DNA of 64,000 bases from Acetobacteraceae bacterium (lineage in GTDB: Bacteria; Pseudomonadota; Alphaproteobacteria; Acetobacterales; Acetobacteraceae): NCBI GenBank assembly GCA_947455205.1, contig CANGNF010000012.1:1-64000 (forward strand). Direction: 5' to 3'. Position numbers and translations under genes: made by a program. This document shows, piece after piece, positions 1-64,000 of the stretch (the stretch's first letter is position 1; each line of letters starts with the position of its first letter). The notes under the pieces were generated by a model. The model ran no database searches. It had not been told where the DNA came from and saw only the letters and a program-made list of their open reading frames with translations.

Positions 1-1469
1 GCGGCGATGGCGGCGGCGGTCAGGCGGTTGTCGCCGGTCACCATCACGGTGCGGATGCCCATGCGGCGCAGCGCGTCGAAGCGTGCGCGCATGCCGCCCT
101 TGACGATGTCCTTCAGCTCGATGGCGCCGAGCAGCCGGCCGTCGCGCGCTACCGCCAGCGGCGTCGCGCCCTGGCGGGCGATCCGGTCGGTCAGCTCACG
201 CAGCGCCGCCGGCGGCTCGGTCCCCAGCGCGCGCGCCAGGCTGTCCACCGCGCCCTTGCGCAGGCTGCCCTCCGGCAGGTCCAGGCCGGAGAGCCGGGTC
301 TGCGCGGTGAAGGGGACCACGCGCGCCCCCGCCGGCAGCGCCGGTGCCGGCACGCCGAAGCAGTCGCGCGCGAAGCCGAGGATCGAGCGGCCTTCCGGCG
401 TCTCGTCGCCCAGGCTGGCCAGCACGGCCGCCGCTGCCAATTCCTGCTCGGTCACGCCCGGCAGCGGGTGGAAGCCGGCGGCCTGGCGGTTGCCCAGGGT
501 GATGGTGCCGGTCTTGTCCAGCAGCAGCACGTCCACGTCGCCCGCCGCCTCCACCGCGCGGCCTGACGTGGCCAGCACGTTGAAGCGCACCAGCCGGTCC
601 ATCCCGGCGATGCCGATGGCCGACAGCAGCCCGCCGATCGTCGTCGGGATCAGCGTGACCAGCAGCGCCGCCAGCACGGGCACCGGGGGCGGCTGGCCGT
701 TCCAGGACCCCAGCCCCACCAGCGTGGCGACGGCAATGAGGAAGATGATCGTCATGCCTGCCAGCAGGATGTCCAGCGCGATCTCGTTCGGCGTCTTCTG
801 CCGCGCCGCGCCCTCCACCAGCGCGATCATGCGGTCCAGGAAGGTGCTGCCCGGCGCGGCGGTGATCCGCACCACGATCCAGTCGGAGACCACCAGCGTG
901 CCGCCGGTGACGGCGCTGCGGTCGCCGCCGGATTCACGGATCACCGGGGCGCTCTCGCCGGTCACCGCGGCCTCGTTCACGCTGGCGATGCCTTCGGCCA
1001 CCTCGCCGTCGGAGGGAATCAGGTCGCCGGCCTCGACCAGCACCCGGTCGCCGGGCTGCAGGTCGGTGGCGTCGCGCGGCTGCCACAGCGTAATGTCGTC
1101 CGGCCGCAGCAGCAGCTTGGCCTGCGTCTCGGTGCGGGCGCGGCGCAGGCTCTCGGCCTGGGCGCGGCCCCGGCCCTCGGCCACGGCCTCGGCGAAGGTG
1201 GCGAACAGCACCGTCAGCCAAAGCCAGAGCGCGATGCCGGCCTGGAAGCCCCAGGGCTGGCCCTGCATGGCGGCGCGGCCGGCCAGCAGCGTGACCAGCA
1301 GGGCAACCACCTCGGTGACGAAGATCACGGGGTTCCGCACCAGCCGGCGCGGGTCGAGCTTGCCGAAGGCATCGCCGGCCGCCCGCCGCAGCATGGCGGC
1401 GGAGACCAGGGGCGTGGCGCGCGCGGCGCGGCGGGCCTCGCCGGCGGCGAGGAGCGGGGTGCTGTCCAT
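1..1469 (-). CDS. kdpB: KdpB, ATPase subunit of K+-transporting KdpFABC (C-terminal part outside window)
   Basis: This is the catalytic P-type ATPase subunit of the high-affinity potassium pump in the inner membrane. The visible part is about 489 residues of the roughly 680 usual for the family; the rest lies beyond the left edge. Translation of the minus strand shows the phosphorylation motif DKTGT with the aspartate near residue 318, the actuator-domain TGES motif, and MVTGDN close to the edge. The ATG at 1469 follows kdpA by 7 bases, so the genes are translated as one unit. kdpC, and probably kdpD and kdpE, should lie beyond the edge; that is inference from the usual gene order. Confidence 0.95.
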
Positions 1470-1476
1470 GATGGCC

Positions 1477-3174
1477 TCAGAAGGTTCTGCCGGCCGCGAG
1501 CACGAAGTGCTCCGCGAGCGGACCGAGGGCGAGGGCGGGCATGAATTGCAGTCCGCCGAGGATCAGGATCACGCCGGCGAGCAGCCCGATGAAGAGCAGC
1601 CCATGCGTCGGGAAGGTGCCGGCGGAGGCGCTGAGCCTGGGCTTGGCGGCCAGCGCGCCGGCCAGCGCCATGACCGGCACCACATAGGCGAAGCGGCCGA
1701 GCAGCATGGCGATGCCGAGCGTGACGTTCAGCCAGGGCGTGTCTGCGGAGAGCCCACCGAAGGCCGAGCCGTTGTTGCCGGTGGCCGAGGTATAGGCGTA
1801 CAGCATCTCCGACAGGCCATGCGGCCCCTGGTCCTGGATGGAGGACATGGCCACCGGCAGCACCAGGGCCACGGCGGTGAAGCCGAGCACGGTGGCCGGC
1901 AGCACCAGCACCGCCAGCATCGCCAGCTTCACCTCCCGCGCCTGCACCTTCTTGCCCAGGTATTCCGGCGTGCGCCCCACCATCAGCCCGGCGACGAACA
2001 CCGCCAGCAGCGCGAGGACCAGCATGCCGTACAGGCCGGAGCCGACGCCGCCCGGCAGCACCTCGCCCAGCTGGATCATGAACAGCGGCACCAGGCCGCC
2101 CAGCGGGGTGAAGCTGTCGAACATGGCGTTGACCGCGCCGTTGGAGGCGCCGGTGGTGGTGGCGGTGAACAGCGCCACCAGCGCCTGGCCGAAGCGGAGC
2201 TCCTTGCCCTCCATGTTGCCCTGGGCGGCGTCCAGCCCGGCGGCCAGGTGCAGCGGGTTGCCGGCGGCCTCGGCGGCGTAGACCAGAGCCGTGGCGACCA
2301 CGACGTAGCCGAGCATGACGGCCAGCAGGGCGCGGCCCTGCCTGATGTCGCCCACCATGTGCCCGAAGGCCAGCGCCAGCGCACAGGGAATGACCTGGTG
2401 CGCCCAGATCTGCAGCGCGGTGGCCAGCGCCGAGGGGCCTTCGAACGGATGCGCGGAGTTCACCCCGAAGAAGCCGCCGCCATTGGTGCCCAGGTGCTTG
2501 ATCGCAACCTGGAAGGCGGCGGGGCCGAGTGGGATGAGCTGGGTGCCGCCGTCCAGCGTCTGCGCCTGGACATAGGTCGAAAGCGTCTGCGGCATGCCCA
2601 TGGCCACGAAGGCCAACCCGACCAGGATGGCCAGCGGCAGCAGCAGGTACAGCGTCACCCGCAGGCTGTCGGCCCAGAAGTTGCCCAGGTTGCGCAGCCC
2701 GCCGGTGGCGAAGGCGCGGGCGACGGCCAGCGCCAGCGCGATGCCGGTGGCCGCGGAGAGGAAGTTCTGCACCGCAAGGCCGGCCATCTGGCTCAGGTAG
2801 CTCATCGCCGCCTCGCCGCTGTAGGCCTGCCAGTTGGTGTTGGTGACGAAGGAGACGGCGGTGTTGAAGGCCAGCCAGGGCGACAGGCTGGCGAAGCCCT
2901 GCGGGTTGCAGGGCAGCACCCCCTGCAGCCGCAGCAGGGCATACAGCAGCAGGAAGCCCGCCAGGTTCATCGCCAGCATCGCCAGCGCATAGCCCCGCCA
3001 GTCCATGCCGCGCGCCGGGTCTATCCCGGCGGTGGCGTGGATGGCGCGCTCCAGCGGCGCCAGGAAGGTGACGCGGCCGGCGGCAATCGCCGCGACCCAG
3101 CGCCCCAGCGGAATCGCGGCCGCGACGATGCAGGCCAGGACGAGCGCGATCTGCGCCCAGCCACCGAAGGTCAT
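1477..3174 (-). CDS. kdpA: KdpA, potassium-binding and translocating subunit
   Basis: The 565-residue integral membrane protein forms the K+-selective channel of the Kdp pump; the length matches the family (E. coli 557). About ten hydrophobic segments are visible. The four selectivity-filter loops characteristic of the K+ channel superfamily can be read: [41 protein letters not shown] and [12 protein letters not shown]. It starts 3 bases after the kdpF stop and ends 7 bases before kdpB. The start at 3174 gives an N-terminus, [16 protein letters not shown], that enters the first membrane helix directly, as in other KdpA proteins. Confidence 0.97.
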
Positions 3175-3177
3175 GGG

Positions 3178-3264
3178 TCAAAGCTCCTCGGGCCGCAGCA
3201 GCGCCCACAGCAGGTAGACCAGCAGGCCGGCGGTCACGCCGCCGCCCAGGACCAGGTCGAGCAT
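3178..3264 (-). CDS. kdpF: KdpF, small accessory subunit of the Kdp pump
   Basis: This is a 28-residue single-span membrane peptide beginning MLDLVLGGGVTAGLLVYLLW and ending LLRPEEL. KdpF stabilises the KdpABC complex in the membrane and is typically 25-30 residues with exactly this pattern: one helix followed by an R-P-E tail. Its position immediately before kdpA (3-base gap) supports the call. Its start lies 5 bases after the stop of the 27-codon ORF upstream, so it is probably translated by coupling, since no strong ribosome site of its own is visible. Confidence 0.9.
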   Translation of the reverse strand: MLDLVLGGGVTAGLLVYLLWALLRPEEL

Positions 3265-3269
3265 CGCGC

Positions 3270-3353
3270 TCAGACCCGTTCGCAGGCCGCCGCGGCGGCG
3301 GCCATCAGGGCAAAGACGCCGGTGCCCAGCGCCAGCAGCAGGATGTCGATCAT
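3270..3353 (-). CDS. 27-residue membrane peptide preceding kdpF (unknown)
   Basis: The minus strand encodes MIDILLLALGTGVFALMAAA followed by AAACERV and a stop. A GGAGGG ribosome site sits 8 bases before the ATG, better than the site of kdpF. It reads as a single hydrophobic helix with a short polar C-terminus containing one cysteine. It is the first gene of the kdp transcript and stops 5 bases before kdpF. I do not know a named family. It could be a second small subunit-like peptide or a leader that couples translation into kdpF. Existence as a translated gene is inferred from the ribosome site and spacing. Confidence 0.6.
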   Translation of the reverse strand: MIDILLLALGTGVFALMAAAAAACERV

Positions 3354-3438
3354 GGAATGCCCTCCGAGGGACGTGATGGGTCCCGGGAAGGCGTAGCCGG
3401 CGGCGGCGCAAAGGATCGATGTGCCATCCCGGGCCGCC

Positions 3439-3456
3439 GCATAAAGACGGCGTAAA
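3439..3456 (-). promoter_or_regulatory. Candidate KdpE-type direct-repeat site upstream of the kdp operon
   Basis: On the minus strand TTTACGC and TTTATGC occur as direct repeats 11 bases apart, one helical turn, about 85 bases before the first kdp ORF. OmpR-family response regulators bind such tandem half-sites, and the E. coli KdpE site is T-rich with TTTATA and TTTAC elements. No binding protein is encoded in the window, so the assignment is an inference. Confidence 0.45.
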
Positions 3457-3491
3457 GGCGCTCTGCGCGGCCGGCCGGCCGCGGTCCTGGT

Positions 3492-6182
3492 TCAGACCTT
3501 GCCCAGCCGCTTGATCGCGGCGGCCAGGCTGCGTTCCCCCGCGCAGTAGTCCTGCCACGCCGTCAGCCGGGCCAGCAGCTTCGGTACCGTCCGCAGCGTG
3601 AAAGCGGCGGGGTCCAGCCCCTGCTTCACCTGGCCCCAGGTGATGGGCATGGAGACGGTGGCGCCCGGCCGCCCGCGCGGCGAGAGCGGCGCCACCGCCG
3701 TCGCCAGGCGGTCATTGCGCAGGTAGTCCAGGAAGATGCGCCCGGTGCGCTGCTTCTTCGCCATGGTGATCAGGAAGCGGTCCGGGCTGTCGGCCGCCAT
3801 GGCCTTGCAGACATCGCGGGCGAAGGCCTTGGCGCCATCCCAGCCCAGCCCCTTCGCCTGCACCGGCGTCACCACATGCAGGCCCTTGCCGCCGGTGGTC
3901 TTGCAGAAGCCGACCAGGCCCAGCTCCTCCAGCCGGTCGCGGATCTCGCGCGCGGCCTCGATCACCTGCACGAGCGGCACGTCCGGCGCGGGGTCCAGGT
4001 CGAAGACCAGGCGCCCGGGCTGCTCCGGCTCGAAGGGCTGGCTGTTCCAGGGGTGCAGTTCCACCGCGCCGGTCTGGGCAGCGGCGACCAGCGCCTCCGG
4101 CCGGTCGAACTGCAGGTAGGGCTGGCGGTCGCCCCAGACCGAGACCTCGGTGATCAGCGCGGATTGCCCGCGCGAGGTATGGCGTTGGAAGAATTTCTGC
4201 TCGCCCTCGATCCCATCGGGCATGCGGATCATGGAGCACGGCCGGCCCTTCAGGTGGCGCAGCATCCAATCGCCCACCGCCTGGTAGTACTGCGCCAGGT
4301 CCAGCTTGGTCACCGGCTGGCCGTCCCCGGCATCCGGCCACAGCGGCTTGTCGGCGTGGGAGATGGTCACGCCCATCACCACGGCGGACCCGCGCGGCGT
4401 GACCGTGCGCGGCCGAACGGTCGGCGGCACGGGCTCGGCCAGCTCGGTCGTCGCCGCCGGGGCGGGATCTTCCGCCTCCACCTCCGCCGCGGGCTTGTCC
4501 TCCCGCAGCGCCTTGAAGGAGGCCTGGCGGATCAGCCCATCCCCCGTGAAGCCGGCATAGTCGATCTCGGCCACCAGTTCCGGCTTCAGCCAGTGGATCT
4601 GCCCGGCCTGGCGCGGGGTGGGGCCGCTGAACGGGTTGCGGTCGCTCTCCAGCGCGCGCAGCCGCGGCATCAGGCGGTCGACCTTCTCGCGCCCGAAGCC
4701 GGTGCCGACCCGGCCGACATGGACCAGCTCACCGCCCTTGTTCACGCCGGCGATCAGCGACCGGAAATGCCCATCCGTGGTGGTGTAGGCGCCGATGATG
4801 ACCTCGTGCCCGCCACGGCACTTGGCCTTGGTCCAGGTATCGCCCCGCCCCGGCTGGTAGGGCGCGTCCAGCCGCTTGGAGATGATGCCCTCCAGGTCCA
4901 TGCGGCAGACCGATTGCAGCACGGCGTCGCCGGTGCTCTCGAAGTGCTCGACGTAGCGGATGGTGGCGGGCGCGGACCGCAGCCACTGTTTCAGCCGCGC
5001 CTTGCGCTCGGCCAGCGGCAGGCCGCGCAGATCCTCGGCGCCGGCGAAGATCAGGTCGAAGACGAAGTAGACGAGATCGTCGGTCTTCCCGTCGGAGATG
5101 GCGGCCTGCAGCGCGGCGAAGTCCGGCGCGCCGGTGTGGTCCAGGGCAACCACCTCGCCATCCAGGATGCCATCCGGCAGGCCGGCGCCGGCCGCGACGA
5201 TGGCGGGGAATTTACCGGACCAGTCCAGCCCCTTGCGGCTGAGCATCCGGGCCTGGCCGCCCTGGCTGCGGAGCTGCATGCGGTAGCCGTCGAACTTGAT
5301 CTCATGCGCCCAACCCGGCCCGGCCGGCGGCTTTTCCACCGACTTCGCCAACTGCGGTTCGATGAAGTCCGGCAGCGCGGCGTCCCCGCTGGCCTGGCGC
5401 GCCGGCTTGCGCCGAGGCTTGGCGGCGGTCGGCTTCGCCAGCGCCTCGGCGGTCGGCTTGTCCGCCGCCCCGGCGATGGCCTTTTCCGGTGCCCCGGCGG
5501 CCGGTTTGTCCGCCGCCTCGGCAGCACCCTTGCTCTGCCACACCGACGCCGCCGGCACCGCCTTGCCGGTCATGAACGGCGAGGCCGGCTTGCCCTTGCC
5601 TTCCGTGATCTCCGCCATGCTGCGGCCGGAGGCAATGGAGCGGTCAGCCTCGCCCGGCCCCGTCGTGTTGCCGTCCACCGCGGCTTCGTCCCGGTGCTTG
5701 ATCAGCATCCAACTGGCCTTGCCCCGCTCGGCCCGCTTCGTGCGGACCAGCACCCAGGAGCCGTGCATCCGCTCGCCCTCCATGACGAACTTCAGCTCCC
5801 CCTTGGTCAGCGCCGCGCCGATATCCTCGAACCCCCGCATCGGTGCCCAAACGCCGCGGTCCCACAGCATCACCGTGCCGCCGCCGTACTGGCCCTTCGG
5901 GATCGTCCCCTCGAAGTCGCCATAGTCCAGCGGGTGGTCCTCCACCTCCATCGCCAGGCGGCGGTCCCTGGCGTCCAGCGAAGGCCCCTTCGGCACCGCC
6001 CAGGAGCGGAAGCTGCCCTCGAATTCCAGCCGCAGGTCGAAATGCAGATGGCTGGCCGCGTGCTTCTGGATGACGAAGCGCAGCGCGTCGGAGGGCAGCA
6101 CCGCCTCCGCCTGGCCGGACGGCTCGGCGGTGCGGGAGAAGTCGCGCATCTCCCGGTACCTGGTCAGGTCCTTCGCAGCCAT
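3492..6182 (-). CDS. ligD: LigD, multifunctional NHEJ DNA ligase/polymerase/phosphoesterase
   Basis: The 896-residue protein repairs double-strand breaks with Ku. Three domains appear in order: a 3'-phosphoesterase domain at about 30-165 with the HLHFDLRLE metal-binding stretch, an ATP-dependent ligase domain at about 275-560 with the nucleotidyl-lysine motif EIKFDGYR (Lys near 296), and a primase-like polymerase domain at about 600-885 with LVFDLDP carrying the catalytic aspartates. Residues 170-265 form an Ala/Pro/Lys-rich linker with KPAAGAPEK- and ADKPTAEA-like repeats. The PE-LIG-POL order is the one usual in proteobacteria other than mycobacterial types. GGAGGAAGC precedes the ATG. Ku lies 0.7 kb away on the opposite strand. 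Confidence 0.96.
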
Positions 6183-6285
6183 GCTTCCTCCGCAAGGTCA
6201 GGCAGCGGCCGGTCGGCCGGCATTCGGCGGCCCCTGGTGAATCCTTTCCCCCGGGCGCGCGTTGGGGCGCGCAGGAGGCCCTCAC

Positions 6286-6534
6286 ATGACCGCAGCAACC
6301 GACACCCCGCGCCGCTTCAGCGTCCGCGCCCGCCACCTGGACAACCACCATGCCCGGGTGGTGGAGGAAGCCTCCTTCGAGGCAGCGGCCATCGCCTATG
6401 TCGAGCACCTGGTGGAGGTGGCGCCGGAGGAGGACGGCCCCGCCGTCAGCATCATCGTCCGAGAACTCGAAAGCGGGCATGAGCACTGCTACCGGATGGA
6501 CCTGGACAGCGGCGAGACCACCGCCTGCGGCTGA
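6286..6534 (+). CDS. Small conserved protein, possibly DUF5961 family
   Basis: The 82-residue soluble protein starts MTAATDTPRRFSVRARHLDN and contains many acidic residues towards its C-terminus (VSIIVRELESGHEHCYRMDL). I chose the ATG at 6286 because AGGAGG lies 7 bases upstream at 6273-6278; an earlier in-frame start would add nine residues without a ribosome site. The pattern of a short alpha/beta protein ending in E-H-C-Y-R resembles the family I recall as DUF5961, but this is from memory and not certain. It is transcribed divergently from ligD, with about 100 bases between them, and sits inside the end-joining island. Function is unknown. Confidence 0.75.
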   Translation: MTAATDTPRRFSVRARHLDNHHARVVEEASFEAAAIAYVEHLVEVAPEEDGPAVSIIVRELESGHEHCYRMDLDSGETTACG

Positions 6535-6546
6535 CCGCGCCGGGGC

Positions 6547-6735
6547 TCAGTCCTCGGCGACGTGCTCGGCCTTGCCCTTGCGGCGGGTGTGGGCGAACGC
6601 CTCCAACTGCTGCTCGGTCATGGATTCCTCCATCTGCCGGGTTGCTCCCTTCAGCTTGCCCTTCGGGGTCTCGCCCCGCTTGGCCGCAAGCGCCGCCCCG
6701 GCGGCCTTCTGTTGGACGGCGGATTTCGCGGGCAT
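6547..6735 (-). CDS. DUF3008 family small basic protein
   Basis: The 62-residue protein reads MPAKSAVQQKAAGAALAAKR at the start, followed by GETPKGKLKGATRQMEESMT. The MPAKS-QQKAAGAAL-AKRGE pattern is the signature of DUF3008, a family of short, basic, alpha-helical proteins in alpha- and gammaproteobacteria, often found near Ku and LigD genes or stress genes. AGAGGAG is placed 7 bases before the ATG. Its composition (many Lys, Arg, Ala) would fit a nucleic-acid-binding or stress-induced protein; that role is an inference. It is convergent with the small gene to its left. Confidence 0.85.
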   Translation of the reverse strand: MPAKSAVQQKAAGAALAAKRGETPKGKLKGATRQMEESMTEQQLEAFAHTRRKGKAEHVAED

Positions 6736-6883
6736 CGGCGGCTCCTCTCGGTTGGTCCCCCTGGCAACGCCGGATTTGAGGCGCGGTTCGCGGTGGGCCG
6801 GGGGCGCCCAGGCCCCGGCGAACGAAAACCGCCCGGCGTCGTTGAACCGCTGCAGCGCCGCCGACTCGGCAGTGGAGGAAGAC

Positions 6884-7738
6884 ATGGCCTACCGTCCGAC
6901 CTGGCAGGGGCACCTCAAGCTGTCCCTGGTGACATGCCCGGTGGCGCTCTACACCGCCACCAACTCGGCCGGCGACATCCACTTCCACCTGATCAATCCC
7001 AAGACCAACAACCGCATCCGCATGATCACCACCGACCCGGACACCGGGCCGGTCGAACGCTCCGAGCTGGTGAAGGGCTACGAGGTCGCCAAGGGCGAGT
7101 ACGTCCTGCTGACCAGCGACGAGATCAACGCGGTCAAGCTGGAGAGCACCAAGACCATCGACATCGAGCGGTTCGTGCCCGCCGACCGGATCGACCGGCT
7201 GTACTGGGACAACCCCTACTTCATGGCGCCCGACGGCAAGCTGGCGCAGGAAGCCTTCGGCGTCATCCGCACCGCCATGGAGAAGGCGGGCCAGATCGCG
7301 CTGGGCCGCGTGGTCATCGGCACGCGGGAACGCATCCTGGCGCTGGAGCCGCGCGGCAAGGGGATCCTGGCCTACACCATCCGCAGCGACGCCGAGGTGC
7401 GCCAGGCCGACGACATCTTCGACGATATCAGCGACGCCAAGGCCGACGCCGCGATGATCTCGATCGCGGAGAAGATCATCGAGCAGCGCGAGGGACCGTT
7501 CGACCCCAGCCAATTCGTCGATCGGTACGAGGAAGCGCTTAAGGCGCTGATCGAAGAGAAGACCAAGGGCCACAAGCCGGCCAAGGTGGCCGAGCCGGAC
7601 GACACCAACGTGGTGGACCTGATGGCGGCACTGCGCGCCAGCCTGGGCGGCAAGGAAAAGGCCGCCGGCAAGGAGAAGCCGGCCGCGGCCGCCAAGCTGC
7701 GCGCCCCGGCCAAGCGGGCGCAGCGCAAGACGGGCTAG
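6884..7738 (+). CDS. ku: Ku, DNA-end-binding protein of non-homologous end joining
   Basis: The 284-residue homodimeric Ku protein begins MAYRPTWQGHLKLSLVTCPV, the standard bacterial Ku N-terminus (W-G-x-L-x-x-x-L-V-x-x-P-V). The core beta-barrel and bridge region spans about 1-250. The C-terminus from about 255 is a Lys/Ala-rich tail (KEKAAGKEKPAAAAK) of the type that recruits LigD and threads along DNA. The ATG at 6884 is preceded by GGAGGAAG. A longer in-frame reading upstream is ignored because it runs through the neighbouring DUF3008 gene. It ends 2 bases before the convergent TolA-like gene. Confidence 0.96.
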   Translation: MAYRPTWQGHLKLSLVTCPVALYTATNSAGDIHFHLINPKTNNRIRMITTDPDTGPVERSELVKGYEVAKGEYVLLTSDEINAVKLESTKTIDIERFVPADRIDRLYWDNPYFMAPDGKLAQEAFGVIRTAMEKAGQIALGRVVIGTRERILALEPRGKGILAYTIRSDAEVRQADDIFDDISDAKADAAMISIAEKIIEQREGPFDPSQFVDRYEEALKALIEEKTKGHKPAKVAEPDDTNVVDLMAALRASLGGKEKAAGKEKPAAAAKLRAPAKRAQRKTG

Positions 7739-7740
7739 GT

Positions 7741-8271
7741 TCAGTCCCGCCCACCCGCCTGGCGATAGGCATGGCGCGCGGCCACCACGGCGGCCGAGGC
7801 CGCCTGCCGGTCCCGCACATAGGCCGCCTGCGCTGCCGCCTTCTCGGCCTCGATCGCCTCCAGCCGCGCCCGGAACGCCGCCTCTGCCGCCTTGCGGCGC
7901 TGGTCCAGCGCGGCCAGGTCCTGCTCCGCCCCGGTCAGCGCCGTGCGGTCGGCGGCGGGCTTCGGTGGTGGCGCCGGCTTCGCGGCGGCGGGCCTGGCCG
8001 GGGCGCTTGGCAGGTCGGGCAGTCCCTTCGGGTCGCGCTCAAAGGCGGCGGCGGAGCCGACCGGGCGCTTCAGCACCGTCTCCGGCTGGGCGGTGGCCAA
8101 CTCCACCGCCGTCGCTTCCTCGGTGACGCTGGCCTGGCCGGTGGCGAAGAGGTCCTGGCTGGTGCCCCAGGCGCGCAGCGCGGCCGCCCGGCTGGGCGCG
8201 GCGACGATGGTCTCGTAAAAGCCGAGATGCGCCTGGAACACCTTGAGGCGACGGCGTGGGGTGCGGGCCAT
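7741..8271 (-). CDS. TolA-like small protein with coiled-coil C-terminus
   Basis: The 176-residue protein starts MARTPRRRLKVFQAHLGFYE. Residues 1-80 form a conserved region (LKVFQAHLGFYETIVAAPSR, RAWGTSQDLFATG) seen in alphaproteobacterial proteins that databases label cell envelope biogenesis protein TolA. Residues 110-176 are Ala/Glu/Arg-rich and predicted to form a coiled coil (AEAAFRARLEAIEAEKAAAQ), which is what drives the TolA name. There is no membrane segment, so true TolA function is doubtful. It lies tail to tail with ku and probably belongs to the same stress island. Confidence 0.8.
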   Translation of the reverse strand: MARTPRRRLKVFQAHLGFYETIVAAPSRAAALRAWGTSQDLFATGQASVTEEATAVELATAQPETVLKRPVGSAAAFERDPKGLPDLPSAPARPAAAKPAPPPKPAADRTALTGAEQDLAALDQRRKAAEAAFRARLEAIEAEKAAAQAAYVRDRQAASAAVVAARHAYRQAGGRD

Positions 8272-8326
8272 GGCTTCCCCATGTTGCTGCCGCCGGTAAC
8301 CGGCTTGGCGCCGGTGGGTTGCGTCG

Positions 8327-9124
8327 CTACCGGCCGCGTCGCCGCGCCGTGGCTTCGCGCAGGGTGATCCAGGCCGGCGCATGGTCGCTGGCGCCGGGCG
8401 CGCCACGCACATCCCGGTCCACGCCGGCATCGGCCAGCCTGGGCGCCAGGCTGGGGCTGAGCAGCAGGTGGTCCAGCCGCAACCCGGCGTCGCGCGGCCA
8501 GGCGCCGCGCTTGTAGTCCCAGAAGGTGTACTGCGGCGCTGCCGGATTGAGCTGCCGCAGCGCATCCACCCAGCCCTGATCCAGCAGGTGGCGAAACGCC
8601 GCCCGGCTGGCCGGTTGCACCAGCGCGTTCCGGGCCCAGGACTTCGACGGATAGATGTCCAGCTCGGTCGGCACGACATTGTAGTCGCCCGCCAGCACGA
8701 CCGGCACCTTGGCTGCCAGCAGCGCGGCGGCGTGGTCGTGCAGCCGACGGAACCAGGCCAGCTTGTAGTCGAATTTCGGCCCGGGCTGCGGATTGCCGTT
8801 GGGCAGGTATAAGCACCCGACCAGCACCCCGCGCACCGCCGCCTCGATGTAGCGGGCCTCGCGGTCGGCGGGGTTGCCTGGCAGGGCGTGCCGGGTCGGC
8901 ACCGGCGGCGCGCCGCGTGCCAGGATGGCAACGCCATGCCAGGTCGGCTGGCCCTGCCACACCGCGTGGTACCCTGCCTGCAGCAGCGCCCGTGCCGGAA
9001 ACCGGTTGTCGGCCGCCTTCAACTCCTGCAGGCAGGCGACGTCCGGCTGGGTTTCCGCCAGCCAGGCCAGCAGGTTCGGAAGGCGCTTGTTGATGTCGTT
9101 GATGTTGAAGGTGGCGATGCGCAC
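8327..9124 (-). CDS. xthA: Exodeoxyribonuclease III (xth family AP endonuclease)
   Basis: The 265-residue enzyme cleaves DNA at abasic sites and trims 3' blocked ends. Family motifs are visible: RIATFNINDINKRLPNL at the start, CLQELKA with the metal-binding Glu, LAGDYNVVPTELDIY with the D-x-N pair, and the final RLDHLL and SDHAPAWI histidine motif. The start is GTG at 9124, placed exactly at the conserved VRIATFNIN beginning; upstream in-frame sequence is low-complexity. The length matches ExoIII proteins (about 260). It probably serves base-excision repair next to the end-joining genes. Confidence 0.92.
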   Translation of the reverse strand: MRIATFNINDINKRLPNLLAWLAETQPDVACLQELKAADNRFPARALLQAGYHAVWQGQPTWHGVAILARGAPPVPTRHALPGNPADREARYIEAAVRGVLVGCLYLPNGNPQPGPKFDYKLAWFRRLHDHAAALLAAKVPVVLAGDYNVVPTELDIYPSKSWARNALVQPASRAAFRHLLDQGWVDALRQLNPAAPQYTFWDYKRGAWPRDAGLRLDHLLLSPSLAPRLADAGVDRDVRGAPGASDHAPAWITLREATARRRGR

Positions 9125-9423
9125 GCTAGGTCCGCGCCGCGGCGGCCGCCTGGCTGCGCTTTGCGGCCGTGGGGCTGGCTGGTCGGTCTCGGTGGCGCTG
9201 CATTCGGCCGTAACGCGCGGGCGCCACTTGCGTGCCGTGCCCAGGCCGCAATGGCACGAGGCCGGCGGCCCCGAGGGGCGCTCCCCGCCGCGGCGCGGCT
9301 TCGGCAGCCGGCTGCTGGCCAAGGAACTGCGCGGGCCAGGCCACGCTGGACTTCGCCCCCGCCAGCGTCGGGTGCGTCGTGCGCTTTCCCGTCGCCAGCT
9401 TCAGCAACGCGGCCTGGGCCCGA
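9125..9423. other. 299-bp stretch with no supported gene
   Basis: Between the start of xthA and the end of the dehydratase gene I see open frames on both strands, but they have Arg/Ala/Pro-rich, low-complexity translations, no ribosome site and no recognisable motif. No clear hairpin terminator or promoter was seen. It may contain the xthA promoter. Confidence 0.5.
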
Positions 9424-11238
9424 TCACCGCTTGGCGCGGCTCTGCGCCGCCATCCGCACCGCCGCATTGGCGGCGCCATAGCCGGCATAGCCGCCCCGCC
9501 GCTCCGCCACCTCAAAGAAGAAGCGGTCCTGGAAGGCGGGGGCGAAGGCGTGCCGGAATTCGCCGCCGCCGGCATCGCGGTCGAACAGCAGGTGGCGCGC
9601 GGCCAGCGGCGCCAGCACGGCGTCGTCCAGGCCGAAGCGGGCGCCGAGATCCTCGTAGTAGTTCGCCGGCACGTCCAGCAGCGGCCAGCCGGCGGCGGCC
9701 GTCGCGGCATCCGCGGCGCCGAAGGCCACGTGGTGCACCCCGGCCCCGGCCAAGGCGGAGACGAAGCGGCCGGTGCCGGTGCCGGAACTCTCGGAGACAT
9801 TCAGCGGCAGCCGCACCCCACCGCCGGTGAAGGCGCGCGACCGCACCAGGCCATAGGGGTCCGGCAGCTCCCACGGCGCTTCCGGCTGCAGGCCGAACAG
9901 CGCGCGCCAGAACAGCACGAAGCTGTCTAGCATGCCGGGCGCCAGCGCATAGGCGGCGTGGTCGATCCCGCTCAGGCTGCCGGCGCCGGTCGCGCCGGTC
10001 AGGTGGAAATCCGCCTGCCAGATCGGCGGCGCGTCGCTGGCCACCAGGTGCACCAGCAGCCCGTCCGGCGCGCGCACGGCGGGGATGCGGCGCTCGCCTT
10101 CGCCCACCTTTTCCCGCCACACCGGGCAAAGCAGCTGCTCCGCCCGGTCCACCACCCGGCCGGGCTCATCCACCCGCAGCGCCATGGCGCAGACGCAGGG
10201 GCCCAGCTGCGCGAAGCGTTCGGAAGCCGCGCTGTCCGGCTCGGCATTCAGCACCAGGTTGGCGCCGCCATTGCGCCACAGCGTCACCTGCTTGCTGCGA
10301 TGCGTCCCGGCGAGCGCGAAGCCGAGCTGCCGGAGCATCGCCCCCAGCGCCTCCGCCGTCGCCTCGTCCACCGCGAACTCGACGAACTCGAAGCCGTCCA
10401 GCCGCGGCGGCGCCGGCAGGGCGGCGCGGCCGACCTGCTCGTCCAGCCAACGCAGGCTGCGCAGCCCGTCGCGGGCAATGCGCCGCGCCGGGGCCGAGCG
10501 GAACTCGTCGTTGAACACCTCCAGCGAGATCGGCCCGGCATAGCCCGCCGCCAGCACGTCGCGCAGGAAGCCGGCGACATCCAGCTCCCCCTGGCCCGGA
10601 AAACTGCGGTGGTGGCGGGACCAGGAAAGCGGGTCCATGGCCAGCCGCGGCGCGTCCGCCAGTTGCAGGAAGAACAGCTTCGCGGGCGGCACCGTCCGCG
10701 CCAGCCCGGCCAGGTCGTCGCCCAGGCAGAGGGTATGGAAGCTGTCCAACACCAGACCCAGGGCAGGGTGGTCGGCGGCCTTCACGATCTGCCATGCCTG
10801 GCGCCAGCGGTTGACGTGGCGGCCCCAGGCCAGCGCCTCGTAGCCCACGCTCAGGCCGCGCCGCGCCGCGCGCTCGGCCATCTCGCGCAGGTCGGCGGCG
10901 GCGCGCTCCGGCTCCGGCAGGGTGGCCGGCTGGGTGTTGCTGCACACCAGCAGCCGCGTCGCACCCAGCGCCTGCATGGTGTCGAACTTGCGCTCGGCGC
11001 GGTCCAGGTTGCGGGCGCGCTGCGGCTCCGGCATCGCCTCGAAGTCGCGGAACGGCTGGAACAGCGCCACCTGCAGCCCCAGGTCGGCGCACATCCGCCC
11101 CGCATCGGCGGCGCTGCCCTCGAAGGAGAGCAGGTCCTGCTCGAAGATCTCCACCGCCTCGAACCCCGCGGCGGCGGCGGCTTCCAGCTTGTCCGGCAGG
11201 GTGCTGGAAAGGCAGACGGTGGCGATCGAGCGCAGCAT
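9424..11238 (-). CDS. quiC1: 3-dehydroshikimate dehydratase, two-domain QuiC1 type
   Basis: The 604-residue protein converts 3-dehydroshikimate to protocatechuate, feeding quinate and shikimate into aromatic degradation. Residues 1-270 form a sugar-isomerase-like TIM barrel (MLRSIATVCLSSTLPDKLEA, ALGLVLDSFHTLC, SLEVFNDEF). Residues 290-604 resemble 4-hydroxyphenylpyruvate dioxygenase, a tandem VOC fold (FVEFAVDEATAEAL, IDHAAYALAPGMLD, GVHHVAFGAAD, FFFEVAERRGGYAGYG). This fusion is what Pseudomonas QuiC1 has. It ends a two-gene unit with the Bug receptor, 7 bases apart. A generic sugar isomerase/HPPD-like role cannot be excluded, but the adjacent dehydrogenase supports the dehydratase call. 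Confidence 0.88.
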   Translation of the reverse strand: MLRSIATVCLSSTLPDKLEAAAAAGFEAVEIFEQDLLSFEGSAADAGRMCADLGLQVALFQPFRDFEAMPEPQRARNLDRAERKFDTMQALGATRLLVCSNTQPATLPEPERAAADLREMAERAARRGLSVGYEALAWGRHVNRWRQAWQIVKAADHPALGLVLDSFHTLCLGDDLAGLARTVPPAKLFFLQLADAPRLAMDPLSWSRHHRSFPGQGELDVAGFLRDVLAAGYAGPISLEVFNDEFRSAPARRIARDGLRSLRWLDEQVGRAALPAPPRLDGFEFVEFAVDEATAEALGAMLRQLGFALAGTHRSKQVTLWRNGGANLVLNAEPDSAASERFAQLGPCVCAMALRVDEPGRVVDRAEQLLCPVWREKVGEGERRIPAVRAPDGLLVHLVASDAPPIWQADFHLTGATGAGSLSGIDHAAYALAPGMLDSFVLFWRALFGLQPEAPWELPDPYGLVRSRAFTGGGVRLPLNVSESSGTGTGRFVSALAGAGVHHVAFGAADAATAAAGWPLLDVPANYYEDLGARFGLDDAVLAPLAARHLLFDRDAGGGEFRHAFAPAFQDRFFFEVAERRGGYAGYGAANAAVRMAAQSRAKR

Positions 11239-11245
11239 GGCGGGG

Positions 11246-12226
11246 CTACTCCAGCGTGATGTGGCGCTCGCGGATCAGGTCGCCCCACTTCCGGCTCTCG
11301 GCGCGGATCTGCGCCGGCCAGGCCTCGGCGGTGCCCACGTCGATCACCATGGCGGCGTTGCGCATCTTCTCGATCACTTCCGGGTTGCGCAGCGCCGCGG
11401 CCTTGGCGGCGGCCAGCTTGCGGATGATCTCCTCCGGCAGCCCGGCCGGGCCCAGCAGCGCGAAGTCGGACGAGCATTCATAGCCGGCGAATTGCGGCCC
11501 GCTTTCGGCAATGGTCGGCACGTTCGGCGCCTGCGGCACCCGCGCGGGGCTGGAGGCGGCCAGCGCCACGATGTCGCCATTGGCCATCAGCGGCAGCGCG
11601 GTCACGGCATCCACGAAGGCCATCTGCACCTCGTTGGTGATCAGCGCCTGCACCGCCGGCGCGCCACCGCGATAGGTCACGTTCTGCACCTCGGTTCCCG
11701 CCATGCGCAGGAACAGCTCGGTCGCCAGGTGGGCCGAGGAGCCGGCGCCGGAGGAGGCGTAGCTCAGCTTGCCCGGCTGCGCCTTGGCGCGGGCGATGAA
11801 GCTGGCCAGGTCGCGGTGGCCGCCGGCCTTGTTGGTGCACAGGAAGATCGGCGAATAGGCCACCCGCCCCATGCCGGCGAAGCTGGTGATGTCGTCGTAG
11901 CCGCGCTGCGGGAACAGGTGCGCCGCCATGGCATAGGTGGAGTTCACGCCCAGCAGCAGGGTGTGGCCATCCGGCCGGGCGCGGGCGACGGAGGCGTGGC
12001 CGACCGTGCCGGAGGCACCCGGGCGGTTGTCCACCACCATGTTGCCGTCCAACTCCCTGCTCATCTGCTGCGCCAGCACGCGGCCGACGAAATCGGTGGA
12101 GCCACCGGGCGCCCAGGCCACCACCAGGGTGATGGTGCGGCTGCCGGGATAGCCGGATTGCGCCAGGGCAGGGCGGGCCAGCAGCGCGAGCGGGGCGCTG
12201 GCAAGGGAACGGCGGCTGATGGTCAT
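11246..12226 (-). CDS. Bug-type periplasmic substrate-binding receptor (TTT family), shikimate/quinate locus
   Basis: The 326-residue protein begins with a signal sequence carrying twin arginines (MTISRRSLASAPLALL, cleavage after ALA). The mature part has the Bug family signatures: YPGSRTITLVVAWAPGGSTD, VVDNRPGASGTVG, DGHTLLLGV, SYASSGAGSSAHLATELF, VTYRGGAPAVQALI. Such receptors deliver carboxylates to TctAB transporters. It lies 7 bases upstream of the dehydratase gene in the same direction, so a quinate- or shikimate-like ligand is a reasonable inference. No TctA or TctB gene occurs in the window. The ATG at 12226 is placed at the signal peptide. Confidence 0.9.
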   Translation of the reverse strand: MTISRRSLASAPLALLARPALAQSGYPGSRTITLVVAWAPGGSTDFVGRVLAQQMSRELDGNMVVDNRPGASGTVGHASVARARPDGHTLLLGVNSTYAMAAHLFPQRGYDDITSFAGMGRVAYSPIFLCTNKAGGHRDLASFIARAKAQPGKLSYASSGAGSSAHLATELFLRMAGTEVQNVTYRGGAPAVQALITNEVQMAFVDAVTALPLMANGDIVALAASSPARVPQAPNVPTIAESGPQFAGYECSSDFALLGPAGLPEEIIRKLAAAKAAALRNPEVIEKMRNAAMVIDVGTAEAWPAQIRAESRKWGDLIRERHITLE

Positions 12227-12258
12227 TGGTGCAATCCTCCCGAGGCTTCTGCTTGCCG

Positions 12259-12278
12259 TGTACGTACCAGATAGTACA
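12259..12278. promoter_or_regulatory. Inverted repeat, candidate operator between divergent catabolic genes
   Basis: TGTAC, ten bases, GTACA forms a perfect 5-bp-arm inverted repeat, with the left arm extended as TGTACGTAC. It sits between the Bug receptor start (12226) and the dehydrogenase start (12302), the only shared control region. TetR regulators bind such palindromes and a tetR gene lies just beyond the dehydrogenase. Binding is inferred. Confidence 0.4.
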
Positions 12279-12301
12279 AAGTGGGCGCAACCATTTTCCG
12301 G

Positions 12302-13189
12302 ATGCCCCGCCCGATGCCCGACACCCTTCGCCCCGCGCTGCTGACCGGCCTGATCGGCCATGGCATCGCCGGCTCGCTCAGCCCGGTGATGCATGAGGCC
12401 GAGGCCGCCGCCCAGGGCCTGCGCCTGGTCTACCAGCGCATCGACCTGCACGCGCTGGGCCTGGGGGCGGAGGCACTGCCGGAGCTGCTGACCGCGGCCG
12501 AGCGCATGGGCTTCGCCGGGCTCAACATCACCCACCCCTGCAAGCAGGCCGTCATCCCGCTGCTGCATGAACTGAGCGAGGATGCCCGGGCGCTGGGCGC
12601 CGTCAACACGGTGCAGCTGCGGGGCGGCCGGCGCATTGGCCACAACACCGACTGGACCGGGTTCGCCGAGGGCTTCCGCCGCGGCCTGCCCGGCGCGTCG
12701 TTGGGCCAGGTACTGCAGCTGGGCACTGGCGGCGCCGGCAGCGCCGTGGCGCATGCGCTGCTGGTGCTGGGCGTGCAGCGGCTGGTGCTGTTCGACACCG
12801 ACCCGGCCCGCGCCGAGGCCACCGCGGCGGCGCTCAACGCCCGCTTCGGCGCTGGGCGCGCCATGGCGCTGGCCGCGCTGCCCGCCGGCCTGGCCGGCTT
12901 CGACGGGCTGGTGAACTGCACCCCCATCGGCATGGCCAGGCACCCCGGCCTGCCGCTGGACGCAGCGCTGCTGCGGCCGGAACTGTGGGTGGCGGAGGTG
13001 ATCTACTTCCCGCTGGAAACCGCGCTGCTGCGGGCCGCCCGCGCCCTGGGCTGCCGCACGCTGGACGGCGGCGGCATGGCGGTGTTCCAGGCGGTCGGCG
13101 CCTTCCGCCTGTTCACCGGGCAGGAGCCGGATGCCGAGCGCATGCGCGCCCACTTCGCCAGCCTGGTCGCGGCTCAGGGCTGCAGGTAG
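12302..13189 (+). CDS. Shikimate/quinate dehydrogenase, AroE family, probably NAD-dependent
   Basis: The enzyme of about 295 residues has the AroE signatures SLSPVMHEA for substrate binding, NITHPCKQAV with the catalytic lysine, GHNTDWTGF with the catalytic aspartate, and the C-terminal GGGMAVFQAVGAF. The nucleotide loop reads LGTGGAGSA and then LFDTDPARAEA. The acidic FDTD where biosynthetic NADPH enzymes have NRT suggests NAD+ use, as in YdiB and quinate dehydrogenases, so I infer a catabolic rather than biosynthetic role. An alternative ATG lies at 12314. It is divergent from the dehydratase pair and overlaps tetR by 16 bases at its end. Confidence 0.88.
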   Translation: MPRPMPDTLRPALLTGLIGHGIAGSLSPVMHEAEAAAQGLRLVYQRIDLHALGLGAEALPELLTAAERMGFAGLNITHPCKQAVIPLLHELSEDARALGAVNTVQLRGGRRIGHNTDWTGFAEGFRRGLPGASLGQVLQLGTGGAGSAVAHALLVLGVQRLVLFDTDPARAEATAAALNARFGAGRAMALAALPAGLAGFDGLVNCTPIGMARHPGLPLDAALLRPELWVAEVIYFPLETALLRAARALGCRTLDGGGMAVFQAVGAFRLFTGQEPDAERMRAHFASLVAAQGCR

Positions 13190-13812
13190 CCCATCACCGC
13201 GTCCACGATCATCAGCCGCTGGGTCGCCGCCACCGCCGGCTGGCCCACGTCCCGGCCGAAGATGGCCGAGAGGGTGTGGCGGTTGGAGACGCGGTAGAAG
13301 CAGAAGCCGCTGATCAGCATGTGCAGGTCCAGCGCATCCACGCCGGGGCGGAAGGCACCGGCGGCCTCGCCCCGCGCCAGCAGCGCCGACAGCGTGCCCA
13401 GCACCGCCGCGTTGCGCTGGCTGATGGTGGGGGAGGCGCGGACCATCCGCGCCTCGTGGATGTTCTCCACGCAGACCAGCCGGACGAAGGCGGGGTGCGC
13501 CTGGTGGTAGTCGAAGGTCGTCTCCACCAGCCGGCGCATGGCGTCCACCGGCGGCAGCGCATCCAGCGCCAGGGCCTGCTCGGCGTCGCGGATGCCGCCG
13601 TACAACTCCTCCAGCACCGCGGCGTAGAGCTGCTCCTTGCCGCCGAAGTAGTAGTAGATCATCCGCTTGGTCGTGGCGGTGCGGGCGGCGATGTCGTCCA
13701 CCCGCCCGCCGGCGAAGCCCTTCTCGCTGAACTCCGCCAGCGCGGCATCCAGGATCGCGCGGCGGGTCTGCTCGGGGTTGCGCGTGGGCGCGGTGGCGGT
13801 GGCTGAGGCCAT
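13174..13812 (-). CDS. TetR family transcriptional regulator
   Basis: The 212-residue regulator has an N-terminal TetR helix-turn-helix (QTRRAILDAALAEFSEKGF, then VDDIAARTATTKRMIYYYF, KEQLY) at about 12-60 and a mainly helical ligand-binding C-terminal domain (YHQAHPAFVRLVCVENIHEA). The ATG at 13812 is supported by GGGAG nine bases upstream; a start eight codons earlier is possible. It converges with the AroE-type gene and overlaps it by 16 bases. It probably controls the dehydratase/receptor and dehydrogenase pair through the palindrome near 12268; this is inferred from position. Confidence 0.9.
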   Translation of the reverse strand: MASATATAPTRNPEQTRRAILDAALAEFSEKGFAGGRVDDIAARTATTKRMIYYYFGGKEQLYAAVLEELYGGIRDAEQALALDALPPVDAMRRLVETTFDYHQAHPAFVRLVCVENIHEARMVRASPTISQRNAAVLGTLSALLARGEAAGAFRPGVDALDLHMLISGFCFYRVSNRHTLSAIFGRDVGQPAVAATQRLMIVDAVMGYLQP

Positions 13813-13906
13813 GGATGAACTCCCTGGTTCGTCCATAGCACGCGGCGCCGGCGGCGCGCAGCCGCCCCGGCCCGGCGCCGCCAGGCCGAGGCGCGGCCAG
13901 CCGGCT

Positions 13907-14689
13907 TCAGCGCGTGGCGATGCCGACCGGCGCCGCGGTGCGCCCGCCATCCACCACGTACTGTGCGCCGGTGATGTTGCTGGCCAGGTCGGAGCAGAGG
14001 AACAGCACCAGGTTGGCCACTTCCTCCGGCGTGCCGTAGCGGCGCAGCGGCAGCCCGGCGGCGTAGCGCTCCTCCACGCTGTCCGGGTTGTTGGGCGAGA
14101 CCTGCCGGGCGATTTCCTGCACCATCCGGGTGGCGATGGGGCCGGGGCAGATGGCGTTGACCCGCACGCCCTGCGGCCCGACCTCCGCCGCCGCCACCTT
14201 GGTCAGCCCGATGACGGCATGCTTGGAGGCGACATAGGCCGGCATGCCCGCGGTGCCGACCAGCCCGGCGATGGAGGCGGTATTGACCACGGCGCCGCGC
14301 TGCTGCCGCAGCATCACCGGCAGCACATGCCGGAGGCCGAGGAACAAGCCCTTCACGTTCACGCCCATCACGGCGTCGAACACCGCCTCGTCGTATTCGG
14401 CGGTCGGCGCCACCTTGCCCTCGATGCCCGCATTGTTGTGGAAGCAGTCGATGGCGCCGAAGCGGTCCAGCGCCGCGGCGACGTAGCGCTGCACATCGGC
14501 GGACCGCGTCACGTCCGCGGTGCAGGCCAGCGCGTCGCGGCCGATCTCGGCGGCCACCGCCTCGGCGCCCTCGGCGTCGCGGTCCACCACCACCACCCGG
14601 GCGCCCAGACGGGCGAAGCCCAGCGCCACCGCGCGCCCAATGCCATTGCCGCCACCGGTCACCAGCGCAACCTTGCCGTTGAAGTCCAT
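13907..14689 (-). CDS. Short-chain dehydrogenase/reductase
   Basis: The 260-residue classical SDR shows the cofactor motif TGGGNGIG near residue 11, DVTRSADV, the structural motif NNAGIEG, the catalytic Ser (NTASIAG), Tyr and Lys (YVASKHAVIG), and PGPIATRM after it. Acidic residue VVDRDAEG at the end of the second strand suggests NAD(H). The length is typical for FabG-like enzymes. It shares direction with the tetR gene and is separated by about 95 bases. The substrate is unknown; cyclitol, sugar or hydroxy-acid oxidation would fit the setting. Confidence 0.9.
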   Translation of the reverse strand: MDFNGKVALVTGGGNGIGRAVALGFARLGARVVVVDRDAEGAEAVAAEIGRDALACTADVTRSADVQRYVAAALDRFGAIDCFHNNAGIEGKVAPTAEYDEAVFDAVMGVNVKGLFLGLRHVLPVMLRQQRGAVVNTASIAGLVGTAGMPAYVASKHAVIGLTKVAAAEVGPQGVRVNAICPGPIATRMVQEIARQVSPNNPDSVEERYAAGLPLRRYGTPEEVANLVLFLCSDLASNITGAQYVVDGGRTAAPVGIATR

Positions 14690-14833
14690 GCCGTCTCCTC
14701 CGCCGCGCCTTGCCGGCGCTTACCCGGCCACCCTACCAGCCCGGCCCGGCCAGCGAAATCGTCCTGCCTTGGCTTGAGCCGGTGGCGGCACTGCCGCATG
14801 CTGGCCGCCAACCCTTGGAGGAACCGGCGCGCC

Positions 14834-15811
14834 ATGACCGCTTGCCGCATGCGGGCCGGCCGCCGCGCCGTGCTGGCGCTGCCCGCGCTGCTGGCCGCGC
14901 CGGCCGCCCGCGCCCAGGGCTTTCCCGACCGCCCGCTGCGCCTGGTGGTGGCCTATGCCCCCGGCGGCGCGGCGGACCTGATGGCGCGCGGCGTGGCGCA
15001 GCACATGCAGCCGCGCCTGGGCGTGCCGGTGGCGGTGGAGAACCGCAGCGGCGGCACCGGCGCCATCGGCGCCCAGGCGGTGGCCCAGGCCCCGGCCGAC
15101 GGCCACACGCTGCTGTTCGCCTCGGGTACCGAGATCAGCGTGCAGCCGCTGGTGCAGAAGGCGCTGCCCTACGACGTGGACCGCGACTTCACGCCGATCA
15201 TGCTCTGCGGCATCACGCCCATCGTGCTGGCGGTGAACGCGGCACTGCCGGCGGCGGACATGCCGGCGCTGCTGGCGCTGGCGCGGCGGCGGCCGCTCAG
15301 CTTCTCCTCGTCGGGCAGCGGCACCATCAACCACCTGACCGGGGAGCTGTTCGCCGCCCGTGCCGGCATCCGCCTGTTGCATGTGCCGTACAGGGGCACC
15401 GGCCAGGCGGTGACGGATGCCGCCAGCGGCCAGGTGGACATGATCTTCGCCGGCCTGCCCGCCATCCTGCCGCTGGTCCGCAGCGGCCAGCTCCGCATCC
15501 TCGCGGTCTCCACCGCCACGCGCAGCGCGGCGGCGCCGGAGGTGCCGACCTTGGCCGAACTCGGCCTGCCCGGCTTCGACATGTCCAACTGGTTCGGCCT
15601 GATGGCGCCGTCCGGCACCCCCGCCCCGGCGCTGGAGAAGCTGCACGCCGCCGCCCGCGCCGCGACGGCCGAGCCCGAGGTGCGCGCGCTGTTCGCCCGG
15701 CTGGGCGGAGAGGCGCTGGGCGGCACGGCGGCCGAATACCGCGGCTTCATCGCCGCCGAACGCGCCCGCCTGGCCGAGGCGGTGGTCGCGGCAAGGCTTG
15801 AGCCGGGCTAG
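14834..15811 (+). CDS. Bug-type periplasmic substrate-binding receptor (second copy)
   Basis: The 325-residue exported receptor carries a signal sequence (RAGRRAVLALPALLAAPA, cleavage after ARA) followed by the Bug family pattern: FPDRPLRLVVAYAPGGAADL, VAVENRSGGTGAIG, DGHTLLFASG, FSSSGSGTINHLTGELF, VPYRGTGQAVTDA. GGAGGA lies about ten bases before the ATG. It is divergent from the SDR gene with about 145 bases between them. The ligand is probably a small carboxylate but cannot be read from the sequence. Like the other two Bug genes here it stands without TctA or TctB. Confidence 0.9.
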   Translation: MTACRMRAGRRAVLALPALLAAPAARAQGFPDRPLRLVVAYAPGGAADLMARGVAQHMQPRLGVPVAVENRSGGTGAIGAQAVAQAPADGHTLLFASGTEISVQPLVQKALPYDVDRDFTPIMLCGITPIVLAVNAALPAADMPALLALARRRPLSFSSSGSGTINHLTGELFAARAGIRLLHVPYRGTGQAVTDAASGQVDMIFAGLPAILPLVRSGQLRILAVSTATRSAAAPEVPTLAELGLPGFDMSNWFGLMAPSGTPAPALEKLHAAARAATAEPEVRALFARLGGEALGGTAAEYRGFIAAERARLAEAVVAARLEPG

Positions 15812-15832
15812 GCAGAAGCGCCCGGCCCCGCC

Positions 15833-16714
15833 CTAGGCCGGCGTCTCGCCGAAGATCGTCACCCGGTTGGCGTAGCGCTGGTGCGGCCAGTAGTCCCACA
15901 TGGCCCGGTGCTGGGTGCAGCGGTTGTCCCAGAACGCGATCGACCCTTCCTGCCAGGCGAAGCGGCACTGGAACAGCGGGTTCTCCAGGTGCTGGAACAG
16001 GTAGCCCAGCAGCGCGTCGCTCTCGTCCTTCGGCAGCCCATTGATCTTGGTGGTGAAGCGGCGGTTGACGTACAGCGCCTTCCGCCCGGTCACCGGGTGG
16101 GTGCGCGCCACCGGGTGGTTGGACTGCGAATAGGCCTCCCGGTCCTTGATGCCCAGGTGCCCGTAGGTGCCGCGATAGACGAACTCGCCGTCATGCAGCG
16201 CGGTCAGCCCTTCCAGGTGCGCCTTCATCCGGTCCGACAGCGTCTCCCACGCCGCGTACATGCTGGCGAACAGCGTGTCGCCGCCGACCGGGGGGCAGAC
16301 CTTCATGTACAGGATGCTGCCCATCGGCGGCTGCGGCTCGGCCGACATGTCGGTGTGCCATTCCTCGCCATTCACCCGGGCGGAGCCTTCATCCGCCTTG
16401 ATGATCATCAGCTCGTCCAGCCCCGGCTCATGCGGCGCCAGCGGGTGGGCCTGCAACGCGCCGAAGCGGCGGCCGAAGGCCAGCTGCTGCTCGCCGCTGA
16501 TCTTCTGGTCGCGGAAGAACACCACGGCGTTCTCGGCCAGGGCGCGCTCAACCTCGGCCTGGGTCGCGTCGTCCAGCGGCGCCGAGAGGTCCACGCCGGA
16601 AATCTCCGCGCCGATCACCGGCGTCACCTTGCGCACGCCGATCCGCCGGTATTCGCCCGCCGCCATCACGCCACTGCGAAACCGCGGGCCGGTATGCATC
16701 GGTTGCACCGCCAT
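15833..16714 (-). CDS. TauD/TfdA family Fe(II)/2-oxoglutarate-dependent dioxygenase
   Basis: The 293-residue enzyme has the TauD fold: TPVIGAEISGVDLSAPLDDA near the start, the iron-binding EWHTDMS (His and Asp of the facial triad) and the distal CTQHRAMWDYW with the third His, followed by RYANRVTIFG with the 2-oxoglutarate-binding Arg. Members hydroxylate taurine, alkylsulfates, phenoxyacetates and similar acids. The ATG at 16714 is preceded by GGGGAGAA; a longer frame upstream lacks such a site. It converges with the Bug gene to its left. The substrate is unknown. Confidence 0.9.
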   Translation of the reverse strand: MAVQPMHTGPRFRSGVMAAGEYRRIGVRKVTPVIGAEISGVDLSAPLDDATQAEVERALAENAVVFFRDQKISGEQQLAFGRRFGALQAHPLAPHEPGLDELMIIKADEGSARVNGEEWHTDMSAEPQPPMGSILYMKVCPPVGGDTLFASMYAAWETLSDRMKAHLEGLTALHDGEFVYRGTYGHLGIKDREAYSQSNHPVARTHPVTGRKALYVNRRFTTKINGLPKDESDALLGYLFQHLENPLFQCRFAWQEGSIAFWDNRCTQHRAMWDYWPHQRYANRVTIFGETPA

Positions 16715-16851
16715 GGTCCGTTCTCCCCTGTCGGCGGCAAGCTTGCGGCGTGCCCTGCCACGGCGCAAGGCGGCGCCGCGCCCCATTGCGTTTTGCCGCG
16801 CCAGGGTGGAACCAACCGGGCAGGGCGGCGACGCCGAAGCGGGAGGTTGCG

Positions 16852-17745
16852 ATGGAACTCGGTTTTCTCGGCCTGGGGCAGATGGGCGCGGCGATTGCGG
16901 AGCGGCTGCAGGCCGCCGGCCACGCGCTGCATGTGCACGACCCCAACCCGGCGGCCATGGTGCCCTTCCTGGAGCGCGGCGCCACCGGCCATGCCGGGCC
17001 GACCGCGGTGGCCGACTCGGCGGCGCTGGTCTTTGCCTGCCTGCCCAATGGCAAGGTCAGCCAGGCGGTAGCACCGCTGGTCGCCCAGGGCGGCAAGGTC
17101 CGGCTGTACGTGGAGATGTCCACCATCGGCAGCCCGGCGCTGGAACAGGTGCGCCAGGCCGTCGCCGCCCGCGGCATCGCGCTGGCGGATTGCCCGATCA
17201 GCGGCGGCCCCACCGGCGCCCGCGCGGGCACGCTGACCATGCTGTGCGCCGCTGCCCCGGAGGTTCGGGCCGAGCTGGTGCCGCTGCTGCGCCAGGTCGG
17301 CCGCACGGTGTTCGAGCTGGGCGACCGCCCCGGCCAGGCACAGCTGATGAAGCTGGTGAACAACCTGGTCAACGCCGCCAACATGGCCACGGCGTTCGAG
17401 GCGCTGGTGCTGGGCGCCAAGGGCGGGCTGGACCCCGACCAGATGGTGGCGATGATGAACGTCTCCACCGGCCAGAACAGCGCCATGCTGACCAAGGTGC
17501 CGAATTCGGTGCTGACCGGCCGCTTCAACCACGGCGCCAAGCTGACCACCATGGTGAAGGACGTGGACCTGGGCCTGGCGGAGGCCGAGGCGCTGGGGGT
17601 GCCGATGTGGGTGCATCGCCAGGTCGGCACGCTGTGGCGCCTGGCCGAGCAGCAGGGCCTGGGCGAGCAGGATTTCACCAACCTGATCAAGCTGATGGAG
17701 GGCTGGGCCGGGGTGGAGGTACGCAGCCGCGCGAAGCCGGACTGA
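16852..17745 (+). CDS. NAD(P)-dependent beta-hydroxyacid dehydrogenase (3-hydroxyisobutyrate dehydrogenase family)
   Basis: The 297-residue protein opens with the Rossmann motif MELGFLGLGQMGAAIAERL, followed by the substrate motif DCPISGGPTGARAGTLTML and the catalytic lysine motif QLMKLVNNLVNAAN, with KDVDLGLAEA near the end. These are the signatures of the 3-hydroxyisobutyrate/tartronate-semialdehyde reductase family. GGGAGG stands 5 bases before the ATG. It is divergent from the TauD-type gene, and the two may act on the same hydroxy-acid pathway. The exact substrate cannot be read. Confidence 0.9.
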   Translation: MELGFLGLGQMGAAIAERLQAAGHALHVHDPNPAAMVPFLERGATGHAGPTAVADSAALVFACLPNGKVSQAVAPLVAQGGKVRLYVEMSTIGSPALEQVRQAVAARGIALADCPISGGPTGARAGTLTMLCAAAPEVRAELVPLLRQVGRTVFELGDRPGQAQLMKLVNNLVNAANMATAFEALVLGAKGGLDPDQMVAMMNVSTGQNSAMLTKVPNSVLTGRFNHGAKLTTMVKDVDLGLAEAEALGVPMWVHRQVGTLWRLAEQQGLGEQDFTNLIKLMEGWAGVEVRSRAKPD

Positions 17746-17753
17746 CCCCTGGC

Positions 17754-17801
17754 CCACCATATCTGGGTTGACGGCGCGGCTTCACCCGCAGCATCTTGTG
17801 G
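17754..17801 (+). promoter_or_regulatory. Pair of NrdR-box-like sequences upstream of nrdB
   Basis: Two 16-bp elements, CCACCATATCTGGGTT at 17754 and CCGCAGCATCTTGTGG at 17786, each match about 10 of 16 positions of the NrdR box (aCaCwAtATaTwGtGt as I remember it). They are 32 bp apart, the three-turn spacing typical for NrdR, which represses ribonucleotide reductase genes. They lie about 155 bases before nrdB. Confidence 0.55.
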
Positions 17802-17957
17802 TGGGCGGTCAGAGTCGGCCGCGCCAGGCTGCGCGGGCAAACCGGCCGGACCGGTCGGTGGCACCCCTTGTGCAACCCTGGCGCCGCCACACCCTTAAGC
17901 GTCCCGGCGGGGCCCAGGTTTCGAGTCCCGGCTCTCTCTCTCACTGGAACAGCGCTC

Positions 17958-19004
17958 ATGCCCGACGGCGTCCACTCCCCTGACGAATATCCGGTTCGTG
18001 CCGACCTGCTGACCGCCAACCCGGTCTACAAGCCGTTCCGCTACCCCTGGGCCTACGACGCCTGGCTGACCCAGCAGCGCGTCCACTGGCTGCCGGAAGA
18101 GGTGCCGCTGGCTGATGACGTCAAGGACTGGCAGAAGAACCTGTCGCCGGGTGAGAAGAACCTGCTGACGCAGATCTTCCGCTTCTTCACCCAGGCCGAT
18201 GTCGAAGTGAACAACTGCTACATGAAGCAGTATTCACAGGTGTTCAAGCCGACCGAAGTGCTGATGATGCTCTCGGCGTTCTCGAACATCGAGACGATCC
18301 ACATCGCCGCCTATTCCCACCTGCTGGACACGGTGGGCATGCCGGAGATCGAGTACAGCGCCTTCCTCAAGTACAAGGAAATGAAGGACAAGTACGACTA
18401 CATGCAGAACTTCTCGGTCAGCAACAAGACCGAGATCGCCAAGACCCTGGCCGCCTTCGGTGCCTTCACCGAGGGGCTGCAGCTGTTCGCGTCCTTCGCC
18501 ATCCTGATGAACTTCCCGCGCTTCAACAAGATGAAGGGCATGGGCCAGATCGTCAGCTGGAGCGTGCGCGACGAGAGCCTGCACTGCGACAGCATCATCA
18601 AGCTGTTCCGCACCTTCATCCAGGAAAACCCGGAAGTCTGGACCGAGGAGTTCCAGCGCGACCTCTACCTGGTCTGCGCCACCATCGTGGACCACGAGGA
18701 CGCCTTCATCGACCTGGCGTTCGAGATGGGCGGCGTGGAGGGCCTGCAGGCCGCGGATACCAAGCTCTACATCCGCTTCATCGCCGACCGCCGCCTGCAG
18801 CAGCTGGGCCTGCAGCCGCTGTTCCACATCGAGAAGAACCCGCTGCCCTGGCTGGACGAGATGTTGAACGCGGTGGAGCACACCAACTTCTTCGAGAACC
18901 GCGCCACCGAGTATTCCAAGGCCAGCACCGCCGGCAGCTGGGAGGACGCCTGGTCCTCCGGCACCGAGGCGGCGCTGGTGGAGGCCCGGCCGGGCCGGAT
19001 GTAG
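17958..19004 (+). CDS. nrdB: Ribonucleotide reductase class Ia, beta subunit
   Basis: The 348-residue diiron-tyrosyl radical subunit supplies the radical for reduction of ribonucleotides to deoxyribonucleotides. Metal-binding and radical motifs are visible: TQADVEVNN, FSNIETIHIAAYSHLLDTVG, then RDESLHCDSI. The start at 17958 gives MPDGVHSPDEYPVRADLLTA and leaves 212 bases of upstream control region with two NrdR-like boxes. The partner nrdA is not on either side within the window, so the two subunit genes are separated in this genome or nrdA lies elsewhere. The downstream gene is a SCO protein in the same direction, 64 bases away. Confidence 0.95.
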   Translation: MPDGVHSPDEYPVRADLLTANPVYKPFRYPWAYDAWLTQQRVHWLPEEVPLADDVKDWQKNLSPGEKNLLTQIFRFFTQADVEVNNCYMKQYSQVFKPTEVLMMLSAFSNIETIHIAAYSHLLDTVGMPEIEYSAFLKYKEMKDKYDYMQNFSVSNKTEIAKTLAAFGAFTEGLQLFASFAILMNFPRFNKMKGMGQIVSWSVRDESLHCDSIIKLFRTFIQENPEVWTEEFQRDLYLVCATIVDHEDAFIDLAFEMGGVEGLQAADTKLYIRFIADRRLQQLGLQPLFHIEKNPLPWLDEMLNAVEHTNFFENRATEYSKASTAGSWEDAWSSGTEAALVEARPGRM

Positions 19005-19068
19005 CGCAGGGCTGCCCCGCCACGATTGCCTGTAGCCGGGTCGCCGTGGCCGGGGGTATCTAGCCGCC

Positions 19069-19758
19069 ATGCTTCGTTTGGTCAGACTTGTCGCGCTGTT
19101 GCTGGGGCTGCTGCTGGGGGGAACCTGGGCCTATGCCTGGGTCACCCGCGCGCCCGGCGAAAGCCTGGGCGATGCCTTCGCCGGCCGCCTCGCCCTGCTG
19201 TTCGGCGGCTCGCCGGCCGGCGGGCCGAGTGCCGGCGGCTTGCAATTGCCGCAGGGCATGGTGCTGGGCGGGCCGTTCAGCCTGGTGGATCAGTCCGGCC
19301 GCGCCGTCACCGAGCGCGACTTCGCCGGCCAATGGCTGCTGCTGTACTTCGGCTATACCTATTGCCCGGATGTCTGCCCGACCGAGCTGGGCACCATTGC
19401 GGCGGCGATGGACAGCCTGGGGCCGCTGGGCGAAAAGGTCGTGCCGGCCATGGTGACCATCGACCCGCAGCGTGACACGCCGGCCCAGTTGGCGGAATAT
19501 GTCACCCGCTTCCATCCGCGCATGCTGGGCCTGACCGGCTCGCCGGAGCAGGTGGCGGAGGCGGCGCGCCGCTACCGGGTGTACTTCGCGCGGGTCAACC
19601 GCGCCGATGCGGGCGACTATCTGATGGACCATTCCAGCTTCGTCTATCTGGTTGGTCCGGACGGGCGGGTACGGTCCCTGTTCCGCCCGGAGGCCAGCCC
19701 GGACGACATTGCCGCAGTGGTGCGCGCACAACTTGCGCGAGCGGCCGCGGCATCATGA
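19069..19758 (+). CDS. SCO1/SenC family copper chaperone for cytochrome oxidase
   Basis: The 229-residue membrane-anchored protein has one N-terminal helix (VRLVALLLGLLLGG) and a thioredoxin-like domain facing the periplasm. The copper site is complete: YCPDVCPTE with cysteines at 99 and 103, and MDHSSF with histidine 188. SCO proteins deliver copper to the CuA centre of cytochrome c oxidase. No oxidase genes are in the window. The residues 40-62 linker is Gly/Ser-rich. It follows nrdB in the same direction but with its own likely start. Confidence 0.93.
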   Translation: MLRLVRLVALLLGLLLGGTWAYAWVTRAPGESLGDAFAGRLALLFGGSPAGGPSAGGLQLPQGMVLGGPFSLVDQSGRAVTERDFAGQWLLLYFGYTYCPDVCPTELGTIAAAMDSLGPLGEKVVPAMVTIDPQRDTPAQLAEYVTRFHPRMLGLTGSPEQVAEAARRYRVYFARVNRADAGDYLMDHSSFVYLVGPDGRVRSLFRPEASPDDIAAVVRAQLARAAAAS

Positions 19759-19872
19759 CTACCAGGGGTTTGCAGGTGACGATTTCGCGTATTAACCTTC
19801 CATCACAACGCCATGGCGCTCCGCCACGCGGCGCAACCTTCGACGGCATGCCGGCGGGGCAGGGGATCGGGC

Positions 19873-20157
19873 ATGGCTGACGAGGAGCAGGAGCAGGACG
19901 GTCTGCGCGAGGTGCGCTCCGCCGGTGCGCCGCGCCACAGTCGCCGCCTCTCCGACAAGATCCTGATCGCCTTCCACCATGCCTGCGATCAGGGCGACTT
20001 CGAGGTTGCCGAGCAGCTGCTGCGCATCCTGGAAATGATGCTGACGCGCCGTCCGGTCTCGCCCGACACCAACCGGCGCCGCAACATGGAAAGCCTGGTG
20101 GCCGCGCATGAGCGGCTGTGGCACCTGCGCCACCCGGAGCTGCGCGAGGGCAACTAG
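19873..20157 (+). CDS. Small conserved helical protein of unknown function
   Basis: The 94-residue soluble protein reads MADEEQEQDGLREVRSAGAP at the start and has a conserved-looking core (LSDKILIAFHHACDQGDFEV, AEQLLRILEMMLTRRP, ESLVAAHERLWHLRHPEL). The core looks like one helical hairpin pair comparable to a TPR-type unit, though I cannot assign a family. I recall similar short proteins in Rhodospirillales beside housekeeping genes. The ATG at 19873 was chosen because the 20 residues before it are low-complexity. It follows the SCO gene by 114 bases in the same direction. Confidence 0.75.
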   Translation: MADEEQEQDGLREVRSAGAPRHSRRLSDKILIAFHHACDQGDFEVAEQLLRILEMMLTRRPVSPDTNRRRNMESLVAAHERLWHLRHPELREGN

Positions 20158-20202
20158 GCCCGGCTGCGCGCTGACCGCCGGCGGCGAAAGCGGCCGCCGG
20201 AC

Positions 20203-20934
20203 CTACATCTCCAGCGCCGCCGCCTCCCGCAACACGGCGGCGGCAGCGGGGGTCCAGGCGCCATCGGCTTCATGCAGCACCAGCCCGGGCCGCACCGCGG
20301 CCGGGCCGCGCCCGCCCTTGCGCGCCAGCAGCAGTACCCGCTTGGCCGGGCTGCCGGCATGCGGCCATAGCGGCAGCAGCGTCACCCCACCACAGCCGGC
20401 CCCGCGCAGTGCGGCGCTTCCTTCGTCGAATCGTGCGGCCGGCAGCACCAGCGCCAGCCAGCCGCCATGCCGCAGCCCGGCGGCCAGGAAGCCAGCCCAA
20501 TCGGCCAGCCCGGCCCCTGCCTCGTGCGTGGCGGCGGCGCGGCCCGGCGCCGGCGGGGCGGTGCCGCCCGGCCAGTAGGGCGGGTTGGCCATGGCGTGGT
20601 CCCAGGTCCCCAGCCGCCGCGCCAACGCCAGGTCGGCGACATCACCGGCCACCACCTCGGCCGCCTGGCCGTTCAGCGCGGCATTGTCCGCGGCCAGCGC
20701 CGCCATGGCCGGGTCGCGCTCCACCGCCAGCAGCGCCAGGCGCGGCACCCGCGCCCCCAGGCACAGCATGGCCGCGCCGCTGCCGCAGCCAGCCTCCAGC
20801 ACGCGCTGGCCGGGGCGGGCGGGCAGGGCGGCGGCCAGCAGCACCGCGTCCAGCCCGGCGCGCAACTGGCCCGCCACCGGCTGGCGCAGCCGCACCCGGC
20901 CGCCCAGCAGGCTGTCCTCGGTGGTGCCGCTCAT
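20203..20934 (-). CDS. SAM-dependent N6-methyltransferase of the TrmN6/COG4123 family
   Basis: The 243-residue methyltransferase shows an N-terminal RVRLRQPVAGQLRAGLDAVL segment, the SAM-binding motif LEAGCGSGAAML, an acidic VERDP at the second strand, and the catalytic NPPYWPGG motif used for N6-adenine methylation. E. coli TrmN6 (YfiC) methylates A37 of tRNA1Val and belongs to this group. The start places the conserved hydrophobic N-terminus correctly. It is divergent from the polyprenyl synthase gene, a neighbourhood I recall as common in alphaproteobacteria. The tRNA target is assigned by family only. Confidence 0.85.
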   Translation of the reverse strand: MSGTTEDSLLGGRVRLRQPVAGQLRAGLDAVLLAAALPARPGQRVLEAGCGSGAAMLCLGARVPRLALLAVERDPAMAALAADNAALNGQAAEVVAGDVADLALARRLGTWDHAMANPPYWPGGTAPPAPGRAAATHEAGAGLADWAGFLAAGLRHGGWLALVLPAARFDEGSAALRGAGCGGVTLLPLWPHAGSPAKRVLLLARKGGRGPAAVRPGLVLHEADGAWTPAAAAVLREAAALEM

Positions 20935-21058
20935 GCCGCGGCGCCAGGGCGGCGGCGGTGCGGGGCGTTGTCAACAGCCGGCAGCTGCATGGGCGGTGAA
21001 ATCCTTGGTTTGCCTTGGCTTGCCGCCGGGCGGGTGCGCCGTTATGTTCCCGCCCCCC

Positions 21059-22096
21059 ATGCCAGGGTCAAGCAACGTGGACGCGCTACCGGGCCAAGAG
21101 CCTGCCGTGCCGGGCGCCGAGGACGCGCTGACGGCCCTAACAGATCTCGTGCGCGAGGACCTTGAGGCGTGCAACCGCCTGATCGTCCAGCGCATGCAGA
21201 GCCCGGTTGCGCTGATTCCGCAACTGGCGGCGCATATCGTTGCCGCCGGCGGCAAGCGGCTGCGGCCGCTGCTGACGCTCGCGGCCGCGCGCCTGTGCGG
21301 CTATGGCGGCCAGCGCCACGTCAAGCTGGCGGCCTGCGTGGAGTTCATCCACACCGCGACGCTGCTGCACGACGACGTGGTGGATGAAAGCTCCCTGCGG
21401 CGTGGCCAGGCCAGCGCCAATGCGCTGTTCGGCAACCAGGCCAGCGTGCTGGTCGGCGACTTCCTGTTCGCCCGCGCCTTCGAGCTGATGGTCGAGGACG
21501 GCAATCTCAAGGTTCTCGCGATCCTCTCCGCCGCCTCCGCCACCATCGCCGAGGGCGAGGTGCTGCAGCTGGTGACGCAGAACGACACCGGCACGACCGA
21601 GGAACAGTACCTGGACGTGATCCACGGGAAGACCGCGGCGCTGTTCGCCGCCGCCACGCGCGTCGGCGCCGTGGTGGCGGACCAGCCCATGCCGGCCGAG
21701 GAAGCCATGGACAGCTATGGCCGCAACCTCGGCATCGCCTTCCAGCTGGTGGACGACGCGCTGGATTACTCGGCGGCGCAGGAACAGCTGGGCAAGACCG
21801 TCGGCGACGATTTCCGCGAGGGCAAGATCACCCTGCCGGTGCTGCTGGCCTTCGCCCGCGGCACCGAGGAGGAGCGCGTGTTCTGGCGCCGGGTGCTGGA
21901 GGACCGCGACCAGACCGAGGCCGACCTGCCGCAGGCCCAGGCGCTGATCGCCCGGCACGGCGCGCTGGCCGATACCATCCTGCGCGCCCGCGACTATGGC
22001 GATGCCGCGCTGGCCGCGCTGGCCAGCTTCCCGGATGGTCCGGAGCGCCAGGCCCTGGCCGGCATCGTCGAGTTCTGCATCGCCCGGGCGCGCTGA
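21059..22096 (+). CDS. ispB: Polyprenyl (octa-/decaprenyl) diphosphate synthase
   Basis: The 345-residue trans-prenyltransferase makes the ubiquinone side chain. Motifs visible are GGKRLRPLL, the first aspartate-rich motif LLHDDVVDESSLRRG, the KTAALF motif and the second aspartate-rich motif FQLVDDALDY followed by GKTVGDDFREGK. Alanines and small residues before the first motif suggest a long-chain product; octa- against decaprenyl cannot be decided, although alphaproteobacteria mostly use Q10. An alternative ATG lies at 21044. It is divergent from the TrmN6-type gene and followed by a hairpin. Confidence 0.93.
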   Translation: MPGSSNVDALPGQEPAVPGAEDALTALTDLVREDLEACNRLIVQRMQSPVALIPQLAAHIVAAGGKRLRPLLTLAAARLCGYGGQRHVKLAACVEFIHTATLLHDDVVDESSLRRGQASANALFGNQASVLVGDFLFARAFELMVEDGNLKVLAILSAASATIAEGEVLQLVTQNDTGTTEEQYLDVIHGKTAALFAAATRVGAVVADQPMPAEEAMDSYGRNLGIAFQLVDDALDYSAAQEQLGKTVGDDFREGKITLPVLLAFARGTEEERVFWRRVLEDRDQTEADLPQAQALIARHGALADTILRARDYGDAALAALASFPDGPERQALAGIVEFCIARAR

Positions 22097-22103
22097 CGCG
22101 GCT

Positions 22104-22120
22104 GAAACCGTAGCGGTTTC
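22104..22120 (+). terminator. Hairpin after ispB
   Basis: GAAACCG, TAG, CGGTTTC makes a perfect 7-bp stem eight bases after the ispB stop, followed by a short T-rich TTC. A second small hairpin (CCCGA, AAA, TCGGG) lies at 22159-22171. They probably end ispB transcription; the U-tract is weak. Confidence 0.5.
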
Positions 22121-22200
22121 TTCATGATTGGAGCGCAGAAGGATACCGACGCGCTCCTCCCGAAAATCGGGTCCAACCTGATCCCTTCGGGAAAATCTTC

Positions 22201-23840
22201 ATGGCCGTGCCCTCCGTCACCCTTGCCGGCGTTGCCGCCGCGCAGGCAAACGCCACCATTGCCAGCTTCACCGTCGCCGACACCGCCGCGCATGTGCTGG
22301 ACGGCCTCGCCACCCTGGCGAATGCGAGCCACCTGGCCAGCATCACCCTGACCAGCGGCGGCCCGCTGGTCGCCACCGCCGCCCAGTTCCTCGGCTACCG
22401 GGCCGTGCTGGACAAGCTGACCACCATCTTCAAGGTCACCGGCATCGGCGTGGCCGAAGCCACGCTGGCGCAGGCGGACGTGCATGTCGCCAGCTTCACC
22501 GTGGCCGATACCGCGGCGCATGTGCTGGCCAGCCTTGCCACGCTGGCGACGCAGACCCACCTGACCGGCATCAGCCTGACCGATGCCACCACCCTGTCGG
22601 TGGGCGCCGCCACCTTCGGCAGCTACAAGGCCACGCTGGACAAGCTGGCCGCCGGCAGCAGCTTCACCGCCCAGGGGCTGACGGTGGCGCAGGCCGCGCT
22701 GGCCCAGGCCGATACGCATTGCAGCGGCTTCACCGTGGCCGACACCGCGGCGCATATCCTGGCCGGGCTGGCGCCGCTGCTGGCCGACAGCCACCTGACC
22801 GCGCTCACCATCTCGGACCATGCCGCGCTGGGCCTGACCCTGGCGCAGTACACCGCAGACCAGGCGCTGCTGGCCAAGCTGGCGGGCGGCAACTTCGTCA
22901 CCGTCTCGGCCGGCACCGTGGCCCGCGCCGCCGCGCTGCAGGCGGATGTGCATGTCTCGGGCTTCACCGTCACCGACACCGGCGCCAACCTGCTGGCCGG
23001 GCTGGCCGCGCTGTCGGCTGACAGCAAGCTGACCGCGATGACCCTGTCCGGCGCCACCACGCTGGCGGTCACCTGGGACCAGTTCAACGCCAACCAGGCC
23101 ACGCTGGACAAGCTGACCAACGCCAAGCTGACCCTGGCCGGCCTGACCGCCTGGCAGGCCCTGGTGGCCATGGCGGACAGCCATGTCGGCAGCATGACGG
23201 TGGTGGACACCGCGGCCCATATCCACGACCAGCTTTCCAGCCTGGCGCTGAACACCCACCTGGCCAGCCTGCGCGTCAGCGACGCCACCGGCTTCACCCT
23301 GGTCGGCAGCGGCGAGTTCACCAGCTACAAGGCGGTGGCCGACAAGCTGGTGGCTGGCGAGCACTTCGTCGCCACCGGCCTGACCGCGGCGCAGGCGGCC
23401 AGCGCCCAGGCCGACACGCATTGCGCCAGCTTCACCGTGGCCGACACCGCGGCGCATGTGCTGACCGCCATCACCGCGCTGAACGCCGACACCCACCTGA
23501 CCAGCCTGACCCTGACCGATGGCCCGTTGACGCTGACCCTGGCGCAGTTCACCGCCGATGCCGCGCTGGTCGGCAAGCTGGCGGTCGGCTCCATGGTCAA
23601 GCTGGCCGGGGTCACCGCCGCCAATGCCACCACCCTGGCCGGCAACAGCCATGTCGGCCAGGTCGGCATCATCGACACGCTGGCCAATATCGGTACCAAC
23701 CTGGATGCGCTGGAGGCACTGGCCAAGGCCGGCAAGATCAGCGGCATCGCGGTCAGCGACGCCGGCCACAGCCTGACGCTGACGGCGGCGCAGATCGCCG
23801 CCGACCATGACGCGCTGGCGCTGCTGAGCGGCAGCTACAC
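22201..23840 (+). repeat. Seven tandem ~234-bp coding repeats
   Basis: The repeat region encodes seven copies of a ~78-residue unit. The second, third and sixth copies share FTVADTAAH almost exactly. The fourth, fifth and seventh are more diverged (FTVTDTGAN, MTVVDTAAH, VGIIDTLAN). The divergence pattern suggests internal duplication of a 2-4 copy block. Confidence 0.85.
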
Positions 23841-24654
23841 CATCAACCAGGCGCCGGCGGCCGGCGGCTTCCACATCAACCTGGTCTACAACGCCTCCAT
23901 GTCCGGCGCCTCCGCCGCCTTCAAGGCCGGGCTCGCCGCCGCCGTCACCTACTTCGAGGGGCTGATCAGCACCAACGAGACGGTGACGCTGCAGGTCGGC
24001 TACGGCGAGGTCGGCGGCCAGGCCATGGGCGCCGGGGTACTGGGAGAGGCCGGGCCGACCCGCGGCGTCACCGTGACCTACGACCAGTTCAAGGCCGCCT
24101 TCGCCGCCCACGCCACCACGGCGGAACAGCAGAGCGTGCTGGCCAACATGGGCGCGGACCCGACCCATGGCGGCCATATCTACGTCGCCAGCGCCGAGGC
24201 CAAGGCGCTGGGGCTGATGAGCGCCAGCGATACCGGCGTGGACGGCGTGATGGGCTTTGCCCGCGATGCCACCGGCAGCCTGTTCGACTACGACCGCAGC
24301 GACGGCATCTCGGCCGGGCACTACGACTTCCTGGGCGTGGTCGAGCATGAGCTGAGCCACGCCCTGGGGCGCTATGCCTGGCTGAAAACGGCGCAGGCCT
24401 ACTACAGCGTGCAGGACCTGACGCGCTACAGCGCCAATGGCGTGCACCAGCTGAACGCGAACGGCTACGGCTACTTCTCGATCGATGGCGGCCGGACGGT
24501 GCTGGATGTCTATTCCACCAGCTCCGACGCGGGGGACTGGGCGTCCTCGGCCGGCAACGACGCCAACAACGCCTATTCCAACCCCGGCGTCGTCAATGCC
24601 TTCACCCATACCGACGTGGTGCAGATGGGCGTGCTGGGCTACGCGCTGGCGTAG
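22201..24654 (+). CDS. Seven-repeat secreted protein with C-terminal zinc metalloprotease domain
   Basis: The 817-residue acidic protein has no N-terminal signal sequence and no cysteine-rich region. Residues 1 to about 546 hold seven repeats of about 78 residues, each with a core like FTVADTAAHVLAGLA, DTHLTSLTLTD, then LDKLAAG. Residues 550-817 form a metalloprotease-like domain with HELSH at 716-720 followed by ALGR, a zinc-binding HExxH motif. It resembles the NF038122 metalloprotease family as I recall it. The repeats and absent signal peptide fit type I secretion, but no transporter genes are adjacent. The start lies about 100 bases after ispB. Substrate and export route are unknown. Confidence 0.85.
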   Translation: MAVPSVTLAGVAAAQANATIASFTVADTAAHVLDGLATLANASHLASITLTSGGPLVATAAQFLGYRAVLDKLTTIFKVTGIGVAEATLAQADVHVASFTVADTAAHVLASLATLATQTHLTGISLTDATTLSVGAATFGSYKATLDKLAAGSSFTAQGLTVAQAALAQADTHCSGFTVADTAAHILAGLAPLLADSHLTALTISDHAALGLTLAQYTADQALLAKLAGGNFVTVSAGTVARAAALQADVHVSGFTVTDTGANLLAGLAALSADSKLTAMTLSGATTLAVTWDQFNANQATLDKLTNAKLTLAGLTAWQALVAMADSHVGSMTVVDTAAHIHDQLSSLALNTHLASLRVSDATGFTLVGSGEFTSYKAVADKLVAGEHFVATGLTAAQAASAQADTHCASFTVADTAAHVLTAITALNADTHLTSLTLTDGPLTLTLAQFTADAALVGKLAVGSMVKLAGVTAANATTLAGNSHVGQVGIIDTLANIGTNLDALEALAKAGKISGIAVSDAGHSLTLTAAQIAADHDALALLSGSYTINQAPAAGGFHINLVYNASMSGASAAFKAGLAAAVTYFEGLISTNETVTLQVGYGEVGGQAMGAGVLGEAGPTRGVTVTYDQFKAAFAAHATTAEQQSVLANMGADPTHGGHIYVASAEAKALGLMSASDTGVDGVMGFARDATGSLFDYDRSDGISAGHYDFLGVVEHELSHALGRYAWLKTAQAYYSVQDLTRYSANGVHQLNANGYGYFSIDGGRTVLDVYSTSSDAGDWASSAGNDANNAYSNPGVVNAFTHTDVVQMGVLGYALA

Positions 24655-24679
24655 CCCGGGCCATCGTTGAGGGGTTGAT

Positions 24680-24705
24680 CGCCGCCGGTGCACTCACCGG
24701 CGGCG
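24680..24705. terminator. Convergent hairpin between metalloprotease and O-antigen-ligase genes
   Basis: CGCCGCCGGTG, CACT, CACCGGCGGCG forms an 11-bp perfect stem with a 4-base loop in the 55-bp gap between two convergent genes. It has no clear T tract on either side, so it may act as a bidirectional transcription barrier or merely protect the ends. Confidence 0.55.
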
Positions 24706-24709
24706 TGGT

Positions 24710-25987
24710 TCAGCTGCCCTGGCCGCGCCGGGCCACCCTGGCGCCGGGAATGCTCGGCAGCGCCCGTGGCAGACAGGCCAGCGCCACCAGGCCCAGCAGT
24801 TCCGCGCTGATCCACCATTCCTGCCAGGTGCCGAAGCTGAGCAGCCCGGTCACGGCGGCCGAGGCCAGCATGGCCGCCGCCACGCCAGGCCGGGCGCTGC
24901 GCTCGGCCAGCCGGCCCAGCACGAAGACCAGCATCGCCGCCAGCAGCGCGCCGACCATGCCCAGTTCCAGCCAGACCTGCAGCGGCCCGTTATGCGTGTG
25001 CAGCGGCAGGCGGGAAGCCGGGGCAAGGGTCTCGTAGATCGGCACCCCCGGCACGATGCCGAAGCGCGCCAGGGTCTCGGCGCTGGCCGGCTCGCCGGCG
25101 CCGGGGATGCGGCGGCTCGCCTCCATGCCCCAGCCCAGCAGCGGCTTGTCGCGGATGCGCTGGATGGTGAAGTCCCAGATCAGCAGCCGATGCGCCGAGG
25201 AGGCCGGCAGGCCGGCGGCGGGAATGCCATGCCCCAGCCCCGGCCCCAGCAGCGCCGGCATGCCCAGCATCAGCACCGCCGCCACCGGCCCCACCAGGCG
25301 TGGCCCCCATTTCGGCAAAGCCAGGCAGACCAGCCCGACCAGCCCGGCGACCAGTACCGCGACCTTGGCCGCTTCCCCCGGCAACGCCATGATGATGCCG
25401 CCGCCGGCCAGCAGCGCCACCGCCCTCTGCCACGCCGGCAGTCCCGGCACCGCGGCGGCCAGCGGCAGCAGCAGCGCCATGACGGACGCCGCCGGCTTCA
25501 GCCCCACGGCAATGCCCGGACGCTCGCTGAGGCCGCGCACCGCCAGGCGGATGGCGTTGCCGCTGGCCAGGTCCAGCCCGGCCAGCAGCAGCCCGCCGGC
25601 CAGCCCGCCCAGCGCCGCCAGCAGCATGCCCTGGCGCGCCACGGCGCTGTCTCGTGCCACGGCGACGCAGCCGGCCGCGCCGAGGGCAATGAAGCCGCCC
25701 AGCTGCACTGCCGTGAACAGGGCCCGCCCCGGATCCGGCGCCCAGGCGGCGCTGATGCCGCCCCAGCCGAACAGCGCCAGCGCCAGCCACAGCGCCGGCC
25801 CGCCCGGCAGCGGCCAGCGCCCCTGGCGTAGCCGTGCCAGCAGCACCGCGGCCAGCAGCCCCAGCGTCGCCACCGGCGACAGCGCCTTGCTCTGCAGCAC
25901 CGCCGCCGCCGGCGCCACCGCCAGCGCCACCCCCAGCGCGGCGGCCGGCCCGGCCGTGCGCAGCTTTCCCAGCAACGCCCGTAGCAT
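24710..25987 (-). CDS. O-antigen ligase / polymerase family membrane protein
   Basis: The 425-residue protein has about 10-12 hydrophobic segments and a periplasmic loop at about 275-340 ending in LPLHTHNGPLQVWLELGMVG. The H-x-H-N-x-x-L-Q-x-W-x-E-x-G pattern is the Wzy_C/WaaL signature of enzymes that transfer or polymerise undecaprenyl-linked glycans. The ATG at 25987 shares one base with the stop of the aminotransferase gene (TGATG), so the two are translationally coupled. No other polysaccharide genes are next to it, except a sulfotransferase 2 kb away. Substrate unknown. Confidence 0.85.
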   Translation of the reverse strand: MLRALLGKLRTAGPAAALGVALAVAPAAAVLQSKALSPVATLGLLAAVLLARLRQGRWPLPGGPALWLALALFGWGGISAAWAPDPGRALFTAVQLGGFIALGAAGCVAVARDSAVARQGMLLAALGGLAGGLLLAGLDLASGNAIRLAVRGLSERPGIAVGLKPAASVMALLLPLAAAVPGLPAWQRAVALLAGGGIIMALPGEAAKVAVLVAGLVGLVCLALPKWGPRLVGPVAAVLMLGMPALLGPGLGHGIPAAGLPASSAHRLLIWDFTIQRIRDKPLLGWGMEASRRIPGAGEPASAETLARFGIVPGVPIYETLAPASRLPLHTHNGPLQVWLELGMVGALLAAMLVFVLGRLAERSARPGVAAAMLASAAVTGLLSFGTWQEWWISAELLGLVALACLPRALPSIPGARVARRGQGS

Positions 25988-27396
25988 CAAACGGCGGCGA
26001 TGCTCTCGCGGCGCAGCTGCACCGTCAGCTCATCCAGCGCGCGGCCGACCCGGTCCAGCATCTCGTCGATCTCGGCCTCGGTGATGATCAGCGGCGGCGA
26101 GAAGCCGATCACGTCATTGGTCATGGCGCGCAAAATCACGCCGTTCTGCTCGCCCAGCTTCATGATGCGCGGGCCGACCTTGGCGGTGGGAGCGAAGTTG
26201 CCATGCGTCGCCTTGTCCAGCACCAGCTCCACGCCGGCGATCAGGCCGACGCCGCGGACCTCACCCACCAGCGGGTGGCCGGCGAAGCGCTCGCGCAGCT
26301 GCTTCTGCAGGTACGGCCCCACGCGGGCGACATGGCCGCCGATATCCATCTCGTCGTAGATCTTCAGCGTCTCGATCGCCACCGCCGCCGGCACCGGATG
26401 GCCGGAATAGGTGAAGCCATGGCCGAAGGTGCCGACCGTGGACGAGCCCTCGCAGATGCCCTGGAAGACCGCGTCGTTGATCACCACCGCCGAGATCGGC
26501 AGGAACGAAGCCGACAGCGCCTTGGCGCAGACAAGAATGTCCGGCTGGATGCCGAAGGTCTGGCTGCCCCAGTAGTTGCCGGTGCGGTGGAAGCCGCAGA
26601 TCACCTCGTCCACCACGAACAGCACGTCGTGCTTGCGCAGCACCGCCTGCACCTTCTCGAAGTAGGTGGCGGGCGGCACGATCACGCCGCCGGCGCCCAT
26701 GACGGGCTCGGCCCAGAAGGCGGCCACCGTCTCCGGCCCCTCCTTCACGATCAGGTCGTCGATCTCCTGCGCCAGGCGGGTGGCGAAGTCGGCCTCGCTC
26801 TCGCCCGGGTTGGCGCCGTGGTAGTGGTGCGGGGTGCTGACGTGGTGGAAGCCCGGCAGCGGCAGGTCGAACAGCTTGTGGTTGGCCGGCAACCCGGTCA
26901 GGCAGGCGCTGGCCAGGGTGATGCCGTGGTAGCCCTTCAGCCGGGCGATGACCTTCTTCTTCTCCGGCCGGCCCAGCGCGTTGTTCATGTACCAGATCAT
27001 CTTGATCGCGCTGTCATTCGCCTCGGACCCCGAGTTGGCGAAGAACACCTTGCTCATCGGCTTGCCGCCGACCGAGAGCGGCGCGCGTTCCAGCACCATC
27101 TCCGCCAGGTCCACCAGCGGGTCGTGCGACTTGCCGGCGAAGGCGTGGTAGAATGGCAGCTGGCGCATCTGCTTCGCCGCCGCCTGCACCAGGCGTTCAT
27201 TGTCGAAGCCCAGGCTGGCGCACCACAGCCCGGCGACGCTCTCGATGTATTCCTTGCCCTGGTCGTCGAACACCCGCACGCCCTGGCCGCGGCTGATCAC
27301 CACCGGGCCGTTGACCTGGTGCGCCTTGGCGTCGGTATAGGGGTGCAGCACGGCCGCGATGTCGCGGGCGGCGGTGGAATTGCGGGGCGGGGTCAT
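25987..27396 (-). CDS. Class III aminotransferase (omega-aminotransferase type)
   Basis: The 469-residue PLP enzyme transfers an amino group from an amine or amino acid such as beta-alanine or putrescine to a keto acid. Family motifs are VFFANSGSEANDSAIKMIWY (cofactor phosphate binding), the ring-stacking segment GYHGITLAS, VDEVICGFHRTG with the aspartate that contacts the pyridine nitrogen, and CAKALSASFLPISAV with the PLP lysine. Length and order are those of the aspartate-aminotransferase-family or beta-alanine-pyruvate subgroup. It overlaps the downstream O-antigen-ligase start by one base. The donor cannot be read. Confidence 0.93.
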   Translation of the reverse strand: MTPPRNSTAARDIAAVLHPYTDAKAHQVNGPVVISRGQGVRVFDDQGKEYIESVAGLWCASLGFDNERLVQAAAKQMRQLPFYHAFAGKSHDPLVDLAEMVLERAPLSVGGKPMSKVFFANSGSEANDSAIKMIWYMNNALGRPEKKKVIARLKGYHGITLASACLTGLPANHKLFDLPLPGFHHVSTPHHYHGANPGESEADFATRLAQEIDDLIVKEGPETVAAFWAEPVMGAGGVIVPPATYFEKVQAVLRKHDVLFVVDEVICGFHRTGNYWGSQTFGIQPDILVCAKALSASFLPISAVVINDAVFQGICEGSSTVGTFGHGFTYSGHPVPAAVAIETLKIYDEMDIGGHVARVGPYLQKQLRERFAGHPLVGEVRGVGLIAGVELVLDKATHGNFAPTAKVGPRIMKLGEQNGVILRAMTNDVIGFSPPLIITEAEIDEMLDRVGRALDELTVQLRRESIAAV

Positions 27397-27498
27397 CGGC
27401 GGTCTCCGGCGGGGTGCGGCGGCACCTTACGCCCGGGTAGGTGCAGCCGGCCAGGGTTGCGCTATCATGCACGCGCAGGCGTGGGGCCGGAGGCAGGC

Positions 27499-27915
27499 AT
27501 GACCGACAGCGAAGGTGTGACCGAGGCCGATGCCCGGCCCGCCGCCGCGCGCCCCACCCGGCACGCGGCCGAGGAGACCACGATCCGCACCCGGATCGAG
27601 AGTGGCCGCCGCAACGACCCGGTGCTGGGCCTGCCGCACCCGGTGCAGGGGCCGGTGCTGGCGCTGCTGGCGGTGCATCCGCTGGCCTGGGCCGCCTGCT
27701 GGGCCGGGCTGCTGGCGCTGGATGCCGGGGAGCGCCTGCCGCTGCTTTCCCTGACGCGGGACAGCCTGATGCAGGGCAGCCTGTTCTTCGCCGTGGCGTT
27801 GCTGGCGCAATGCCTGCTGCTGCTGCCGCCGGTGCTGCTGGCCGCCACCGGCGGCTTCTGGGCCTGGACGCTGCTGGCGCTGGCCGGCCGCGCGCCCTGG
27901 CCGCCGCTGCCCTGA
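27499..27915 (+). CDS. Small membrane protein of unknown function
   Basis: The 138-residue protein has a polar N-terminal 45 residues (MTDSEGVTEADARPAAARPT) and two or three hydrophobic segments (VLALLAVHPLAWAACWAGLL, LFFAVALLAQCLLLLPPVLL, FWAWTLLALAG). I do not recognise a family. Its stop codon is followed directly by the ATG of the sulfotransferase-like gene, so the two form one unit. It is divergent from the aminotransferase gene, about 100 bases away. A role in membrane-linked sulfation or glycan modification is only a guess from position. Confidence 0.7.
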   Translation: MTDSEGVTEADARPAAARPTRHAAEETTIRTRIESGRRNDPVLGLPHPVQGPVLALLAVHPLAWAACWAGLLALDAGERLPLLSLTRDSLMQGSLFFAVALLAQCLLLLPPVLLAATGGFWAWTLLALAGRAPWPPLP

Positions 27916-28892
27916 ATGCGCGCCATCCTGCACATCGGCGGCGAGAAGACTGGCTCCACCTCGATCCAATGGATGCTGGAGGCCAACCGCGCGGCGCTGG
28001 CCCAGGCCGGCTTCGGCGTGCCGCGCGGCCTGGGCGGGTCCAACCACGTGGCGCTGGCCGCCTATGCCGGGCGCGACCCCATGGTGGTGGACCTGCTGGG
28101 CATGCTGGACGAACCGCAGGGCCTGGCCGGGCTGCGCGCCTGGCTGCCGGCGCGGCTGGCGGCGGCCATGGCGGCGCAGCCCGCCGGCGTCCACACCATG
28201 CTGTTCACCAATGAACACTGCCAAAGCCGGCTGCACACGCCAGAGGAGGTCGCCCGGCTGCGCGACCTGCTGGCGCCGCTGTTCAGTGAAGTGCTGGTGC
28301 TGGTCTATCTGCGCCGCCAGGACGAGATCGTCATCAGCATGCGGAACACGTCGCTGCGCAGCCACGGGCGGCTGCCGGACGCATGGTTCCCGGCCGACCC
28401 CGGCCTGCTGGCGGTGCTGGACCACGGGCTGCTGCTGCAGCGCTGGGGCCAGGTTTTCGGCCGGGCGGCGCTGCGGCCACGGCTGTACCGGGGGAGGACG
28501 CGGTCCAGGACTACCTGGACGCCGTCGGTGCCCCGGCGCTGCCGCTGAACCTGCCGCGCCGGCTCAACCGCTCGCTCAGCCCGGCGGCGGAAGCGTGGCT
28601 GGCCCGGCTGGGTGCCGCCGGCACCTGGCCCCCGGCCAATTTCGGCCCGATGCTGAAGCTGCTGGAAACCGAGTTCCCCGGCCCCGGCGCGCTGCCCGCG
28701 CGCGACGACGCCGCCCGCTTCCTGGCCCGCTTCGGCGCCAGCAACCAGGCGGTGCGCAATGCCTGGTTTCCCGGCCAGCCCAGCCTGTTCCCCACCGATT
28801 GCTCGGGCTACCCGGCCGCGGCGACGCCGCCGCCCAGCGCCGCGGAAATCGCCGCGGTGGCGGCCCGCATGGCGGCGCTGGCCCAGGGCTGA
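27916..28892 (+). pseudogene. Sulfotransferase-like gene interrupted by a single-base frameshift
   Basis: The first part (frame of 27916) begins MRAILHIGGEKTGSTSIQWM with the PAPS-binding loop of sulfotransferases and continues through VLVYLRRQDEIVIS, the 3'-phosphate-binding region. After RPRLYRG it loses homology, while the next frame continues sensibly with EDAVQDYLDAVGAPALPLNL to a stop at 28892. The switch lies in a run of five G at 28490-28494. One more G would give RPRLYRGEDAVQDYLDA and a protein of about 325 residues, the normal size. It is a recent pseudogene or a sequencing error. The gene shares a unit with the small membrane protein before it. Confidence 0.85.
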
Positions 28893-28955
28893 GCGGATGG
28901 CGCCGGGCGGCCGCCGGTGGCAGAATGCCGACCCTTCCGCCAACCAGGGTTGTGC

Positions 28956-31268
28956 ATGTACGACATCAAGCCGCACGCGGCGCATTGGGGCTACTTCGAA
29001 GCGCTGGTGAAGGGCGGCCGGATGGTCGGCGCCCGTGGGTTCGAGCAGGATCCCTACCCGGCCAGCCTGCTGGACAGCACCGCCGACGCCGTCCATTCCC
29101 CGATGCGGATCGACCAGCCCTATGTCCGGCGCGGCTGGCTGCAGGGCCGCCGGCGCGGCGCGCTGCGCGGCGGTGACCCCTTCGTGCCGGTCAGCTGGGA
29201 CCGGGTAACCCGGCTGCTGGCGGATGAGATCACCCAGACCCGCGCCGAGCATGGCGACACCAGCATCTTCGCGGGCAGCTATGGCTGGTCCTCGGCTGGC
29301 CGCTACCACCACGCGAAGAGCCAGCTGCAACGCTTCCTCGGCCAGGGCGGCGGCTTCACCTCCTCCGTCCACGCCTATTCCTATGCCGCGGCGCAGACCC
29401 TGCTGCCGCACGTGGTCGGCACCAACGAGGTACTGCTGGGCCGGGTGACCGACTGGCACGCCATCGCCCGCTATGCCCGGCTGATGGTCTGCTTCGGCGG
29501 GCTGGCGGCGAAGAACGGCATGGTCAACTCCGGCGGCGCCGGCCGGCATGACTACAAGCTGCTGATGCAGCGGGCCAGGCAGGCCGGGGTGCGCTTCGTC
29601 AACGTCTCGCCGTTCCAGGGCGACACGGAAGCCGAGCTGGGCGCCGAATGGATTCCCATCCGCCCTGGCACCGACACCGCGATGATGCTGGCCATGGCGC
29701 ATGTGCTGATCGACAGCCACCGCTACGACGAGGGCTACCTGAACCGCTGCACCACCGGCTTCGACCGGCTGCGCGACTACGTGATGGGGCAGGGCGAGGA
29801 CGCGACCCCGAAGACCCCGGAATGGGCCGAGCCGATCACCGGCGTGCCGGCCCAGCGGGTGCGCCAGCTGGTGCTGGAGATGACGGTCAACCCGGCCATG
29901 CTGACCGCGGCCTGGAGCTTGCAGCGCGCCGACTACGGCGAGCAGCCCTACTGGATGCTGGTGGCCCTGGCGGCGATGCTGGGCAACATCGGCAAGCCCG
30001 GCCTGGGCGTTGCCTTCGGCTATGGCAGCATCAACGGCATGGGCACGCCGCGGCAGGAACTGCCCGCCGTCGCCGGCCCCGCCATCCGCAACCCCGTCGG
30101 CCTCAGCATCCCCGTCGCGCGCATCACGGAGCTGCTGGAACGCCCCGGCGAGGTGATGGAGTTCAACGGCCAGCAGATCGCGCTGCCGGACACGCGCATG
30201 GTCTGGTGGGCCGGCGGCAACCCGTTCCACCACCACCAGGACCTCAACCGCCTGCTGCGCGCGTGGTCCCGGCCGGAGACGATCGTGGTGCAGGAGCCCT
30301 GGTGGACCAGCCTGGCCCGCCACGCCGACATCGTGCTGCCCGCCACCACCACGCTGGAACGCAACGACATCGCCAGCAGCAGCCGCGACCGCTTCGTCGG
30401 CGCCATGCACCAGGCGATCAAGCCGCAGGGCAAGGCGCGCAACGATGTCGACATGCTGGCCGACATCGCTGATGCGCTGGGCTACCGCGACCGCTTCACC
30501 GAACAGCGCGACGAGCGTGCCTGGCTGCGCTTCATGTACGACCGCTGGCGCCAGCAATGCGCCACGCTCGGCTTCGACGCGCCGGAGTTCGACCGGTTCT
30601 GGAAGCTCGGCCATGTCGAGGTGCCGGAGCCCGGCAATGGCGAGGAATACACCCAGTTCGCCGACTTCGCCGCCGACCCCGAGGAAGCCCCGCTGAACAC
30701 GCCCAGCGGCAAGATCGAGCTGTTCAGCGAGACCATTGCCGGCTTCAACTACAAGGACTGCCCCGGCCACCCCGCCTGGATCGCCCCGCGCGAATGGCTG
30801 AAGGCGCCGCTGGCCCGCGCCTACCCGCTGCACCTGCTGACCATCCAGCCCGCCACCCGGCTGCACGGTCAGCTCGACACCGGCCGTGTCTCCGCGGCGG
30901 ACAAGATCGACGGCCGCGAGCCGATCCTGCTGCACCCCGAGGACGCCAAGTCCCGCGCGCTGGAGGAGGGCATGGTGGTGCGCGTGTTCAACGCCCGCGG
31001 CGCCTGCCTGGCCGGGCTGCGCCTGGCGCCCGGGCTGCTGCGCGGCGTGGTCGCCATGGCCACCGGCGCCTGGTTCGACCCCGAGGTGCCGGGCCAGCCC
31101 GGCAGCCTCTGCGTCCATGGCAACCCCAATATCCTGACCGCCGATATCGGCACCTCCCGCCTGGGCCAGGGGCCTTCGGCGCAATCGTGTCTGGTGCAGG
31201 TGGAACGCTGGGATGGCCCGTTGCCACCTGTTTCGGTACACGCACTCCCTCCCGTTGAGAAAGAATGA
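28956..31268 (+). CDS. Molybdopterin (bis-MGD) S/N-oxide reductase, BisC/TorA family
   Basis: The 770-residue enzyme belongs to the DMSO reductase family. It has no Tat signal and no N-terminal iron-sulfur cysteines, which fits a cytoplasmic biotin- or methionine-sulfoxide-reductase type. The pattern SYGWSSAGRYHHAKSQ (Tyr109, Trp111) and YSYAAAQ with Ser142 corresponds to Tyr114, Trp116 and the molybdenum-ligating Ser147 of DMSO reductase by spacing. Cofactor-binding stretches VWWAGGNPFHHHQDLN and VVQEPWWTSLARHADIVLPA and the C-terminal molydopterin-binding domain (LHLLTIQPATRLHGQLD) are present. The ATG at 28956 matches the conserved start. Confidence 0.92.
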   Translation: MYDIKPHAAHWGYFEALVKGGRMVGARGFEQDPYPASLLDSTADAVHSPMRIDQPYVRRGWLQGRRRGALRGGDPFVPVSWDRVTRLLADEITQTRAEHGDTSIFAGSYGWSSAGRYHHAKSQLQRFLGQGGGFTSSVHAYSYAAAQTLLPHVVGTNEVLLGRVTDWHAIARYARLMVCFGGLAAKNGMVNSGGAGRHDYKLLMQRARQAGVRFVNVSPFQGDTEAELGAEWIPIRPGTDTAMMLAMAHVLIDSHRYDEGYLNRCTTGFDRLRDYVMGQGEDATPKTPEWAEPITGVPAQRVRQLVLEMTVNPAMLTAAWSLQRADYGEQPYWMLVALAAMLGNIGKPGLGVAFGYGSINGMGTPRQELPAVAGPAIRNPVGLSIPVARITELLERPGEVMEFNGQQIALPDTRMVWWAGGNPFHHHQDLNRLLRAWSRPETIVVQEPWWTSLARHADIVLPATTTLERNDIASSSRDRFVGAMHQAIKPQGKARNDVDMLADIADALGYRDRFTEQRDERAWLRFMYDRWRQQCATLGFDAPEFDRFWKLGHVEVPEPGNGEEYTQFADFAADPEEAPLNTPSGKIELFSETIAGFNYKDCPGHPAWIAPREWLKAPLARAYPLHLLTIQPATRLHGQLDTGRVSAADKIDGREPILLHPEDAKSRALEEGMVVRVFNARGACLAGLRLAPGLLRGVVAMATGAWFDPEVPGQPGSLCVHGNPNILTADIGTSRLGQGPSAQSCLVQVERWDGPLPPVSVHALPPVEKE

Positions 31269-31278
31269 GGCTCTGCCC

Positions 31279-32883
31279 GTGACCTCTCGCCGCCAGCTTC
31301 TCGCCGCCACCGCGCTCGGCCTCGCCGCGCCGGCGGCGCTCCACGCCCCCTTGGCCCAGGCCCAGGTCTTCCGCAGCGACCTGGCCCCCATGCCCCTGCC
31401 GGTGAAGCAGGACGACACCATTGCCCAGGGCTACCGGCGGGACCCGCTGGTGCGCTGGGGCGACCGCGTCGCCTTCGACGCGCCGGGCTGGAACCCGCAG
31501 GGCCAGGACGCCGAGGCCGCCGCCGGCCAGTTCGGCTGGGACGCCCGCGTCGTCGGCCTGGCCTCGGCCCCCACCGCCGCCGATGGCGTGCCGCGCGCCG
31601 TGCTGGCCGTGGTCCACCAGGGGGTGAACCCGGCCATGGCCTTCCCGCGCGGTGGCTCGGGCGCCGTTGCCTCGGCCATGCAGGGCGCCAGCCTGCTGAA
31701 CGTGGAGAAGCGTGGCCGCTGGGTCGTGGTGGATGGCGGCTACCAGAACCGCCGGCTGCATCGCGGCACGCCGGTCCGCATCTCCGGCCCGGCGGCGGAC
31801 CGCGCGGCCGGCGCCAATGGCTTCTCCCGCGGGATCCTGGCGCCGCAGGGCGGCACCGTCACGCCCTGGGGCACGCTGCTGCTGGTGGAGGGCAACCCGG
31901 CCGCCGCCACCGCCAGCCTCGGCGCCATCGACCCCGGCAGCGAGAATGCCAACCAGTTCGGCTGGCTGGTGGAACTGGACCCGCTCGACCCGCGCTCGGT
32001 GCCGGTCAAGCGCACCGCGCTGGGCCGCATGAACCACGGCGACGTGGCCGCCACCCTGAGCCGCGACGGCCGCGCCGTGATCTACCGCGTCAACCGCGAC
32101 GGCAACGGCCACCTGGTGCGCTTCATCTCCAATGCCCCGGCGACCGACGCGGATGCGCTGGACGCCGGCAGCCTTTCGGTCGCGGTGCTGGACCCGCAGG
32201 GCCGGTTGAGCTGGGTGCCCGTCGGCAGCGCCGAGTCGCCGCCTGGTGCCGAGCAACTGCTGGAGATCAACGGCGTCACCAAGGCGGCGCAGCCGGCCAC
32301 GCAGTTTCCGGCGCCGACCGGCCTGGCGCTGGACCCGCGCAAGCCGCGCCTGCTGATGGTCTGCCGTGGCGGCGGCCGGCGCCCGGCCGGCTTCGTGCTG
32401 GAAATGACGCCGGATGGCGGCGACGACGCGGCGGCCACGGCCAGCGTCGCCACCCTGTTCGCCGCCGGCGACCCGGGCACCGTCTCGGCCCAGTACGGCC
32501 GCGCCGGGCTGCCCGCTGGCAGTGCCTGGCTGGAGAACCCGGAGACGGTGGCGATCGACACGCGCGGCCGCGCCTGGATCGGCACCGACCGTGGCGGCGA
32601 GCCTGTCGCGCAGGCGAACGGGTTGTTCGTGGTGGATCTGGAAGGCCCCGGCCGGGGCGTGCCGCTGCCGATGTATGGCGCGCCGCGTGGTGCTTCGGTC
32701 GGTGGCGCGGCGCTGACGCCGGATGGCGAGGTGGTGTTCACCGCTGTGCGCCACCCCGGCGCCGAGCCGGGTGCCAGCTTCGCCCGCCCCGGCACCCGTT
32801 GGCCGGCCTTCGAGGCAGGGGTGCCGCCGCGTACCACGCTGATCGGGATAGAGCGCGCCGCCGGTGGCCCGGTGGGCGGCTGA
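31279..32883 (+). CDS. PhoX-family (DUF839) phosphatase-like protein, shorter paralog
   Basis: The 534-residue exported protein starts at a GTG with GAGG eight bases upstream (inside the stop of the preceding gene). A Tat-type signal (TSRRQLLAATALGLAAPA, cleavage after AQA) is followed by the PhoX beta-propeller: VRWGDRVAFDAPGWNPQGQD, HQGVNPAMAFP, TPWGTLLLVEGNP, FGWLVELDPLDPRSVPVKRT, GRMNHGDVAAT. PhoX enzymes are periplasmic alkaline phosphatases using Ca and Fe. Compared with the paralog at 33.6 kb, the CEEN segment is replaced by VEGN and the NHEYTN segment by HQGVN, so activity is uncertain. It directly follows the molybdoenzyme gene. Confidence 0.88.
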   Translation: MTSRRQLLAATALGLAAPAALHAPLAQAQVFRSDLAPMPLPVKQDDTIAQGYRRDPLVRWGDRVAFDAPGWNPQGQDAEAAAGQFGWDARVVGLASAPTAADGVPRAVLAVVHQGVNPAMAFPRGGSGAVASAMQGASLLNVEKRGRWVVVDGGYQNRRLHRGTPVRISGPAADRAAGANGFSRGILAPQGGTVTPWGTLLLVEGNPAAATASLGAIDPGSENANQFGWLVELDPLDPRSVPVKRTALGRMNHGDVAATLSRDGRAVIYRVNRDGNGHLVRFISNAPATDADALDAGSLSVAVLDPQGRLSWVPVGSAESPPGAEQLLEINGVTKAAQPATQFPAPTGLALDPRKPRLLMVCRGGGRRPAGFVLEMTPDGGDDAAATASVATLFAAGDPGTVSAQYGRAGLPAGSAWLENPETVAIDTRGRAWIGTDRGGEPVAQANGLFVVDLEGPGRGVPLPMYGAPRGASVGGAALTPDGEVVFTAVRHPGAEPGASFARPGTRWPAFEAGVPPRTTLIGIERAAGGPVGG

Positions 32884-32894
32884 TCCGGCAGGCG

Positions 32895-32952
32895 CCGGCG
32901 CGGGGTTGCCGCGCCGGGGTCGGGTAATGCGCCCGGGCGTTGCCGCCCGGGC
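32895..32952. terminator. Two strong hairpins between convergent phoX-like and repeat-protein genes
   Basis: CCGGCGCGG, GGTTG, CCGCGCCGG (9-bp stem) and GCCCGGGCG, TTGC, CGCCCGGGC (9-bp stem) stand 13 bases apart in the 78-bp gap between two convergent genes. Neither has a T tract, so they are terminator-like structures rather than classical intrinsic terminators. Confidence 0.5.
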
Positions 32953-32961
32953 AGGCCAGTG

Positions 32962-33381
32962 TCAGCGCCGGCCGCGGCCCGGCCCGTCGGACGGGTCGTT
33001 GTCGGTGCGGCCGCTGCTGTAGCCGCCACGGCCACGGCCGGGGCCATCGCTCGGGTCGTTGTCGCTGCGGCCGGTGCTGTAGCCGCCGCGGCCACGGCCG
33101 GGGCCGTCGCTCGGGTCGTTGTCGCTGACGCCACGGCCACCGCCGCCGCGAATGCCGCGGCCGGGGCTGTCGTTGGGGTCGTTGTCCGACCGGCCACCAC
33201 CGCCACCGCCGCGAATGCCACGGCCCGGCGCGTCGTTGGGGTCGTTGTCGCTGCGCTGGGCCGCGGCCGGGGTCGGCGCCGTGCTGGCCACCAGCCCGGC
33301 CATGCCGGCAATGGCGGTCAGGCTGGGCAGGCGCAGGATCAGCAGGCGGCGCCCAAGGCGCGCTTTCGGTTCATCGGCCAA
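32962..33381 (-). CDS. Small exported protein with five SDNDP/PGRG repeats (unknown)
   Basis: The 139-residue protein has a signal sequence (RLLILRLPSLTAIAGMAGLV, cleavage after AAA) and a mature part built from five repeats of about 20 residues: RSDNDPNDAPGRGIRGGGGG, RSDNDPNDSPGRGIRGGGG, VSDNDPSDGPGRGRGGYSTG, RSDNDPSDGPGRGRGGYSSG, RTDNDPSDGPGRGRR. The best start is TTG at 33381 behind GGGGG nine bases upstream; a GTG further up is possible. The DNDPxD blocks could bind calcium and the Gly/Arg blocks anions or surfaces, but no family is recognised. It lies on the opposite strand between the two PhoX genes. Confidence 0.75.
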   Translation of the reverse strand: MADEPKARLGRRLLILRLPSLTAIAGMAGLVASTAPTPAAAQRSDNDPNDAPGRGIRGGGGGGRSDNDPNDSPGRGIRGGGGRGVSDNDPSDGPGRGRGGYSTGRSDNDPSDGPGRGRGGYSSGRTDNDPSDGPGRGRR

Positions 33382-33629
33382 ACGGGCATTCCCCCAAAGG
33401 TCATGAAGTTGTTGGTCCACGACGTATGACAGGCAAAGCCTGCAAGTTGAATAAGGAAGCTGCACCCCCCGCGTGAAAGCTGCGCCATGGCTTCCGGCCC
33501 GCATGGCTTCATGCGAACGTCATCCGCCCGCGGCCGGCCTGGCGGCAGGGTGCGGCGCCCCGCGCTGCCGGCCCGCCCCGTGCCGGCCCAGCCCCGATGC
33601 GGCGCCGAACGACGACTGATGGATGCCCC

Positions 33630-35618
33630 ATGACCGACCTGCCGATGCCGCGCGACCTGCCCGAGATCGAGGATACCGGGCGCAGCAACCCGGACCCGCG
33701 CCGCCCGATCGGCGAACTGATCGCCGAGCGCCTGTCGCGCCGTGCCGCGCTGGGTGGCTTGGCCGCCGCCGCGCTGGCATCCGCCGCCGAGGCGGCCCCG
33801 GCCCCGGCGACCCGCGCGCATGATGTCGGCGATGCCGCCGATGCCGGCCCCTCCACCCTGCGCTTTCCGGAACTGCGCCACCGCTACAGCCAGCGCGACT
33901 CGGTGGCCGAGGGCCATGAGATCCAGACCCTGATCCGCTGGGGCGACCCGCTGTTCGCCGACAGCCCGGCCTTCGACCCGCTGAAGCAGTCCGCCGCCAG
34001 CCAGGCCCGCCAGTTCGGCTACAACTGCGACTTCCTGGCGGTGATGCCGCCCGTCCGCCCCGGCACTGCCCCGGCGCCGGCGCCGGCGCCAACCCAGGTG
34101 GACCGTGCGGTGCTGTGGGTGAACCACGAATACACCAACACCAACCTGATGTTCCCCGGCCTGGGCGCCGGCCCGCAGGCGCGCGGCCGCATCACCGCCG
34201 AGCAGGTGCAGGTGGAGCTGATGGCGCATGGCGGCAGCGTGGTGGAGATCCGCCGCGAGGCCGGCCGCTGGCGCTATGTCCGGGGCGCCCGGCTGAACCG
34301 CCGCATCACCGCGCAGACGCCGATGCGGATCAGCGGCCCCGCCGCCGGGCACCCGCGCATGCGGACCAACGCCGACCCCGCCGGCACCCGCGTGCTGGGC
34401 ATGGTGAACAACTGCGCCGGCGGCACCACGCCCTGGGGCACGGTGCTGACCTGCGAGGAGAACTTCAACTTCCTGTTCGGCGGCGCCGCGGCCGAGACCG
34501 GCGACCAGGCCGCCGCCTACCGGCGCTACGGCATCACCGCCAACCCGCCCTATTCCTGGCACCGCCATGTCGGCCGCTTCGACCTGGACCAGGAGCCGAA
34601 CGAGCCCAACCGCTTCGGCTGGGTGGTCGAGATCGACCCCTACGACCCCGAGAGCACGCCGGTGAAGCGCACCGCCATCGGCCGCTTCAAGCATGAATGC
34701 TGTACCCATGCGGTGGCCAAGGATGGCCGCGTCGCCTTCTACAGCGGCGACGACGAGCGCTTCGAGTTCGTCTACCGCTTCCTCACCGCCCGGCCCTGGA
34801 ACCCCACCGACCTGGCCGCCAACCGCGACCTGCTGGACGAGGGCACGCTCAGCGTGGCGAAGTTCGAGGCCGATGGCACGCTGCGCTGGCTGCCGCTGGT
34901 GCAGGGCCAGGGCCCGCTGGGGCCGGAGAACGGCTTCCACAACCAGGGCGACGTGGTGATCGAGGCGCGCCGCGCCGCGACGCTGCTGGGCGCCACGCCG
35001 ATGGACCGGCCGGAGGATGTCGAGGCCAACCCGGTCAACGGCCGCGTCTACGTCGCGCTGACCAACAACGGCCGCCGCACCGCGCAGCAGGTGGATGCGG
35101 CCAATCCGCGCGCCGGCAACATCCACGGCCACATCCTGGAACTGACGCCCAGCGGCGGCGACCACGCCGCGCCCACGGCCACCTGGACGGTATTCATCGC
35201 CGCCGGCAAGCCGGGGGTGGACCCAGGCACGCAGTACCACCGCGCCACTAGCGACCAGGGCTGGCTTTCCTGCCCCGACAACGTCGCCTTCGACAGCAAG
35301 GGCCGGATCTGGATCGCCACCGACGGCGCCCCGGGGGCGGCCGGCGTGGCCGATGGGCTCTACGCCGCCGATACCGCCGGGGTTGGCCGCGCGCTGACCC
35401 GGCTGTTCTACCAGGCACCGGCGGGCGCCGAGGTCTGCGGCCCCATCCTGACCACCGACGACCGCACCCTGTTCCTGGCGATCCAGCACCCCGGCGAGGA
35501 GCGCGGCAGCACCTACGAGACGCCGACCACCCGCTGGCCGGACTTTACGCCGGGCATGCCGCCGCGGCCCTCCGTCATCGCCATCGTCCGCCGGGATGGC
35601 GGCGTGATCGGCGGCTGA
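33630..35618 (+). CDS. phoX: PhoX family alkaline phosphatase
   Basis: The 662-residue exported phosphatase carries a Tat-like signal after a 30-residue leader (ERLSRRAALGGLAAAALASA). The PhoX active-site and metal-binding pattern is complete: FLAVMPPVRPG, LWVNHEYTNTNLMFPG, TPWGTVLTCEENFNFLFGG, WHRHVGRFDLDQEPNEPNRF, AIGRFKHECCTHAVAKDGR, MDRPEDVEANPVNGRVYVAL. PhoX hydrolyses phosphomonoesters in the periplasm using Ca and Fe and is normally induced by phosphate starvation; no clear Pho box was found. Length matches Pseudomonas-type PhoX. It is divergent from the SDNDP-repeat gene across a 248-bp control region. Confidence 0.93.
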   Translation: MTDLPMPRDLPEIEDTGRSNPDPRRPIGELIAERLSRRAALGGLAAAALASAAEAAPAPATRAHDVGDAADAGPSTLRFPELRHRYSQRDSVAEGHEIQTLIRWGDPLFADSPAFDPLKQSAASQARQFGYNCDFLAVMPPVRPGTAPAPAPAPTQVDRAVLWVNHEYTNTNLMFPGLGAGPQARGRITAEQVQVELMAHGGSVVEIRREAGRWRYVRGARLNRRITAQTPMRISGPAAGHPRMRTNADPAGTRVLGMVNNCAGGTTPWGTVLTCEENFNFLFGGAAAETGDQAAAYRRYGITANPPYSWHRHVGRFDLDQEPNEPNRFGWVVEIDPYDPESTPVKRTAIGRFKHECCTHAVAKDGRVAFYSGDDERFEFVYRFLTARPWNPTDLAANRDLLDEGTLSVAKFEADGTLRWLPLVQGQGPLGPENGFHNQGDVVIEARRAATLLGATPMDRPEDVEANPVNGRVYVALTNNGRRTAQQVDAANPRAGNIHGHILELTPSGGDHAAPTATWTVFIAAGKPGVDPGTQYHRATSDQGWLSCPDNVAFDSKGRIWIATDGAPGAAGVADGLYAADTAGVGRALTRLFYQAPAGAEVCGPILTTDDRTLFLAIQHPGEERGSTYETPTTRWPDFTPGMPPRPSVIAIVRRDGGVIGG

Positions 35619-35627
35619 GGCGCGGCG

Positions 35628-36056
35628 TCAGATCCCGTTGGGGAAGACCGCGGGGATGCTGCCCAGCACGGTGAGGAACTGCGCGGCATTGTAGGCCATG
35701 CCGCCCACCTGCAGCCGGCGCAGTTGCCGCACCGCGCCGGCATCGCCACCGTCGCGCGCCTGCACGGCGCGGTCGATCCGCGCCAGGAACCAGGTGCGGG
35801 CGGCGAAGGCCAGCAGTGCCACCAGCCCGGCGCCGGCCGCCACCCCGGTCCGCCCCGCCCCGGCGAAGCCCGCCGCGCCGATGGCGCCGAACACCGCCAC
35901 CGCCAGGAAGCACACGCTGAACACCCCGCGCAGCAGGATCGTCGCGCTGGGGTGCTCCAGGCTGCGCAGGAAGAAGGCGAAGGTGGTGACGAGAAAATAG
36001 AACATCGGGAACAGCAGCAGGATCGAGGCGGCGAAGGCGATCGCTTCCAGCGGCAT
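35628..36056 (-). CDS. Four-helix membrane protein of unknown function
   Basis: The 142-residue protein starts MPLEAIAFAASILLLFPMFY and has four hydrophobic stretches (residues about 4-30, 43-68, 74-92, 118-138) separated by short polar loops, the third loop being charged (IDRAVQARDGGDAGAVRQLR). GGAGAG precedes the ATG at 36056. I do not recognise a family. It converges with phoX (9 bases between stops) and is read in the same direction as the two paralogous genes upstream. Confidence 0.75.
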   Translation of the reverse strand: MPLEAIAFAASILLLFPMFYFLVTTFAFFLRSLEHPSATILLRGVFSVCFLAVAVFGAIGAAGFAGAGRTGVAAGAGLVALLAFAARTWFLARIDRAVQARDGGDAGAVRQLRRLQVGGMAYNAAQFLTVLGSIPAVFPNGI

Positions 36057-36126
36057 GGCATCTCTCCGGCAGGCCGTTGCCGAATGCTGCCCGCCGGCGC
36101 CCGCCAGGGTCAAGCGGCTGCGGTGG

Positions 36127-36531
36127 TCAGTGCGCGGCGCGGTACTGCAGCGCGGCGCGCATGGCGGTGGCGATGGCGGCACAGGCGCGGCCGCTGTCCT
36201 GCCGCGCCGCTTCCTCCCGCGCCATGGCAATGGCGCCCAGCGTGGCCTGCAGCGCCGGCGCCGCCTGCGGCAGGTCCAGCCGCAGACGGGTTTCCGCCAG
36301 GCCCAGCTGGGCCAGGGCGGCGTTGAAGTGGTCGGCGCGGCAGTCATGGTCGGCGGCCAGCAGCATGGCCACCGCCGGCAGGGCCGGGTGCGGGCCGAAC
36401 TGGGCGACCACTTCCTCCAGCATGCCGTCAGGTGGGCGCGGGTCGTGGCTGTGGTCCGGCCCGTGGTGCAGACGCGGCGCCAGCGCATTCGGCAGCACCA
36501 GGTCGAGGAAGGGATGGCGGCTGGTTGGCAT
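36127..36531 (-). CDS. Unknown protein, member of a tandem paralog pair (downstream copy)
   Basis: The 134-residue protein starts MPTSRHPFLDLVLPNALAPR and is rich in His, Ala and Leu. Its C-terminal 80 residues (VAMLLAADHDCRADHFNAAL, GAIAMAREEAARQDSGRACA, AIATAMRAALQ) align with the same region of the gene at 36639 (LLLLAADGECRHGRLPAAAL, ALAMARRNAALGEPACCAAG, IATAIFALLQ). The shared LLAADxxCR, A-AMAR and AxxIATAxxALLQ blocks show common origin. No known domain is recognised. GGAGG stands before the ATG at 36531. The His-rich HHGPDHSHDPRP segment might bind metal; this is speculation. Confidence 0.7.
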   Translation of the reverse strand: MPTSRHPFLDLVLPNALAPRLHHGPDHSHDPRPPDGMLEEVVAQFGPHPALPAVAMLLAADHDCRADHFNAALAQLGLAETRLRLDLPQAAPALQATLGAIAMAREEAARQDSGRACAAIATAMRAALQYRAAH

Positions 36532-36638
36532 GGCGGATACCTCCGCCCCGAAATCTGCGCCCGGCGGCATGGCGCGGCGGCCGCCGACGGGATGAAAACC
36601 GCGACATCGCGGTAAACCCCCCGGCATCACCGGCCGGC

Positions 36639-36995
36639 TCAATGTGTCGTCGGCGCCTGCAGCAGCGCGAAGATCGCGGTAGCGATGCCGGCCGCGCAGC
36701 AGGCCGGCTCGCCCAGCGCCGCGTTGCGTCGGGCCATGGCCAGCGCGGTGGCGGCCAACCCCGCCCCCGGCGCGGCCAGGGCCCGATGCGCGGCGGCCAG
36801 GCTCAGCAGCAGCGCGGCGGCGGGCAGCCGGCCGTGGCGGCATTCCCCATCCGCCGCCAGCAGCAGCAGGACCAGCGCCCGGGCCGGGTGGTCCTGGCGC
36901 TCGGCCAGCAGGCCCAGCAGCAGCCGCTGCGCCGGCGGCATCGGCTCGGCCTCTCGCGGGAACGGGGCAGGGGAAGCGTGGTGGCGGTGCGGCAT
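36639..36995 (-). CDS. Unknown protein, member of a tandem paralog pair (upstream copy)
   Basis: The 118-residue protein starts MPHRHHASPAPFPREAEPMP and is mostly helical and Ala/Leu-rich. A GGAGGG site seven bases before the ATG at 36995 sets the start. It is paralogous to the next gene downstream: both have a short His-containing N-terminus, then LLAADxxCR and a C-terminal A-AMAR...IATA segment. The N-terminal His cluster differs. Neither looks like a known family. The pair plus the four-helix membrane protein make a leftward cluster of three unknown genes. Confidence 0.7.
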   Translation of the reverse strand: MPHRHHASPAPFPREAEPMPPAQRLLLGLLAERQDHPARALVLLLLAADGECRHGRLPAAALLLSLAAAHRALAAPGAGLAATALAMARRNAALGEPACCAAGIATAIFALLQAPTTH

Positions 36996-37086
36996 CAATG
37001 ACCCTCCGCCGCCGACCATCGCCTGGGCCGCATTGCCGTGCCCAACGCTGGCGATGAAAGCTGTGACAGCAGCGGTTACGCGGGCG

Positions 37087-38739
37087 TTACCGCACCCGCC
37101 ATTCCCACACCCAGTGGCTGGACGCGTCCTGGTGGCCGGTCGGTCGCACGCCGTCCAGCCAGGTCGGCCAGATATGCGCGTCCGACCGGAAGTAGAGCGG
37201 CAGGCTGGGCAGGTCGCGGGCGTAGATTTCCTGCAGCCGGCGCCACAGCACGCGGCGCTTGTCGCGGTCCAGCTCCAGCGGCAGCGCCTCCAGCAGCGCG
37301 TCCATCTCCGGGTTCACGTAGCCGGCGCTGTTCTGGCCGGACCAGTTGCGCGCGGCCGAGGGGATCTCCTCGGAGTGCAGCGTGGTGCGCGGCACGTTCT
37401 CGGGCGCCGAAATCCAGGCATACATCGCCAGCCCGGTGTAGCGGCGGCGGGACACGGTCTCGCCGAAGAACACCCGCGGGGTCTCGTTGCGGATGCGCGT
37501 CTCGATGCCGACCTGGCGCCACATGCCCTGCAGCACCTGCTGGACCGCCTCCCGCCCGCGATTGCCGGCGGTGGTCATCAGCTCCAGCTGGAAGCGTTCC
37601 CCGGCCGCGTTGCGGCGCACCCCGTCAGGGCCGCGCGGAAAGCCGGCCTGGTCCAGCAGGGCGTTGGCGCGGGCGGGGTCGTAGGGGTATTGCGGCAGCC
37701 CCTCGGCGTGCACGCCATCCAGCGGGTTGACCAGGCTGTCGGCGACGCTCTGCTTGCCCTCGAACAGCCGGGCCACGATCTGCGCCCGGTCGGCGGCGTG
37801 CAGCAGCGCCTGGCGCACCCGCACATCCGCCAGCAGCGGATTGTCCAGCCGCACATCCATGTGCTCGAAGATCAGGCCGGGGCGATAGGCGAAGCGGAAG
37901 CGGCTGCCGGCCCGGCGTTCCAGTGCGGCGGCCTGCTCCACCGGCAGGCCCAGCTCCCCGGCGATCATGTCCACCTGGCCGGCCAGCAGCTGGGCCTCCA
38001 GCGCGGCGGTGTTCTCCACGGTGCGGATGGTGATGCGGCGGAACGCCGGGGCCGGGCCGTTCCAGTGCTGGTTGCGTTCCAGCGTGATGGTGCTGCCCGG
38101 CGTGACGGCGGCGATCCGGTACGGCCCGTTCCACAGGCCAGGATTGGTCGTCTCGGTATCGAAGGCGGTGCGGCTGCGGTAGCCGCGCGGGTCGGCCTGC
38201 CAGCGCGGCCGCTCCAGGTGCTCCGGCAGCGGCATGAAGTCGCCCATGGCGGCGAAGTCGAAGGTCAGCTTGTCCTGGTGCAGGATGATGGTTCGGGCAT
38301 CCACCACCTCCAGCGCATAGGTGCTGCGGTAGAACTCGGCCGGGCCGAAGCCGGTCTCGGCATGGCGACCGGCCTCCCAGGCGAAGCGCAGGTCATCGGC
38401 GGTGACGGGACGGCCATCCGCCCAGGTGGCACCGGGGCGCAGCCGATAGGTCAGGCGGATGCCGGGCTTGCCGTCCGGCGTCGTCTCCCGCACCGCCAGG
38501 CCGTTCTCCAGCGTCGGCAGCGTCTCGCACAGCAGGCAGCCCAGCTTCCAGTCCGCGTCGTAGGCGGTCAGCGGCTGCAGGGCGAAGCCCTCGACATAGG
38601 CCTTGGCCGCCATCGGCTCGATGTTCGGGTGCCAGGTGGCGGGGTACTGGGTGATGCCGATGGTCAGGTCGCGCGCCGGCTGGGCGCTGGCCGGGGTGGC
38701 CAGCGCGAGCAGTCCGGCAAGGGCGAAGCGGCGCCTCAC
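37087..38739 (-). CDS. Peptide/nickel-type ABC transporter substrate-binding protein
   Basis: The 550-residue periplasmic protein belongs to the SBP_bac_5 family: signal sequence RRRFALAGLLALATPASAQP, then ADGRPVTADDLRFAWEAGR, TTNPGLWNGPYRIAAVTPGS and YDPARANALLDQAGFP, the family landmarks. It starts at GTG 38739, and GTGA overlaps the pyrE stop by four bases, so the two genes are translationally coupled. No permease or ATPase genes follow; it is an orphan receptor unless a distant importer takes it. The ligand is unknown. Confidence 0.9.
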   Translation of the reverse strand: MRRRFALAGLLALATPASAQPARDLTIGITQYPATWHPNIEPMAAKAYVEGFALQPLTAYDADWKLGCLLCETLPTLENGLAVRETTPDGKPGIRLTYRLRPGATWADGRPVTADDLRFAWEAGRHAETGFGPAEFYRSTYALEVVDARTIILHQDKLTFDFAAMGDFMPLPEHLERPRWQADPRGYRSRTAFDTETTNPGLWNGPYRIAAVTPGSTITLERNQHWNGPAPAFRRITIRTVENTAALEAQLLAGQVDMIAGELGLPVEQAAALERRAGSRFRFAYRPGLIFEHMDVRLDNPLLADVRVRQALLHAADRAQIVARLFEGKQSVADSLVNPLDGVHAEGLPQYPYDPARANALLDQAGFPRGPDGVRRNAAGERFQLELMTTAGNRGREAVQQVLQGMWRQVGIETRIRNETPRVFFGETVSRRRYTGLAMYAWISAPENVPRTTLHSEEIPSAARNWSGQNSAGYVNPEMDALLEALPLELDRDKRRVLWRRLQEIYARDLPSLPLYFRSDAHIWPTWLDGVRPTGHQDASSHWVWEWRVR

Positions 38740-39467
38740 GCCTCGTTCTTCGCCTCCATCAGGGCGCGGGCTTCCTCGGCGCTGCCGACGCCGCCATGCG
38801 CCTTGGACCAGGCGACGGGGTCTTCCAGGAACTTGCGCACTTCCACCATGGCGGTGTCGCTGAAGTAGGGGCGCTCGCGGCACACCTCCAGCACGTCCCA
38901 CCAGGTGGCCAGGTGATGCAGGTTGAGGTCCATCTCCTTCATCTTCTCGAAGCTGCCGGGGAAGACGCCGTAGTAGAACACCACGAAGGTGTGGTTGCAG
39001 ATCACCCCGGCTTCCCGCAGCGCATTGGCGAAGCGGATCTTGCTGCCGCCATCGGTGGTCAGGTCCTCCACCAGCAGGGTGTTCTTGCCGACCGGCACCT
39101 CGCCCTCGATCTGCGCGTTGCGGCCGAAGCCCTTGGGCTTCTTCCGCACATAGGCCATCGGCGCCATCATCCGGTCGGCGATCCAGGCGCCGAAGGGGAT
39201 GCCGGCGGTCTCGCCGCCCACCACCGACTCGATGGTCTCGTAGCCGACATGGCGGTGGATCTTCTCCACGCCCAGGTCGCAGATCTGGTTGCGCGCGCGG
39301 GGGAAGGAGATGATCTTGCGGCAGTCGATGTAGACCGGGCTCTTCCAGCCGCTGGTGAAGGTGTACGGCTCCTCCGGCCGGAAGTTGACGGCCTTGATCT
39401 CAAGCAGGATGCGCGCTGTCGTCAGGGCGGCGTCGCGGTCCCAGTCGGAAGCATGTGTGGCGGCCAT
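38736..39467 (-). CDS. pyrE: Orotate phosphoribosyltransferase
   Basis: The 243-residue enzyme makes orotidine monophosphate from orotate and PRPP in pyrimidine synthesis. Motifs are YTFTSGWKSPVYIDCRKIIS for orotate/PRPP binding and the PRPP loop TLLVEDLTTDGGSKIRFANA. The KKPKGFGRNAQIEGEVPVGK flexible hood is present. The ATG at 39467 is preceded by GAGGAAAG. The C-terminal extension of about 40 residues (VRKFLEDPVAWSKAHGGVGS) is longer than in E. coli PyrE and typical of alphaproteobacteria. Its stop overlaps the start of the downstream substrate-binding gene. Confidence 0.93.
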   Translation of the reverse strand: MAATHASDWDRDAALTTARILLEIKAVNFRPEEPYTFTSGWKSPVYIDCRKIISFPRARNQICDLGVEKIHRHVGYETIESVVGGETAGIPFGAWIADRMMAPMAYVRKKPKGFGRNAQIEGEVPVGKNTLLVEDLTTDGGSKIRFANALREAGVICNHTFVVFYYGVFPGSFEKMKEMDLNLHHLATWWDVLEVCRERPYFSDTAMVEVRKFLEDPVAWSKAHGGVGSAEEARALMEAKNEA

Positions 39468-39521
39468 GGGGCTTTCCTCGAATCTCTCAGGCGTTCGTAA
39501 TCTCAGCCCGGCGGGTAGTCC

Positions 39522-40451
39522 ATGAGTGACGCGCGGGTCTGGGTGCTGGCCGACCCGCGCGCCGGCACCGCGGCGCAGGCGCTGGGCATCGCGGACGCCC
39601 TGGGCGAGCCCTACCGCGTGCTGCCGCTGGGCTGGAGCCGCTGGGCTGGGCTGCCCTTGCCCTGGCCCACCCTGGCCGGGCTTGCCGCCGAGGCGCGGCG
39701 CGGCTTCGTGCCGCCCTGGCCGAAGCTGGTGATCTCCGCCGGGCGCAGGGCGGCGCCGGCGGCGCTGTGGCTGGGCCAGCGCGGGGTGGCCACGGTGCAT
39801 GCCATGCGGCCGGGCTTCGGCGCGGGGCGATTCTCCCTGCTGGTGCTGGGACAGCATGACGAGCCGCGGCCGGCCGCCAACCTGCTGCCGATCCTGGGTG
39901 CCACCCACCGCATGGGCGCCGCCCGGCTGGCGGCGGCGCGGGCGGAGTGGGCGGAACTCGGCGCCCTGCCGGGGCCGCGCGTGGCGCTGCTGCTGGGCGG
40001 GCCGGTGAAGCGGGCGGGCGAGGGGCTGGACCCCGCCGCCATGGCCGGCCTGGCGCAGGCGGCGCGGGGCATGGGCGGCAGCGTGATGGCCACCACCAGC
40101 CGGCGCACCGGCGCCGCGGCCAGCGCGGCCCTGGCGGCGGCGCTGGCGGGTGGGCCGCACCGGCTGTTCGCCTGGGGCCAGGGCGGCGCCAACCCCTATG
40201 CCGGCTTCCTGGCCTGGGCCGATGCGGTGGTGGTGACGGGCGACTCCGTCTCCATGCTGTCCGAGGCGCTGGCCACGCCGGCCCCGGTCTTCATCGCGGA
40301 GCTGCCGGCCGGCCGCCGCCAGGGGCTGCTGTGGCGGAGCCTCTACGCCGCCGGCCAGGCCCGCCGGGTGGGGGAGGCGCTGTTCACCCGCCAGCCGCTG
40401 GACGAGACCGCCCGGGTCGCCACCGAGATCCGTGCCCGCGGGCTGCTGTAG
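39522..40451 (+). CDS. ELM1 family protein (mitochondrial fission ELM1-like, GT-B fold)
   Basis: The 309-residue protein matches the family of bacterial homologs of plant ELM1: VWVLADPRAGTAAQALGIAD at the start, LVISAGRRAAPAALWL, ILGATHRM and the C-terminal ADAVVVTGDSVSMLSEALAT, similar to a nucleotide-sugar-binding pocket of GT-B glycosyltransferases. Alphaproteobacterial members are widespread but their role is unknown; a link to lipid or glycan synthesis is a guess. It is divergent from pyrE, with 54 bases between the starts. Confidence 0.88.
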   Translation: MSDARVWVLADPRAGTAAQALGIADALGEPYRVLPLGWSRWAGLPLPWPTLAGLAAEARRGFVPPWPKLVISAGRRAAPAALWLGQRGVATVHAMRPGFGAGRFSLLVLGQHDEPRPAANLLPILGATHRMGAARLAAARAEWAELGALPGPRVALLLGGPVKRAGEGLDPAAMAGLAQAARGMGGSVMATTSRRTGAAASAALAAALAGGPHRLFAWGQGGANPYAGFLAWADAVVVTGDSVSMLSEALATPAPVFIAELPAGRRQGLLWRSLYAAGQARRVGEALFTRQPLDETARVATEIRARGLL

Positions 40452-40463
40452 CCGCCGCGTGGC

Positions 40464-40676
40464 TCAGGCCTTCTTCAGGAACTCGGTCCGCAGGACCAAG
40501 CCCTTCACCTTCTCGGCGTTGCACTCGATCAGGTCGTCGTCATCGGTCAGGCGGATGTTCTTCACCACCGTGCCGCGCTTGAGGGTGACCGAGGTGCCCT
40601 TCACCTTCAGGTCCTTGATGACCATGACGCTGTCGCCGCTGGCCAGTGGCGTGCCGTTGCTGTCCTTGGGCGGCAT
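40464..40676 (-). CDS. PhnA/YjdM C-terminal-domain protein
   Basis: The 70-residue protein reads [20 protein letters not shown] then KDLKVKGTSVTLKRGTVVKN, the SH3-like C-terminal domain of PhnA/YjdM. The N-terminal zinc ribbon of the full-length family (about 110 residues) is missing here. The historical name links it to alkylphosphonate use, but that function is not established. Its ATG shares one base with the purC stop (TGATG), so it is translated after purC. It converges with the ELM1 gene 12 bases away. Confidence 0.88.
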   Translation of the reverse strand: MPPKDSNGTPLASGDSVMVIKDLKVKGTSVTLKRGTVVKNIRLTDDDDLIECNAEKVKGLVLRTEFLKKA

Positions 40677-41650
40677 CAGAAGAATCCCTTCAGGTTGGTG
40701 CGGATGCGGTCCAGTACCGGCTGGGCCGGGTCCGGCAGCGGGAAGGGCTGGCCGGTGATCGCCTCGAACACCTGGATGTATTTCAGCGCCGCCTCCAGGT
40801 TCACCTCGGCCGGTATCGGCGGCACCGGGTCCTTGTAGGGGTCGCAGCGGGCGACCACCCAGCGGCGGACATGGTCCTTGTCGAAGCTCTCCGGCGGGGT
40901 GCCGGCGACGACATGCTGGGCATGGCTGGCGGCGAACCAGTAGCGGCTGCTGTCCGGCGTGTGGATCTCATCCGCCACCAGCATGTTGCCCTCGGCGTCG
41001 AAGCCGAACTCATACTTCGTGTCCACCAGGATCAGGCCGCGCGCCGCGGCCATTTCCCGCCCCCGGGCGAACAGCGCCAGCGCCATGGCCTGGGCCTGGT
41101 CCCACTGCGCCGGGGTCAGCAGCTTCTGCTCCAGGATCTGCTGCGGCGTCAGCTCCTCGTCATGCCCGGCGTCGAAGGCCTTGGATGTCGGCGTGATGAT
41201 GGTGGCGGGCAGCTTCTGGTTGGCGACCATGCCGTCCGGAAAGCGGTGGCCGTACATCTCCCGCCGTCCCGCCTTGTACATGGACAGGATGGAGGTGCTG
41301 GTGGTGCCGGCCAGGTAGTCCCGCACCACGATCTCCACCGGCATGATGGTCAGGCGCTTGCAGACCAGCACGTTGGGGTCCGGGTAGGCCAGCACGTGGT
41401 TGGGGGCGATGTCGGCGGTGTGGTCGAACCAGTAGCGCGCCAGTTGGGTCAGCACCTGGCCCTTCAGCGGCACTGCGGTGAGGATGATATCGAAGGCGCT
41501 CAGCCGGTCGGTGGCGATGATGACGCGGCGGCCATCCGGCAGGTCGTAATTCTCCCGCACCTTGCCGCGGTAGTGGCTGGGCAGTTCCGGGATGGCGGCG
41601 TCGCGGAGGGCGTAGCCGGCATAGGGGGCGAGATCGGCGAGCGTGGGCAT
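40676..41650 (-). CDS. purC: SAICAR synthetase (phosphoribosylaminoimidazole-succinocarboxamide synthase)
   Basis: The 324-residue enzyme joins CAIR and aspartate in purine synthesis. Motifs include [20 protein letters not shown] with the ATP loop, [43 protein letters not shown] and the substrate loop [12 protein letters not shown]. The 300-residue class (eukaryote-like and proteobacterial type II) is indicated by length and the SAFD motif. The ATG at 41650 was chosen because the reading frame upstream enters a repeat array. The same control region holds five TTTCGGACAAAT copies. Confidence 0.95.
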
Positions 41651-42305
41651 GCGCTGGTTTAGCCCCAGGCCTGGGGCGGGCGAAAGGGTGGGGCGGCGGG
41701 AAAGCCAGGAAATGACTGGTTCGGACAAATGGCCGGGCTGAGGTGGAGCCCGCCCGGGGCAGCAGGGTGATAGGCGCTGTCGGCCGGGCTGGGTGTTTCG
41801 GACAAATGGCTGGGGTGGGGTGGCACCCGGCCGCGATGCCCGGCCGGCCGCCGGCTGACGGCGACGCTGCGGGTTTCGGACAAATTGACGGCGTGGGGTG
41901 GCGCGCCGGAGTGCCTCGCCGAGGCTGGCCGCCGGCAGCCGGCGAAGCTGCAGGTTTCGGACAAATGGCGGCGGTTGGCCGGCAGGCCGGAATGCGCCGC
42001 CGCGGCGGGCGGGCGATTGCCGGCGCGGCGGGCTGCCGCGGGAAGGCCGCCGGGACGGCATGCCACCGGGGCGCGGCTTTCGGACAAATGCTTGGGGCCC
42101 GCCCGGCGGGGGCGGATGGTCCGGTCCCGGCAGCCGGGGATGAGGAGGAAGGGGAGGCAGGAGGCATGGGTCGCCGCACCAGGGAAGGTGAGAACATTAC
42201 AGCAACATCTTCGGGGAGGAAAGCGAATTGCGCGGCTGCCGAAACGGCTTGACGGCGCCTCCAGCGATGGCCAGGATGGAACGTATAAGGAACATGAGGC
42301 CGCCG
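41651..42305. other. 655-bp gene-free region between purC and the VOC gene
   Basis: No convincing gene is present: open frames on both strands are translations of a degenerate tandem repeat (for example repeated GFGQ or PFVRN). The region contains the five-copy TTTCGGACAAAT array and, at its right end, GACGGCGCC- and GGATGGAACGTATAAGG-type sequence that could form a promoter and ribosome site for the VOC gene. Confidence 0.7.
41719..42090. repeat. Array of five TTTCGGACAAAT direct repeats with GC-rich spacers
   Basis: The 12-mer occurs at 41719 (first base G), 41796, 41874, 41955 and 42078 on the plus strand, 77, 78, 81 and 123 bp apart. The first three copies extend into a common GG-x-x-GGG-TG-GGGTGG tail, so the units are degenerate tandem repeats of about 78 bp. 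The AT-rich core contrasts sharply with the very GC-rich spacers, which can form hairpins (CCTCGCCGAGG, GCCGGCAGCCGGC). The units are not multiples of three in a conserved frame and code for nothing recognisable. Confidence 0.85.
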
Positions 42306-42693
42306 ATGCGCCTGGGCTACCTGATCCTCTACGTGCCGGATGTATCGGCGGCGCTGGCCTTCTACGAGGCCGCCTTCGGCCTGCGGCGACGCTTCCTGCA
42401 TGAGAGCGGGACCTATGGCGAGTTGGAGACCGGCGGCACCGCGCTGGCCTTCGCCGCCGAGGCCCTGGTCGAGGGCAATGGGCCAAACCTTCCGCCCCAC
42501 CCGGCCGGAGGAACCGCCGGCAGCGGCCGAGGTCGGGCTGGTGACCGAGGATGTCGCCGGCGCCTATGCCCGGGCGGTGGCGGCCGGCGCCACGGCCTGG
42601 CTGCCGCCGGCCGAGAAGCCCTGGGGGCAGACCGTATCCTATGTGCGGGACCTCAACGGCTTCCTGGTGGAACTCTGTTCCCCGATGGGTTGA
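42306..42693 (+). pseudogene. VOC (glyoxalase/bleomycin resistance fold) gene with a single-base frameshift
   Basis: The first part reads MRLGYLILYVPDVSAALAFY then EAAFGLRRRFLHESGTYGEL and ends sensibly at ALVEGNG. The following frame continues GQTFRPTRPEEPPAAAEVGL to AVAAGATAWLPPAEKPWGQT and VSYVRDLNGFLVELCSPMG, the normal VOC C-terminus. Deleting one G from the GGG at 42480-42482 restores one protein of about 128 residues. So there is one extra G: a young pseudogene or a homopolymer error. VOC proteins are often lactoylglutathione-lyase-like metal enzymes; the family has no fixed substrate. Confidence 0.85.
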
Positions 42694-42762
42694 GCGCCGG
42701 ACTGCGTTGATGCCCGCGCCCGGCTGCGCCATGGTGCGCCCCCCGCCGGAGGAGACCCGCCC

Positions 42763-43839
42763 ATGAGCGCCCGCAAGAAGTACCGCATTGCCGTCATTCC
42801 CGGCGATGGCATCGGCAAGGAAACCACGCCGGAGGGCCTGCGCGTCCTCGACGCCGCCGCCCGCCGCTTCGGCTTCGACCTGGAACTGGTCGACTACGAC
42901 TGGTCCTGCGAGGTCTATGCCAAGACCGGCAAGATGATGCCCGATGACGGCCTGGACCAGCTGAAGGACTCAGACAGCGTGTTCCTGGGCGCGGTCGGCT
43001 GGCCTGGCGTGCCGGACCATGTCTCGCTGTGGGGCCTGCTGATCCCGATCCGCCGCGGCTTCGACCAGTACGTCAACCTGCGGCCCTGCAAGCTGCTGCC
43101 GGGCGCCACCACGCCGCTGGCCAATCGCGGGCCGAAGGACATCGACTTCTACGTGGTGCGGGAGAATACCGAGGGCGAGTATTCCAGCGTCGGCGGCCGG
43201 ATGTTCCCGGGCACCGATCGCGAATTCGTCAGCCAGCAGAGCATCCTGACCCGCATCGGCACCGACCGGGTGATGAAGTACGCCTTCGAGCTGGCGATGA
43301 CCCGGCCGCGCCGGAAGGTGACCAGCGCCACCAAGTCCAACGGCATCACCTTCACCATGCCGTACTGGGATGAACGATTTGCCGAGATGGCGAAGAACTA
43401 CCCGGGCGTGACCACGGACCAGTTCCACATCGACATCCTCTGCGCCCACTTCGTGCAGCACCCTGACTGGTTCGATGTTGTCGTCGGCAGCAACCTGTTC
43501 GGCGACATCCTGTCGGATCTCGGCCCGGCGGTGGCCGGCTCCATCGGCATTGCTGCCAGCGCCAACATCAACCCGGAAAAGGTGTTCCCGAGCATGTTCG
43601 AGCCGGTGCACGGCTCGGCGCCGGACATCGCCGGCAAGTTCATCGCCAACCCGATCGGGCAGATCTGGTCCGGCGCGATGATGCTGGAGCACCTGGGCGA
43701 GAAGGCGGCGGCGGATGCCATCGTCGCCACCATCGAGAAGCTGTTGACCGAGGGCGGCCCGCGCACCCGCGACATGGGCGGCCAGGCCGGCACGGTGGAT
43801 GTCGGCAAGTCCATTGCCGAGGCTGTCGCGCGCTTCTGA
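42763..43839 (+). CDS. Tartrate/D-malate dehydrogenase (isocitrate/isopropylmalate dehydrogenase family)
   Basis: The 358-residue enzyme oxidatively decarboxylates D-malate or tartrate using NAD. Family motifs are IAVIPGDGIGKETTPEGLRV, the substrate Arg cluster LRPCKLLPG, FYVVRENTEGEYSSVGGRMF, VTSATKSNGI and the metal site GSNLFGDILSDL, then EPVHGSAPDIAGKFIANPIG. DmlA/TtuC proteins have this length, and the RGFDQYVNLRPCKLLPG loop separates them from LeuB. It is followed by a strong terminator. It could supply oxaloacetate or pyruvate to the citrate cycle. Confidence 0.9.
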   Translation: MSARKKYRIAVIPGDGIGKETTPEGLRVLDAAARRFGFDLELVDYDWSCEVYAKTGKMMPDDGLDQLKDSDSVFLGAVGWPGVPDHVSLWGLLIPIRRGFDQYVNLRPCKLLPGATTPLANRGPKDIDFYVVRENTEGEYSSVGGRMFPGTDREFVSQQSILTRIGTDRVMKYAFELAMTRPRRKVTSATKSNGITFTMPYWDERFAEMAKNYPGVTTDQFHIDILCAHFVQHPDWFDVVVGSNLFGDILSDLGPAVAGSIGIAASANINPEKVFPSMFEPVHGSAPDIAGKFIANPIGQIWSGAMMLEHLGEKAAADAIVATIEKLLTEGGPRTRDMGGQAGTVDVGKSIAEAVARF

Positions 43840-43862
43840 CCCAGGGGCCGCCGGTGAAAAGG

Positions 43863-43892
43863 GCCTGGTCCAGCGATGGGCCAGGCTTTTTT
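43863..43892 (+). terminator. Intrinsic terminator after the tartrate/malate dehydrogenase gene
   Basis: GCCTGG, a 12-base loop and CCAGGC are followed by six T (43887-43892), 23 bases after the stop codon. It is the only clear stem plus T-tract terminator in the window. Confidence 0.8.
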
Positions 43893-43985
43893 CATGGCCG
43901 CTGCGCCGCGCTCCGGCCAGCCCCGCAGATGCCTGCCCTTGGGCGCTTGCCCTGGGCCGGGGGGCTGGCTAGAGTAGGCTGCATT

Positions 43986-44004
43986 TGCGAGTTATTCTCA
44001 ATTG
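43986..44004. promoter_or_regulatory. Fur-box-like sequence upstream of a small gene
   Basis: TGCGAGTTATTCTCAATTG is an unusually AT-rich 19-bp element in this GC-rich genome and resembles proteobacterial Fur sites of the form TGCGAATxATTCTCAATTG, which regulate iron-responsive genes. It ends 21 bases before the ATG of the gene at 44026. The match is by eye only. Confidence 0.5.
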
Positions 44005-44025
44005 GCTCGCAACCAGGGGACACCG

Positions 44026-44265
44026 ATGGGCCAGCACCTGAACCACATCACCCGCCGCTGCGAACGCGCCGTGGTGACAGCCTATCGGTCGCTGCGGGAT
44101 GCCGGCTCGGACGACCTGCACGCCTTCCGCAGCTGCGCCGACCTGTATCGCTTCCACCACCCGGAGGCCTCGGCGACCGAGGCGCACCGACTGGTGGCGG
44201 AATGGATCGACCATCACGTGGTCCAGGGCGAGCTCGGCCCCACCGATGGCTGCGCCTGCGACTGA
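44026..44265 (+). CDS. Small conserved protein behind a Fur-like box (unknown)
   Basis: The 79-residue soluble protein starts MGQHLNHITRRCERAVVTAY and contains three cysteines (RRC, SCAD, GCAC) and several histidines (FHHPEA, DHHVVQ), ending DGCACD. AGGGGA lies nine bases before the ATG; a TTG eight codons upstream is possible but overlaps the Fur-like box. The His/Cys content and the iron-type operator suggest metal handling or iron-responsive regulation, which is inference. I do not recognise a family. It converges with the racemase gene. Confidence 0.75.
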   Translation: MGQHLNHITRRCERAVVTAYRSLRDAGSDDLHAFRSCADLYRFHHPEASATEAHRLVAEWIDHHVVQGELGPTDGCACD

Positions 44266-44279
44266 GCGCGGCAGCGTCA

Positions 44280-44303
44280 TCCGCCCGGATTTGAGCGGGC
44301 GGA
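44280..44303. terminator. Convergent hairpin between the small gene and the racemase gene
   Basis: TCCGCCCG, GATTTGAG, CGGGCGGA forms a perfect 8-bp stem in the 47-bp gap between the converging stops. No T tract follows. Confidence 0.5.
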
Positions 44304-44312
44304 CCCTGTGCG

Positions 44313-45017
44313 CTACCCCGCCGGCCGGGCCCAGGCCAGCGCGGCGCGGGCCAGGGCGTCGATCGTATCCACCACCGGGAAGGGCAGCGTCGGCCCGGCA
44401 TTGATGCCCAGCGGAATTTCCGTGCAACCCAGCACCACCGCGCGGGCACCGCGGCGCATCAGCGTGGCCGCCACCTCGGCCAGCGGGGCGTAGGCTTCCG
44501 CCACCCGCCCGGCCTTGACCAGCGCGATCGCCGGGGTGACCAGGCGCTGCATCTGCGCCTCCTCCGGCACCAGGCAGCGATAGCCGCGCTGGTCCAGCCG
44601 CTGCTGGTACAGCTGCATCGCCAGGGTGCCGGCGGTGCCCATGATGCCGACCTGGCCCTCGCCGATGCCCTGGCCGGCGAGTTCGTCCGCCGCGGCGTCC
44701 ACGATGTGCAGGATCGGCAGGCGGGTGGCGGCCTGCATCTGCTCGAACCAGCCATGCGCGGTGTTGCAGGGAATCGCGATGGCGCCGCAACCGGCCGCCT
44801 CCAGCCCGCGGATGCCGCGCAGCAGCGCCGGCAGCGGGTCCGGGCCGCCGGCCAAGCGCGCCTCCGTGCGGTCGGGCACGCGGGGGTCGGACCAGAGGAT
44901 GAAGGGCAGGTGGTCCTGGTCGCGCTCCGCTGGGGTCAACTGCGTCAGCCGCAGCGTGAAATGCGCGCTGGCCAGCGGGCCCATGCCGCCGAGAACCCCA
45001 AGCACCCGTTCACTCAT
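44313..45017 (-). CDS. Aspartate/glutamate racemase family protein
   Basis: The 234-residue cofactor-independent racemase has the two catalytic cysteines in IPCNTAHGWF and LGCTEIPLGI, and the start motif VLGVLGGMGPLASAHF. The pattern matches the YgeA/aspartate racemase group. The ATG at 45017 is preceded by GAGGG nine bases upstream; a start at 45032 is possible. Such enzymes interconvert L- and D-amino acids for cell wall or catabolic use. The substrate cannot be read. Confidence 0.9.
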   Translation of the reverse strand: MSERVLGVLGGMGPLASAHFTLRLTQLTPAERDQDHLPFILWSDPRVPDRTEARLAGGPDPLPALLRGIRGLEAAGCGAIAIPCNTAHGWFEQMQAATRLPILHIVDAAADELAGQGIGEGQVGIMGTAGTLAMQLYQQRLDQRGYRCLVPEEAQMQRLVTPAIALVKAGRVAEAYAPLAEVAATLMRRGARAVVLGCTEIPLGINAGPTLPFPVVDTIDALARAALAWARPAG

Positions 45018-45113
45018 GCCACTGCCCTCAACCATGCGCTGCCGATCTTGGGGCACTGGGCGGCGGGGGCAAGCCCCGCACCGGCGCGTGATCGCCCGGG
45101 CGGCGGCCCGGGG

Positions 45114-45809
45114 CTAAGGCAGCACCATGAAGTTGGCGGTGGCGCTGGCGCGGCTGATAAGCGCTCGCATGTCAGGGTTTTCGTGACCCCGTTCGGCGGT
45201 CAGCGCCTCCATCGGGCAGAAGAACTCATGCGGCTGCGGCACTTGGCTGCGGGCGAAGCCCTCATAGTGGCGGCTGGTCAGGCCGAACACCACGCGGATG
45301 TCGCGCACCGGCAGCACCAGCGGCACCAGCGGCTCGGCCTTCAGGCAGCGGATCATCTGCCAGCGCTGCGTTGCATCCCCCGGTTGCGCCGGGGAGGTGA
45401 GCCAGGGCACCGGGCAGAGCGCCAGCAGCGAGGAGGTGGTGGGGCCGAAGCGGGAGCGCTTGTCGAGCAGGTTCTGCAGGCTGGAGCAGGCCTCGATGCA
45501 GAGGATGTCGACATAGGGGTCGGCCGCATCCGGGCTGAAATGCAGCCAGAGTCCGTCCGGCAGGGTGCGCAGCCGGTTGGAGCCGGGCAGCTTGAGGAAG
45601 GGGTGGGCGGCGACCGAGGCTTCCCCAGGGCGGCCGCGCAACCAGGTGCCTGGCTGCTTGGGGCTGACGACGACACCGGGGGGGCGTTGCGGCCACTTCT
45701 TCAGTTGCAGGCGCACCAGCTGATCCAGGGCCAGATGGCGCGTTGCTGGGTGAGATTCACTCATGGGGGTGTTGTGCCTGTGGATTTCAACTACAGATAG
45801 AGTGAACAT
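45114..45809 (-). CDS. Protein of unknown function, single-gene unit with AT-rich promoter
   Basis: The protein of 231 residues (216 if the second ATG at 45764 is used) starts MFTLSVVEIHRHNTPMSESH. I choose 45809 because AAGGGGAAG lies about seven bases upstream, whereas the inner ATG has no site. Its middle, DGLWLHFSPDAADPYVDILC then IEACSSLQNLLDKRSRFGP, has a strand pattern like a PD-(D/E)xK nuclease with the lysine replaced by cysteine; that resemblance is weak. No family is recognised. The promoter region is much richer in A and T than its surroundings, a possible sign of transfer, and contains a DnaA box. Confidence 0.65.
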   Translation of the reverse strand: MFTLSVVEIHRHNTPMSESHPATRHLALDQLVRLQLKKWPQRPPGVVVSPKQPGTWLRGRPGEASVAAHPFLKLPGSNRLRTLPDGLWLHFSPDAADPYVDILCIEACSSLQNLLDKRSRFGPTTSSLLALCPVPWLTSPAQPGDATQRWQMIRCLKAEPLVPLVLPVRDIRVVFGLTSRHYEGFARSQVPQPHEFFCPMEALTAERGHENPDMRALISRASATANFMVLP

Positions 45810-45835
45810 TGGATGCTTCCCCTTCGCAAGGAGAA

Positions 45836-45844
45836 TTATCCACA
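45836..45844 (+). promoter_or_regulatory. Consensus DnaA box at the promoter of the unknown gene
   Basis: TTATCCACA is the exact E. coli consensus DnaA box. A degenerate copy on the opposite strand (TGTGGATTT) lies at 45779-45787. A single perfect nine-mer of this AT content is unexpected in such GC-rich DNA, but no cluster of boxes or AT-rich unwinding element accompanies it. Confidence 0.45.
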
Positions 45845-45918
45845 GCGCTGCAATTAGTTCATTGCCGGTTGTATGCCGGGCTTCCCCCCGGTTTTCCTCC
45901 ATGGGGCTGAAACGCACA

Positions 45919-45946
45919 GCGCCCGCCAGGTCTCCCTGGCGGGCGC
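45919..45946 (-). terminator. Hairpin after gltA
   Basis: GCGCCCGCCAGG, TCTC, CCTGGCGGGCGC is a perfect 12-bp stem with a four-base loop, 25 bases beyond the gltA stop. The minus strand after it reads TGTGCGTTTC, so the U-tract is short. Confidence 0.65.
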
Positions 45947-45970
45947 CGCGGTCTGGTCGGGCGGCTGGGC

Positions 45971-47275
45971 TCAGCGGCCGCCGATGGTGGTGTAGTCCCG
46001 CTTGGCGGCGCCGGTGTAGATCTGCCGCGGGCGGCCGATGCGCTGGCCGGGATCCTCGACCATTTCCTTCCACTGGCTGACCCAGCCGACGGTGCGCGCT
46101 ACGGCGAACAGCACGGTGAACATGCTGGTCGGGATGCCCATCGCCTTCAGGATGATGCCCGAATAGAAATCGACGTTCGGGTACAGCTTGCGCTCGATGA
46201 AGTAGGGGTCGCTCAGCGCGATCCGCTCCATCTCCATCGCCATGTCCAGCAGCGGCTCGTCCTTGATGCCAAGCTCGGCCAGCACCTCGTGGCAGGTTTC
46301 CTTCATGATCGTCGCCCGCGGGTCGAAGTTCTTGTAGACCCGGTGGCCGAAGCCCATGAGCTTGGTGTGGCTGTTCTTGTCCTTCACCTCGCTGATGAAC
46401 TGCGGGATGTTCTTCGGCGTGCCGATCTCGGCCAGCATCTTCAGCACGGCCTCGTTGGCGCCGCCATGCGCCGGGCCCCACAGCGCGGCGATGCCGGCGG
46501 CGATGCAGGCGAAGGGGTTGGCGCCGGTGGAGCCGGCCAGGCGCACTGTGGAGGTGCTGGCGTTCTGCTCGTGGTCGGCGTGCAGCACCAGGATCCGGTC
46601 CATCGCGCGCGACAGGATCGGGTTGCTGACCCAGGGCTCGGCCGGCACGGCGTTCATCATGTACAGGAAGTTTTCCGCGTACTTCAGGTCGTTGCGCGGG
46701 TACATGAAGGGCTGGCCGATGGAGTACTTGTAGGCCCAGGCGGCAATGGTCGGCACCTTGGCGATCAGCCGGAAGGCCGCGATGCGGCGCTGCTCGGGGT
46801 CGTTGATGTCCAGGTTGTCGTGGTAGAAGGCGGCCATGGCGCCGACCACGGCGCACATGATCGCCATCGGGTGCGCGTCGCGGCGGAAGCCGTCGTAGAA
46901 GCGGCGCAGCTGCTCATGCAGCATGGTGTGCCGCATGACGCCCTTCTCGAAGCCGTCCAGCTCCGCCGCGTTCGGCAGGTTGCCGTTCAGCAGCAGGTAG
47001 GACACCTCGATGAAGTCGCTCTTCTCGGCCAGCTGCTCGATCGGGTAGCCGCGATACAGCAGCACGCCCTCGTCGCCGTCGATGAAGGTGATCTTCGAAT
47101 CGCAGCTGGCGGTCATGCCGTAGCCGGGGTCGAAGGTGAAGATCCCCAGCTCGCCGTTCAGCTTGCGGATGTCCGCGACCGGCGGGCCCAGCGTGCCGGT
47201 CAGCAGCGGCAGCTGCATGGACTTGTTGGTGCCGTCTATGGTGACGGTGATGGTGGGCTTCGCCGTGCCGCTCAT
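45971..47275 (-). CDS. gltA: Citrate synthase
   Basis: The 434-residue type II (hexameric, NADH-sensitive) citrate synthase condenses oxaloacetate and acetyl-CoA. The catalytic His-His-Asp are visible in [40 protein letters not shown] and [19 protein letters not shown]. The N-terminal domain ([40 protein letters not shown]) is typical of proteobacterial GltA. Length matches the family. It stands alone, with a terminator hairpin downstream. Confidence 0.97.
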
Positions 47276-47410
47276 GCTGACTTTCCTCGGGTACCGGATA
47301 TGCCGCCGTGCGCGGCTTCACCATGGTGCGGTGCAAGATAGTGCCGCGTGGCCGGGCTTGGCAACGTGGCGCCGGGCGGCCCGCGCCGGCTCAGGCGCGG
47401 GGTTGCCGGT

Positions 47411-47962
47411 TCAGCGGCGCCAGCTGTCCGGCGGCAGGAAGCCGCCAGCCCACAGGCCGCGGGCGGATTGGCGGGCGGCGGCCTCGATCGGGCCCAGCGC
47501 CGGCACCGCGGAGGCGTCCGCCAGCGCCCAGCCGGCGGCGACCATGGAGGCATTGAGTTCCACCCCGCCGGCGCGGCAGACGCCCAGCGCGCGGCCGTGG
47601 CGGTCGCGGCCATGCAGGCGGCAATCCACCCCGCGCTCGGCCACCAGGTGGGCCAGCGCCTGGGCGGCGGCGTTGCCGCAATCCAGCTCGCGCACGCCGT
47701 CGTGGCACAGCTGGCCGCGGCCGGGCGCACCCAGGCCGTAGAGCCGCAGCGGACGGTCGCCCAGCATCAGCGTCTCGCCGTCAACCACCAGCACCTCGGC
47801 GGAAGCCGCGGTCCAGGTCTGGTTGCGCGGCGTGCTGCCGATCAGCTCGGTGGGCAAGCCCACGGCGAGGAAGATCAGGCCACCGACGATGCCCACGGCC
47901 CAGGCAAGGGACCGGAAGGCGCGCTGGGTGGGGGAGGGGGAGAAGATCCGGCGCCGGTACAT
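47411..47962 (-). CDS. Membrane-anchored thermonuclease-fold (SNase-like) protein lacking the catalytic glutamate
   Basis: The 183-residue protein has one N-terminal membrane helix (AWAVGIVGGLIFLAVGLP, about 21-40) and an SNase-like domain. The first active-site arginine is in PLRLYGLGAPG (Arg73) and the second in DRHGRALGVCR (Arg124), matching Arg35 and Arg87 of staphylococcal nuclease. The position of the general base Glu43 is Gly81 here (APG instead of the canonical APE). So the domain is probably catalytically impaired or a binding module. The ATG at 47962 is used; a TTG two codons upstream is possible. Confidence 0.8.
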   Translation of the reverse strand: MYRRRIFSPSPTQRAFRSLAWAVGIVGGLIFLAVGLPTELIGSTPRNQTWTAASAEVLVVDGETLMLGDRPLRLYGLGAPGRGQLCHDGVRELDCGNAAAQALAHLVAERGVDCRLHGRDRHGRALGVCRAGGVELNASMVAAGWALADASAVPALGPIEAAARQSARGLWAGGFLPPDSWRR

Positions 47963-48040
47963 GCCCAAACGCCTAGCCCAGCCCCATGGTGCCCTGCAAC
48001 CTCCCCGAAGCGTTATGTCCCCCGGTGAATTGTTTCAACC

Positions 48041-49564
48041 TCACGCGCCGTGCCAGAAGGCCTTCGCATCCCTCAGTTTTGCCCAGGCTTCCAGCGCCTG
48101 CGCCCGGGTGCCGCCGGCGCGGCCCAGGGCAAATCCCTCGGCCAGCCCAACCGCCCAGGGCGCCGCCGCCGGAGTCCCGCTGGCCAGCCCGGCGACCAGG
48201 GCGCGGGCCACGCTGAGGTCGTTGGCCTGGCCCAGAGCCTCCTGCGCCGCGGACAGGCGGCGCAGGAAACGGCGGGCAGCCCGGCCGGGCCAGATCGGCG
48301 CCAGCGATTCGGCGGCGTAGCGCAGCCGTTTGCAGCCCAGGCGCAACTCGTGCAGCGCCTCGGCATCCAGGGTTTCCGCCGCCTCGCCCTGGGTGCGCAG
48401 CCGGTGCCAGCGCTTGTCCAGCAGGCTGGCGCCGAACTCGGCCACCGGCTCGTCCAGCAGCGGCGCCGGGGACTCGGCCTGGCGCCAGGGGCGCAGCGCC
48501 ACCAGGGCGATGCCGTCCAGCACCAGGTGGCGGAAGCCGGGGCCGTCCAGCACCTGGCGCAGCGCGGCGTAGGCGGCGTCGCGCCGGGCCTCGGCGGCCT
48601 TGATCAGCTGGGCGCAGCGCTTGTCGGGGCCGGCCGCGGCGACCAGCGCTGCCCCCAGCCCACCCAGGAACACGTCCCAGTCCCGCGCCGGGCCCAGGCG
48701 GCGGGCCAGCAGCGCCAGCTCCTTGTCGAAGCCATCCACCTCCGCGCAGCGGATGGCCGGGCGGAAGTTCCGCAGCGCCGAGCGCAGCCGGCGCAAGGCG
48801 ACGCGCAGCTGGTGCACCCCTTCCGGCCCGGCGCCCGGCACGCAGCGGGGCACCTGGTGCAGCATGGCCTCCAGCAGGTGGCCGATCACGGCCTGCATTG
48901 CCTGTTCCACGTTGGCATCGGCCGGCAGGGCGGGGATGCCGCGGCGGCGCGGGCGCGGCGCTTCCTGCCGGGCCAGGGCGCGGCCCAGCTCCGCCAGGGG
49001 CGGCGCCGGCAGCAGCGCCAGGTCGGCGGCCAGCGCGCGGGCCAGGGTCAGCACCGCGGCGGGCGGCCCAGAGAGGGTGAGGCGGGCGACGGCCTGCTCA
49101 TCCGCCACCGCGCGCAGCCGGCCCTGCACCAGGTCCAGCGTCACCGGTGGCTCCCCGGCCAGGCGCCAGCTGGTGCGGCGGCCGGTGAAGGCGGCCAGCG
49201 GCACCGGGGTGGTGGCGGCCCAGTCGTCGGGGGGCTCGGCCTCAGTTTCCGCGGGTTGGCCGGGCCAGCCGGGCAGGTGCTCGGCCGGCAGGGTGCGGCG
49301 GAAGGCCTCGGCGCGGCGGGCCGGGCGTTCCAGCAGCAGGCCCCGGGCGGCCAGCAGCCCATCGGCGCTGTCCAGCCAGATGATGTCCTCGGCGCCGCCG
49401 CGGGCGCGGCCTTCCCGCCGGCTGGCCAAGGCGGGGTGGCGGGCCAGGCGACGCGCGGCGGCCACCGGCAGGGCCAGTTCCAGTACGAAGCCGGGCGGTT
49501 GGTCGGGTTCGGCGTCGGCCTCCGCGGCTTCGGACGGCTCGCCGGCGGGGGGGCAGGGGGTCAG
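48041..49564 (-). CDS. CHAD domain protein with a degenerate CYTH-like N-terminus
   Basis: The protein of about 507 residues has a CHAD domain in its C-terminal half, seen in VHQLRVALRRLRSALRNFRP and LHELRLGCKRLRYAAESLAP, the conserved His-Arg-Arg helices that bind inorganic polyphosphate. The N-terminal part (FVLELALPVAAARRLARHPA) resembles a CYTH triphosphate tunnel but the E-x-E-x-K motif is lost. No ATG or GTG gives a full N-terminus; a CTG at 49564, overlapping the sixA stop, is the nearest candidate. The start lies next to a run of seven G, so it may also be disturbed by an indel. Function in polyphosphate binding is inferred from the family. Confidence 0.75.
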   Translation of the reverse strand: MTPCPPAGEPSEAAEADAEPDQPPGFVLELALPVAAARRLARHPALASRREGRARGGAEDIIWLDSADGLLAARGLLLERPARRAEAFRRTLPAEHLPGWPGQPAETEAEPPDDWAATTPVPLAAFTGRRTSWRLAGEPPVTLDLVQGRLRAVADEQAVARLTLSGPPAAVLTLARALAADLALLPAPPLAELGRALARQEAPRPRRRGIPALPADANVEQAMQAVIGHLLEAMLHQVPRCVPGAGPEGVHQLRVALRRLRSALRNFRPAIRCAEVDGFDKELALLARRLGPARDWDVFLGGLGAALVAAAGPDKRCAQLIKAAEARRDAAYAALRQVLDGPGFRHLVLDGIALVALRPWRQAESPAPLLDEPVAEFGASLLDKRWHRLRTQGEAAETLDAEALHELRLGCKRLRYAAESLAPIWPGRAARRFLRRLSAAQEALGQANDLSVARALVAGLASGTPAAAPWAVGLAEGFALGRAGGTRAQALEAWAKLRDAKAFWHGA

Positions 49565-50100
49565 GCGGGCAGCTCCAGCTCGGCCGCCGGCAGGTCGCGC
49601 GGCGCCAGGAAGCGTACCAGCCGGCCACCGCCCGATTCCAGCCCGGACCAGGGGCTGGCGATGCTGAACTCGGCCAGGGCGCCGGTGGGGTAGCCTTCGC
49701 CCAGGCGGCGGGCATCCGCCGTGGGGGTGGCGCCGGCGCCGAGCAGCGCCATGGCCAGGTCGTGCAGGCCGGGGTTGTGGCCGATCAGCAGCACGCTGCG
49801 CGCGGTCTGCGGCACGTTGCGCAGCAGGTCCAGCAGGCGCGGCCAGGGGGCCAGGTAGACGTCGTCCATCGGCTCCACCAGCGGCCCATCCTCGAACGGG
49901 GCAAGCGCTTCCAGCGTCTGCAGCGTGCGGCGGGCGGAGGAGACGAGCACGATGTCGGGCGACAGGCGCAGGTCGCGCATCACCTGTGCCATCGCGGTCG
50001 CGGCCCGGCGACCGCGCGCGTTGAGGGGCCTGGCGTGGTCGGAAAGCCGCGGATCGTCCCAGGAAGACTTGGCGTGCCGCAGCAGCAGAAGCTGACGCAT
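49561..50100 (-). CDS. sixA: SixA-type phosphohistidine phosphatase (histidine phosphatase superfamily)
   Basis: The 179-residue protein starts MRQLLLLRHAKSSWDDPRLS with the RHA motif carrying the phospho-accepting His, then PLNARGRRAA, SSARRTLQTLEAL and IGHNPGLHDLA with the second catalytic His. These are the SixA features. SixA removes phosphate from histidine-containing phosphotransfer domains. It overlaps the CHAD gene by four bases, as if the two form one unit; the coupling of a phosphatase and a polyphosphate-binding protein is noted but unexplained. The ATG at 50100 matches the conserved start. Confidence 0.93.
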   Translation of the reverse strand: MRQLLLLRHAKSSWDDPRLSDHARPLNARGRRAATAMAQVMRDLRLSPDIVLVSSARRTLQTLEALAPFEDGPLVEPMDDVYLAPWPRLLDLLRNVPQTARSVLLIGHNPGLHDLAMALLGAGATPTADARRLGEGYPTGALAEFSIASPWSGLESGGGRLVRFLAPRDLPAAELELPA

Positions 50101-50132
50101 GCCGCATGGTGGCATGACGCCGGGGAATTGTC

Positions 50133-50225
50133 GCCCCCTGGGGCGCGGATGTGAGAAGCCCCTGGGGGCGCGGTTGTGAGATGCCCTGGGGGTGCGGTTG
50201 TGGGATGGCCCCTGGGGGTGCGTCC
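50133..50225 (+). repeat. Four copies of a 25-bp tandem repeat with CCCCTGGGG palindromes
   Basis: Units of 25 bp begin at 50133, 50158, 50183 and 50208; the consensus is GCCCCTGGGGGCGCGGTTGT followed by GAGAT. The last unit is truncated. The repeat occupies the divergent region between sixA and the DUF6134 gene. The 25-bp period makes a coding role unlikely. Each unit can pair CCCC with GGGG. Confidence 0.85.
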
Positions 50226-50299
50226 GGCGCCGCCCCTTGGGAATGGACGCTGCCGCCCCATGTGGCGATGCTGCGACGATGCCCCTGGAGGAAACCGGC

Positions 50300-50911
50300 G
50301 TGACCATTCCGACCCTGTCGCGGCGCGCCGCGCTGCTGGTGGCGCCGCTGCTGCTGGCGCGGCCCGCGCTGGCGCTGCCGCCGCGGCAGAGCTTCAAGGT
50401 GGTGCGGGAAGGCCGCGACATCGGCACCCATACCGTAACGGTGCAGCAGGCCGAAGGCGGCCTGGTGGCGCGCAACGAGGTGGCGATTTTGGTGCGGCTG
50501 ATGGGCATCACGGTGTTCCGCATGGCGCATCTGTATGAGGAAGTGTGGCAGGGCGACCAGCTGGCCAGCTTCACCTCACGCGAGGATCGCAACGGCACGG
50601 TGAAGCAGCTGAGCGCGCGGCAGCAGGGCGGCGCGCTGGTGTTGAGCAGCGGCGGCAGCCTGCCGGCCGAGGCGGCGCCGCTGGGCTGGTGGGACCCGCG
50701 CCGCCTGGGCACCCGCCCGTTGTTCGACAGCGATGACGGCGCCGCGCTGGCGGTGACCTGGCAGCGGCAGGCGATGCCGGGCGGCGAGGTCGCCTTCACC
50801 GCCAGCGGCGACACCAATGGCGAGGCGCGCTACGGCGCCGACAATGCCTGGCTGGGCTTCAAGCAGCGGGCCGAAGATGGCTCGGCGGTGGAGTACCAGC
50901 GCGTTTCATGA
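50300..50911 (+). CDS. DUF6134 family exported protein
   Basis: The 203-residue protein has a signal sequence (RRAALLVAPLLLARPALALP) and a mature part of beta strands (FKVVREGRDIGTHTVTVQQA, LVARNEVAILVRLMGITVFR, FTSREDRNGTVKQLSARQQG), the pattern I associate with DUF6134 and the related DUF3108. The GTG start at 50300 is chosen because GGAGGAAA lies about seven bases upstream; an ATG 21 bases earlier lacks a site. It overlaps the photolyase gene by four bases. The role is unknown; lipoprotein- or lipid-binding is sometimes suggested for such folds. Confidence 0.8.
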   Translation: MTIPTLSRRAALLVAPLLLARPALALPPRQSFKVVREGRDIGTHTVTVQQAEGGLVARNEVAILVRLMGITVFRMAHLYEEVWQGDQLASFTSREDRNGTVKQLSARQQGGALVLSSGGSLPAEAAPLGWWDPRRLGTRPLFDSDDGAALAVTWQRQAMPGGEVAFTASGDTNGEARYGADNAWLGFKQRAEDGSAVEYQRVS

Positions 50912-52449
50912 GCGGGATGTTGCGGGTTGTCCTTGGCGACCAGTGCAGCCGCGGGCTGAGCGCGCTGGCCGGGTTGGACAAGGACAGGGACGTGGTGCTG
51001 CTGGCCGAGGTGATGGCCGAGTGCACCTATGTGAAGCACCACAAGCAGAAGATCGCGCTGGTGCTCTCGGCCATGCGGCACTTCGCGGCGGCGCTGGCGG
51101 CGCGCGGCGTGCGGGTGGACTACGTGCGGCTGGACGACCCGGCCAATACCCAGACGCTGGGCGGCGAGGTGGCGCGGGCGGTGGCGCGGCATGGCTCGGC
51201 GGAGGTGGTGTGTACCGAGCCGGGCGAATGGCGCGTGCTGCAGATGATGCGCGGCTGGGAAGCCGAATGCGGCGTGCCGGTGGAGATCCGCGACGACGAC
51301 CGGTTCCTCTGCGACCTGGCGCGGTTCCGGCGCTGGACCCAGGGGCGGAAGCAACTGCGGATGGAGTATTTCTACCGCGAGATGCGCGCGGCCACCGGCC
51401 TGCTGATGCAGGGCGACCAGCCCGAGGGCGGCCAGTGGAACTACGACCCCGACAACCGCAAGCCGCTGGCCAAGGGCGTCCAGCCGCCACCGCCGCCGCG
51501 CTTTCCGCCGGATGAGGTGACGCGGGAGGTGCTGGCGCTGGTCGAGGCGCGTTTCCCAGACCATTTCGGCACGCTGGCCGGCTTCAACTGGCCGGTCACG
51601 GCGCGGGAGGCCCAGGCGATGCTGGCGGATTTCGTGGCGCATCGGCTGCCGCGCTTCGGTGACTTCCAGGACGCCATGGCGGTGGACGAACCGACGCTGT
51701 TCCACGCCCTGGTCTCCACCAGCCTGAACTGCGGGCTGCTGCTGCCGCGTGAGGTCTGCGAGGCCGCCGAGGCGGCGTATCGCGCCGGGCTGGCGCCGCT
51801 GAACGCGGTGGAGGGCTTCATCCGCCAGGTGCTCGGCTGGCGGGAGTATGTCCGCGGCCTGTACTGGCTGAAGATGCCCGGCTACGCCGCAACCAATGCG
51901 CTGGAGGCGACCCGGCCGCTGCCCTGGTTCTATTGGTCCGGTGCAACGCGCATGGCCTGCCTGCGCGCGGCGGTGACGCAGACGCGCGACCTGGCCTATG
52001 CCCACCATATCCAACGGTTGATGGTGACCGGCAACTTCGCGCTGCTGGCCGGGCTGGACCCGGTGGCGGTGAACGAATGGTACCTGGTGGTCTATGCCGA
52101 TGCCTATGAATGGGTGGAACTGCCCAACACCCACGGCATGGCGCTGCATGCCGATGGCGGGGTGATGGCCAGCAAGCCCTATGCGGCCAGCGGCGCCTAC
52201 ATCAACCGCATGAGCAACTACTGCGGCGGTTGCCACTATGACGTGAAGGACGCCACCGGCGAGCGCGCCTGCCCGTTCAACGCGCTCTACTGGGATTTCA
52301 TCGCCCGGCACGCGGAACGCTTTGCCGGCAACAACCGCATGGCGATGCCGCTGCAAAGCTGGCGCAAGATGGCGCCGGGGAAGCAGCAGGCGCTGCGGGC
52401 GCGGGCGGCGGCCTTCCTGGCCGGGCCGGAGATGCGCGCCGAGGCTTGA
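50908..52449 (+). CDS. FeS bacterial cryptochrome/photolyase (FeS-BCP, PhrB type)
   Basis: The 513-residue flavoprotein belongs to the group with a 4Fe-4S cluster. FAD-binding and cluster features can be read: YVKHHKQKIALVLSAMRHFA at the antenna domain, TLFHALVSTSLNCGLL, VLGWREYVRGLYW, AHHIQRLMVTGNFALLAGLD, and cysteines in NYCGGCHYDVKDATGERACP (three of the four cluster ligands; the fourth is the Cys of LNCGLL). Agrobacterium PhrB, a (6-4) photolyase, is of this type. ATGA overlaps the DUF6134 stop, so both are co-translated. Confidence 0.92.
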   Translation: MSGMLRVVLGDQCSRGLSALAGLDKDRDVVLLAEVMAECTYVKHHKQKIALVLSAMRHFAAALAARGVRVDYVRLDDPANTQTLGGEVARAVARHGSAEVVCTEPGEWRVLQMMRGWEAECGVPVEIRDDDRFLCDLARFRRWTQGRKQLRMEYFYREMRAATGLLMQGDQPEGGQWNYDPDNRKPLAKGVQPPPPPRFPPDEVTREVLALVEARFPDHFGTLAGFNWPVTAREAQAMLADFVAHRLPRFGDFQDAMAVDEPTLFHALVSTSLNCGLLLPREVCEAAEAAYRAGLAPLNAVEGFIRQVLGWREYVRGLYWLKMPGYAATNALEATRPLPWFYWSGATRMACLRAAVTQTRDLAYAHHIQRLMVTGNFALLAGLDPVAVNEWYLVVYADAYEWVELPNTHGMALHADGGVMASKPYAASGAYINRMSNYCGGCHYDVKDATGERACPFNALYWDFIARHAERFAGNNRMAMPLQSWRKMAPGKQQALRARAAAFLAGPEMRAEA

Positions 52450-52495
52450 CCGCGCGGCGCCCTGCCGCAACATCGGCGTGCACAGGAGTTCATGC

Positions 52496-53479
52496 ATGCC
52501 GATCACCCGCCGCCTTGCCCTCGCCGCCGGCCTCGCGCTGCCCTCGCTGGCGCGGGCGCAGTCCTTCCCCAGCCGCACCGTGCGGATCATCGTGCCGATC
52601 GCCGCCGGCGGCGCCAACGACCTGATCGCGCGGATGCTGGCGGAACGGCTGGCGCCGGTGCTGCATCAATCCGTGGTCGTGGAGAACCGGCCGGGCGCCG
52701 GCGGCAATATCGGCGGCCAGGCGGTGGTGCAGGCCGAGAAGGATGGCCACACGCTGCTGCTGACCTCGGCCAATGTCATCACCGCCAATACCTACCTGTA
52801 TGGCGCGCGCATGCCCTTCGTGCCGCTGCGCGACCTGGCGCCGGTGACCACGGTGGGCAAGGGCACGCTGCTGATGGTGTGCAACAGCAATGCCCGCTTC
52901 CGCAGCGCGGCGGAACTGCTGGCCCATGCCAAGGCCAACCCGGGCAAGCTCAGCATGGGGTCGTCCGGCACCGGCACCATCAGCCACCTGTACATGGAGA
53001 AGGTGAAGCGCGCCGCGGGCGTGGACATCACCCATGTGCCGTATCGCGGCGGCGGGCCTGCCTTTGCCGACCTGCTGGCCGGCAATATCGACATCATGTT
53101 CGACGTGATCCCGGCCATGCTGCCGCATATCCGCGAGGGCCGCTTCCGCCCGCTGCTGGCCGGCAGCGCCAAGCGGATCGACTACGTGCCGGAGTTGCGC
53201 GAGGTGCCGGGCATGGACGAAGTGCTGCCGGGCAAGGGGATCGACGCGCTGAACTTCTGGTGCATGCTGGCGCCGGGCGGCACGCCGGCGCCGGTGCTGG
53301 CGCAGCTGAACCAGGCTGTCGGCGACCTGCTGCGGGGCGAGGAGCTGAAGCGCAAGCTGCTGGACCTGACCATCCTGGCGGCGCCGGATGCCTCGCCGGA
53401 AGCCTTCGGCGCCTTCTGGCGGGCGCAGGATTCGGTGTGGAAGGAACTGGTGGTCGAGTCCGGCGCGACGGCGGAGTGA
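52496..53479 (+). CDS. Bug-type periplasmic substrate-binding receptor at the head of the cyclic-amide operon
   Basis: The 327-residue exported receptor has a signal sequence (ITRRLALAAGLALPSLARAQ) and the Bug landmarks FPSRTVRIIVPIAAGGANDL, VVVENRPGAGGNIGG, DGHTLLLTSAN, SMGSSGTGTISHLYMEKVK, VPYRGGGPAFADLLAG. AGGAG lies seven bases before the ATG. It is followed after five bases by the creatininase-family gene and starts an operon reaching to 63562. The ligand may be the substrate of that pathway, a second uptake route beside the ABC importer, or a sensor ligand. Confidence 0.9.
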   Translation: MPITRRLALAAGLALPSLARAQSFPSRTVRIIVPIAAGGANDLIARMLAERLAPVLHQSVVVENRPGAGGNIGGQAVVQAEKDGHTLLLTSANVITANTYLYGARMPFVPLRDLAPVTTVGKGTLLMVCNSNARFRSAAELLAHAKANPGKLSMGSSGTGTISHLYMEKVKRAAGVDITHVPYRGGGPAFADLLAGNIDIMFDVIPAMLPHIREGRFRPLLAGSAKRIDYVPELREVPGMDEVLPGKGIDALNFWCMLAPGGTPAPVLAQLNQAVGDLLRGEELKRKLLDLTILAAPDASPEAFGAFWRAQDSVWKELVVESGATAE

Positions 53480-53484
53480 GCGTG

Positions 53485-54243
53485 ATGACGCATGAGTGGA
53501 TGAAGCTGACCGCCGAGGAACTGCGGGCCAAGGCGGCGGCGGATGCGCTGGTGATCGTGCCGGTCGCCAGCCTGGAGCAGCACGGGCCACACCTGGGCAC
53601 CGGCGTGGACATTGTCTGCGCCACGGGCGTGGCCGAGGCGGTGGCGTCGCGCATGGTGGCGGCGGGGCAGCAGGTGGTGGTGACGCCCTGCGCCTGGGCC
53701 GGGCTGGCCGAGCACCATATGAGCTTCGGTGGCACGGTCTCCCTGGAGTTCGACGAGTTCCGCGCGGTGCTGCGGGGCATCGTGCGGTCGGCGGCGCGCT
53801 GCGGCTTCAAGCGCGTGTTCCTGCTGAACGGCCATGGCGGCAATGCCGAGGCGGTGGGCGTCTGCGCCATGGAGTTCCAGCGCGACCTGGGCGTGCGTGT
53901 CGGCGCCGGCACCTACTGGCACCTGGTGGAGGACGCCTTCGCCCCGGTGCTGGATAAGCAGCCGGGCGTGATGCATGCCTGCGAGGCCGAGACCAGCCTG
54001 GTGATGGCGCTGGCCCCTGACCTGCTGCGGCCGGAGCGGCTGGCCGAGGCGCATGGCCCGTTCAGCACGCGGGTGGAGGGGCAGCCCTCGGCGCTGCTGA
54101 TGCGGCGCTCCTTCAAGGAAGTCTCGCCGAGCGGTGTCATCGGCGATGCGCGGCCGGCGACGGCGGCGAAGGGCGAGAAGCTGCTGGCGATTGCCGGCGA
54201 GCGGATCGCGACGATGCTGGCCAACCCGCGGCTTTGGGCTTGA
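53485..54243 (+). CDS. Creatininase family amidohydrolase
   Basis: The 252-residue metal-dependent hydrolase shows VASLEQHGPHLGTGVDIVCA with the metal-binding Glu, His and Asp, LAEHHMSFGGTVSL, LLNGHGGNAEAV and CEAETSLVMAL, the creatininase motifs. Family members open the lactam ring of creatinine or hydrolyse formamides and amides (MftE, FAPy deformylase). The ATG at 53485 follows the Bug stop by five bases. It directly precedes a 5-oxoprolinase-like gene, so a role in cyclic amide opening fits. A GTG lies one codon earlier. Confidence 0.9.
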   Translation: MTHEWMKLTAEELRAKAAADALVIVPVASLEQHGPHLGTGVDIVCATGVAEAVASRMVAAGQQVVVTPCAWAGLAEHHMSFGGTVSLEFDEFRAVLRGIVRSAARCGFKRVFLLNGHGGNAEAVGVCAMEFQRDLGVRVGAGTYWHLVEDAFAPVLDKQPGVMHACEAETSLVMALAPDLLRPERLAEAHGPFSTRVEGQPSALLMRRSFKEVSPSGVIGDARPATAAKGEKLLAIAGERIATMLANPRLWA

Positions 54244-54321
54244 GCGCCGGGGCCGGCCGGCCCTAGCCTTGCGGCGGCACGGCGCTTGCGTAGCGCCGTG
54301 TGTCCGCCGGAAGGGGAAGAC

Positions 54322-57300
54322 ATGGCCGCCGATCCTGCAACCGCCCGCTACCGGCTTGGCTTCGATATCGGGGGCACCTTCACCGATTTCGTGCTGCTGG
54401 ATGCCACGACCGGCGCCATTCGCCTGCACAAATGCCTGACAACGCCGCAGGACCCGGCGGATGGCGCGCTGGAGGGCATTGCCGCCGTCTGCGCCGCCGC
54501 CGGTATCTCGGTGGCCGAGGTGGGCGAGTTGCTGCACGGCACCACGCTGGTGACCAATGCGCTGATCGAGCGCCACGGCGCCCAGCTGGGGCTGCTGACC
54601 ACGCGCGGCTTCCGCGACGTGCTGGAGTTCGGCATCGAGCAGCGCTACGACATCTACGACCTGTTCCTGAAATTCCCGGACCCGCTGGTGCCGCGCCGCC
54701 GCCGGTTGGAGATCACCGAGCGCCTGGCCTATGACGGCCGCGTGCTGGAGCCGCTGGACGAGGCGGCGGTGCGGGCCGAGGGCGCGCGCCTGGTGGCCGA
54801 GGGCTGCACCGCGATTGCCGTGGTGTTCCTGCACAGCTACGCCAATCCTGCGCATGAGCAGGCGGCCGGGCGCATCCTGCGGGAGGCGTTTCCAGGCATC
54901 AGCGTTTCGCTGAGCAGCGAGGTCGCGCCGGAAATCCGTGAGTATGAGCGTTGCGCGACCACCTGCGCCAATGCCTTCGTGCAACCGCTGATGGACCGCT
55001 ACATCGGCCGCCTGTTGCGGGAACTGGAGGCGCAGGGCTTCGCCGGCACGCTGCGGCTGATGCAGAGCGATGGCGGGCTGTGTGCGCCTGAGGTTGCGCG
55101 TGCCTTCCCGATCCGCCTGCTGGAAAGCGGGCCGGCCGGCGGTGCGTTGGCGACGGTGCTGTTCGCGCGGGAAGCCGGGCTGCCGGATGCGATTGCCTTC
55201 GACATGGGCGGTACCACGGCCAAATGCGCGATGATCGAGGGCGGGCGCGCCGCTGTGGCGCCGATGATGGAAGCGGCGCGGGTGCATCGCTTCAAGCGTG
55301 GCTCTGGCCTGCCGATCAAGTCGCCGGTGGTGGACATGATCGAGATCGGCGCCGGCGGCGGCAGCATAGCGTCGTTGGATGAGACCGGGTTGCTGAAGGT
55401 GGGGCCGCGCAGTGCCGGCGCCGCGCCGGGGCCGGCCTGCTATGGCCAGGGCGGGCTGGACGCCACGGTAACCGACGCCAACCTGCTGCTGGGCTACTAC
55501 GACCCCGGCTTCTTCCTGGGCGGCACCATGGCGCTGGACAAGCCGGCGGCGGAAGCGGCGCTGGCGCGGCTGGGGGGCAAGCTCGGCCTGCCGGCGATGG
55601 AGGCGGCGGCCGGCATCCACGCCGTGGTCTGCGAGGCGATGGCCGGCGCCGCGCGCGTGCACCTGGTGGAGAAGGGCAAGGACCCGCGCGGCTATGCGAT
55701 GGTCGCCTTCGGTGGTGCCGGGCCGGCGCATGCGGCGGATGTCGCGCGCATCCTGGGCATTGGGCAGGTGCTGATTCCGCCGGCGAGCGGCGCGGCTTCG
55801 GCGCTGGGCTTCCTGGCCGCGCCCTTGGCGTTTGAGCAGTCCCGCAGTGCGTTGACGCCGTTAGGCGCCGCGACGGATTGGGCGGTGGCGAATGCCGCAC
55901 TGGCGGAGCTGGAGGCGCAGGCGCGCGGCCGGCTGCGTGTGGCCGGTGCCGCGGATGCCAGCGTGGGCGTGGAGCGCAGCGCGGAGATGCGCCTGGCCGG
56001 GCAGTTGCACCAGATTGCGGTGCCGCTGCCCGACGGCGCGCTTTCCGCCGCCAGCCTGCCACTGCTGACCGAGGCCTTCGCCGAGACCTACCGCACGCTG
56101 TACACGCGGGTGGTCGAGGGCACGGAGATCGAGATCCTGTCCTTCCGCGTGCGGGCAAGCGCGCCGGAGCCGAAGATTGCGCTGTCCGGCGCTGTTGCCG
56201 GAGACACCGCGGGCGCGGCGCTGAAGGGGCGGCGGCCGGCCTACTTCAACGGCAGCTTCCACGATACCCCGGTGTACGACCGCTACGCGCTGGCGCCGGG
56301 CGAGACGGTGCCGGGGCCGGCGATCATCGAGGAGCGCGAGGCGACGACGATCATCGCGCCGGGCGACAGCGTGACGGTGGACGCCGCGCGGAACCTGCGG
56401 ATTTCGGTCGCCGCGGCGCGGGCGGCGGAGGCGCTGGTGACGCCGGGCATGGCGCTGGAGGAGGCGAAGGCGCGGATCGAGGCGGACCCGATCGGGCTGG
56501 AGATCATGTGGTCGCGGCTGATCTCCATTGTCGAGGAGATGTGGCAGACGGTGTGCCGCACCGCCTATTCGCTGATCATCTCGGAGAGCCAGGATTTCGC
56601 CAACGAGATCCTGGACCCCAGCGGCAATCCGCTGGCGCATTCGCCGCGGGCGATGCCGCTGTTCAACCTGACGCTGACGCGCTGCGTGCAGGCGTTGCTG
56701 GAGTTCTTCCCGCCGGAGACGCTGTCGCCGGGCGATGTGCTGGTGACGAATGATCCCTGGCTCTGTGCCGGGCATCTGTTCGACATCGCGCTGGTGACGC
56801 CGGTGTTCCGGGAAGGCAGGCTGGTGGCGCTGATGGGCACCGTTGGCCATGTCAGCGATATCGGCGGGGTGAAGGACCCGAATGCGGCGCGCGAGCTGTT
56901 CGACGAGGGCGTGCTGATTCCGCCGATGAAGCTGTACAGCGCGGGCAAGCCGGACAAGTCGTTGCTGCGGCTGCTGCACAGCAATGTCCGCAACCCCGAC
57001 CAGGTGCTGGGCGATGTGGAGAGCATGGTGACCGCGAATGCGCTGGGCGCGCAGCGGCTGCTTTCCTTCATGGCCGAGTATGGCTTGCAGGACCTGGCCG
57101 CGCTGGCTGCCGTGGTGCAGGGCCGCAGCGAGGCGGCGACGCGCGCGGCCATCCGCGCCGTGCCGGATGGCGTTTATGAGAGCGAGATCGAGAACCGGCC
57201 GGTGGGTACCGAGCTGCTGCGCTTCAAGGTGCGCGTGCACAAGGCCGGCGAAACCATTCATATCGAGCATGTCGACCCGCCGCCGGAAGTGCCGCGCGGT

Positions 57301-58200
57301 GGGGTGAACTGCACGATGAACGTGACGGCGGCGCATTCCAGCTACCCCGTGAAGTGCATGCTGACGCCGAATGTGCGCGGCAATGCCGGCTGCTACGCGC
57401 CGTTGAGCGTGACAGCGCCGCCGCATTCGTCGTTGAACTGCGACCCGCCGGCGGCGGTGGCGTATCGCACGCGGATCAGCTGGTGGCTGGGGCCGAACCT
57501 GTATCGCGCGCTGGCGCCAGCGATACCGGACAAGGTGCAGGCGTTTACCGGCATGCCGAAGGCGTTCGGCTTCTATGGCCGCAACATCCAGGGGCGCGTG
57601 GCGAGCGACCATTTCTTCATGGGCGGCGGGCAGGGCGCGAGCCAGCGGCAGGATGGCAAGAGCGGGCTGCTGTTCCCGACCTCGGCGGCGAATACGCCGG
57701 TGGAACTGCTGGAAAGCCGGATGCCCGTGCTGATTTTGGAGAAGGGGTTGGCGGCGGATAGCGGCGGTGCCGGCAAGCGGCGCGGCGGGCTTGGCCAGCG
57801 CATGCGGGCGCGGCGGCTGGAGAGTGGCGCCGAGCCGATCAGCGTCGGGCTGTTTCCGGAGGGCCATGGCATTCATGTGCAGGGGCTGTTCGGCGGGCAG
57901 CCCGGTGGCGGCGCCATCGGCATCGTCAAGCGGCCGGGGGCGGAGCCGCACAACGTGACCACCGGCGAGATGGTCGCGCTGACCGACAACGCCATCGAGA
58001 TCGATGCGACGATCGCCGGCGGCAGCGGCTTCGGCCCGGCGCGGGAACGCGCGCTGGAGGATATCGCCGCCGACCTGGAGGATGGCTACATCACGCCTGA
58101 TGGTGCGGTGCGCGACTATGGCTGCGTGCTGGGGGCGGATGGCCGGTTGGATGTTGCGGCGACGCTGCGCCAGCGCGCGCTGACCACGACGGGGGGCTGA
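54322..58200 (+). CDS. Fused hydantoinase A/B protein (5-oxoprolinase type)
   Basis: The 1292-residue protein is an ATP-dependent ring-opening amidohydrolase. Residues 1 to about 700 are HyuA-like: LGFDIGGTFTDFVLLDATTG (ATP-binding), HGTTLVTNALIERHGAQLGL, DAIAFDMGGTTAKCAMI, FGGAGPAHAADVARI. Residues from about 715 are HyuB-like: LEIMWSRLISIVEEMWQTVC, VTNDPWLCAGHLFDIALVTP, GTVGHVSDIGG, KSGLLFPTSAANTPVELLES. Bacterial and eukaryotic 5-oxoprolinases are fused in this order and size; separate hyuA and hyuB genes are the alternative. It has AAGGGGAAGA before the ATG and lies 3 bases before the substrate-binding gene. Confidence 0.93.
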   Translation: MAADPATARYRLGFDIGGTFTDFVLLDATTGAIRLHKCLTTPQDPADGALEGIAAVCAAAGISVAEVGELLHGTTLVTNALIERHGAQLGLLTTRGFRDVLEFGIEQRYDIYDLFLKFPDPLVPRRRRLEITERLAYDGRVLEPLDEAAVRAEGARLVAEGCTAIAVVFLHSYANPAHEQAAGRILREAFPGISVSLSSEVAPEIREYERCATTCANAFVQPLMDRYIGRLLRELEAQGFAGTLRLMQSDGGLCAPEVARAFPIRLLESGPAGGALATVLFAREAGLPDAIAFDMGGTTAKCAMIEGGRAAVAPMMEAARVHRFKRGSGLPIKSPVVDMIEIGAGGGSIASLDETGLLKVGPRSAGAAPGPACYGQGGLDATVTDANLLLGYYDPGFFLGGTMALDKPAAEAALARLGGKLGLPAMEAAAGIHAVVCEAMAGAARVHLVEKGKDPRGYAMVAFGGAGPAHAADVARILGIGQVLIPPASGAASALGFLAAPLAFEQSRSALTPLGAATDWAVANAALAELEAQARGRLRVAGAADASVGVERSAEMRLAGQLHQIAVPLPDGALSAASLPLLTEAFAETYRTLYTRVVEGTEIEILSFRVRASAPEPKIALSGAVAGDTAGAALKGRRPAYFNGSFHDTPVYDRYALAPGETVPGPAIIEEREATTIIAPGDSVTVDAARNLRISVAAARAAEALVTPGMALEEAKARIEADPIGLEIMWSRLISIVEEMWQTVCRTAYSLIISESQDFANEILDPSGNPLAHSPRAMPLFNLTLTRCVQALLEFFPPETLSPGDVLVTNDPWLCAGHLFDIALVTPVFREGRLVALMGTVGHVSDIGGVKDPNAARELFDEGVLIPPMKLYSAGKPDKSLLRLLHSNVRNPDQVLGDVESMVTANALGAQRLLSFMAEYGLQDLAALAAVVQGRSEAATRAAIRAVPDGVYESEIENRPVGTELLRFKVRVHKAGETIHIEHVDPPPEVPRGGVNCTMNVTAAHSSYPVKCMLTPNVRGNAGCYAPLSVTAPPHSSLNCDPPAAVAYRTRISWWLGPNLYRALAPAIPDKVQAFTGMPKAFGFYGRNIQGRVASDHFFMGGGQGASQRQDGKSGLLFPTSAANTPVELLESRMPVLILEKGLAADSGGAGKRRGGLGQRMRARRLESGAEPISVGLFPEGHGIHVQGLFGGQPGGGAIGIVKRPGAEPHNVTTGEMVALTDNAIEIDATIAGGSGFGPARERALEDIAADLEDGYITPDGAVRDYGCVLGADGRLDVAATLRQRALTTTGG

Positions 58201-58203
58201 GCG

Positions 58204-59778
58204 ATGAACGCGACACGACGTGCGGTGCTGGCGGGTGCGGTACTGGCGCCCTGGCAGGCGATGGGCTTCGAGCGCGAGGGCGGGCGCAAGGTGCTGGTGT
58301 TCTCCGGCAACCAGGCGGTGCCGGTGCTGGACCCGCATGTGCGCTACGACTGGTCCACGCGCATGATCCAGCAGGGCGTGTACGACGCGTTGCTGAAGTA
58401 TGTCGGCGACCCCCCGCGGATCGTGCCCTGGCTGGCCGAGCGGTATGAGGCCAGCGCCGACGGGCTGACCTATACCTTCCACCTGGCGGCGAACGCGACC
58501 TTCCACAACGGCGACGCGGTGGACGCGGAAGCGGTGCGGTTTTCCTTCGAGCGTGGGTTGAAGCTGAACGCCGGCATCGCCTGGATGCTGAAGGACTTCC
58601 TGAAGCCGGAGAAGATCGTCGCGGTGGATGCGCGCACCGTGCGCTTCACGCTGGAACGGCCGTTTGCGCCGTTCATCAGCTATGTGCCGTGGTGGTACAT
58701 CGTGAACCCGAAGCAGGTGCTGGCGAATGTCAGCGAGGGCGACTACGGCCGCAAGTGGCTGGCCGAGAATGCCGCGGGGTCCGGCCCGTTCAAGCTGCGG
58801 CGGTTCGACGGCAACAGCCTGGTGCACATGGACACGCACGCGGCCTACTGGAAGGGCTGGCCGATGGGCGAGGCCAACCGGCTGGCGGGCGCGATCTTCC
58901 GCATCGTGCGCGAGGCGGCGCCGCGCCGCGCCGGGCTGCAGCGACGCGAGATCGACGTCATCACCAACATGTCGCCGGATGACATGGAGCAGTTGGCGAA
59001 GCTGCCGGGCATCAGGAATGAGGACCACGCCGGCTTCACCACCTTCGGCATCAAGTTCAACTGCCAGGCCGGGCCGACCGCGGATGTGAACCTGCGCAAG
59101 GCGATCGCGCACGCCATGGACTACGACGCGCTGATCGCTATCCACAACGGCGGCGCGCGGCTGATGGACAGCCCGTTTCCGCCGGGGATGGAGAGCCATA
59201 TCAGCGTGCCGGGCATACCGCGGAAGGACCTGGACAAGGCCAGGCAGTTCCTGGCGCAGAGCAGGGTCCCGAATGGCGGGATCGAGCTTGAGTACGTGCA
59301 TGTGCAGGGGCTGGAAGATCCGCGGCGGATTGGGCTGGCGCTGCTGGACAGCCTGCGGCCGCTGAACATCCGGCTCAACATCGTGGGGCAGCCCTGGACC
59401 ACGATGGTGGCGCGCGGGTCCAAGGCGGAGACGGCGCCGAACATGACCAGCGTGTACGTGACGCCGGTGGGGACGGACCCCGACACGGTTGCCTACCAGT
59501 ACCACCGCGAAAGCTGGGGCCTGTACTACGGCATGTCGCACTACGAGAACCCCGAGGTGTGGCGCATGATCGGCGAAGCCCGCGGCATGGTGGACAAGCC
59601 GGCGCGGCTGGCGATGTACGCCGAGATTCAGCGCCGCATCGTGGGTGACCAGCCGGAGATCTTCGGCATGATCCCGAACCGCACCTGGGCGATGCGCGAC
59701 TACGTCAAGGGCTTCCAGTTCAGCCCCATCCGCTTTACCGGCGAGGTTGATCTCTACCCGATGTGGATCGACGCGTGA
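58204..59778 (+). CDS. Dipeptide/oligopeptide-type ABC transporter substrate-binding protein
   Basis: The 524-residue periplasmic SBP_bac_5 protein has a short signal region (NATRRAVLAGAVLAPWQAMG) and the family landmarks VPWLAERYEASADGLTYTFH, NATFHNGDAVDAEAVRFSFE, GSGPFKLRRFDGNSL, DVNLRKAIAHAMDYDALIAI. It precedes two permeases and two ATPases, so it is the binding protein of that importer. The usual cysteine lipobox is absent. It starts 3 bases after the hydantoinase gene. The ligand is probably a small peptide, pyroglutamyl or cyclic amide compound, by context. Confidence 0.92.
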   Translation: MNATRRAVLAGAVLAPWQAMGFEREGGRKVLVFSGNQAVPVLDPHVRYDWSTRMIQQGVYDALLKYVGDPPRIVPWLAERYEASADGLTYTFHLAANATFHNGDAVDAEAVRFSFERGLKLNAGIAWMLKDFLKPEKIVAVDARTVRFTLERPFAPFISYVPWWYIVNPKQVLANVSEGDYGRKWLAENAAGSGPFKLRRFDGNSLVHMDTHAAYWKGWPMGEANRLAGAIFRIVREAAPRRAGLQRREIDVITNMSPDDMEQLAKLPGIRNEDHAGFTTFGIKFNCQAGPTADVNLRKAIAHAMDYDALIAIHNGGARLMDSPFPPGMESHISVPGIPRKDLDKARQFLAQSRVPNGGIELEYVHVQGLEDPRRIGLALLDSLRPLNIRLNIVGQPWTTMVARGSKAETAPNMTSVYVTPVGTDPDTVAYQYHRESWGLYYGMSHYENPEVWRMIGEARGMVDKPARLAMYAEIQRRIVGDQPEIFGMIPNRTWAMRDYVKGFQFSPIRFTGEVDLYPMWIDA

Positions 59779-59779
59779 C

Positions 59780-60790
59780 GTGATAGCCGCCTACGTCGCG
59801 CGGCGGCTGGCGCTGGCGGGCGTCATGCTGTTCGGCCTGGTCTGCCTGACCTTCGTCATCGCCAATGTCGCGCCTTCGGACCCCGCGGCGTTGGCGGCGG
59901 GGCCAGATGCGGGTCGCAGCCAGATTGAGCAGGCGCGGCGCGACTACGGGTTGGACAAGCCGCTGCCGGAGCAGTTCCTTCGGTACGTCGGCGACCTGCT
60001 GCATGGCGAGTTCGGCCGCAGCGTGGCGACGGGGCGCTCGGTGGGGCGCGACCTGGCGCGGTACTTCCCCGCGACGCTGGAATTGTGCCTGGTGGCGATG
60101 AGCATCGGGCTGGTGGTGGGCATTCCGCTCGGCATGCTTTCCGCGCTGTTCAAGGACCGCTGGTTGGACCATGTGACGCGGATCTTCGCGGTCTCCGGCA
60201 TCGCCTTGCCGCCGTTCTGGTTCGGGCTGTTGCTGCAGCTGGGGTTTGCCACCTGGCTCGGCTGGCTGCCGACCAGCGGGCGGCTGGGCGTGGCGACGGA
60301 ACCGCCGGAGCCGATAACCGGCATGCTGCTGCTGGACAGCCTGCTGCGGGGCGACCTGGCGCTGTTCCAGGAGTGCGCGGGCTACATCATCCTGCCGGCG
60401 CTGGTGCTGTCGCTGCCGTGCCTGGCCAGCATCCTGCGCGTCAATCGCAGCGAGATGGTGGAGTGCCTGCGCGCCGACTACCTCACTGCCGCGCGGGCGC
60501 ATGGCACGGTGCCCTGGCGCCTGGTGGCGGTGCATGCGCTGAAGAACGCCATGCTGCCGACGCTGGCGATCATCGGGCTGCGCTGGGGCTGGATGATGAG
60601 CAGCACGGTGCTGGTGGAGACGGTGTTCGACTGGCCGGGGACCGGGCTCTACGCGGTGTCCTCGGCCATCGCCGGGGACTTCAAGCCGGTGATGGGCGTG
60701 ACCTTGATCGTCGGGCTGAACTTCATGCTGGCCAACTTGGTGGTGGATTTGCTGTACGGCGTGCTCGACCGGCGGCTGCGCGACGCATGA
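59780..60790 (+). CDS. ABC transporter permease, DppB/OppB type
   Basis: The 336-residue membrane protein has six hydrophobic segments and the binding-protein-dependent transport signature with the EAA loop ECLRADYLTAARAHGTVPWR. The start is GTG at 59780, just after the stop of the receptor gene (1-base gap). The first helix VIAAYVARRLALAGVMLFGL and the DppB-type segment YGLDKPLPEQFLRYVGDLLH are clear. It forms the channel with the next permease. The last four bases overlap the next start (ATGA). Confidence 0.93.
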   Translation: MIAAYVARRLALAGVMLFGLVCLTFVIANVAPSDPAALAAGPDAGRSQIEQARRDYGLDKPLPEQFLRYVGDLLHGEFGRSVATGRSVGRDLARYFPATLELCLVAMSIGLVVGIPLGMLSALFKDRWLDHVTRIFAVSGIALPPFWFGLLLQLGFATWLGWLPTSGRLGVATEPPEPITGMLLLDSLLRGDLALFQECAGYIILPALVLSLPCLASILRVNRSEMVECLRADYLTAARAHGTVPWRLVAVHALKNAMLPTLAIIGLRWGWMMSSTVLVETVFDWPGTGLYAVSSAIAGDFKPVMGVTLIVGLNFMLANLVVDLLYGVLDRRLRDA

Positions 60791-61644
60791 TGGGCCGCCG
60801 CACGCGCCTCGCGCTCTGGCAACTCAGGCGCAGCTTTTCGTCCATGCTCGGGCTGGGGCTGGTGGCGGGCATCGTGCTGCTGGCGCTGCTGGGGCCGTGG
60901 ATCGTGCCCTACCCGGATGACGTGGCCGGCGCGGTGAACATCGCGGGCAAGCTGAAGCCGCCGAGCGCTGCGCATTGGTTCGGCACCGATGAGGTCGGCA
61001 ACGACATCCTGACGCGCGTCATCATCGGCGCGCGGCTGTCGCTGCTGGTGGGCGTGGGGATCACGCTGGCGGCGGCCTGCATCGGCGTGCCGCTCGGCAT
61101 CCTTGCGGGCACCGCGGGTGGCGTGGTGCGGGAAGCGGTGATGCGGGTGACCGACCTGTTCCTTTCCGTGCCCGGCCTGGTGCTGGCCATTGCGCTGGTG
61201 GCGGCGCTGGGGCCTGGCATCGTCAACGCCATGGTGGCGCTGGTGCTGGTGTGGTGGCCTGGCTATGTGCGGCTGGCCGAGGCCAAGGCGCTGTCGCTGC
61301 GGGAAGAGCCGTTCATCGAGGCGGCGCGCGTCGCTGGTGCCTCGCGGTTTCGCATCCTGTGGCGGCATGTGCTGCCGAACAGCCTGTCGCCGATCATCGT
61401 CAAGATGAGCATGGATGTGGGGCAGGCCATCCTGGCCGTTGCGTCGCTGGGCTTCCTTGGCCTCGGGGCGAAGCCGCCAACGCCGGAATGGGGGGCGATG
61501 ATCTCCATTGCGCGCGGCTATCTGCCGGATTGGTGGTGGTACGCGATCTGCCCGGGCGCCTTCATCTACGCCAGCGTGCTCGGCTTCAACCTGCTGGGGG
61601 ATGGGCTGCGCGACATCCTGGACCCGCGGAGCAACCGCGGATGA
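60787..61644 (+). CDS. ABC transporter permease, DppC/OppC type
   Basis: The 285-residue protein has an N-terminal helix then the OppC-type segment HWFGTDEVGNDILTRVIIGA and SLLVGVGITLAAACIGVPLG, the EAA loop EPFIEAARVAGASRFRILWR and LGLGAKPPTPEWGAMISIA. ATG at 60787 overlaps the preceding stop by four bases, with a second in-frame ATG one codon later. It pairs with the preceding permease in the inner membrane. Confidence 0.93.
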   Translation: MMGRRTRLALWQLRRSFSSMLGLGLVAGIVLLALLGPWIVPYPDDVAGAVNIAGKLKPPSAAHWFGTDEVGNDILTRVIIGARLSLLVGVGITLAAACIGVPLGILAGTAGGVVREAVMRVTDLFLSVPGLVLAIALVAALGPGIVNAMVALVLVWWPGYVRLAEAKALSLREEPFIEAARVAGASRFRILWRHVLPNSLSPIIVKMSMDVGQAILAVASLGFLGLGAKPPTPEWGAMISIARGYLPDWWWYAICPGAFIYASVLGFNLLGDGLRDILDPRSNRG

Positions 61645-62618
61645 GCCTGCTTGCCATCGACGACTATCGCCTGGCCTTCGACAGCTTCGACGGCACGGCG
61701 CAGGTGCTGGATGGCGTCTCGCTGCGGCTAGAAGCGGGCGAGACGCTGGGCATTGTCGGCGAGACCGGCTGCGGCAAATCCGTGCTGGCACGCAGCCTGT
61801 TGCGGCTGAACCCGGCGCCGCCGGCGCGCGTCGTCTCCGGCAGCATTCGGTTCGAGGGTACGGATATCCTCACGCTCAGTGAGCGCGAGATGCGGCGGTT
61901 GCGCGGGCGGCGCATCGCCATGGTGTTCCAGGACCCCGTCAGCTACCTCAACCCGCTGCTGGCCATCGGCACGCAGATGGCGGATGCGCTGCGTGGCCAG
62001 CACCAGGCCGCCGGCGAGCCGCAGCCGAGCCGTGCCGAGGCGCGGGCGCGGGCGGCGGCGCTGCTGGCCAGTGTCGGCCTGGCGGAGCCGGAGAGGCTGC
62101 TCGACAGCCATCCGCACCAGCTTTCCGGCGGCATGCGCCAGCGCGTGCTGATCGCCATGGCGCTGGCCGGCAACCCCGCGCTGCTGGTGGCGGATGAGCC
62201 GACGACCGCGCTGGACGTGACGGTGCAGGCCCAGGTGCTGGCGCTGATCGCCGGCCTGGTGCGGGACCGCGGGCTGGCGCTGCTGCTGATCAGCCACGAC
62301 CTTGGCGTCATCGCCGCCAGCTGCGCGCGGGTGGCGGTGATGTATGCCGGCACCATCGTGGAGGAAGCCGCGACCGCGACGCTACTGCGCGAGCCGCGCC
62401 ACCCCTATGCGCAGGGCCTGCTGGCGGCGGTGCCGGATCTGGACCGGCCGGCGCATCGGCCGCGCGGCATCGCCGGCAGCATCCCCAATCTGCTGCGGCC
62501 GCCGCCGGGCTGCCGCTTCCACCCGCGCTGCGAGCGTGCGACCGAGCGCTGCCGGGTAGAGAAGCCGCTGCTGCGCGACGTGGGGCCGGCGCATAACGTG
62601 GCGTGTCATCACGCATGA
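61641..62618 (+). CDS. ABC transporter ATP-binding protein, DppD/OppD type
   Basis: The 325-residue ATPase has the Walker A GETGCGKSVLAR, Q-loop VFQDPVSYLNPL, signature LSGGMRQRV, Walker B LLVADEPTTALD and H-loop LISHDLG. The C-terminal extension with PPPGCRFHPRCERATERC is the DppD/OppD iron-sulfur-type or zinc motif region. It overlaps the previous permease by four bases (ATGA) and the next ATPase by four. Confidence 0.94.
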   Translation: MSLLAIDDYRLAFDSFDGTAQVLDGVSLRLEAGETLGIVGETGCGKSVLARSLLRLNPAPPARVVSGSIRFEGTDILTLSEREMRRLRGRRIAMVFQDPVSYLNPLLAIGTQMADALRGQHQAAGEPQPSRAEARARAAALLASVGLAEPERLLDSHPHQLSGGMRQRVLIAMALAGNPALLVADEPTTALDVTVQAQVLALIAGLVRDRGLALLLISHDLGVIAASCARVAVMYAGTIVEEAATATLLREPRHPYAQGLLAAVPDLDRPAHRPRGIAGSIPNLLRPPPGCRFHPRCERATERCRVEKPLLRDVGPAHNVACHHA

Positions 62619-63562
62619 CCGCGCTGCTGCATGCCACCGGCCTGGCCAAGACCTACGCGCTGCCGCGCACTGCGTTTCAGCCGGCGCGGCAGTTGCGGGC
62701 GGTGGCCGGCGTGGACCTGCTGTTGCAACACGGTGGCACGCTGGGGTTGGTGGGGGAGAGCGGCTGCGGCAAATCGACCCTGGCGCGGTTGCTGCTGCGG
62801 CTGACGCCGGTCTCCGCCGGGCGCATCGTCTTCGTCGGGCAGGACATCACCACCATGGCGGAAACGCAGCTGCGGCCGCTGCGGCGCCGGCTGCAACTGG
62901 TGCACCAGAACCCCGGCGCGGCACTGGACCCACGGCTGACCGTGGCGCAGGCGGTGGCGGAGCCGCTGGTGATCCAGCGCCTGGCTGATGGCGCTGACCT
63001 GCGCGACCGTGTCGCCGCGCTGCTGGCCGAGGTGGGGCTGGGCGCGGAGTTCCTCGGGCGCTTCCCGCATGAACTCAGCGGCGGGCAGAAGCAGCGGGTC
63101 TGCATCGCCCGCGCCCTGGCGCCGGAGCCGAGCCTGCTGGTGCTGGACGAGCCGACCAGCGCGCTGGATGTCTCGGTGCAGGCGCAGATGCTGGACATGC
63201 TGGCGGAGCTGCGCGCGCGGCGCGGGCTGGCCTACCTGTTCATCAGCCACAACCTGGCGGTGGTGCGGCAGGTGTGTGCCGAGGTGGCGGTGATGTATCT
63301 CGGCCGCATCGTGGAGCAGGGCAGCGCCGAACAGGTCTTTGGCGCGCCGCGGCACCCCTATACGCGGGCGCTGCTGGCCTCGGTGCCACGTCTCGGCGGC
63401 GGCGTGGTGCCCGCCGCCGCGGGTGAACCGCCGAACCCCGCCGCGCCGCCGCCGGGTTGCCCCTTCCATCCGCGCTGCACCATGGCGCAACCGGCCTGCC
63501 GCGAGGGCGCGCCACCCGCGCTCATCAACGGGCTGGCCTGCCCGGTTTCAGGCGCCGGGTGA
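62615..63562 (+). CDS. ABC transporter ATP-binding protein, DppF/OppF type
   Basis: The 315-residue ATPase completes the importer: Walker A GESGCGKSTLARLL, Q-loop LVHQNPGAALDP, signature LSGGQKQRVCIA, Walker B LLVLDEPTSALD, H-loop FISHNLAVV and the C-terminal CPFHPRCTMAQPAC. ATG at 62615 overlaps the DppD stop. It is the last gene of the operon and overlaps the convergent tungstate-binding gene by 15 bases at its end. Confidence 0.94.
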   Translation: MTALLHATGLAKTYALPRTAFQPARQLRAVAGVDLLLQHGGTLGLVGESGCGKSTLARLLLRLTPVSAGRIVFVGQDITTMAETQLRPLRRRLQLVHQNPGAALDPRLTVAQAVAEPLVIQRLADGADLRDRVAALLAEVGLGAEFLGRFPHELSGGQKQRVCIARALAPEPSLLVLDEPTSALDVSVQAQMLDMLAELRARRGLAYLFISHNLAVVRQVCAEVAVMYLGRIVEQGSAEQVFGAPRHPYTRALLASVPRLGGGVVPAAAGEPPNPAAPPPGCPFHPRCTMAQPACREGAPPALINGLACPVSGAG

Positions 63563-64000
63563 CCGGGCGTTCGGGAAGAACAACTGCTCGCCATTGATCC
63601 TGTAGCCGGCGATGCTGGCCTGACCCTCCGGCGAGACCAGCCAGTCGACGAAGCGCTGGCCATCAGCCGCCTTCACGCTGGGGTGCCGCGCGTGGTTCAC
63701 CAGCATGACGCCGTATTGGTTGAACAGGCGTACATCGCCCTCCACCAGCACCCGCAGGTCCTGGCGGTTGCGGAAGGCCAGCCAGGTGCCGCGGTCCGCC
63801 AGCACATAGCCGCCCTGGGCGGCGGCGGTGTTCAGCGCCGGGCCCATGCCCTGGCCGATCTCGCGGTACCAGCGGCCACGGCCCTGCGCCACCGGGTCCA
63901 GCCCGGCCAACTGCCACAGCCGCAACTCCGCCGCATGGGTGCCGCTGCGGTCGCCGCGGCTGATGAAGGGGGCGCCGGCCGCGCCCACCGCGCGCAACGC
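63548..64000 (-). CDS. TupA-like tungstate/molybdate ABC substrate-binding protein (N-terminus outside window)
   Basis: About 150 C-terminal residues are present; the gene enters from the right edge. The features SRGDRSGTHAAELRLWQLAG, WYREIGQGMGPALNTAAAQG, YVLADRGTWLAFRN and NQYGVMLVNHARHPS then VKAADGQRFVDWLVSPEG match the TupA tungstate-binding family, in which S, R, D, S and T residues of the RGDRSGTH loop bind the oxyanion. It converges with the importer operon and overlaps it by 15 bases. A signal peptide and permease genes should lie outside the window. Confidence 0.88.
   Translation of the reverse strand, partial: ALRAVGAAGAPFISRGDRSGTHAAELRLWQLAGLDPVAQGRGRWYREIGQGMGPALNTAAAQGGYVLADRGTWLAFRNRQDLRVLVEGDVRLFNQYGVMLVNHARHPSVKAADGQRFVDWLVSPEGQASIAGYRINGEQLFFPNARSPGA

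Follow-up and report, generated by a model that had tools for sequence, protein, structure and literature searches.

An array of 11-nt repeats in the gap upstream of purC

The window, by which we mean the whole 64,000-nucleotide stretch of Acetobacteraceae DNA analysed here (contig CANGNF010000012.1, positions 1 to 64,000), carries between purC and a divergently oriented VOC/glyoxalase-like gene a gap of about 650 bp that reaches from the purC start (41650) to the next gene start (about 42294-42306), in line with the gene-free stretch of more than 600 bp reported in the first-pass annotation. Five copies of the 11-mer TTCGGACAAAT lie in this purC-adjoining gap, all on the plus strand. The 11-mer is referred to as M, and its complement ATTTGTCCGAA, read on the opposite strand, as M'. 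The features of the locus are as follows:

40676-41650, minus strand: purC, SAICAR synthetase (Pfam PF01259, E 2.1e-65)
41720-41730, plus strand: core copy 1, TTCGGACAAAT after a G (M', ATTTGTCCGAA, on the minus strand)
41797-41807, plus strand: core copy 2
41875-41885, plus strand: core copy 3
41956-41966, plus strand: core copy 4
42079-42089, plus strand: core copy 5
42279-42293, minus strand: GTTC-N7-GTTC box (LexA/SOS-type), 204 nt upstream of copy 5 in the M' direction
42306-42710, plus strand: VOC/glyoxalase-like gene, divergent from purC (from the open reading frame list, named by eye)

Counted with their leading base, the copies start at 41719 (one mismatch, the first base being G), 41796, 41874, 41955 and 42078, and successive copies are 77, 78, 81 and 123 bp apart, which are the intervals of 77-81 bp and then 123 bp given earlier. 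The repeat had been described as a 12-mer identical in all five units; the 12-mer, TTTCGGACAAAT, is found in the four copies that keep the leading T, copy 1 having G there, and only the 11-mer is identical in all five. Since the first base of the 12-mer is free genome-wide, we take the 11-mer to be the true unit. A tail, GGGTGG, ascribed to units 1-3 is present in units 2 and 3 (GGGGTGG), unit 1 reading GAGGTGG. The presence of five copies on one strand is not a random outcome, shuffled sequence yielding a mean of 0.60 matches and none of 100 shuffles reaching five (at most 2 mismatches), and the window holds no further match at up to 2 mismatches, as the annotation had noted for the 12-mer.

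In the M' direction purC is the next gene downstream, 69 bp from copy 1, and the array, if read that way, would form part of the purC leader. The purC loci of two congeners keep arrays of 5 and 2 copies, and a GTTC-N7-GTTC box has a matching position in L040 and L055, likewise purC loci of congeners. Because the box at 42279-42293 is also directly upstream of where the divergent VOC gene starts, it may serve either that gene or the array. No boxA-like element within 2 mismatches was detected at the window array, nor was a good -35 found there by eye. The VOC-like gene itself (42228-42710) is split over two frames near 42478-42500, suggestive of a frameshift or of an assembly error.

Dispersal of the motif in the genome and the family

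A genome-wide search for the 12-mer, as had been proposed, revealed a dispersed element. The genome (G000, 5.68 Mb) holds 21 exact 12-mers and none of the reversed pattern, together with 45 exact 11-mers and 27 one-mismatch places, mostly in same-strand intergenic arrays. Exact 12-mers numbered 9, 2, 52, 22 and 35 in the five congeners searched (G001 to G005, respectively), and one congener holds 63 exact copies of the motif. Across the family, at least one 11-mer occurs in 133 of 249 genomes and at least 10 in only 14 of them. A scan of named genomes for pairs of copies spaced 57-87 bp gave 65 stretches, among them arrays in records named Falsiroseomonas, Neoroseomonas, Roseomonas, Siccirubricoccus, Paracraurococcus and Rhodovarius; IMG/VR yielded no exact 12-mer pair at a spacing of 60-90 bp.

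The loci of G000, G003 and G005 (one G003 place, C54:539087, lies outside the fetched locus set) can be sorted by DNA similarity into 25 groups, 18 with more than one species and 7 with a single locus, and copy number at matching loci varies between species (1 versus 3 in L017 and L027, for example). Cross-species alignments anchored on an exact copy, taken from 8 of the 18 shared groups in both directions with pairs counted twice, showed the core fully conserved in 67 of 83 cases; core identity was 0.932 versus 0.817 in the flanks, bearing out the earlier description of a conserved core in diverging surroundings. The annotation had named two outcomes as contrary to its proposal, loss of the core from retained spacers in related strains and hundreds of copies at unrelated places, and neither was found. 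The motif is asymmetric and linear, with a conserved flanking G at -6 and -2. Spacing ranges from about 26 to 125 bp and is irregular between arrays, and the spacers are often decaying copies of one another. These features, with only an 11-nt core kept, led us to reject a CRISPR array, and no Cas gene caught the eye among the neighbours; a DNA uptake sequence was likewise rejected, only 45 exact copies being present in 5.7 Mb and mostly in intergenic arrays.

Array neighbours, called with a simple, non-standard codon-score caller, include lexA, imuB, an rpsA-like gene and many others. Among 108 arrays, 47 lie between convergent and 23 between divergent genes; for comparison, the intergenic gaps of 80 bp or more in these loci, those with arrays included, comprise 89 convergent and 155 divergent ones. 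This distribution bears on the placement of the window array in the purC control region by the first-pass annotation. A cis-regulatory array specific to purC would agree with the short distance to that gene and with the arrays kept at purC in two congeners, but tens of copies are dispersed beside many unrelated genes, mostly in flanks shared with congeners, and so many lie between convergent genes that a purC-specific role is largely refuted by the genome-wide distribution and scarcely credible in our estimate.

A standalone DUF4096 protein that accompanies the arrays

Of 21 exact copies, all from three outgroup genomes except for one from a fourth, nine were found inside genes, antisense, encoding proteins of about 190 aa. 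These small standalone DUF4096 proteins, of about 190-195 aa, are referred to as D200. The seven D200 proteins scanned matched in Pfam only PF13340, DUF4096 ("putative transposase of IS4/5 family"), which corresponds to the N-terminal part of IS4/5-type transposases, and none of the seven had a catalytic DDE match. An IS5-type insertion sequence or MITE was rejected as an identity on the grounds that the seven proteins consist of DUF4096 alone and that most locus groups (18 of 25) and many D200 genes lie in flanks common to congeners. IS-type DUF4096 loci, scanned without mapped element ends, showed no CGGACAAAT save two that hold D200 genes. No plasmid record covered 80% of the D200 query, IMG/VR gave one partial DUF4096 relative only, and four D200 proteins had no match in PADLOC.

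D200 is present in 58 of the 249 family genomes (profile A1, E <= 1e-25), including all 14 with at least 10 motif copies, of which G028, G064 and G116 may have many of these copies in the D200 genes themselves. As raw genome counts in which kinship is ignored, motif copies have a mean of 8.2 and a median of 3 in genomes with D200, versus 0.67 and 0 in those without it; 15 of the 58 D200 genomes exceed their number of D200 genes by five or more motif copies, and five or more copies are present in 1 of the 191 others. The association is visible within genera: in g96, G168 combines 30 copies with three D200 genes, and G100, G214 and G250 have none of either; in g126, G262 has 16 copies and five D200 genes and G132 three of each, G187 and G229 having 0 and 1 copy and no D200. 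Two findings count against the interpretation developed below, in which M' is recognised by D200 in transcripts: three copies but no D200 turned up in congener G002 (85% complete), and several D200 genomes, for example in genus g4, have almost no noncoding copies. In such array-less genomes TTCGGACAAA is largely confined to the D200 genes (five of six places in G008).

Within the D200 genes M' is conserved as nucleotides. Forty-four distinct genes (31 fetched by Pfam match and 13 by motif match, the other D200 gene sets being profile matches) read xxT TTG TCC throughout: TTG was used in 44 of 44, though it makes up 8% of their leucine codons, TCC in 44 of 44, and the codon before TTG always ends in T (GAT in 39, CTT in 4, ATT in 1). 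Synonymous codon differences exceeded amino-acid-changing ones in six D200 orthologue pairs. A recount over the fetched loci covered 84 distinct D200 genes, that is 88 distinct frames minus four partial DUF4096 frames (L147, L158, L185, L308) that are without the C-terminal part (model end at most 115) and hold the motif in no case, and found in-frame T-TTG-TCC at the usual place in 79. Three of the 84 genes (L312, L318, L326) are without M', which again counts against the interpretation below. Two others, L231 and L325 (both G165), have lost M' at the usual place, where L231 reads GAC CCG GAA TTC GCC GAG, and carry, with unchanged sense, GAT TTG TCC GAA some 50 codons further upstream. Protein function hardly accounts for such a relocation, which points to a nucleic-acid signal that the D200 gene needs in sense orientation; as L231 and L325 are close paralogues, it may be a single event. 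The partial frame at L185 (1659-2283, the same as L021 2659-3283) adjoins a full D200 gene, scores 151 bits over model positions 2-97, and has neither the C-terminal part nor the motif.

Promoter-side elements of the arrays

D200 and the arrays not only co-occur; they also share promoter-side elements in strict orientation. For 115 noncoding arrays we compared the 400 nt upstream in the M' direction with the opposite strand and with the 400 nt downstream, the opposite-strand control being the fairer one since the region downstream frequently reaches into the adjoining gene. The 115 leave out motif copies in confidently called genes, arrays with an identical 60 nt after the last copy, 16 scan loci judged non-Acetobacteraceae by record title and base composition (L071, L072, L078, L079, L084, L087, L088, L090, L094, L098, L110, L111, L115, L121, L122, L123), and L061-L063, which are the same places as G003 loci; because 48 of them come from three congeners, counted separately, array counts are not independent.

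A GTTC-N7-GTTC box lies upstream of 31 of the 115 arrays, downstream of 0 and on the opposite strand of 0. The string GCTCTTTGACA is an alpha-type form of boxA, from which the host's own rRNA boxA may differ; boxA-like matches to it at no more than 2 mismatches were found upstream of 29 arrays (the window array is not among them), downstream of 0 and on the opposite strand of 1, five composition shuffles giving 1-6 of 115. One or the other of these two elements is present upstream of 51 arrays, on the opposite strand of 1 and downstream of 0, and inclusion of an AGGA-N-TCCT palindrome, which offers no strand control, brings the counts to 57 upstream and 0 downstream. All three are missing in 58 of 115 arrays, and this too counts against the interpretation below. 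Sigma70-type scores above 12 were obtained upstream of 39 of 113 arrays, versus 11 on the opposite strand and 1 downstream, mostly with a 17-nt spacer (TTGAAC-N17-TATGTT and TTGACA-N17-TAAATT, for example). In convergent gaps, where there is no flanking gene start, any of the three elements was found upstream in 19 of 47 arrays and downstream in 0. Judged by these sequence features, many of the arrays resemble transcription units running in the M' sense. Folding detected no RNA hairpin around M' beyond shuffles, so that recognition would be of linear sequence, and an Rfam search of the window and five array loci gave no array-related match, one tRNA only. A further leader element, GCATCCGCC, had looked conserved by eye and was rejected as unspecific (15 upstream, 11 downstream and 2 on the opposite strand, of 115). 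GYTCTTTAANA is given as the gamma-proteobacterial boxA consensus in PMC5725501.

The same observations bear on two other explanations. One is a functionless dispersed repeat family of REP or MITE type, spread by a transposase and tandemly duplicated, with which the intergenic, multi-copy occurrence, the species-differing tandem expansion and the link to a transposase-derived gene would agree. That it is very improbable follows from the absence of a palindrome, the single orientation within each array, the 18 of 25 locus groups common to congeners, a core more conserved than its flanks, the nucleotide constraint in coding sequence and the dedicated promoter-side elements. Among the kinds of array that the first-pass annotation had offered, a protein-binding element or a regulatory RNA fits best, the motif being neither palindromic nor a typical mobile repeat.

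The second explanation is that D200 binds duplex TTCGGACAAAT and that the arrays are polar roadblocks or terminators for transcription in the M' direction, that of its own gene included. A transposase ancestor would have bound transposon ends, DUF4096 being the N-terminal part of IS4/5-type enzymes; the asymmetric, linear motif with its conserved flanking G residues at two positions and the enrichment of arrays between convergent genes are in keeping with this. A DNA site would need no promoter or boxA-like leader of its own, yet such elements lie upstream in 51 arrays and hardly ever on the other strand, and the IS-type DUF4096 loci scanned show CGGACAAAT only where D200 genes are also held. 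We regard a duplex-DNA roadblock as unlikely, if worth keeping in mind. What favours an element acting mainly in the transcript is that orientation is strict, that promoter-side elements are present and that the D200 genes require the motif in the sense strand.

Operator-like boxes shared with D200 and the SOS genes

GTTC-N7-GTTC is given as an alpha-proteobacterial LexA site in PMC3091678. Its complement in extended form, GAACATA-N4-GAAC, occurs at 16 places in G000, versus 1 for the reversed pattern. Four of these are directly upstream of D200 genes (C8, C21, C52, C73), all reading GAACATAACAGGAAC, four adjoin arrays (C1, C11, C13:21320, C100), and the same box stands before the imuA-imuB pair (imuB identified by Pfam IMS, imuA by eye and position, without a Pfam match) and before ribonucleotide reductase. 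Among 66 D200 genes with enough upstream sequence, GTTC-N7-GTTC precedes 27 and the palindrome 6; boxA strings, sought as exact strings and hence more strictly than for the arrays, precede 1 of these genes, whose mRNA is translated. GTTC-N7-GTTC is not a universal control, since D200 genes of genus g4 use the AGGA-N-TCCT palindrome. Nor is the palindrome simply another LexA site, given that in G008 imuA has GAAC-N7-GAAC and the D200 genes have AGGA-N-TCCT. No box of either kind was found before imuA in G123 and G168, nor before the second G116 match, which has one weak palindrome-like match upstream. The operator-like palindrome stands upstream of D200 in L196, L197, L200, L230 and L234, and is common to genus g4 D200 promoters and arrays of other genera (L065, L108, L112, L269, L272, L273).

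Arrays of M' follow lexA (called by Pfam LexA_DNA_bind and Peptidase_S24) on the same strand in L018 and L036, 14-15 nt past the stop, and M' copies are present in sense at the imuA-imuB junction in L017, L027 and L058. Copies directly after lexA, sense with the gene, were also seen at L057. Positions of this kind, just after lexA and between imuA and imuB in M' sense, would suit M' as an RNA signal for some other host factor (an RNase, a Nus-like or RfaH-like factor or a base-pairing sRNA), of which D200 mRNAs, arrays and some SOS mRNAs would be mere clients, as would the retention of M' in D200 genes even where noncoding copies are almost absent. A general factor should not track D200 so closely, however, and array-rich genomes are D200 genomes; the lack of an array-related RNA family match at the window and five array loci also speaks against it. 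We judge a host factor of this kind improbable, somewhat more so than the duplex-DNA roadblock.

A possible D200-centred titration circuit

The reading that we prefer, tentatively and as one almost as apt to be right as wrong, is that M' may be a sense-strand recognition element for D200 that acts mainly in the transcript, the arrays being co-regulated decoy or target RNAs. D200 would be a transposase-derived nucleic-acid-binding protein recognising ATTTGTCCGAA; transposase-derived and tracking the arrays, it is the most likely M' binder. One M' in its own mRNA would provide feedback control. Each dispersed array, that at purC included, would have a promoter of its own and would probably be transcribed into an untranslated RNA or a leader, subject like D200 to LexA-type (or genus-specific) control; boxA-like leaders would shield the array RNAs from Rho termination, and the amount of free D200 would be set by the tandem M' copies, serving as decoys or targets. 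The ligand would be RNA rather than DNA, and DNA damage would be expected to induce the system. Feedback on its own mRNA combined with decoy RNAs would be the simplest circuit. Besides the findings already named, the lack of a hairpin around M' beyond shuffles, of a boxA-like element and a good -35 at the window array, and of a universal GTTC-N7-GTTC box count against this interpretation.

CsrA/RsmE proteins and their sponge RNAs CsrB/RsmZ offer a precedent in which a protein's own mRNA and RNAs with multiple motif copies carry the same short linear motif. Feedback and titration would work alike here, a likeness in working only and drawn from sequence, whereas the seven D200 proteins scanned have no CsrA homology, M' is not displayed in hairpin loops, and the loci are many and dispersed. 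RAYT/REP-REPIN systems resemble the present one in pairing a stable transposase-derived gene with dispersed short intergenic repeats that are often clustered. Unlike these, the repeats described here are non-palindromic, have one orientation per array and no enclosing hairpin beyond shuffles, have sigma70, LexA-type and boxA-like leaders, and recur as a nucleotide-conserved motif within the coding sequence of the gene; the RAYT partner is moreover a tyrosine (Y1) transposase, and the seven D200 proteins scanned are of the DUF4096, IS4/5 type. The REPIN definition used for this comparison is that of PMC3116915. As in the boxA-led untranslated RNAs of rRNA leaders, a boxA-like GCTCTTTGNCA follows the promoter and precedes a long untranslated repeat region, which differs in its 11-nt core with decaying spacers and in matching no rRNA or known RNA family. 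The GTTC-N7-GTTC boxes, often over the -10 region, are those of the alphaproteobacterial LexA/SOS regulon. No description of the arrays or D200 units as members of that regulon was found, and some genera use another operator.

More broadly, and a shade more guardedly, we suggest that Acetobacteraceae may possess a hitherto undescribed regulatory system in which D200, a domesticated transposase fragment, and a dispersed set of LexA-type-controlled, boxA-led noncoding RNAs share a linear 11-nt code, the protein, its mRNA and the decoys forming an SOS-tied titration circuit. That code is kept at the nucleotide level inside the D200 coding sequence, with further copies behind lexA and at imuAB. 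Rfam, PADLOC, plasmid and IMG/VR searches yielded no described counterpart, nor did the titles listed for the motif, DUF4096 and Roseomonas noncoding RNA. If this proposal is correct, a DNA-binding fragment of a transposase came to stand at the centre of a genome-wide circuit that has a noncoding RNA family of its own and seems to be wired into the DNA-damage response, and bacteria would provide a case of a nucleic-acid code in coding sequence selected independently of the protein, for which the two D200 genes with a relocated motif offer a natural test. It would also make concrete predictions on transcripts, binding and recoding in culturable environmental Acetobacteraceae.

Motif copies in other contexts

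A contig end of Variovorax sp. CAN15 (L088, 200-780) carries eight exact TTCGGACAAAT in one orientation and with irregular spacing, mostly followed by NCCGG; this array may be unrelated or convergent. On a Parvibaculum-named contig (L094, 480-860), TTCGGACAAATTACGGG repeats with apparent DnaA boxes (TTATCCACA type) precede what by eye is a RepB-like plasmid initiator gene; this iteron-like set has the same 11-mer, possibly by chance. In G168 (L246-L265) the motif has extended flanks, GTCGTA-TTCGGACAAAT-TGCC, that are genus-specific; these copies are mostly single, and many lie at most 75 bp after a stop codon.
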